DNA from: a bacterium
GTDB taxonomy: Bacteria > CG2-30-53-67 > CG2-30-70-394
Assembly: GCA_024278555.1 (NCBI GenBank)
Contig: JAJRSX010000168.1
Location: 1-33,980, forward strand
Reading direction: 5' to 3'
Length of the DNA: 33,980 nt
Shown here: piece by piece, positions 1 through 33,980 of the stretch
Numbering within the stretch: the first letter of the stretch is position 1
Layout of the letters: each line of letters begins with the position of its first letter
Made by a program: the position numbers and the translations under genes
Notes under the pieces: model-generated
Database searches by the model: none
The model's input: the letters and a program-made list of their open reading frames with translations, nothing else
What the model was told of the DNA's origin: nothing

Positions 1-1
1 C

Positions 2-49
2 CGCGACCGCCTCGACCCACACCACGAGGCGATGGTGCCGCATCCATGA
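2..49 (+). CDS. Possible 3' end of a truncated CDS (…RDRLDPHHEAMVPHP*)
   Basis: Open frame from the window edge to TGA at 47-49, ending just before a repeat array; too short to identify. Confidence 0.3.
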   Translation, partial: RDRLDPHHEAMVPHP

Positions 50-119
50 GCGGACAGCGGACAGCGGACAGCGGACAGCGGACAGCGGACAGCGGACAGC
101 GGACAGCGGACAGCGGACA
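50..119. repeat. Perfect heptamer tandem repeat (GCGGACA)x10
   Basis: Ten consecutive exact GCGGACA units counted by eye. Confidence 0.97.
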
Positions 120-183
120 CAGCGTCGCCTTCAGCCAGCGAACCGGGGGCCGCGGTACGACCGCAAGCCCCCCTCTCCGAAAA

Positions 184-236
184 GCTGTGAGCTGTTCGCT
201 GAAAGCTGTTCGCTGTGAGCTGAAAGCTAATAGCTG
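184..236. repeat. Degenerate heptamer array: GCTGTGA GCTGTTC GCTGAAA GCTGTTC GCTGTGA GCTGAAA GCTAATA GCTG
   Basis: Period-7 register with conserved GCT and variable last four bases. Confidence 0.9.
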
Positions 237-248
237 CCCCCCCTCGCT

Positions 249-1298
249 TTACCTCCCCTTCCCCCCCACCGTCTTCACCTCGCCCTCCAGGGTCCAGGAG
301 AGGAAGGTCATGCGGGCGGTGAGGTCGACCTCGGTGGTCTTGCCCGACTCGATGGTCGCCTTGAGGGTGAGGGTGTCGCCGTGGCTGCGGTCGCCCTTGA
401 GCTCTTTGGCATAGCCGGCCTCGACCGTGTAGTCGCCCGGCGGCTGCGGGGTGTCGACGAGGACCACCGTGCCGCTACACGGCACCCGCCCGCCGTCGGG
501 CAAAGCGATCGCCTCGCCGTTGATCCGCAGGGGGTCGGCGTAGAGGGCATCGCAGAAGAAGTCGGGGAAGGTGCCGGTGAAGACGACCTTCAGGCGGGTG
601 CGCGCCATCAGCTCGGCGCGGCGCCGCTCCTCCTCCTCCAGGCGGGCGACGCGGTCGTCCTCGCGCCGGTAGGCGTCGCGGGCGATCTTGCCCAGGGCGT
701 AGGCGACCTGCGAGGCGTTGGCGACCTCGAAGTAGCGGCCGCCTCCGGCGGCGGCGATCTCTTTGAGCTGGTCGCGGTCCTCGGGGTGGGCGACGTTGAG
801 AGCGATCACCTCGACCCTGGCCCCGGGGACCTCGCCCATGACATTGGCGACGTCGGTGACCGGATCCTTGGAGCAGTTGTCACCACCGTCGGCAACCAGG
901 ATTACCACCTGCGTCCCCACCCGGCCGGTGAGGTCACGCACCGCCCGGCGCAGCCCCGCGGAGATCGGCGAGCCGCCCTCAGGGCGCAGGCCGCGGAGGA
1001 CCTCGCTCACCTCCGATGGGGCGTGCTTGCCGGGGGCAAGCCGCAGGGTGGTGTCGGCGCAGCCGTAGAGGGTGGGGCTGTCGCCGTAGGTCCGGATCCC
1101 GATCTCCGGCCGGTCGTGCTTGCGGGCGAAGCTGGCGACGCCACTCCGCAGGAGGTCGATACGCGGCCCCGCCGGATCCTGGACGCGCATCGAACCGGAG
1201 CCGTCGAGGAGCAGGTGAACGGTCACCGCGCTCGGGATCTCCGCCCCGGCGGCGGTCGCCCACAGGGCGAGCAGCAGGAAGAGGAGCACCCGCCGCAT
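249..1298 (-). CDS. Secreted von Willebrand factor type A (VWA) domain protein
   Basis: MRRVLLFLLLALWATAAGA signal peptide; VTVHLLLDGSGSM (MIDAS DxSxS-like) and VVILVADGGDNC motifs. Start moved to the internal ATG (cat at 1296-1298). Confidence 0.85.
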   Translation of the reverse strand: MRRVLLFLLLALWATAAGAEIPSAVTVHLLLDGSGSMRVQDPAGPRIDLLRSGVASFARKHDRPEIGIRTYGDSPTLYGCADTTLRLAPGKHAPSEVSEVLRGLRPEGGSPISAGLRRAVRDLTGRVGTQVVILVADGGDNCSKDPVTDVANVMGEVPGARVEVIALNVAHPEDRDQLKEIAAAGGGRYFEVANASQVAYALGKIARDAYRREDDRVARLEEEERRRAELMARTRLKVVFTGTFPDFFCDALYADPLRINGEAIALPDGGRVPCSGTVVLVDTPQPPGDYTVEAGYAKELKGDRSHGDTLTLKATIESGKTTEVDLTARMTFLSWTLEGEVKTVGGKGR

Positions 1299-1573
1299 CA
1301 GACCGCCTTTCGGTAGACGAGCAGGCCGATGACCACACACAGGATTGCGACCAGGCTCAGGTCAAGCGTAAAACCGAAGGTGATGTGGAAAATACCGAGA
1401 TCGAGGGTGAACGGCGGGGCCATCCCCACCTTGACTCCCTGGACGAAGAGGTCGTGGATGATCCCCCCGGGGATCAGGTGGCGGAGGATGTTAGATATCA
1501 CTCCGCCGAGAATCGCCGAAAAGAGGACCACCAGGAGCAGAGGCCAGAGACGGCCCTTGGAGTGACGTTCCAT
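1298..1573 (-). CDS. Small membrane protein, DUF4321-like
   Basis: MERHSKGRLWPLLLVVLFSAILGGVISN…FTLDLGIFHITFGFTLDLSLVAILCVVIGLLVYRKAV; stop overlaps the VWA start (TGATG on the - strand); ATG at 1571-1573. Confidence 0.7.
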   Translation of the reverse strand: MERHSKGRLWPLLLVVLFSAILGGVISNILRHLIPGGIIHDLFVQGVKVGMAPPFTLDLGIFHITFGFTLDLSLVAILCVVIGLLVYRKAV

Positions 1574-1666
1574 GTGGTGTAACGGACAGGAGATCGGTGG
1601 GGGGAGGGGCGGTGGCCGATCGGCCGCGCCGCGGCTGTGTAACAGAGGGGTCTGGAGGGGCGCAAG

Positions 1667-3265
1667 GTGAACCACACCGCCAACGGGCACGCTCGGGACG
1701 AGGCCCCGGGATACGCCAATGCCTCTCTCCTCGCCGCCCTGGAGATGATCCTCTCCGACCACCCGTCGGGAGTCCTCACCAGCGCCCTGGTTGGCGGCAC
1801 CCACCGGAAGCTTCAGGTTGTCGACGGCGCGGTCGTCGCCGCCTCCTCTCTAGTGCCGGAGGAGCGGCTCCTGTCGCGCCTGCGTGACAACGGCCGCCTC
1901 ACCGAGGACCAGCTCGCAGAGGCGCTCACCGCCATCGAGCAGTCCGCCGAGCGGGCCGGCCAGTGGGCGATCGACCACGCCAAGGTACCCGAAGATGTGG
2001 TGCTCGCCGCCCTCACCGAGCAGATCCGCGACGCCCTCGCCACCCTCCTCGCCGACCCTCGCCACCCGGTCCGCTTCCTACCGATCCCCGATCAGGTGGT
2101 GGAGTCTCCCCACCCGAGCGTCCCGATCACCGAAGCGATCCCCGCCGCCATCCTGGCGGTGGAGGTGGCGACCCTGCGCCGGAACTACCCCCTCGACGAC
2201 GACTCGACCTTCCGCCCGGCGGTCACCCCGTGGCCCCTGGCCGCCAACTTTACCTTCGACGAGGAGGCCGCCACCGTCCTCGGGTTGGTGGAGACGGGGC
2301 GGTCCCTGGCAGAGATCGCCCGCCTCGCCGCCCTCTCCACCGACGCGGTCCACCAGCGTCTCTTTCTCCTCGCCTATCTTGGCCTGATCACCCCGGACAA
2401 GAGACCGCCGACCCCACGAGATGGGCCGGCAAGGAGCGCACCACCGGAAACGGATACGGAGGCCGCCTCCGCCCCACCGGGCGCGAACGAGATCGCAACG
2501 GCCGCCGCCCCACCCGCCGAGGAGGTCGAGGCCGAGGCGCCGCCCCTATCGGAAGAGGCGCAGGCGGTCATGGTGGAGCTACGGGGGTTGGAGCGGCGGA
2601 TCGGCTCGATGGACCCCTTCTCCCTCCTGCGCGTCAACCGCCACCACCCGCTTGCGGAGATCAAGCGGTCGTACCACCGCCTGAGCAAGCGCCTGCACCC
2701 CGACGTGGTCCGTGGCCTCGGCCTCCCGGACGAGCTCATCGCGGTGGCCGACCGGGTGACCCAGGCCATGACCGCCGCCTATCAGACCCTCTCCGACCCG
2801 AAGCAGCGGGCGGCGGAGATCAACGAGCACGACCCGCCACCCCGCACCACCGCCAGCGATCCGGACTCGGTCTTCGCCAACGCCAAGGCGGCGATCACCG
2901 CCCGCGACTACGAGCGGGCGGCGCGGCTGCTGACCAGCCTGATCGAGCGCAAGCCGGACCAGGCCGATTACCACCTCTACCTCGCCGCCGCCTGCATCCA
3001 ACTCCGCGGCCGCAAGCGGGAGGCGGAGCAGGAGCTCAAGCGGGCGGCCCACCTTGCCCCCAGCGACCCGCGCCCCTACGTCGCCCTCGGTGACCTCTAC
3101 CGGGACGGCCACATGGAGAAAAAGGCGGCGGCGAGCTACCGCGAGGCGCTCCGCTGGGACCCGCGCCAGCAGCACGCAAAGAGGGCACTGGAGGCGATCG
3201 AGGCGGAGGCCAACAGGCACGAGGGCGGCCTCGGCGGTCTGCTGGGCCGGCTGCGGAAGGGGTGA
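1667..3265 (+). CDS. DUF4388-like N-terminal domain + DnaJ (J) domain + TPR repeats
   Basis: J-domain DPFSLLRVNRHHPLAEIKRSYHRLSKRLHPDVV with HPD; C-terminal TPR-like AARLLTSLIERKPDQADYHLYLAAACIQLRGRKREAEQELKRAAHLAPSDPRPYVALGDLY. Confidence 0.8.
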   Translation: MNHTANGHARDEAPGYANASLLAALEMILSDHPSGVLTSALVGGTHRKLQVVDGAVVAASSLVPEERLLSRLRDNGRLTEDQLAEALTAIEQSAERAGQWAIDHAKVPEDVVLAALTEQIRDALATLLADPRHPVRFLPIPDQVVESPHPSVPITEAIPAAILAVEVATLRRNYPLDDDSTFRPAVTPWPLAANFTFDEEAATVLGLVETGRSLAEIARLAALSTDAVHQRLFLLAYLGLITPDKRPPTPRDGPARSAPPETDTEAASAPPGANEIATAAAPPAEEVEAEAPPLSEEAQAVMVELRGLERRIGSMDPFSLLRVNRHHPLAEIKRSYHRLSKRLHPDVVRGLGLPDELIAVADRVTQAMTAAYQTLSDPKQRAAEINEHDPPPRTTASDPDSVFANAKAAITARDYERAARLLTSLIERKPDQADYHLYLAAACIQLRGRKREAEQELKRAAHLAPSDPRPYVALGDLYRDGHMEKKAAASYREALRWDPRQQHAKRALEAIEAEANRHEGGLGGLLGRLRKG

Positions 3266-3283
3266 GCCGCGCCCCGCCCCGAG

Positions 3284-3325
3284 AGCTGATCGCCGGAGAC
3301 TGAACGCCGAACGCTGAAAGCTTTT
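3284..3325. repeat. Degenerate heptamer array AGCTGAT CGCCGGA GACTGAA CGCCGAA CGCTGAA AGCTTTT ending 1 bp before an ATG
   Basis: Period-7 register, directly upstream of ATG 3327. Confidence 0.8.
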
Positions 3326-3326
3326 T

Positions 3327-5654
3327 ATGTCCGACACCGCCTCCACCGCCGCCGAGTCGACCATCACGCTGCCGGCAGCCCGTCCGGATGCGGAGCTCAG
3401 CTACGACATCAACCTGCGCACCTACCAGTGGGTGCGGCGGCTGATGGACCTGCTGGTGAAGGTGACCCCCCTGAACCTGCGGGTGCACAACCTCACCGAC
3501 CAGACCGAACGGGGCGATGTCTTCCTCTTCAACCACTTCTCGCGCTTCGAGACCTTCATCCCGCAATACATCCTCTACCGCCACGCCGGGGTGATCGGGC
3601 GGTCGCTCGCCTCCCCGGAGTTTCTCGGACCGGACACCTTCGGCGCCTTCCTTCGCTCGCTCGGCGCGATCCCGACGGACATGCCGGGGATCATCGACTT
3701 TATGGGCGACGAGATCCTCGCCGGCCGCAAGATGGTGATCTTCCCCGAGGGGAGCATGATCAAAGACAAGAAGGTCCTCGATCCCGGCGGCCACCTGCAG
3801 ATTTACGCCCGGGGCGAAAAGACCCGGCGGCCACCGCACACCGGCTCGGCGGTCACCGCCCTGAAGGCGCAGTACCGTCTCGAATATCTGAAACGCGCCT
3901 TCGCCGACGGCGACACCGCGCTCCAGGACCACCTCCTCACCGACTGGCCGGAGGAGGACGCAGAGACCCTGCAGGCACGCCTCGGCCGGCCGGTGAGCAT
4001 CGTGCCGGCGAACATCACCTTCTTCCCCCTGCGGATCACCGACAACATCCTGCAGACGGTGGCCAAGCAGATCGGCCGGGTGCGCAACCGACGGCTGCTG
4101 GAGGAGCTTAGAATCGAGGGCAACATGCTCTTTCGCGCCACCGACATGGACGTGCGGTTCGGCGAGCCGATCAACGTCGCCGACTATCTCGGCCGCTACG
4201 ACCGCTGGCTGCTGGGGCGCATCTACCGCCTCCTGTGCCAACAGGCGCACGGCCGGACGGTGGTCGCCAAACCGCTCCGCTGGCTGCGCACCCTCCAGCG
4301 ACGTCGGACCCGCGAGCTCGCCGACGCCCTCATGCGCCGCTACATGCGCGAGATGTACCGGCTCACCACCATCAACCTGAGCCACCTCGCCTCCAACGTC
4401 ATCTACCGCAACCTGGCCGACCACCACCGCCAGCGGCTGCCGATCCGCGAGGTGGGCGAGGTGACCTACCTGGCGCTAAAGCGGCTCCAGCACTCGCGCC
4501 GGGTCTTCCTCCACCCGGACCTCAAGGAGATCCGGAAAAACCTCGAGATCCCCCTTCGCCCCCTGGAACGGATGGCCGGCTGTCTCACCCGGGCGGAGGA
4601 GCAAAACCTCCTGCACGTGGAGGAAAGCGAGCTCCTCCTCTCCCCCAAGCTCACCGACGAGCACGACTTCGACGAGATCCGCCTGGAGAACCACATCCAA
4701 CTCGCGGTCAACGAGGCGGCACCGGTGGCCGAGTGCGTGGAGGCGGTGGACTCAGTCCTCGGACTCACCGCCAAGGAGCGCCACCACCGGGTTGCCGAGG
4801 CCCTGCAGGTCGACGACGCCCGCCTCTACCACGAGGCGAAGGCCGCCTTCGACCAGCCGCGCTACCACCGTCTCAACCAGTTCGAGACCGACCGCAAGGA
4901 TGGCAGCTCCATCTACCTCGACGGCCACCGCAAGGTGGGGGCGCTGCTGATCCATGGCTTTTCCGCCTCACCGGTAGAGGTGGCGCCGCTGGCCGACGCC
5001 CTCACCAACGCCGGCTTCCCGGTCTGTGCCCCGCGGCTCGCCGGCCACGCCACCTCGCCCTACGACCTCGCCGGTCGCCGGTGGGAGGAGTGGCTCGACT
5101 CCGCCCGCCTTGGCCTCCTCTACCTGCAACAGAGCTGCGACGCGGTGGTCGCGGTGGGCCACTCGATGGGGGGCTGCCTCGCCTACCTCCTTGCCGCCGA
5201 CCAGGCGGTGGCGGGGGTCGTCTCGGTCTGCACCCCCACCCGCCTGGCGAGCCGTCGCTCCACCCTGGTGCCGCTGCTCCACAAGGCGAACCAGCTCGCC
5301 GGGATGCTGCCGGGGGTCGAGGGGCTGAAGAACTTCGAACCGGTGAGCCCGGAACACCCGGAGACCAACTACCACCACCTCCCCATCTCCGGGATTAACC
5401 AGCTCCAGGCGGTGATGGCCGCCTTCCCGGAGCGCCTTGGCGAGGTCACCTGCCCCTGCCTCATCCTCCAGGGCGACGACGACCCGACGGTAGAGCCGGT
5501 CAGTGCCGAAGATATCGCCGAGGGGCTCACCCGCGCCGAGCACGAGGTGGTGATCCTCCCCGCCGACCACCACGTCCTGATCATGGACGACCGCCTCGGC
5601 ATCCACCGCCGCATCCGCGAGTGGCTGGCGAAAGTGGAGGAGGGGCTGGCGTAG
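3327..5654 (+). CDS. Fusion protein: PlsC-like (LPLAT) acyltransferase N-terminus + alpha/beta-hydrolase (serine aminopeptidase/carboxylesterase-like) C-terminus
   Basis: N-term FLFNHFSRFE…RSLGAIPTD…VIFPEGSM; C-term GALLIHGFSASP…VVAVGHSMGG…LILQGDDDPTV…DHHVLIMD (GHSMG nucleophile elbow, Asp and His candidates). Confidence 0.88.
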   Translation: MSDTASTAAESTITLPAARPDAELSYDINLRTYQWVRRLMDLLVKVTPLNLRVHNLTDQTERGDVFLFNHFSRFETFIPQYILYRHAGVIGRSLASPEFLGPDTFGAFLRSLGAIPTDMPGIIDFMGDEILAGRKMVIFPEGSMIKDKKVLDPGGHLQIYARGEKTRRPPHTGSAVTALKAQYRLEYLKRAFADGDTALQDHLLTDWPEEDAETLQARLGRPVSIVPANITFFPLRITDNILQTVAKQIGRVRNRRLLEELRIEGNMLFRATDMDVRFGEPINVADYLGRYDRWLLGRIYRLLCQQAHGRTVVAKPLRWLRTLQRRRTRELADALMRRYMREMYRLTTINLSHLASNVIYRNLADHHRQRLPIREVGEVTYLALKRLQHSRRVFLHPDLKEIRKNLEIPLRPLERMAGCLTRAEEQNLLHVEESELLLSPKLTDEHDFDEIRLENHIQLAVNEAAPVAECVEAVDSVLGLTAKERHHRVAEALQVDDARLYHEAKAAFDQPRYHRLNQFETDRKDGSSIYLDGHRKVGALLIHGFSASPVEVAPLADALTNAGFPVCAPRLAGHATSPYDLAGRRWEEWLDSARLGLLYLQQSCDAVVAVGHSMGGCLAYLLAADQAVAGVVSVCTPTRLASRRSTLVPLLHKANQLAGMLPGVEGLKNFEPVSPEHPETNYHHLPISGINQLQAVMAAFPERLGEVTCPCLILQGDDDPTVEPVSAEDIAEGLTRAEHEVVILPADHHVLIMDDRLGIHRRIREWLAKVEEGLA

Positions 5655-5695
5655 GCCGGTGGGCGGAGAGATCGGGCGACACGGACAAAGATTCA

Positions 5696-5749
5696 CCACC
5701 GGCGACACCGTCCCCTCGCGCTCCCCCTTGGCGTCTTGGCGCCTTGGCA
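5696..5749 (-). repeat. Composite intergenic repeat: octamers (GCCAAGGC GCCAAGAC GCCAAG on - strand) plus GGTGTCGCCGGTGG box
   Basis: Same parts and order as at 12036-12100, 16941-17011 and 17334-17392. Confidence 0.6.
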
Positions 5750-5852
5750 TTGGGCAGCTCCCCCTGCGTGGCCCTCGTGGTATTGCCCAGCAGGCCGCCG
5801 CCGGCGACCTCCTAGACATGAGCCCCGAATCCCCGGACAATGCGCGCCGGCT

Positions 5853-5929
5853 GGTGAGTGTAGCTCAGTTGGTAGAGCCCCGGATTGTGGTTCCGGTTGT
5901 CGAGGGTTCGAGCCCCTTCACTCACCCCA
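5853..5929 (+). tRNA. tRNA-His (GTG), encoded CCA
   Basis: Acceptor GTGAGTG/CACTCAC with extra G-1 opposite C73; anticodon loop ATTGTGG; T-loop GGTTCGAGCC. Confidence 0.93.
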
Positions 5930-5988
5930 TGAACCTTGAGTACCATGGCTGATTCACCGCCCCATGGGGCGCTCACCATCAAAACTGT

Positions 5989-6064
5989 GGGCCGTTAGCT
6001 CAGCTGGCAGAGCAGCGGACTCTTAATCCGCGGGTCGAAGGTTCGATCCCTTCACGGCTCACCA
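5989..6064 (+). tRNA. tRNA-Lys (CTT), encoded CCA
   Basis: GGGCCGT…ACGGCTC-ACCA; anticodon stem-loop GCGGA CTCTTAA TCCGC. Confidence 0.95.
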
Positions 6065-6074
6065 AACTCCTTTC

Positions 6075-6108
6075 CGGCCGAGAGGCAACTCTCGGCCGTC
6101 TTTGTTTG
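6075..6108 (+). terminator. Rho-independent terminator between tRNA-Lys and tRNA-Leu
   Basis: CGGCCGAGAG-GCAA-CTCTCGGCCG followed by TCTTTGTTTG. Confidence 0.85.
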
Positions 6109-6117
6109 TCACCGCAG

Positions 6118-6202
<85 letters not shown>

Positions 6203-6233
6203 AGAGCCGCCCCGTTTTCCGAGAAAGAGGCTG

Positions 6234-7529
6234 ATGGAAACCACCGTTCAGGAGCTCACCGCCACCCGCTACCAGATCCGGGTCACCGTACCCGCCGAAG
6301 AGGCCACCCCGCACTTCGACCGGGCCTACCAGGCCCTGCGGAAGAACGCCCGCCTGCCCGGCTTCCGCCCGGGCAAGGCGCCCCTGTCGGTCCTGCGCAA
6401 GCGGTTCGGCGACGGGGTCAAGGAGGACGTGGGCAACCAGCTCCTCCAGGAGTCGTTCCCGCAGGCGCTGGCCAAACACGACCTCACGGCGGTCGGACCG
6501 CCGACCCTGGAGGAGATCTCCATCAACGAGGGCGAGCCCTTCGTCTACCTCGCCGAGGTGGACGTCCTGCCACAGTTCGAGCTCGAAGACCTCGCCAAGG
6601 TGGAGATCCCAAAGCGCCCGGTGGCGGTCACCGATGAGATGATCGACGCCACCATCGAGCGGCTACGGGAGAGCAACGCAGAGCTCACCAAGGTGGAGGA
6701 TGAATCCGCCACCCTCGCCCGCGGCCAGGTCGGGGTCATCGACTACACCGGCACCGTGGATGGCGAACCCTTCGAGGGCGGCAGCGGCGAGCAGTACGCG
6801 GTGGAGGTCGGCGCCGGGCGGATCTTCCCGGAGCTGGAAGAGGGGATCGAGGGGATGCGCGCAGGTGACGAACGGGAGATCAACATCGACTTCCCCGACG
6901 ACTACCGCGAAGACCTGGCTGGCAAGAAGGCCGTCTTCAAGGTCACCCTGAAGGAGATCCAGGAGAAGCACCTGCCGGAGGTCGACGACGACTTCGCCCG
7001 CGACCTCGACCAGGACAGCCTCGACGCCCTCAAACAGTCGATCCGCGACGGCCTCACTGCGCGGATGACCGAGTCCAACCGGCGCGCCTACCACGCGGAC
7101 ATCGCCGAGAAGCTGGTGGAGCTCCACCCGATCGAGGTCCCCACCACCCTCCTGGAGGGACAGCTCCAGATGATGGTGAAGAACAAGGTGGTCCGCCTCC
7201 TGGGCGAGGGGATGGACTCGGATGAGGTGGACAAGCGCGAGGCGCAGCTGCAAGAGGAGCTCCGTGGCGACGCCGAACAACGCGCCCGCCTGACGCTCAT
7301 CCTCGACCGGGTGGCCGAAGAGCACGGCGTGGAGATCACCGACGAGGAGATCGAGACACAGCTACAGAAGGAGGCGCAAGAGGCTGGGGTGAACCCCGAC
7401 GTTCTGCGCCAGTACTACCAGAGCCAGTTCGGCTCCCTCGATCCGCTCCACGACCGGCTGCGCGAGGAGAAGGCATTTGACCTCTGCCTCGACAAGGCCA
7501 CCCTCACGGAAGAGGGCGAGGCGGCGTAA
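6234..7529 (+). CDS. tig: Trigger factor
   Basis: [23 protein letters not shown]…[23 protein letters not shown]-like domain; upstream of clpP-clpX; start moved to ATG 6234. Confidence 0.96.
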
Positions 7530-7599
7530 CCCGCTCACCACCACGGCGCGCTCCCGGCAGGGAGCGGTCGCCATGATTCCACCACCCAGGAGAGCCCCG

Positions 7600-8238
7600 A
7601 TGGCCCGGTCCACGTCCGAAACGAACAGCGCCCCGCACGCCAACCTGATCCCGATGGTGATCGAGCAGACGCCGCGGGGGGAGCGCGCCTACGACATCTA
7701 CTCGCGGCTGCTGAAGGATCGGATCATCTTCCTCGGCACCCCGATCGACGACATGATCGCCAACGCGGTCATCGCCCAGCTCCTCTTCCTGGAGGCGGAC
7801 GATCCGGGCAAGGACATCTCCCTCTACGTCAACTCCCCCGGCGGCATGGTGACCTCGGGCATGGCGATCTACGACACCATGCAGTACATCCAGCCCGACG
7901 TCTCCACCATCTGCATCGGCATGGCGGCGAGCATGGGGGCGGTGCTCCTCACCGCCGGCACCGAGGGCAAACGGTACTGCCTGCCCAACTCGCGGGTGAT
8001 GATCCACCAGCCCCTCGGCGGTTTTCAGGGACAGGCGACCGACGTGGAGATCCACGCCAGGGAGATGCTCAAGACGCGCGACACCCTCAACCGCGTCCTT
8101 GCCCACCACACCGGCCAGAAGCTGAAGACGATCGAACGCGACACCGAACGCGACAACTTCATGTCCGCGGAGGAGGCGGTGGCGTACGGCCTGGTCGATC
8201 AGGTGGTGGAGCGCAAGCCTTCGAAGGAAGAGAAATAG
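7600..8238 (+). CDS. clpP: ATP-dependent Clp protease proteolytic subunit
   Basis: [28 protein letters not shown]…[13 protein letters not shown]…[16 protein letters not shown] upstream of ATG 7600. Confidence 0.97.
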
Positions 8239-8289
8239 CGGATGAGATAGACTCTCTCCGTCTCCCCACCCCCATCGCCCGGTCTCCCC

Positions 8290-9546
8290 ATGCCACCGAT
8301 CAAGAAGCAACCGCTGTGCGCCTTCTGCGGTAAGCCGCAAAAGCCCCTCGCCCTCCTCCACCCTGCCGGTGCGGTCCCGGGTGGCGGGCCGCGGGTGCTC
8401 ATCTGCGAGGACTGCTTCTCCCTCTGCCGGCAGCTCATCCAACAGCCGATACCCAAGGCACCGCCGAAGCCGGAGATCACCGAGCTGAAGCCGCGCGACA
8501 TCCACACCATCCTCAACGACTACGTCATCGGCCAGGAGCAGGCCAAGAAGGTCCTCTCCGTCGCCGTCCACAACCACTACACGCGGCTCCTGCACCGCCA
8601 CGAGCCCTCCGACGTCGAGCTCACCAAGAGCAACGTCCTGCTCATCGGCCCCACCGGCACCGGCAAGACGCTCCTGGCCCAGACCCTAGCGCGCATCCTC
8701 CAGGTCCCCTTCACGATGGTCGACGCCACCACCCTCACCGAGGCGGGCTACGTCGGTGAGGACGTGGAGAACATCATCCTCAAGCTCCTCCAGTCGTGCG
8801 ACTACGACGTGGAGCGGGCGGAGCACGGGATCATCTACATCGACGAGATCGACAAGGTGGCGCGCAAATCAGAGAACCCGTCGATCACCCGCGACGTCTC
8901 CGGCGAGGGGGTGCAGCAGGCGCTGCTCAAGCTGATCGAGGGGACCACCGCCAACGTCCCCCCCCAGGGCGGCCGCAAGCACCCGCACCAGGAGTTCCTG
9001 CAGGTCGACACCACCAATATCCTGTTCATCTGCGGCGGCGCCTTCGTCGGCCTGGAAAAGGTGATCGCCAACCGGCTGCAGACCAAGGTCCTCGGCTTCG
9101 GCGCGCCGCTTGCCTCCAGTGAGGGGCAACGGCAGGCGCTGCTCAAGCAGGTGGAGCCGGAGGACCTCCTGAAGGCGGGCCTCATCCCCGAACTCATCGG
9201 CCGCCTGCCGACGCTCGCGGCGCTGGATGAGCTCGACGAGGACGCCCTGGTGGAGATCCTCACCCAGCCGCGCAACGCCCTGGTGAAGCAGTACAGCCAC
9301 TTCTTCGCCTACGAAGGGGTGAAGCTCACCTTCACCGACGACGCCCTGCGCGCCGTCGCCCACCTCGCCCAGGAGCGCAAGACCGGCGCCCGCGGCCTGC
9401 GCGCCATCCTCGAAGAGGTGATGCTCGACATCATGTACGACATCCCGTCGGAGAGTGGCGTCGCCGAGTGCATCATCACCGAGGCGGTCGTCCGCGGCGA
9501 CGAGCTGCCGTTGCGCATCTACGAGCACCGCTCGAAGACGGCGTAG
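8290..9546 (+). CDS. clpX: ATP-dependent Clp protease ATP-binding subunit ClpX
   Basis: N-terminal CxxC/CxxC zinc finger; [16 protein letters not shown] Walker [14 protein letters not shown] Walker B. Confidence 0.98.
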
Positions 9547-9647
9547 CCCCGGCCCGCGAGGCGGACCGGGATGTGACGCCGGAGGGAAGAAAACCAGGGG
9601 TCATCGGCGACACGCCCAAAGAGCAGACGACGTGGTTCCTCCGTCTC

Positions 9648-10046
9648 CTACTTTAGGAGGGCAAATGCGGGGTGGCCCTTGAGCTTTCGGTCAAAGGTGA
9701 CCGTGGTGTTGCACCCGGCCTCCTGGTTGCCGGTGCCGATCAAATAGTCGGCGAAGTCCCCCGGACCCTGCCAATAATCAGCCAGGGCGCGTCGCACTTG
9801 ATCGCGCCCCGCCACCTGCATCTGCTCCGTCTCCAGGAGCATCTCCAGTACTTCAGCGATCTCCTGCCGTGTGCGGTGGTAACAGGTGGTGAGCACCCAG
9901 ACCGCCTCACACAGAACCACCTGTGCGAGGTAGATTTCCTCACCATCCCGGGCACAGCGATTCACAAACCGCTCCACCCGCTTCGCCTGTCGCACATCGT
10001 CCCCGGTCAGGTAACGCACCAGGACATTGGTGTCGATGCCCCTCAT
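9648..10046 (-). CDS. PIN-domain toxin (VapC-like)
   Basis: MRGIDTNVLVRYLTGDD…VLCEAVWVL…DFADYLIG…TFDRKL; overlaps upstream antitoxin by 4 bp. Confidence 0.87.
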   Translation of the reverse strand: MRGIDTNVLVRYLTGDDVRQAKRVERFVNRCARDGEEIYLAQVVLCEAVWVLTTCYHRTRQEIAEVLEMLLETEQMQVAGRDQVRRALADYWQGPGDFADYLIGTGNQEAGCNTTVTFDRKLKGHPAFALLK

Positions 10047-10282
10047 CTGGCTCGATGGCTGAGGATTGCCGCGTCCATCTCCTCTAGAGAGACAGGGCGC
10101 TGCTCGGCACGATAAAGAATCCCTGCGAGGGTTCGGATATCGCGCGTCGCCGGCTTGAGCACCACCTCTCCCGTCGACCGGATCTCAAAATCGATCCGCG
10201 CCCCCGAGGATAACCCAAGGTGGTCACGCACCACCTTGGGGATCGTCGTCTGTCCTTTGCTGGTCAGGACGGAGGTAGCCAT
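10043..10282 (-). CDS. AbrB/MazE-type antitoxin (VapB-like)
   Basis: MATSVLTSKGQTTIPKVVRDHLGLSSGARIDFEI SpoVT/AbrB motif. Confidence 0.88.
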   Translation of the reverse strand: MATSVLTSKGQTTIPKVVRDHLGLSSGARIDFEIRSTGEVVLKPATRDIRTLAGILYRAEQRPVSLEEMDAAILSHRAR

Positions 10283-10449
10283 AACAATCCTTTCTGTAAA
10301 CCTTCTTCCTTATCTAAGGGTAAGGCAGGAAATCCCGATGTCAAGAACTCCGCGTCTTGTGGATCGGGAATCGCGCCGACCATGATGGGTTGCTCCCTTT
10401 TCGCCACCGTAACGCGGTGGCGGTAAGCGTATCTTCCCCTCCCAGCCCC

Positions 10450-12000
10450 ATGACCCTCCTGCTCCTTGCCGCCATCGGGATCGGCATCGTCGCCGGCTCC
10501 CTCTGGCCCGCGGCGATGGCCCAGGCGGCGTGGATCGGCGACCTCTTCTTGGCGCTGTTGCGCCTCCTGGTGGTGCCGCTGGTGGTCACCTCGATGATCG
10601 CCGGGGTGGCGACCCTCGGGGACGTGCGCCGCCTCGGACCGATCGGCGGCCGCACCGCCCTCTACTACCTCGGCACCACCCTCTCCGCGGTGCTGGTGGG
10701 GATGGTCCTGGTGAACCTCATCCAGCCGGGGAGTCGCTACGAGACCCCGTACGACCGGGCCCTCGCCTGCTTTCACCTCGCCGACGACTTCCCCCCCCTG
10801 GAGCGACTTCTCCACCACCGCGACCCGGCCCAGCGACTCCAGAAGGACCGGGCGCTCCTAAGCCTCGCCAACGACCCCTCGCTCTCCGACGACGACCCGC
10901 GCTTCGCCTGCGCCTTTACCGCCCTCGGGCCGCACCGCTTCCCCGCCCTCGCCGCGGAGGTGGCAGCCGGCGACCTCGACCCGGCCAACGCGGTACGCGA
11001 GGCGATCCACCACGGCCTGCCGGAGGTCCGCGACACCCTCGCCCACCTCCACCTCGACGCCCGCCCGGCGGTGGCCGCGCGGCTGAAGGAGGGTGGCCTC
11101 ACCCCCCTGGAGGCGGTCGACACCCTGCTCGCCGAACGCCACACCTCCGCCGGCGCGGCCCTCCGCTCCATCCTCTTCACCCTGGTCCCCACCAACCTGA
11201 TCAAGGCGGCGGCGGAGACCAACATCCTCGCCCTCATCTGCTTCTCCCTCGTCTTCGGCGCGGTATGCACCACCCTCGGCGAACCGGGCCGCCGCCTCCT
11301 CGACCTCTTCGACGGAGCGAACCTGGCGATCATGCGCATGGTCCACCTGGCGATGCGCACCGCCCCGGTAGGGATCGCCTGCCTGGTGGCCGGGAAGATC
11401 GCCGCCGAGGGGGGCGGCTCCGCCGTCCTCCACCTCGCCCGGTCGCTCGCCGCCTACGCCGGCACCGTCACCCTCGGCCTCGCCGTCCACGCCTTCATCG
11501 TCTTGCCCCTCATCCTCCGCTTCGCCGCCCGCCGGCAACCCGGCCGCTACGGCGCCCGCCTCGGCCGGGCGCTCGCCACCGCCATGGCCACCGCCTCCTC
11601 CTCCGCCACATTGCCGGTGACCCTGGAGTGCACCGAAGAGGCCGGGGTGTCACGTCGCGCCGCCGGCTTCGTCCTCCCCCTCGGGGCGACGGTCAACATG
11701 GACGGTACGGCGCTCTACGAGGCGGTGGCGGTCCTCTTCATCGCCCAGGTCTACGGCCTGCCGCTGGGGCCTGCGGAGCAGGCCATCCTCTTCCTCACCG
11801 CCACCCTGGCGGCGATCGGCGCCGCCGGCATCCCCGAGGCGGGGCTGGTGACCATGGTCATGGTCCTCGCCGCGGTCCACCTCCCCATGGGCGGCATGGC
11901 CCTGATCCTCGCCATCGACTGGCTCCTCGACCGCCTGCGCACCACCGTCAACGTCTGGGGCGACGCCGTGGGTGCGGCGGTCATCGACGCGCACACATAG
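10450..12000 (+). CDS. Dicarboxylate/amino acid:cation symporter (DAACS/GltP family) with enlarged internal loop
   Basis: ATASSSATLPVTLE HP1-like motif, VNMDGTAL motif, HP2-like GAAGIPEAG; start moved to ATG 10450. Confidence 0.87.
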   Translation: MTLLLLAAIGIGIVAGSLWPAAMAQAAWIGDLFLALLRLLVVPLVVTSMIAGVATLGDVRRLGPIGGRTALYYLGTTLSAVLVGMVLVNLIQPGSRYETPYDRALACFHLADDFPPLERLLHHRDPAQRLQKDRALLSLANDPSLSDDDPRFACAFTALGPHRFPALAAEVAAGDLDPANAVREAIHHGLPEVRDTLAHLHLDARPAVAARLKEGGLTPLEAVDTLLAERHTSAGAALRSILFTLVPTNLIKAAAETNILALICFSLVFGAVCTTLGEPGRRLLDLFDGANLAIMRMVHLAMRTAPVGIACLVAGKIAAEGGGSAVLHLARSLAAYAGTVTLGLAVHAFIVLPLILRFAARRQPGRYGARLGRALATAMATASSSATLPVTLECTEEAGVSRRAAGFVLPLGATVNMDGTALYEAVAVLFIAQVYGLPLGPAEQAILFLTATLAAIGAAGIPEAGLVTMVMVLAAVHLPMGGMALILAIDWLLDRLRTTVNVWGDAVGAAVIDAHT

Positions 12001-12035
12001 GGGGAAAACCACCAAGGGCACGAAGGAGAACGGCT

Positions 12036-12100
12036 CAACGCAAAGGCGCGAAGACGCCAGGGCGCAAAGGGACAAGGGGGAAGGCGTCGTCGGTGGTCGG
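12036..12100 (+). repeat. Composite intergenic repeat: CGCAAAGG CGCGAAGA CGCCAGGG CGCAAAGG octamers then GGCGTCGTCGGTGGTCGG box
   Basis: Period-8 register; box matches 17334-17351 (reverse complement) at 17/18 positions. Confidence 0.8.
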
Positions 12101-12266
12101 CCGGGAGGGCGTGCCGAGTGGGGTTACTAACGCAGAGACGCAGAGGGGAGCAAGCAACAGCGGGTCGGGCGTCACCGGTGGGGCGCCGGAGCACAGTGAG
12201 GGCCTGGAAGGCCAGGGCTCGCGACAGAAGCCAAAACGACGGTACTGAAAAATATTGATTCTGTTT

Positions 12267-12335
12267 CTCTACCATGAAGAGCATGAAGGGCATGAAGATT
12301 TCACAGCACCTTTTCATGGTCTTCGTAGTGCAAGG
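12267..12335. repeat. Nonamer repeats CATGAAGAG CATGAAGGG CATGAAG with a partial inverted copy (ttttcatggtcttcgtagtg)
   Basis: Direct reading. Confidence 0.7.
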
Positions 12336-12357
12336 CTCCGCTCTCCTCATGACACGT

Positions 12358-12389
12358 GTAGGGTGTGCCAAGCACAGCGCGGCGCACAG
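12358..12389 (+). repeat. REP-like palindrome, GTAG-headed (GTAGGGTGTGCCAAGCACAGCGCGGCGCACA)
   Basis: Near-identical to two - strand copies at 21239-21269 and 21897-21927. Confidence 0.75.
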
Positions 12390-12470
12390 ATGCCCCTTCT
12401 GATAGGACCGCGCCATACCCACGATCCAAGCGAAAAATCCCGCGAGTTGCCGAAGGTTATATAAGGTAAA

Positions 12471-12518
12471 GAACTGACCCCAAAGATATTTGAAGAACTG
12501 ACCCCAAAGATATTTGTT
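12471..12518 (+). repeat. 24-bp tandem duplication GAACTGACCCCAAAGATATTTGAA / …TTTGTT
   Basis: Two adjacent copies, 22/24 identical. Confidence 0.95.
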
Positions 12519-14375
12519 GTGCTCGCCGTGGTGGGTCCGCGGCCGGCGGGGGCGGACGGGGTTGAGCCGAGCACCCGGGCGATCGTGCAGGCGACGGACC
12601 GCGCCCTGTACGAGGCGCGGTACTGGGACATCCTCCTCCACTACCGGCACGGCCTCCGCGGGACCCACAGCCTGATCGACGACCCCGGTTTCTTTCTCGC
12701 GCCCACCGGCAAGGTGGACCCGGCGGCGGAGCTGGCCGCCACCATCGACGCCCTCTACCGGCCACCGGTGGTGGGGGAGGTCCACGCTCAGTGCCGCTTC
12801 CCGGCGCGCCTCGCGTGGCTTGAGGAGGAGGGGGTCATCGACCCCGGGGAGTTACCGGCGGTCTCCTGCGACGGGTTGGACAAGACTCTCGCCCGCATCG
12901 ACCCGCAGGCCGCGACCTTGATTTTCCCGGTGGGCCACATGAACGACCCGGCGTCGATGTTCGGCCACACCCTGCTGCGCATCGACTCGTCGTTTGACTC
13001 GCCGCTCCTCTCCCACGCGGTCAACTACGCCGCCCAGGTCGACCCCAAGGACAACGGCATCGCCTACGCCTTCAAGGGGATCTTCGGCCTCTACCGCGGC
13101 TACTACTCGATCCGCCCCTACTACGAGATGGTGAAGAGCTACTCCCACATGGACCAGCGGGACATCTGGGAGTACCGCCTCAACCTCTCCCCGGCCGAGG
13201 TGCGACGCCTCTTCCTGCACGTCTGGGAGCTACAGCAGAGCTACGCCGACTACTTCTTCTTCGACGAGAACTGCTCCTACAACCTCCTCTTCCTGCTGGA
13301 GGCGGCGCGACCGACGCGTTCGCTCACCGATCGGTTCGGCCTGTGGGTGATCCCCCTGGACACGGTGGAGGAGGTGATCGGCGCGAGGCTGGTGGATAGC
13401 GCCCACTACCGGCCGTCGCAGGCGACGCAGATCCGACACATCGCCGCCGGACTCGGCGATCGCGGCCGGGCGGTCGCCAAACGGCTGATCGATGGCAAGG
13501 AGGAGGTGGAGGCGGTGACCGAGAGCGATCTCTCCCCCACCACCCAGGCGAGGCTCCTCGATCTCGTGACCGAGTACACCCAGCTCCGCTACGCCGGAGG
13601 GAAGCTGGACAAGGAGGTGTACCAGCGCCGCCTCCTCCAGACCCTCCGGCCACGCAGCCGGCTGGCTGCCGAGGCGAAGGACGATCCACCTCCCCCGCCA
13701 CCGCGCCCCGAGAGCGGTCACCCCTCCCAGCGGCTCACCTTCGCCGCCGGGATCGACCATGGCGACCACTTCATCGAGGCCACCTATCGCCCCGCCTACC
13801 ACGACCTCCTCGATCCACCGGCGGGCTACGTGGCAGGGTCGATGATCGAGTTCTCGGCCCTCACCCTGCGCCACACCCCAACCCGCCAGCGGTCACTCCT
13901 GTACCGTTGGGACCTGATCCACATCGTCTCTCTCTCCCCGCGAGATACCTTCTTCCGGCCGGTCTCGTGGAAGATACGCACCGGCTTTGCCCGCCGCCCC
14001 TTTGCCGGCGACCGTGAGGGGCTCCTCTACCAGCTCAACCCCGGTGGCGGCTTCACCTGGCACACACCGGTCGGCCTCACCTACCTCCTGGGGGAGAGTG
14101 CGGCCCAGATCTCCCGGCGATTCGACGGTGGCTACACCCTCGGCGCCGGCCTCTCCGCGGGGCTCCTCGCCCAGCCCCACCGCCGATGGCGGGTGCAGCT
14201 CGAAGCGCGGGGCATCGTGTCCGTGGCAGGTGACGCGACCCGCGAAATCTCCGTGGCGCTACGCCAATCCATCCAGCTCTCCCGCCGCCGCGCCGTGCGC
14301 CTCGACCTCCAACGGACCGTCTGGGAGAGCACCGCCCACACCGAGGGAAAGCTCGCCTGGAGCTACTACTTCTAA
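12519..14375 (+). CDS. DUF4105-like (Lnb N-terminal periplasmic domain-like) protein, probably 5'-altered
   Basis: HMNDPASMFGHTLLRIDS…SYSHMDQRDIWEYRLNLSPAE…YFFFDENCSYNLLFLLEAA; the only available start is GTG 12519, immediately after the tandem duplication. Confidence 0.72.
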   Translation: MLAVVGPRPAGADGVEPSTRAIVQATDRALYEARYWDILLHYRHGLRGTHSLIDDPGFFLAPTGKVDPAAELAATIDALYRPPVVGEVHAQCRFPARLAWLEEEGVIDPGELPAVSCDGLDKTLARIDPQAATLIFPVGHMNDPASMFGHTLLRIDSSFDSPLLSHAVNYAAQVDPKDNGIAYAFKGIFGLYRGYYSIRPYYEMVKSYSHMDQRDIWEYRLNLSPAEVRRLFLHVWELQQSYADYFFFDENCSYNLLFLLEAARPTRSLTDRFGLWVIPLDTVEEVIGARLVDSAHYRPSQATQIRHIAAGLGDRGRAVAKRLIDGKEEVEAVTESDLSPTTQARLLDLVTEYTQLRYAGGKLDKEVYQRRLLQTLRPRSRLAAEAKDDPPPPPPRPESGHPSQRLTFAAGIDHGDHFIEATYRPAYHDLLDPPAGYVAGSMIEFSALTLRHTPTRQRSLLYRWDLIHIVSLSPRDTFFRPVSWKIRTGFARRPFAGDREGLLYQLNPGGGFTWHTPVGLTYLLGESAAQISRRFDGGYTLGAGLSAGLLAQPHRRWRVQLEARGIVSVAGDATREISVALRQSIQLSRRRAVRLDLQRTVWESTAHTEGKLAWSYYF

Positions 14376-14412
14376 GAGCCGGAGCCCCCCCTTCGCGGCA
14401 GCAGACCGTTCC

Positions 14413-16002
14413 CTACGGCGTGGTGCCGAGCGGCCGGGTGGGGCTTGGGGCGTGGGCGCGGTGGCGTTTCCAGCTCTCCATGCGATTCAGCGCGTTCACG
14501 TAGGCGTTGGCCGAGGCGATGATGATGTCGGTGTTGGCCCCCTGGCCGGAGATGACCCGCGCCGGCATCTGGTCCGGCGGGTGGGGCTCGGCGATCTTCA
14601 CGGTCACCTCGCCCTGGGCGTCGGTGCCGCCGGTGATCGCCTTGACGACGTAGGCCTCGAGCACGGTGTCGGTCCCCACCGCCTCTTTGATGGCGCGAAG
14701 CGCCGCGTCTACCGGGCCGTCGCCCTCGGCGGTGGCCTCCCGCTCTTCGCCCTCCACCGCCACCCGGACGGTGGCGCGCGGGTGGAGCTCAGAGCCGGCG
14801 TGGGTCTCCACGAAGTGGAGCACGTAGTAGTCGGACGGCCGGTGGACGATCTCGTTGACCACCGCCTCCACGTCCTCGTCGAAGACGTACTTTTTCTTGT
14901 CGCACAGGGCGATGAAGCGGCTGCAGGCGTCCTCCAGGTGGGTCTCGTCGAGGTCGTGGCCGACCTTGGCGACCTTGTCGGCGAAGGCGTGGCGACCCGA
15001 GTGCTTGCCGAGAACGATGTCGCTCTTCGGCAGGCCGATGGATTCGGGGGTCATGATCTCGTAGGTGGCGGCGTGCTTGAGGATGCCGTCCTGGTGGATC
15101 CCCGCCTCGTGGGCGAAGGCGTTGGCGCCGACGATCGCCTTGTTCGCCTGGACCATCATCCCGGACATCTCCGCGACCAGCCGCGAGGTGCGGTAGATCT
15201 GTTCGGTGCGGATATCGGTGGTGAAGGGCAGGACGTCGTGGCGGGTGCGCAGGGCCATGACCACCTCCTCCAGGGAGGCGTTACCGGCCCGCTCGCCCAG
15301 GCCGTTGATGGTGCACTCGACCTGCCGCGCCCCGGCCCGGACCGCCGCCAGGGAGTTGGCCACCGCCAGGCCGAGGTCGTTGTGGCAGTGCACCGAGATC
15401 GTCGCATCCTCGATGTTGGGGACCCGCTCTTTGAGGGTGCGGATGAGCTTGTGGAACTCCTCGGGGGTGGTGTAGCCGACGGTGTCGGGGATGTTCACCA
15501 CCCGGGCGCCGGCTTCGATCACCGCCTCGACTACCTCGCACAGGTAGTCCACGTTGCTGCGTGCCGCGTCCTCGGGGGAGAACTCGACGTTGTCGGTAAA
15601 GGAGGCGGCGAGGGCGACCATCTCCACGGCGCGGGCCAGGGCCTCGGCGCGGCTCATCTTCAGCTTGTGCTCCAGGTGGAGGTCGGAGGTGGCGAGGAAG
15701 GTGTGGATGCGCGGCCGGGCGCTCCCCCGCACCGCCTCCCAGGCACGCTCGATGTCCTGTGCGCGGGCGCGGGCGAGCCCGGCGATCTGCGGCCCGTCGA
15801 CCTCGGCGGCGATGCGGGACACCGCCTCGAAGTCACCGGGGGAGGCGATCGGGAAGCCCGCTTCGATGATGTCCACCCCGAGGGTGGCGAGCTGGCGGGC
15901 GACACGGAGCTTCTGCTCGGTGTTCATGGAGGCCCCCGGCGACTGCTCACCGTCGCGCAGGGTGGTATCGAAGATGTCGACCTTCTCTGGTGTAGGCTCC
16001 AT
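14413..16002 (-). CDS. leuA: 2-isopropylmalate synthase
   Basis: MEPTPEKVDIFDTTLRDGEQSPGASMNTEQKL…SVHCHNDLGLAVANSLAA…GNASLEEV; C-terminal LeuA regulatory domain. Confidence 0.96.
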   Translation of the reverse strand: MEPTPEKVDIFDTTLRDGEQSPGASMNTEQKLRVARQLATLGVDIIEAGFPIASPGDFEAVSRIAAEVDGPQIAGLARARAQDIERAWEAVRGSARPRIHTFLATSDLHLEHKLKMSRAEALARAVEMVALAASFTDNVEFSPEDAARSNVDYLCEVVEAVIEAGARVVNIPDTVGYTTPEEFHKLIRTLKERVPNIEDATISVHCHNDLGLAVANSLAAVRAGARQVECTINGLGERAGNASLEEVVMALRTRHDVLPFTTDIRTEQIYRTSRLVAEMSGMMVQANKAIVGANAFAHEAGIHQDGILKHAATYEIMTPESIGLPKSDIVLGKHSGRHAFADKVAKVGHDLDETHLEDACSRFIALCDKKKYVFDEDVEAVVNEIVHRPSDYYVLHFVETHAGSELHPRATVRVAVEGEEREATAEGDGPVDAALRAIKEAVGTDTVLEAYVVKAITGGTDAQGEVTVKIAEPHPPDQMPARVISGQGANTDIIIASANAYVNALNRMESWKRHRAHAPSPTRPLGTTP

Positions 16003-16121
16003 GGCCTTGGCCTCTGTTGCTGGGTGGGCAATACCCCAACAGTGTCCACGGCCGGGAGGATCCCGAGTCGAGGCCACCGCGGGAACACGCCCGGGCGCCT
16101 CGCCGTCGGCGAGGGCCCGGG

Positions 16122-16892
16122 CTAGGGAAGCTCTCGGTCCTCCACGTCGTCGATCTCCACCTCGCGCAGGGTCTTGCGCGAGCGCACCACCCCGACCAGC
16201 CCGGAGGCCGCGTAGCCCCAGGCGAGGGCGAAGAGGGTGATCTCGTGGGCGGCGACTATCACGATGGCTCCGAGGACCAGGGCGAGCAGGACCTTGAAGT
16301 GGTATCGGGAACGGAGGTCGATATCCTTGAAGGAGCGGTAGCGTATGTTACTCACCATCAAGAAGGCCACCCCGTAGGCGACGACCACGAACCAGACGGG
16401 ACGTCCCACGATCTGCGGGTGGCCGAGGAGGAGCTGGACCTGGTGGTAGAAGAGGACGGTGGTGGCCAGCACCGCCGCCGCCGCCGGGCTGGGGAGGCCG
16501 CGGAAGTACCGTTTGTCCCCCTCGTCCACCTGGATGTTGAAGCGGGCCAGACGCAGGGCGGTGCACACCACGTAGAGGAAGGCGGCGAGCCAGCCGATGC
16601 GGTGGAACTGCGACAGCGCCCAGAGGTAGACCAGGAGCCCCGGGGCGAGGCCGAAGGAGGTGAGGTCGGAGAGGGAGTCGTACTGGACGCCGAAGGCGGA
16701 CTGGGAGTGGGTGAGGCGGGCGATCTTGCCGTCGATGCCGTCGAAGACCCCGGCAAGCAGGATGGCGTTCGCCGCCGCCGTGAAGCGGCCGTCGATCGCC
16801 GCCACGATGGCGTAGAAGCCGCAGAACAGCGCCGCGGTAGTGGCGAGGTTGGGGAGGAGGTAGATCCCCCGGATAGAGTTATTGGAGCTCAC
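16122..16892 (-). CDS. pssA: CDP-diacylglycerol--serine O-phosphatidyltransferase
   Basis: CDP-alcohol phosphatidyltransferase motif FDGIDGKIARLTHSQSAFGVQYDSLSD; start proposed at GTG 16892 (VSSNNSIRGIYLLPNLATT). Confidence 0.88.
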   Translation of the reverse strand: MSSNNSIRGIYLLPNLATTAALFCGFYAIVAAIDGRFTAAANAILLAGVFDGIDGKIARLTHSQSAFGVQYDSLSDLTSFGLAPGLLVYLWALSQFHRIGWLAAFLYVVCTALRLARFNIQVDEGDKRYFRGLPSPAAAAVLATTVLFYHQVQLLLGHPQIVGRPVWFVVVAYGVAFLMVSNIRYRSFKDIDLRSRYHFKVLLALVLGAIVIVAAHEITLFALAWGYAASGLVGVVRSRKTLREVEIDDVEDRELP

Positions 16893-16940
16893 TGCGCCGC
16901 TCCGGGACGAAGGCTTCGTTGCACACGACCTGCAACCGCC

Positions 16941-17392
16941 CAACGCAAAGGCGCAAGGGCGCGAAGGCGCGAAGGGGGAGAGGAAAAGGGCGGCACAGGC
17001 GTCACCGGCGGCACGAGGCGGCCACGGCGCGGCCTGGAAGGCGGACTCACCGCAGAGACGCAGAGGGCACAGAGAGCTGCATCGGGAAACCACACGACGG
17101 CGCGCGGGCCCCCTTTATGGTTGCGACCTGGCGATCCATCGTGGGGTCGAGCCTCTGACCAGCCATCTTGGCAAGAGTCCATCTCGATGGTGGACAGACA
17201 AGATCCATCCGGAGAATCGACGGAATCCCTTGGGACCGAAGGCACATGAACAAGCCACCCTTCCATTGCAGTTCTCTGTGCCCTCTGTGTCTCTGTGGTG
17301 AAACCCGGTTTCAGACCTGCCCCATCGCCCCAACCGACCACCGACGACACCCTACTGCCGACCCCGAGACCCCTTGCGTCTTGGCGTTGACG
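16941..17392. repeat. Nested inverted-repeat intergenic element between pssA and ilvN
   Basis: Inner arms 17047-17081 and 17267-17301 (35 nt, 32/35 complementary identity); outer octamer arms 16941-16980 and 17370-17392 inverted. Confidence 0.8.
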
Positions 17393-17436
17393 ACCGGAAC
17401 CGCGGGGACGCGGGCGCTCCCATCGCCAACCGACCC

Positions 17437-17910
17437 CTACGCCCGCTGCAAAGCGACGCTGCCGGTGCGCACGATCTCCTGGATGCCGATGGGGCGCAGG
17501 AGGTCGAGGATCGCCTCGACCTTCTCGGGGCTGCCGGTGACCTCGATGGAGTAGTGACGCGGCGAGGAGTCGATCACCTTGGCGCGGAAGATGTCGACGA
17601 TCCGCAACGCCTCGGCGCGCAGCTCCTGGGGGGCGTGGATCTTGATCAGGGCCATCTCCCGGTCGACGAACTCCTTGTCGTTGAGGTCGACCACCCGGAT
17701 GACGTCGATCTGCTTGTTGAGCTGCTTGGTGATCTGCTCGATGACCCCGTCCTCGCCGCGGGTGACGATGGTCATGTGCGAGACCCCCTTCTCCAGGGTC
17801 TCGGCGACATTGAGGCTCTCGATGTTATAGCCGCGACCGGAAAAGAGCCCCGCCACCCGCGACAGGACACCAAAGCGGTTCTCCACCAGGACAGAGATGG
17901 TGTGGCGCAT
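17437..17910 (-). CDS. ilvN: Acetolactate synthase small subunit
   Basis: MRHTISVLVENRFGVLSRVAGLFSGRGYNIESLNVAETLE ACT domain; ATG 17908-17910. Confidence 0.95.
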   Translation of the reverse strand: MRHTISVLVENRFGVLSRVAGLFSGRGYNIESLNVAETLEKGVSHMTIVTRGEDGVIEQITKQLNKQIDVIRVVDLNDKEFVDREMALIKIHAPQELRAEALRIVDIFRAKVIDSSPRHYSIEVTGSPEKVEAILDLLRPIGIQEIVRTGSVALQRA

Positions 17911-17946
17911 GAGCAAGCTTTCAGCTATCGGCGATCAGCATTCAGC
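17911..17946. repeat. Degenerate heptamer array (- strand: CGCTGAA TGCTGAT CGCCGAT AGCTGAA AGCTTGC) abutting the ilvN start
   Basis: Period-7 register; same family as 3284-3325. Confidence 0.8.
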
Positions 17947-18015
17947 GGCGGCGGGCCGCCGGTGAGGTGGGTTCACGAAACGGTATGGGCGGGCGCGGAG
18001 TCTACACCCGTGGAA

Positions 18016-19761
18016 TCACGAGCGCGCCACCGGCTGCGGCTCCGGCTGCGGGATCATGTCGACGTTGGCGGCACCCGCCGGGACCATCGGGTAGACGTCC
18101 TCATCGCGGTCGACCCGGAAGTCGATCAAACACGGCCGCCGCGCGGCGATCGCGTCCTCGATGGCGGGGCGCACCTCCTCGCGCTTGGTGACCCGCATCC
18201 CCACCCCGCCGTACGCCTCGGCCAGCTTTACGAAGTCGGGGGTGCCGGCCATCAGGTCGACCGAGGAGAGGTGGTTGTCGAAGAACATGGTCTGCCACTG
18301 GCGGACCATGCCGAGGTACTGGTTGTTGAGGATGCAGGTCACCACCGGCAGGCCGTACTCCACCATGGTGGCCATCTCCTGGATGTTCATCTGGATGGAG
18401 CCGTCGCCGGCGATGTCGATGACCACCTTGTCCGGGTGGGAGATCTGCGCCCCCATGGCAGCGGGGAAGCCGTACCCCATGGTCCCGAGGCCACCGGAGG
18501 TGCACCACTGGCGGGGGCGATCGAAGAGGTAGTACTGGGCCGCCCACATCTGGTGCTGGCCCACCTCGGTGGTGATGATCGCATCGCCCTGGGTGACCTC
18601 GTAGATCTGCTCGATCACGTACTGCGGCTTGAGCTTGCCGTCGTCGGCGTAGCGCAGGGGCTGCTCCTGCTTCCAGTCGCGGATCCGCTCCTGCCACGCC
18701 CGGTGCTTCTCGAGCCAGTCGACCTCGATCGCCTCCACCTGCATCCGGTAGAGCAGCTCACGCAGGACGTGGCGTACGTCGCCGACGATCGGGATGTCGA
18801 CACGGACGTTCTTCTTGATCGAGGTGGGGTCGATGTCGATGTGGACGATCTTCGCGTCCGGCGCAAAGCTGTCGATGCGGCCGGTCACCCGGTCGTCGAA
18901 GCGGGCGCCCACGGCGATCAGCAGGTCGCAGTGGTGCACCGCCATGTTCGCGTACCAGGTGCCGTGCATCCCGAGCATACCGAGCGACAGGGCGTGGCTG
19001 CCGGGAAAGGCGCCGAGGGCCATGAGGGTGGGGGTGACCGGAATATTGGCGATCTCCGCCAGCTCGCGCACCTCCTCGGAGGCATTGGAGAGGATCACCC
19101 CGCCGCCGAGATAGAGCACCGGCCGCTTGGCCCGCTTCAGCGCGGTGATCGCCTTGCGGATCTGGGTGACGCTCCCCTTCAGGTTCGGGTGGTAGGAGCG
19201 GATCCGCACCTCTTCCGGGTAGTGGAAGTCGGCACGCTTCATCTCCCCAAGCAGCACGTCCTTCGGCAGGTCCACCACCACCGGGCCGGGGCGGCCGGTG
19301 CGGGCGATGTGGTACGCCTCCTTGATCGTCCGCCCCAGGTCGCGCACATCCTTCACCAGATACGAGTGCTTGGTGCACGGGCGGGTGATGCCGATCGAGT
19401 CCGCCTCCTGAAAGGCGTCGTTGCCGATCAACGCGGTGGGGACCTGGCCGGTGAAGACGACGATCGGGATCGAGTCCATGTAGGCGGTGGCGATGCCGGT
19501 CACCGCGTTCGTCGCCCCCGGCCCCGAGGTCACCAGGGCGGTCCCCACCTTGCCGGTGGAGCGGGCGTAACCGTCCGCCGCATGCACCGCCCCCTGCTCG
19601 TGCTTGGTCAGGATGTGGCGCAGGTTGCGCTCAAAGTAGAGCTCATCATAAATCTTCAGGATGACGCCACCCGGATAGCCAAAGACGGTATCGACCCCCT
19701 CGGCCTTCAGCGCCTGCAAAAAAATCTGTGCGCCGTTGATCTTCTCTTGCGACGAGCTCAT
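18016..19761 (-). CDS. ilvB: Acetolactate synthase large subunit
   Basis: [44 protein letters not shown]-binding [29 protein letters not shown]. Confidence 0.97.
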
Positions 19762-19869
19762 CCGCTTCTCCTGCTCCAAAGGGCGCGGCGACAAGGGGTT
19801 ACACCGCACCTGCCACCTGCACCGGGGAAGGGACGGATACTAGGAACGGCCCCATAACCAGTCAAGCGA

Positions 19870-19911
19870 GGCGTGGCCTGCGGCCACGCCTGAGGGCGCC
19901 CTGCGGGCGCC
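19870..19911. repeat. Two adjacent perfect TGC-triloop hairpins: GGCGTGGCC-TGC-GGCCACGCC and GGCGCCC-TGC-GGGCGCC
   Basis: Perfect 9-bp and 7-bp stems; imperfect second copy at 21148-21189. Confidence 0.9.
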
Positions 19912-20043
19912 GTTTGACCGGCCACGCTCCCCTCCCCATAATTCCGCCCTTCGCGAATTGGCGACGGCCACGGCACGACCCTCCCGCCGCCCGACCCGCA
20001 CTGGGCCCACAGCCTACGCGCACAACCTGTTAAGGAGTAATCG

Positions 20044-21144
20044 ATGGCACGGATCGATTTTGGCGGCGTCACCGAGGATATTGTCACCCGTGACGAGTTT
20101 CCCCTGGAGAAGGCGCACGAGGTCCTCAAGGACGAGACCATCGCGGTGATCGGCTACGGGGTCCAAGGGCCGGCCCAGGCCCTGAACATGAAGGACAACG
20201 GCTTCAACGTGATCATCGGCCAGGCGAAGCGGTTTACCCACGACTGGGAGCGGGCCCTCGCCGACGGCTGGGTGGAGGGCGAGACCCTGTTTGAGATCGA
20301 CGAGGCGGCGCGCCGCGGCACGGTCATCCAGATGCTCGTCTCGGACGCGGCCCAGCGGACCATCTGGCCGACCATCAAGGCGTGCCTCAACGAGGGCGAC
20401 GCCCTCTACTTCTCCCACGGCTTCTCCATCACCTACAAGGAGCAGACCGGGGTGATCCCGCCGGACAACGTCGACGTGATCCTCGTCGCCCCCAAGGGGT
20501 CGGGGCTCAACGTGCGGCGCAACTTCCTCTCCGGGGCCGGGATCAACTCCAGCTTCGGGGTCGGCCAGGACTACACGGGGCGCGCCCGCGAGCGGGCGAT
20601 CGCCCTGGGGATCGCCATCGGCAGCGGCTTCCTCTTCCCCACCACCTTCGAGATGGAGGTCTACAGCGACCTCACGGGCGAGCGGGGGATCCTCATGGGG
20701 GCCTTGGCCGGGGTGATGGAGGCCCAGTACGACGTCCTGCGCGCCAACGGCCACAGCCCGAGCGAGGCCTTCAACGAGACCGTGGAGGAGCTCACCCGCT
20801 CCTTGATCCGTCTGGTCGACGAGAACGGCATGGACTGGATGTACGCCAACTGCTCCGCCACCGCCCAGCGCGGTGCCCTGGACTGGAAGCCCCGTTTCAA
20901 GGAGGCGACCCTGCCGGTCTTCAAGGATCTCTACCAGCGGGTGAAGGACGGCAGGGAGACCAAGCGCGTCCTGGAAGCGTGCGGCGCCCCCGACTACCAG
21001 GCTCAGCTCGAGCAAGAGCTGGCGGAGATCCGCGACAGCGAGATGTGGCGTGCCGGCCGCGCCACCCGCGACCTGCGCCCCACCGAGCCGGCCCGCACGA
21101 TCGACGCCAACACCAAGGGCGTGGGCGGCCGCGCCTCGAACTAG
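20044..21144 (+). CDS. ilvC: Ketol-acid reductoisomerase
   Basis: VIGYGVQGPAQALNMKDNGFNVIIG; TFEMEVYSDLTGERGILMGALAGVMEAQYDVLRANGHSPSEAFNETVEELTRSL; SD AAGGAG upstream. Confidence 0.95.
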   Translation: MARIDFGGVTEDIVTRDEFPLEKAHEVLKDETIAVIGYGVQGPAQALNMKDNGFNVIIGQAKRFTHDWERALADGWVEGETLFEIDEAARRGTVIQMLVSDAAQRTIWPTIKACLNEGDALYFSHGFSITYKEQTGVIPPDNVDVILVAPKGSGLNVRRNFLSGAGINSSFGVGQDYTGRARERAIALGIAIGSGFLFPTTFEMEVYSDLTGERGILMGALAGVMEAQYDVLRANGHSPSEAFNETVEELTRSLIRLVDENGMDWMYANCSATAQRGALDWKPRFKEATLPVFKDLYQRVKDGRETKRVLEACGAPDYQAQLEQELAEIRDSEMWRAGRATRDLRPTEPARTIDANTKGVGGRASN

Positions 21145-21147
21145 GCA

Positions 21148-21189
21148 GGCGTGGCCTGCGGCCGCGCCAGAAGGCGCCCTGCGGGCACC
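21148..21189. repeat. Second TGC-triloop hairpin pair: GGCGTGGCC-TGC-GGCCGCGCC and GGCGCCC-TGC-GGGCACC
   Basis: Same two-hairpin structure as 19870-19911, starting 3 bp after the ilvC stop. Confidence 0.85.
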
Positions 21190-21205
21190 GAGCCGACGGC
21201 TACCC

Positions 21206-21269
21206 GGGTGCGCCGCACCCGCCACACCCTACAGCCCCGGTGCGCCGCGCTCCGCTTGGCGCACCCTAC
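21206..21269 (-). repeat. Two REP-like GTAG-headed palindromes in tandem
   Basis: - strand GTAGGGTGTGGCGGGTGCGGCGCACCC (21206-21232) and GTAGGGTGCGCCAAGCGGAGCGCGGCGCACC (21239-21269). Confidence 0.75.
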
Positions 21270-21380
21270 GGGCGAGTGACGTAGGCAGGAGGCGGTAGAG
21301 AGGGGCGAGGCGGGACCGGGGGAACCGTGTCGCCGGGGCAGGGCCGGGGCCGGGCGGCAGTGTTGAAGGCCGTTCAGACC

Positions 21381-21833
21381 ACGAAGGCCATGGAAGGGGG
21401 GGCTCAACGCAAAGACGCCAGGGCGCGAAGGCGCAAGGGGGAGGCGCGGCGTCCAACGGGGCACGAGGGGGGGGGCGCGGGTGGGAGCTCAACCCAGAGT
21501 CGCAGAGGGGCGGGAGGCGCAGAGGGGAGGGGTTGGCGGGGGAGAGTGGGCCGGGATCTCGAACGAGCCTTGATGGGGCCACGGCGCTTCGGCCGTATGG
21601 GTCGTCCACGAAGAGACACGAAGGCCGGCCGCTGCGCGGGCCGCTCTTCTGGCAGGTCGCCTTGCGGATCGCGCCGCCGGAGCCTCGGCCTGCCTCCCCC
21701 TTCGTGTAGGCGCGCAGCGCCCTTGGTGTGCCTTCGTGGACAACCTCCCTGCCGGGTGGCGACCGGCTCCAAGAAGATCACCGGCGCCGCCCCGCTCAGG
21801 GCCACCCTGCACGCCCTGGCGTCTTTGCGTTGA
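21381..21833. repeat. Nested inverted-repeat intergenic element
   Basis: Outer arms 21404-21425 / 21812-21833: perfect 22-bp inverted repeat TCAACGCAAAGACGCCAGGGCG; inner arms 21604-21624 / 21721-21741: 18/21. Confidence 0.85.
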
Positions 21834-21896
21834 AACCCCGCCTGCAAAGCGGCCGCCCAACCCCGGTCTCGCCGCCGGCGACACGGAGAGTGAATC

Positions 21897-21927
21897 GGTG
21901 CGCCGCGCTGCGCTTGGCGCACCCTAC
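21897..21927 (-). repeat. REP-like GTAG-headed palindrome (GTAGGGTGCGCCAAGCGCAGCGCGGCGCACC)
   Basis: 30/31 identical to 21239-21269. Confidence 0.8.
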
Positions 21928-21959
21928 AACCATACCCGGCAAGCCCCGAAGGGTGCTGC

Positions 21960-21978
21960 CGGGCCGCGCAGCGGCCCG
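21960..21978 (-). terminator. Hairpin immediately after the rplQ stop (CGGGCCGC-TGC-GCGGCCCG on - strand); possible U-less terminator
   Basis: Perfect 8-bp stem, triloop; no clear U-tract. Confidence 0.5.
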
Positions 21979-22362
21979 TTACTCGGTCGTGGCGTCGGCC
22001 GCGACCGAGGGCTCGACGAACTCGATGATCGCCATGGGGGCGGCGTCGCCGTGGCGGCGGCCGACCTTGAGGATGCGGGTGTAGCCTCCCTGGCGCTCCT
22101 GATAACCGGCAGCCATCTCGTCAAAGAGCTTGTAGACCGAGTCCTTGCGCATGATGTAGGCAAGCGCTCGCCGGCGGCTGGCGAGATCGCCCCGCTTGGC
22201 CAGGGTCATCATGCGATCGGCAATGCAGCGCAGCTCCTTGGCCCGAGCCACTGTGGTGGTAATCCGTCCGTGGTCGATCAGCGAGGTGACCATGTTGCGC
22301 AACATCGCCCGCCTCTGGGAGGAGTTACGGCTCAGCTTGCGATATCCCTTGTTGTGTCTCAT
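21979..22362 (-). CDS. rplQ: 50S ribosomal protein L17
   Basis: [34 protein letters not shown]. Confidence 0.97.
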
Positions 22363-22406
22363 CGTCGTCTACTCCTCGCCGTCGGGCTCCAGTCAACCAC
22401 CGGCCG

Positions 22407-23426
22407 TTACGCCGGCTGCTCTTCCGCCGTGGTCAATGCCGACAGCTCGCTTACCAGCTCCGGATCGAGCTCCATGCCGAGGGAGAGCCCCATCGACTCC
22501 AGGAGCTCCTTGATCTCGTTCAGGGACCGGCGGCCGAAGTTCTTGGTCTTCAACATCTCCGACTCGCTCTTCTGGCAGAGGTCGAAGATGGTCTTGATCT
22601 CCGCCTTCTTCAGGCAATTGTAGGCGCGCACCGAGAGCTCCAGCTCCTCGCCCGAGCGGAGCAGCTTGCCGCGAATGCTCTCTTCTTCACCTTCGCCGGT
22701 TGTGCTTACCACCGCCTCTTCTTCACCGACGGTGGTGAAGACGGTCATGTGCTCACGCAGGATGTGGGCGGCGTAGATCATCGCGTCCTGCGGATTGACG
22801 CTGCCATCGGTGACCACCTCGAGGGTCAGCTTGTCGTAGTCGGTGTCTTGGCCGATGCGCGCGTTGTCCACCTCGGCATTGACCCGCAGGACCGGCGAAA
22901 AGCTGCAGTCGATCGGCACCATGTCGACGGGGTCGTCGGGGTCCTGATTCTCCGCCGCGGTGACGTAACCGCGCCCGAGGCTCACCTTCAGCTCCACGTC
23001 GAGGACCGCCCCCTTCTCCAGGGTGGCGATGTGGTGGTCAGGGTTGACGATCTCCAGACCGGTGCCGGAGACATCGAGGTTGGCGGCGGTGACCACGCCG
23101 GCCTTGGTCGCCTTCAGGTAGATGAGCCGCTCGTCGAAGCCGCTGGCGAAGCGGAAGCGAATCCCCTTGAAGTTGAGAATCAGCTCGGTGACATCCTCCA
23201 GGACGCCGGGCACGTAGGTGAACTCGTGGAGGACCCCTTCGATGCGTACCCCGGTGACCGCCGCGCCCGAGATGGAGCTCAGGAGGATACGGCGCAGGGA
23301 GTTCCCGATGGTCGTCCCGAAGCCACGCTCGAACGGCTGCGCGACAAAGACGCCGTGGGTATCGGTGACCTCGCCAACGGCCTCAAGCCGCCGCGGAATG
23401 TGAAAACCTCGCAATACGTGCTTCAT
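22407..23426 (-). CDS. rpoA: RNA polymerase alpha subunit
   Basis: [25 protein letters not shown]; alpha-[47 protein letters not shown]; start moved to ATG 23424-23426. Confidence 0.97.
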
Positions 23427-23480
23427 GCTTCCCCCAGCCACCGCGGGCGAGATGCCGCCGCGGTGATTCAAAGGTGTGGC

Positions 23481-24110
23481 CTAACGGGAGTAGAGCTCGA
23501 CGATGAGCTGCTCTTGGACATCAAGGGTCAGGTGCTCCCGCTGCGGCAGGGTGCGCACCGTCCCGGACATCTCCTTCTTGGCAAGCTCCAGCCATTCGGG
23601 AACACCGCGCCGGTCCGCCGCGGCAAAGTTGTCCACGACCCGCGGGTGCTTTTTGCTCTTCTCGCGCAGGGTAATCTCATCGCCCTGGGTCACCAGGAAC
23701 GAGGGGATATTCACCTTGCGCCCGTTGACCCGCACGTGGCCGTGGCGCACGAGCTGGCGCGCCTCGGCACGGGAGCCGGCAAAGGAGAGACGAAAGACGA
23801 TGTTGTCCAGCCGCCGCTCCAGGAGAGAGAGGAGGTTCTCACCGGTCACCCCGCGCATCCGCTCCGCGCGCCGGAAGTAGCCGCGGAACTGCTTCTCGAG
23901 GATGCCGTAGATACGACGCACCTTCTGCTTCTCGCGGAGCTGCAAGGAGTACTCACTCTGCTTCATCCGCCGACGCTGACCGTGTTGGCCGGGGGCATAG
24001 CCGCGCCGCTCAATGGCGCACTTGTCCTTGAAACAGCGCTCTCCCTTGAGGAAGAGTTTCTCCCCTTCACGCCGACAAAGTCTGCAAACGGAATCGGTAT
24101 ATCGAGCCAA
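23481..24110 (-). CDS. rpsD: 30S ribosomal protein S4 (Cys-containing form)
   Basis: [36 protein letters not shown]…[10 protein letters not shown]. Confidence 0.97.
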
Positions 24111-24152
24111 CGGTGCCTCCGGGTCGTGCGAATCGAATCGAGGGTTGTCCTG

Positions 24153-24542
24153 CTAGATGCGGCGCCGCTTCGAGGGGCGACAACCGTTATGCGGGATGGG
24201 GGTGACATCGCGGATCAGGGTAACCTTGAGGCCGGTGGCGCCGAGGGCGCGAATCGCCGCCTCCCGTCCGACACCCGGCCCCTTCACCAGGACCTCCACC
24301 GACTGCAGGCCGTGCTCACGCGCCTTGCGCACCGCCTCACGCGCCGCCACCTGGGCGGCATACGGGGTCGATTTGCGTGAGCCGCGGAATCCCTGGCCTC
24401 CGGAAGAGGCCCAGGCGATCACGTCGCCGGACAGATCGGTGATGGTGATGATTGTGTTGTTGAAGGTAGCCCGGACATGAACAACACCCATGGGGATGTT
24501 CTTCTTCTCTTTCTTCTTCCGGCCTTTGCTGGGTCCAGCCAT
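24153..24542 (-). CDS. rpsK: 30S ribosomal protein S11
   Basis: [46 protein letters not shown]. Confidence 0.97.
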
Positions 24543-24576
24543 GGTCTACTCTCCGTCTGCGCGATGGATGGCGCGA

Positions 24577-24942
24577 TTACTTGACCTTGCGAACCGCACG
24601 GCGCGGCCCCTTGCGAGTGCGCGCGTTGGTTTTTGTCCGCTGGCCGTGGACCGGCAGGCTGCGCCGGTGGCGTAGACCACGGTAGTTGCCCAGGTCCATG
24701 AGCCGCTTGATGTCGAGTTGCACATTCTTCCGCAGCTCGCCCTCTACGGTGAGGTTGGTGTCGATGTGCTGGCGAATCTTCGCCAGATCTCCCTCCACCA
24801 GGTCCTTGACATGGATATCGGGATCGACCCCGGTCTCGGCGAGAATCCGCTTCGCGGTGGTCCGGCCGATTCCGAAAATATAGGTGAGCGCGATCTCCGT
24901 GCGCTTGTTGTCGGGCACCTCTACGCCTGCAATACGAGCCAC
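24577..24942 (-). CDS. rpsM: 30S ribosomal protein S13
   Basis: [34 protein letters not shown]. Confidence 0.97.
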
Positions 24943-24952
24943 GTTGTTCTCC

Positions 24953-25066
24953 CTAACCCTGACGCTGTTTGTGACGCGGGTTCTCGCAGATTACCCGCAC
25001 CACGCCTTTGCGTTTGATCACTTTGCACTTTTCACAAATCGGTTTCACCGATGACCGAACTTTCAT
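24953..25066 (-). CDS. rpmJ: 50S ribosomal protein L36 (37 aa; absent from the supplied ORF track)
   Basis: Hand translation [37 protein letters not shown]. Confidence 0.95.
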
Positions 25067-25082
25067 CTTCGCTCCTTCGCCC

Positions 25083-25301
25083 CTACCGGTAGCGGTAGGT
25101 AATCCGCCCACGGGTCAGATCATACGGGGAGAGCTCCACCCGCACCCGGTCACCGGGGAGAATCTTGATGTAGTGCATTCTCATCTTGCCCGAGATGTGG
25201 GCGAGGACCTTGTGGCCGTTCTCCAATTCCACCGCAAACATTGCGTTGGGCAGGGGCTCAATGACCTTCCCCTCGACCTGGATCGACTTCTCCTTGGCCA
25301 T
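25083..25301 (-). CDS. infA: Translation initiation factor IF-1
   Basis: [70 protein letters not shown]. Confidence 0.97.
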
Positions 25302-25303
25302 GG

Positions 25304-26056
25304 TTACGCAGCGAGGGCGGTGAGCACCATCGGGCCTTCGTCGGTGATCGCGATCGAGTGCTCGAAGTGCGCCGAGAGAGAGTCGTCACAGGTCACCGCG
25401 GTCCAGTTGTCGTCCAGGACCCGGACCTTCTCGGTGCCGGCGTTGATCATCGGCTCCACCGCCAGGACCATTCCCACCTTGAGGCGCGGACCACGATTCG
25501 GCTTACCCCAGTTGGGGACCTGCGGCTCTTCGTGGAGCTTGCGACCGATACCGTGGCCGACGAAGTCCTTCACCACCCCGTACCCCTGGGCCTCGGCGAT
25601 CGTCTGCACGGTGTGGCCGATGTCCTGCAGCCGGTTCCCCACCCGCACCTGGTCAATCGCCTCATCGAGGCACCGCTCGGTGGTGGCAAGCAGGCTCTCC
25701 GCCGCCTCCGACAGTGTGCCGACACGCACGGTGATCGCCGCATCGGAGTAGAACCCGTCGACAATCGCGCCACAGTCGAGGGAGAGGAGGTCGCCCTCGG
25801 CCAGGGTGCGCTCCGACGGGAAACCGTGGACCACCTGCTCGTTGATGGAGATGCAGAGGGTAAAGGGAAATCCCATATACCCCTTGAAGGCAGGGATCGC
25901 ACCGGCGGCACGGATCCGCTCTTCGGCCATACGGTCGAGCTCAATGGTCGGCAGACCGACCTCTACCTGATCTTTCAGGTAGGCGAGGGTCTCGGCGACG
26001 AGTTGGCCAGCGCGGTACATGATCTCGATCTCTGCCCGGGTCTTGAGGGTAATCAC
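25304..26056 (-). CDS. map: Type I methionyl aminopeptidase
   Basis: [23 protein letters not shown]…[19 protein letters not shown]…[21 protein letters not shown] start 26056 with GGAGAAGG upstream. Confidence 0.94.
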
Positions 26057-26120
26057 GGCACCTTCTCCTCCCCTGGGACAGACCCCAGCGGAGCGGCGCA
26101 GGATACGCCTCCCAGGGTAC

Positions 26121-26762
26121 TTATGCCAGAGCCCCCTGGAGACGCTGATAGACCTCATCCACGGTGCCAACGCCTTCGATGGCGCGGAAGATCGGGCGGC
26201 TCTTGTAGTAGTCGAGGAGCGGCGAGGTCTGTTCATGGTAGGTGGCGAGACGATTCTTCGCGGTCGCCTCCGAGTCGTCGGCACGCTGCACCAGATCTCC
26301 GCCACACGAGTCGCACTTGCCCTCCACCTTGGGCGGGGCAAAGAGGACGTGACACCCCCACCCGCACGCCGGGCAGGTGCGCCGGCCGGTGAGACGGGCG
26401 ATGAGATCGGAATCCGGAACCGCCAGGTCGATGACCCGGTCGAGGCCGCTGCCGAGCTCTTCCAGCAGGGCGTCGAGGGCCTCCGCCTGGGCGACGGTGC
26501 GCGGGAAGCCGTCGAGGAGGTAGCCACCCTGGGCGTCGGGCTCCTGGATGCGGTCGCGGATGATACCGATCACCACCGAGTCGGGCACCAGATCGCCGGC
26601 CTCCATGTACCGCTTCGCCTCCAACCCCATGGCGGTCTCGTTCTTCACCGCCGCACGCAGAATGTCACCGGTGGAGATCTGCGGAATCGACAGCTCTTCG
26701 CAGATGCGCCGTGCCTGGGTTCCCTTGCCGGCCCCGGGGGGGCCCATAAAGACCAATCTCAT
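26121..26762 (-). CDS. adk: Adenylate kinase (zinc-type LID)
   Basis: [20 protein letters not shown]…CPACG…[14 protein letters not shown]. Confidence 0.97.
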
Positions 26763-28078
26763 TTACGTTTCCTCCGAATCGCTCCCGTCTTCAGGAAGCC
26801 GTCGTAGTTATGCTGCAACATGTGGGATTCCACCTGCTGCACCGTGTCGAGTCCCACCCCCACGATGATCAGCAACGCCGTACCACCGAAGTAGAAGGGG
26901 ACATTCAAGAAGTTGATCAGGATCGTCGGCAGGACACAGACCGCGGAGAGATAGAGCGCACCGGCGAAGGTGATCCGGGTGAGGACGAAGTCGACATACT
27001 CGGCGGTGCGCGCCCCGGGACGGATCCCCGGGACGAAGCCGCCGTACTTCTTCATGTTGTCCGCCAGATCGGCCGGGTTGAAGACCACCGCGGTGTAGAA
27101 GAAGGCGAAGAAGATGATCAACGCCACGTAGATGATGTCGTAGGCCATCCGTCCCGGCTGCATCGAATCAAGAAATGCCTGCATCCACGGGTAGTTCTCG
27201 GTCTTGACCCACTGCGCGATGGTGGTGGGGAAGAGGATGATGGAGCTGGCGAAGATCGGCGGGATCACCCCGGAGGTGTTGATCTTCAACGGGATGTGGG
27301 TCGACTGGCCGCCGTAGGTCCGCGGCCCGACGCTCCGCTTGGCGTACTGCACGGGGATCCGCCGGTAGGAGGTCTCCAGATAGATCACCAGACCCATCAC
27401 CACCACCATCAAGACCCCGATCGCTACCGCCGTGAAGGGGGTCATCGAGCCCGACTGGAGGAGCCTGCCCATGTTCAGGGTGGCGGGGATCAGGCGGCAG
27501 ACGATGCCCGCGAAGATGATCAGGGAGATGCCGTTGCCGACGCCGTGCTCGGTGATCTGCTCACCGAGCCACATGATGAACGAGGTGCCGGCCACCAGGG
27601 TGAGGCAGACGAGCAGCCGGAAGGGCCAACCCGGGTGGGGGACCACCAGGGCACCGGTGGGGCTGGTCATCGACTCGAGACCGAAGGCGATCCCCATCCC
27701 CTGGATAGTGGAGAGGAGGACCGTGCCGTAGCGGGTATACTGGGTGATCTTGTGCTGGCCCGCCGCCCCCTGCTTCTTCAACGCCTCGAGCTGCGGCACC
27801 ACCGCCTGCATGAGCTGCAGGATGATGGAGGCGGAGATGTACGGCATGATCCCCAGGGCAAAGACGGTCATCCGCCGGAGCGCGCCGCCGGAGAACATGT
27901 CGAAGAAGCCGAGGATGGAGCCCTGCTGGGCTTCGAAGAAGCCGGCCAGGGCGTGGGCATCGATCCCCGGGGTGGGGACGTGGCCGCCGAGGCGGTAGAC
28001 CGCCAGCATGAAGAGGGTGAAGAGGATCCGCTTCCGTAGCTCGGGAATGCGGAACAGGTTGGCGAGCTGCTCAAACAC
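26759..28078 (-). CDS. secY: Preprotein translocase subunit SecY
   Basis: [21 protein letters not shown]…[30 protein letters not shown]; 4-bp overlap with adk. Confidence 0.97.
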
Positions 28079-28519
28079 CTAGAGCACCTCTGCCTGGCCA
28101 CCAGCGGCGCGGATCTTCTCCGCGGCGCGGCCGGAAAAGCCGTGCGCCCGCACGGTCACCGCGCGATCGATGTCGCCCTCGGCGAGGACCTTCACCCGCT
28201 GCTTGGTCCCCTTGATCAGGCGCAGCCGGGTCAGGGTCTCAGGGTCGAACTCGCTCACCTCGGGAAAGCGGGCGAGGTCGCGCAGGTTGACCACCTGGTA
28301 TTCGACCCGGAACGGATTCTTGAAGCCACGCTTCGGCAGACGCCGGTAGAGGGGCATCTGACCGCCCTCGAAATGGCCCCCCTTGCCGCCGCCGGAGCGG
28401 GCCTTCTGCCCCTTGTGGCCCTTGCCGCTGGTCTTGCCTACCCCGGATGCCTCACCGCGCCCGAGCCGCTTGCGGCGGTGGCGCGCCCCTTCGGGGGCGC
28501 ATACGTCATGCAATTTCAT
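28079..28519 (-). CDS. rplO: 50S ribosomal protein L15
   Basis: MKLHDVCAPEGARHRRKRLGRGEASGVGKTSGKGHKGQKAR. Confidence 0.96.
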   Translation of the reverse strand: MKLHDVCAPEGARHRRKRLGRGEASGVGKTSGKGHKGQKARSGGGKGGHFEGGQMPLYRRLPKRGFKNPFRVEYQVVNLRDLARFPEVSEFDPETLTRLRLIKGTKQRVKVLAEGDIDRAVTVRAHGFSGRAAEKIRAAGGQAEVL

Positions 28520-28551
28520 GGTCTGCTCCAATTCAACCAGACGGCGCGAGG

Positions 28552-28731
28552 CTACGCCTCTTCCACCTTCACCAGGTGGGAAATCTTACGGCACATGCCG
28601 CGGATCTCGGGGGTGTCGAGGCGCTCCACGGAGTGGCGGATACGACGCAGACCGAGCCCCCTCAGGGTCTGACGCTGCTTCGGCGGCCGGCCGATGGCGG
28701 AACGCATTTGGGTGATGATGAGTTTGGCCAT
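28552..28731 (-). CDS. rpmD: 50S ribosomal protein L30 (59 aa; absent from the supplied ORF track)
   Basis: Hand translation [59 protein letters not shown]. Confidence 0.95.
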
Positions 28732-28740
28732 CGTATTCTC

Positions 28741-29268
28741 CTACGCCTGTACGCCCTGGCCACGGACCTCTTCCACACTGCGGCCACGAAGCTCGGCGAT
28801 GCGCTCGGCGGAGCGCAGCGACCGCAGCCCCTGAACGGTTGCCCGGGCGACATTGTACGGATTGTTGGAGCCGATCGACTTGGTGAGGACGTCGTGCACC
28901 CCGGCCGCCTCAAGGATGGCGCGCACCGGGCCGCCGGCGATCACCCCGGTACCGGGACCGGCGGGCCGCAGAAAGACGCGACCGGCGCCGTGGCGCCCGA
29001 GGATCGCGTGCGGCAGGGTGGTTGCCTCCATCGGGACGTTGAAGAGGTTGCGCTTCGCCTCCTCCATCGCCTTACGGATCGACTCGGGCACCTCCCGTGC
29101 CTTCCCCTTGCCGACACCGACCCGGCCGTGACCGTCGCCCACCACCACCAGGGCTGCAAAGCTGAACCGGCGGCCACCCTTCACCACCTTGGAGCAGCGG
29201 TTGATCGAAATCACTGTCTCGGTGAGGTCGCCCTCTTTTGTCTCATTTGTCGGTCTAGCCACCGTCAC
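28741..29268 (-). CDS. rpsE: 30S ribosomal protein S5
   Basis: [39 protein letters not shown]. Confidence 0.97.
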
Positions 29269-29316
29269 TCCTTGCGTTGCCGGAAGACCGGCTCAAGTAA
29301 ATCGTCTCGTCGTCAC

Positions 29317-29670
29317 TCAGAACTGCAGACCGGCCTCCCGTGCCCCCGCCGCCAGGGAGGCGACCCGACCCTGATACCGATAGCCGGCACGATCGAAGAC
29401 CACCTGGGTGATCCCCTTGTCGAGGGCCCGGCGCGCCACCAACGCACCCACGGCGGAGGCCGCCTCCCGCTTGGAGGACGCCTCGCCGCTCCCCGCCTCG
29501 GCATCGAGGGTGGAGGCGGCAGCCATGGTCCGACCGGCGATGTCGTCGATCACCTGGGCGTAGATATGACGATTGCTGCGAAACACCGCCAACCGCGGCC
29601 GCTCGGCGGTACCGCTGACCTTCTTGCGTACGCGCACCGCGCGGCGCGCTCGTCCTGTTAACCGGCTCAT
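29317..29670 (-). CDS. rplR: 50S ribosomal protein L18
   Basis: [31 protein letters not shown]; operon position. Confidence 0.96.
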
Positions 29671-29684
29671 GTCGTTTTCCTCGG

Positions 29685-30224
29685 TTACTTCTTGGCGCTC
29701 TTGCCGGCCTTACGCCGCACATGCTCGTCGGCGTAACGAACCCCCTTACCCTTGTAGGGCTCCGGAGGACGCAAGGCACGAATATCCGCGGCCACCTGGC
29801 CGAGGAGCTGCTTGTTGGTGCTGCTGAGGATGAGCTTCTGGTTACCCTCTACCTCCGCGTCCACCCCGTCGGGGAGCGGGAAGAGCACCGGATGGGAGAA
29901 GCCCAGGGCGAGGTCGACATTCCGCCCCTTGACCGCGGCACGGTAACCGACGCCGACGAGCTGAAGCTCCCGCCGGAAGCCCTCGTGAACCCCCTGGACC
30001 AGGTTCGCCACCAGCGACCGGCTCAGACCATGGACCGCACCGGCCTGCTTGCCGGTACTCGTGGGGCTGACCAAGAGGGTCTCCCCCTCCTGGGTAACCT
30101 CGACGCCGGCGGGCAAATCGAGTGATGCCTCGCCCTTGGGGCCTTTGGCCGCCACCGTCCCGGAAGAAATAGTGGCGGTCACCCCCGCGGGGAGCGTAAC
30201 CGGTTGACGACCAATCCTCGACAT
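29685..30224 (-). CDS. rplF: 50S ribosomal protein L6
   Basis: [31 protein letters not shown]…[27 protein letters not shown]. Confidence 0.97.
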
Positions 30225-30260
30225 CGATTCTCTACCTTCAATAAATGCGGTGGGTGCGTC

Positions 30261-30665
30261 CTACCAGACGCTACAAAGGACCTCACCACCCAGATGGGCG
30301 CGACGCGCCTGGTGGTCGGTCATCAGGCCCTTGGGGGTGGAGACGATCGCCACCCCCAGACCATTCAAGACGTTGGGTAAATCCGCGGCGCCGGCATAGA
30401 CCCGACGACCGGGGCGACTGACCCGCTTGAGGCCGTGGATCACGCTCTCTCCACTCCCCTCCTCCGGCGGCTTGATCTGAACCTCGATCGTCTTCTTGAT
30501 GCCCTCACCCCGTACCTCAAAGGAGGTCACGTATCCCTCCCTGGCGAGGATCGTGACGATCCCCTCCTTCAGGCGGGAGTACGGAATCCCCACAACGGGA
30601 AGCTGCGCATGCACCCCGTTACGGATGCGAGTCAGAAGATCGGCGATGGGATCGGTCATGGACAT
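30261..30665 (-). CDS. rpsH: 30S ribosomal protein S8
   Basis: MSMTDPIADLLTRIRNGVHAQLPVVGIPYSRLK; start trimmed from the longer ORF. Confidence 0.95.
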   Translation of the reverse strand: MSMTDPIADLLTRIRNGVHAQLPVVGIPYSRLKEGIVTILAREGYVTSFEVRGEGIKKTIEVQIKPPEEGSGESVIHGLKRVSRPGRRVYAGAADLPNVLNGLGVAIVSTPKGLMTDHQARRAHLGGEVLCSVW

Positions 30666-30696
30666 GGAATCAGTTACCTCAAAGGCGATGAGCGCC

Positions 30697-30882
30697 CTAC
30701 CAACTCGACTTGGTGACGCCCTGAAGCTCACCGTTGAGAGCAAGATCGCGGAAGCAGATACGGCACAACCGGAAATAGCGTAGATAACCACGCGGCCGGC
30801 CACAACGGGGACACCGATTGTGCTCCCTTACCTTGTATTTCGCCGGCCGAGCCGCCCGGATTCGTAGTGCCTTACGTGCCAC
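30697..30882 (-). CDS. rpsN: 30S ribosomal protein S14, zinc-binding short form
   Basis: 61 aa with CPRC…CRIC; ends [11 protein letters not shown]. Confidence 0.96.
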
Positions 30883-30899
30883 GTCGTGCTCCTTTTCCG

Positions 30900-31442
30900 T
30901 TAACGCTTCCGAAACGGCATACCCATGTGACGCAACAGCGCCCGCGCCTCCTCGTCGGTCTTGGCCGACGAGACGATGCAGATGTCCATGCCGTGGACAT
31001 TTTTGACTTTGTCGTAATGGATTTCCGGAAACATGATCTGCTCCTTCAATCCGAGGGTATAGTTACCGCGGCCATCGAACGCCTTCGCCGACACCCCGCG
31101 GAAATCACGGATACGCGGCAAGGAGGCATTCACCAGGCGGTCGAAAAACTCGTACATACGCCGACCCCGGAGGGTCACGCTGCAGCCGATGGGCATACCG
31201 GCCCGAAGGTGAAAGTTGGCGATCGACTTGCGTGCCCGGGTCACGATCGGCTTTTGACCGGTAATCATCTCCAACTCGGCCACCGCCTCTTCGAGGAGCT
31301 CCGGCGTCTTCGACGCCTCCCCCATGCCGACGTTGACGACGATCTTCTCCAGCCGCGGAACCTGCATCGGGTTCGTATAGCTGAACTCCTCCCGCAGCAG
31401 CGGGGCGATCTCTTGGGCATACCGTTTTTGAAGACGCGCCAT
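30900..31442 (-). CDS. rplE: 50S ribosomal protein L5
   Basis: [18 protein letters not shown]…[34 protein letters not shown]. Confidence 0.97.
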
Positions 31443-31446
31443 CGCC

Positions 31447-31767
31447 TTACACCTTATCCAGAGGTTCGCCGCACTTAAGGCAGAGACGAGCCCGCTTGTC
31501 CCCGATCACGCCGCGCCGGATGCGGCCCGCATGGCCACACTCGCTGCAGATGGGAACCACGTTCGAAAGATGGAGAGCGGCCTCACGCTCGATGATGCCG
31601 CCTTCCGGCCGATCCTGGCTCGGCCGCAGGTGGCGCTTCACCAGATTCACCCGCTCGACGATCACCCGGCCACGGGCCGGATCGACCCGCAAAACGCGGC
31701 CGTCGGCGCCCTTGTCCTTGCCGGCGATCACGCGAACCTGATCACCCTTCTTTACTCGTGCCAGCAC
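31447..31767 (-). CDS. rplX: 50S ribosomal protein L24
   Basis: [47 protein letters not shown]. Confidence 0.96.
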
Positions 31768-31784
31768 AATTCTCTCCTGACCGC

Positions 31785-32153
31785 TTAGAGGACTTCGGGG
31801 GCCAGGGAGACAATGCGCATGAACCGCTTCCAGCGCAGCTCCCGGGCCACCGGCCCAAAGATACGAGTACCCAGGGGCTCTTTCTGCTTGTTAATCAGCA
31901 CCGCGGCGTTGTCGTCGAAACGGATCACCGACCCATCGTCCCGCTGCACCGCATGCTTCGTGCGCACCACCACCGCGTCCACCACCGTCCCCTTCTTGGC
32001 ATTGCCGCCGGGGGAGGCATTCTTGATCGCCACTTTGATGATGTCTCCGACGCCCGCATAGCGGCCGTTGGAGCCCTTGAGGACGCGAATACACATCACC
32101 CTCTTGGCGCCGGAGTTATCGGCGACGGTGAGCATGGTCTGTGGCTGAATCAT
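31785..32153 (-). CDS. rplN: 50S ribosomal protein L14
   Basis: [44 protein letters not shown]. Confidence 0.97.
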
Positions 32154-32173
32154 CTGAAGGTTCCCTCTATCCT

Positions 32174-32431
32174 CTAGACCGCGCGATCAAGAACCTGCGC
32201 GACACGAAACTTCTTATCTTTGCTCAGCGGCCGACACTCAATGATCTTCACCCGGTCACCCACCCGACAATCGTTCCGCTCGTCATGAGCCTTGTACCGC
32301 TTGGAGAGGCGAATGGTCTTTCGATAGAGCGGGTGGACCGTGGAGCGCTGCACGCTGACCACGATGGTCTTGTCCATCTTGTCGCTCACCACCTGACCGA
32401 TGAGCGTTCGCTTGTGAGCCTTGGTCCCCAT
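32174..32431 (-). CDS. rpsQ: 30S ribosomal protein S17
   Basis: [42 protein letters not shown]. Confidence 0.96.
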
Positions 32432-32435
32432 GGAG

Positions 32436-32645
32436 CTACCCCTTCGCCGGGACCGAACCGCCCCGCATCTCGTTGAATACCGTCTTCATCCGCGCGACAT
32501 CGCTGCGCAGATGGCGAATCGCCATGGGATTCCCCAGGCGCCCGCTGACGACCTGAAAGCGGAGGTCCAGAAGCTCGCGCTTGGCCTCCTCAATACGCTT
32601 CGCCAGATCCTCGATGGAGAGGCTACGCAATTCCGCGGCGGTCAT
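32436..32645 (-). CDS. rpmC: 50S ribosomal protein L29
   Basis: [56 protein letters not shown]. Confidence 0.95.
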
Positions 32646-33067
32646 GGCAGCACCTCCATCTCCTTGGCGATAAAGCGGGTCTTGATCGGCAGCTTGTGAG
32701 TGGCGAGACGGAACGCCTCGCGGGCGGTCGCCTCGTCGATCCCCTGGAGCTCATACAGCACCCGCCCAGGGTGGACCACCGCCACCCAGTACTCCGGCGA
32801 CCCCTTGCCCTTGCCCATGCGCGTCTCCGCGGGCTTCTGGGTGATCGGTTTGTCCGGAAAGATCCGAATCCACATCTTGCCGCCGCGCTTGATGTGGCGG
32901 GTGATGGCAATACGGGCGGCCTCGATCTGGCGGGAGGTGATCCAGCCGTTCTCCATCGCCTGGAGACCGTAGCTCCCGAAGCTCACTTCACCACCCGACT
33001 GGGTGCAGCTTCGCAGATTGACCCGCTTCTGCACCTTACGGTGTTGAACTTTTTTCGGTGACAGCAT
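32642..33067 (-). CDS. rplP: 50S ribosomal protein L16
   Basis: [74 protein letters not shown]. Confidence 0.97.
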
Positions 33068-33082
33068 GATTAATCCTCGGGG

Positions 33083-33742
33083 TTACGCCCGCGCCGGCGT
33101 CTCCGCCTCCTCAGTGGTGAGAACCTCGCCCTTGAAGAGCCATACCTTGACGCCGATCACGCCGTACGTCGTGTTCGCCCGAGCATAGCCATAGTCGATA
33201 TCCGCACGAATCGTCTGCAACGGCACCCTGCCCTCGCGGTACCACTCGCGACGCCCCATCTCCGAGCCGCCGAGGCGACCGGCGATGTTGATCTTCACCC
33301 CCTTGGCGCCGAACCGCATGGTGTTACTCACCGTCTTCTTCAGCGCCCGACGGAAGGCGACCCGCCGTTCGAGCTGCTGTGCGACGTTCTCGGCGACAAG
33401 CTGCGCGTCGAGCTCGGGCCGCTTGATCTCACGGATGTTGATGTAGATCTCCTTGCCGGTGAGCTTCGCCAGCTCCCTCTTCAGCGCCTCGATGTCGGCA
33501 CCCTTCTTGCCGATGATGATCCCCGGCCGTGAGGTGTAGACGTGTACCCGGATGCGCTTGGCGGCGCGCTCGATCTCCACCCGGGAAATCCCCGTGTGAT
33601 AGAACTTCTCCTTGATATGTTTCCGGATCTTGAGGTCTTCGTGGAGCAGGTTGGCGTACTCCGCCTTCGGGGCGTACCAGCGAGACTGCCAGTCCCGAAT
33701 GACCTTCAAGCGAAAACCGACTGGATGGATCTTCTGTCCCAC
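33083..33742 (-). CDS. rpsC: 30S ribosomal protein S3
   Basis: [44 protein letters not shown]. Confidence 0.97.
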
Positions 33743-33789
33743 TGAGCTCTCCTTGGCGCGCGGTGTCGCGGTGCGACGGCTGCCTTCTT

Positions 33790-33980
33790 CTATCGATCGA
33801 GGACCACGGTGAGGTGTGCCGTCGGCTTGCGAATCATCCCCGCGCGCCCCATGGCTCGCGGCTGCATGCGGCGAAGAACCGGCCCACCGTCGACGTAGAT
33901 GGTGGCAACCTTCAGCCGATCCACATCGTCCAGCTCGCGATCCTCGGCATTGGCCACCGCCGAGCGGATCGATGTCTCGA
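33790..33980 (-). CDS. rplV: 50S ribosomal protein L22 (N-terminus beyond window edge)
   Basis: Hand translation …[62 protein letters not shown]. Confidence 0.93.

Follow-up and report, generated by a model that had tools for sequence, protein, structure and literature searches.

Nested octamer-armed repeats between ilvC and rplQ as probable non-autonomous members of a GxxExxY nuclease element class

The interval at positions 21376-21846 of the window (the whole 33,980-nucleotide stretch of DNA that was analyzed) is a nested mosaic of dispersed, non-coding repeats in which a shell with family A arms holds family D and family E repeats. The window elements are probably non-autonomous, MITE-like members of a class of mobile elements that combines a GxxExxY nuclease gene with inverted arrays of short octamers. 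The class itself is well supported, both by the orientation of the arrays in this genome and by their position at GxxExxY genes in many phyla.

Layout of the window elements

The element between ilvC and rplQ is bounded by outer arms that include a perfect 22-bp inverted repeat (21404-21425 and 21812-21833), which a preliminary description had reported and which is present as given there. This repeat is far above chance, as exact inverted pairs of at least 16 nt within 600 bp number 7 in the window and 0 in ten first-order Markov copies. The outer arms reach 41 nt at 83% identity (21391-21431 and 21806-21846). The left arm is an array of four units with an 8-bp period (ACGCAAAG ACGCCAGG GCGCGAAG GCGCAAGG), of which the right arm keeps the outer half only. 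The inner pair, described as matching at 18/21 positions, was also recovered and extends to 28 nt at 82%. The earlier list was incomplete in that it lacked the four-unit form of the left arm, the arrays at 21486-21531 and 21376-21398, and a third cluster at 12010-12145. The features of the window are as follows.

21376..21398, plus strand: partial C-type (CACGAAG) array, outermost, CCACGAAG GCCATGGAAG
21399..21440, plus strand: left outer arm, family A, a four-octamer array with an exact 8-bp period
21486..21531, plus strand: family D array (CGCAGAG type), CCCAGAG-TCGCAGAG-GGGCGGGAG-GCGCAGAG
21553..21766, no strand: inner miniature element, family E, ~214 bp, a dispersed repeat
21600..21627, plus strand: left inner arm, CACGAAG type (family E), GTCCACGAAGAGACACGAAGG
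21718..21745, minus strand: right inner arm, family E, in inverted pairing with 21600..21627
21806..21846, minus strand: right outer arm, family A, with the two inner octamers lost and the outer half preserved (22 bp perfect)
16940..16977, plus strand: companion locus, left family A arm
17047..17074, plus strand: companion locus, inner family B arm, of the type that also flanks the GxxExxY genes on contigs C30 and C116
17274..17301, minus strand: companion locus, right inner family B arm (CACAGAG)
17373..17391, minus strand: companion locus, remnant of right family A arm, CCTTGCGTCTTGGCGTTGA
12010..12145, plus strand: third cluster, CACGAAG, A and D arrays in a single orientation

BLAST comparisons indicate how the layers of the mosaic are dispersed. 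A solitary copy of the E element (21553-21766), 82% identical over 216 nt and lacking the outer A arms, occurs at C8:8912-9125, so that E is a repeat independent of the A shell; partial copies are present on C12, C77, C121 and C164. A unit of ~90 nt around the D array at 21486-21531 recurs on C102, C204 and C121, and a search for a right partner of this array found none. Additionally, the partial C-type array and the adjoining A arm were copied jointly on C78, C149, C202 and C152 (79-86% over 64-75 nt). The element as a whole is predicted to form a strong hairpin (DNA z -4.3, RNA z -3.6), and Rfam models gave 0 matches between 16800 and 22100.

The preliminary description attributed the same architecture to the companion locus. 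The outer A arms and the nesting are indeed common to both loci, but the inner element is not, since the inner arms are of the CRCAGAG type (family B) at 17047/17301 and of the CACGAAG type (family E) at 21600/21745. Non-coding B-type copies have a common sequence within their arms (AACTGCATnGGAA). Two further repeats were observed near these elements. A palindromic motif (GCCTGGAAGGC/GCCTTCCAGGC) forms an extra shell beside octamer arms at C29:2930-3440, at C4:10335-10595 and in the window at 17029-17046. Outside the outer arms of the ilvC-rplQ element there are 32-nt direct repeats (97% identical, CGGTGCGCCGCGCTSCGCTTGGCGCACCCTAC) at 21238-21269 and 21896-21927, 658 nt apart, whose unit is itself nearly palindromic and perhaps represents another repeat family.

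Array families, orientation and gene order

The window corresponds to contig C148 of a genome of 3.06 Mb in 211 contigs (G000). Exact-pattern searches alone were genome-wide; array counts cover 267 kb of fetched stretches, and because these stretches were chosen for holding arrays, the array density in them is not a genome average. Exact patterns of three octamer families gave 23, 59 and 42 matches genome-wide against 0, 0 and 4 when reversed, and weight matrices detected ~176 arrays in the 267 kb versus 1 in reversed sequence. Each family has its own fixed unit number and spacing.

Family A: AACGCAAAG plus three further units, spacing 8,8,8; CGCNAAG/CGCAAAG octamers, four per arm
Family B: CACCRCAGAG, three units, spacing 8,9
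Family C: AACCACGAAG, three units, spacing 9,9
Family D: AACGCAGAG, four units, the third degenerate
Family E: GTCCACGAAG..ACACGAAG

Families A and D differ mainly in having CGCAAAG versus CGCAGAG. Searches of 145 genomes for the exact C-type pattern and of 386 genomes for the exact A-type pattern found C in this genome alone and A also in two others, where it forms gene-free hairpins. In 296 kb of a sister species (G001) that is ~85% identical to this genome, 16 arrays were detected, and 13 of these belong to family A.

A real element class had been proposed in the preliminary description, with random octamer orientation and nesting named beforehand as the outcome that would speak against it. 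Orientation in the scanned 267 kb is not random. Neighboring arrays of the same family that are no more than 120 bp apart all converge (13/13), while neighbors of different families share one orientation in 38 of 40 cases, the other 2 being convergent and 0 divergent. This non-random orientation and nesting therefore argues for a real element class, one that is better described as several octamer-armed families nested in one another than as a single doubly armed element. In each family, the best inverted partner of an array is found on its inward side and practically never on its outward side, and many arrays have no detectable partner. There is also an order to the shells, as C is the outer array in 9/9 same-orientation neighbors with A, and A is the outer array in 15/20 with B or D; on contig C29 the shells are nested three or four deep. 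Copying of C and A as a single unit accounts for part of the C-A order, and we infer that shell order reflects insertion order. An identical 179-bp spacing of A arms on C4 and C22 was considered as one element and rejected, as the interiors are unlike.

Comparison with the sister species provides evidence of presence and absence. The orthologous gaps of the sister species lack the blocks of arrays found here on C91 (~490 bp), C124 (~800 bp) and C121, and an A pair on C4 is common to both genomes. The exact insertion joints are unreadable because the empty sites are only ~85% identical. Target-site duplications, for which the preliminary description proposed a check, were not detected in 61 arm pairs, and direct repeats of 3-8 nt outside these arms, at any offset, were in no excess over shuffled pairs.

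Local gene order differs between the two genomes as well. In the sister species ilvC follows ilvH, and ilvB adjoins rplQ. In the genome studied here the native ilvC is gone from behind ilvH, where the companion octamer element now lies (window 16874-17444 versus locus L121), and a distant ilvC (37% identical, as compared to 92% for IlvB) together with the nested element is found between ilvB and rplQ (window 19879-22004 versus L121). In this one case, an octamer element is present both where the native ilvC was lost and where the distant one was gained.

Arrays of other types also enclose genes in this genome. Both of its four-helix-bundle (PF05635) genes lie within inverted short-repeat arrays (L089:1440-1930, GGGGATGG type; L090:1260-1650, GTAGAAAGTAGGAAG type), and a solo CTACTTTCTACTTT array is present in the sister species at the site of the first of these genes (L089). 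The location of PF05635 genes between their own arrays suggests a second, parallel element class.

GxxExxY nuclease genes between octamer arrays

Such repeats commonly flank GxxExxY genes, an association that was tested here. The genome has four GxxExxY (PF13366 PDDEXK_3/TIGR04256) genes, all of which are located between arrays. Those on C30 and C116 lie within inward-facing B-type pairs, a frameshifted gene on C22 lies within an inward-facing D-type pair with four-unit arms, and the gene on C142 lies between two short B-type pairs. The coding unit is ~450 bp in size and consists of one GxxExxY gene and two inverted arrays of 3-4 octamers, which abut the gene ends and sometimes overlap them. 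Three CACGAAG units precede a GxxExxY gene that lies at the end of a contig in the sister species.

Scanning of named genomes yielded a cross-phylum sample of 80 GxxExxY loci, among which 16 phyla are named. Inward-facing octamer arrays are present on both flanks of 53/78 GxxExxY genes versus 2/1045 control placements in the same loci, and outward-facing arrays are rare. Inverted flank matches of at least 12 nt occur at 43/77 loci as compared to 9/77 cross-locus pairings. The octamer is identical in the left and right arms at 45/51 loci, with a mean of 12.7 and a maximum of 24 in 10,000 shuffles. On a nuclease tree built from few columns, and with many weak forks, octamer type requires 28 changes (no fewer than 35 in 500 shuffles and no fewer than 33 in within-phylum shuffles) and the state of the second base requires 9 (at least 15 and, within phyla, at least 14). 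Arm type and nuclease phylogeny could be linked merely by joint inheritance in one unit. In a second set of GxxExxY loci, inward arrays of further types were recognized by eye. Identical GxxExxY loci in one genome (G004; L266 and L271) were considered as a recent transposition and rejected, as identity spans the entire 3,348-bp locus; these twin loci are a long duplication or an assembly artefact. GxxExxY is scarce in viral and plasmid records (5 viral contigs and 8/72,556 plasmids), so that viruses and plasmids are not an obvious vehicle.

The protein itself, of 125 residues, has an intact PD-(D/E)XK site pattern with a QxxxY motif, which is the pattern of RecB, Cas4 and lambda-exonuclease relatives. 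Among 42 aligned members E27 (of GxxExxY), D67, K79, Q91 and Y95 are invariant and E77 is nearly so. A search for solved structures related to GxxExxY by sequence found none. The nearest folds to a structure model (pLDDT 94) are LHK-Exo, MGME1, the Cas4-like SSO0001 and lambda exonuclease, all as weak matches (best E 5.9e-3, TM ~0.5).

The A arms of the window fit the format proposed for this class, namely inverted arrays of 3-4 octamers with a heptamer core and the leading AAC/ACC end outward. It is by format that they are tied to the class, through their resemblance to family D, which brackets the gene on C22, and through CGCAAAG-armed GxxExxY genes elsewhere. The latter, found in other phyla, have three units and not four; four-unit CGCAAAG arms were in each observed case gene-free, and none of the intact GxxExxY genes detected had arms of family A or E. 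A search in all six frames of the ilvC-rplQ and companion elements gave no GxxExxY match, and since no such protein is readable inside them, the window elements are at most non-autonomous derivatives. Additionally, they have the traits of MITEs in being short and non-coding, with terminal inverted repeats and several copies.

Alternative explanations, proposed mechanism and known systems

Other origins for these elements can be considered. GxxExxY may be a passenger, or may be regulated by arrays that serve as sites of its own regulator, with some other enzyme of the host or of an element spreading the arrays. The fact that arrays abut and sometimes overlap gene ends is in line with this explanation, as is the observation that most arrays are gene-free. 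However, inverted and type-matched arrays at both ends are needless for regulation and octamer type tracks the nuclease tree, so we regard this as unlikely. It is also quite unlikely that the elements are classical MITEs, that is, relics of a DDE-transposase insertion sequence that are moved in trans and leave target duplications. Their size, terminal inverted repeats, dispersed non-coding copies and presence or absence between species would all be expected of MITEs, but direct repeats of 3-8 nt are not in excess at the 61 arm pairs, the arms are octamer arrays of fixed number, and arms of such format enclose nuclease genes and not DDE transposases.

REPINs are likewise paired inverted short repeats without target duplication, and the Y1 (HUH) tyrosine transposase (RAYT) that moves REP/REPIN-like sequences could come from Y1_Tnp genes, of which this genome has four and the sister species five. 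This origin is very unlikely. An association of octamer arrays with Y1/RAYT was rejected given a single weak array at nine Y1_Tnp loci; furthermore, inverted ends of other kinds (TGGGGTCAGG or AAAAGGGGACAGGACCC type) bound 3/4 of the Y1_Tnp genes here, in contrast to the GxxExxY genes of this genome, which lie between octamer arrays. Most improbable of all is that these are host-made 3'-end hairpins, acting as bidirectional terminators or mRNA stabilizers between convergent genes, with a coincidental link to GxxExxY. The strong predicted hairpin and an intergenic site at which ilvC and rplQ converge do agree with such a function. This nevertheless leaves unexplained the arrays around nuclease genes in many phyla, as well as the family-specific fixed spacing, nested mosaics, dispersed copies and absence from orthologous gaps. 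A secondary host use of the hairpins is possible. As a separate observation, the Y1_Tnp genes at L315, L317 and L319 are located between inverted repeats of their own (TGGGGTCAGG.. or AAAAGGGGACAGGACCC).

We thus favor membership of the window elements in the GxxExxY/octamer-array class, and infer that movement is brought about by the nuclease, acting on arrays to which it binds, with A, D and E arms served by such nucleases. In the mechanism proposed, an A-armed element with four CGCNAAG octamers per arm would have filled the intergenic gap, with D and ~214-bp E elements coming to lie inside it. A GxxExxY nuclease would recognize the octamer arrays, probably in hairpin or cruciform form, and would cut out or nick the element at its ends or in the arm hairpin. 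Host repair would then complete excision, copying or reinsertion without a target duplication. Gene-free arm pairs may be moved in trans, piling up within earlier copies to give nested shells. More tentatively, and at somewhat less than even probability, this may be a new and nearly pan-bacterial mobile class in which a lone RecB/Cas4-like PD-(D/E)XK nuclease co-evolves with octamer-array termini and has many nested gene-free derivatives, with no transposase, recombinase or target duplication. The GxxExxY/octamer-array class would give function and genomic context to GxxExxY, a widespread uncharacterized small protein of environmental bacteria, and would account for the dispersed octamer repeats of their genomes. 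It makes testable a minimal mobile element composed of a 125-residue nuclease and two octamer arrays, and invasions that followed one another in waves may be recorded in the nested shells.

The octamer-armed element class is apparently undescribed. In a search of the open-access literature, no description of the class or of arrays flanking GxxExxY was found, and among the papers listed for sample octamer strings none contained the sequence. The GxxExxY family (TIGR04256/PF13366 PDDEXK_3) has genes between octamer arrays of the same formats; however, databases describe only the protein family, and the window elements carry no such gene. Several known systems are similar in part. The Chunjie MITE of Geobacter uraniireducens is short and non-coding with inverted terminal repeats and many intergenic copies of variable size, as are the elements described here, but it has direct repeats representing target duplications (PMC10969869), which were not detected here, where the ends are octamer arrays of fixed number in several nested families. 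The REPIN/RAYT system (PMC3116915) is alike in outline, with few nuclease genes, many short paired inverted repeats and no target duplication. RAYT, however, is a Y1 HUH enzyme, whereas the enzyme here is of the PD-(D/E)XK type and Y1 genes are without octamer arrays, bar one weak case. The hupL MITE of Thiomargarita nelsonii is attributed to a PD-(D/E)XK_2 (YhgA-type) element (PMC4853749). It is similarly proposed to derive from a PD-(D/E)XK nuclease element, but this belongs to another nuclease family (PDDEXK_2), and the MITE has a 19-bp inverted repeat and 10-bp direct repeats and is not reported to have octamer arrays. Finally, the intervening sequences of 23S rRNA with S23/four-helix-bundle ORFs (for example in Coxiella, PMC4990558) resemble the coding unit in being selfish units of ~400 bp with one tiny ORF; they encode a different protein, and the four-helix-bundle genes of this genome have different flanking short-repeat arrays.
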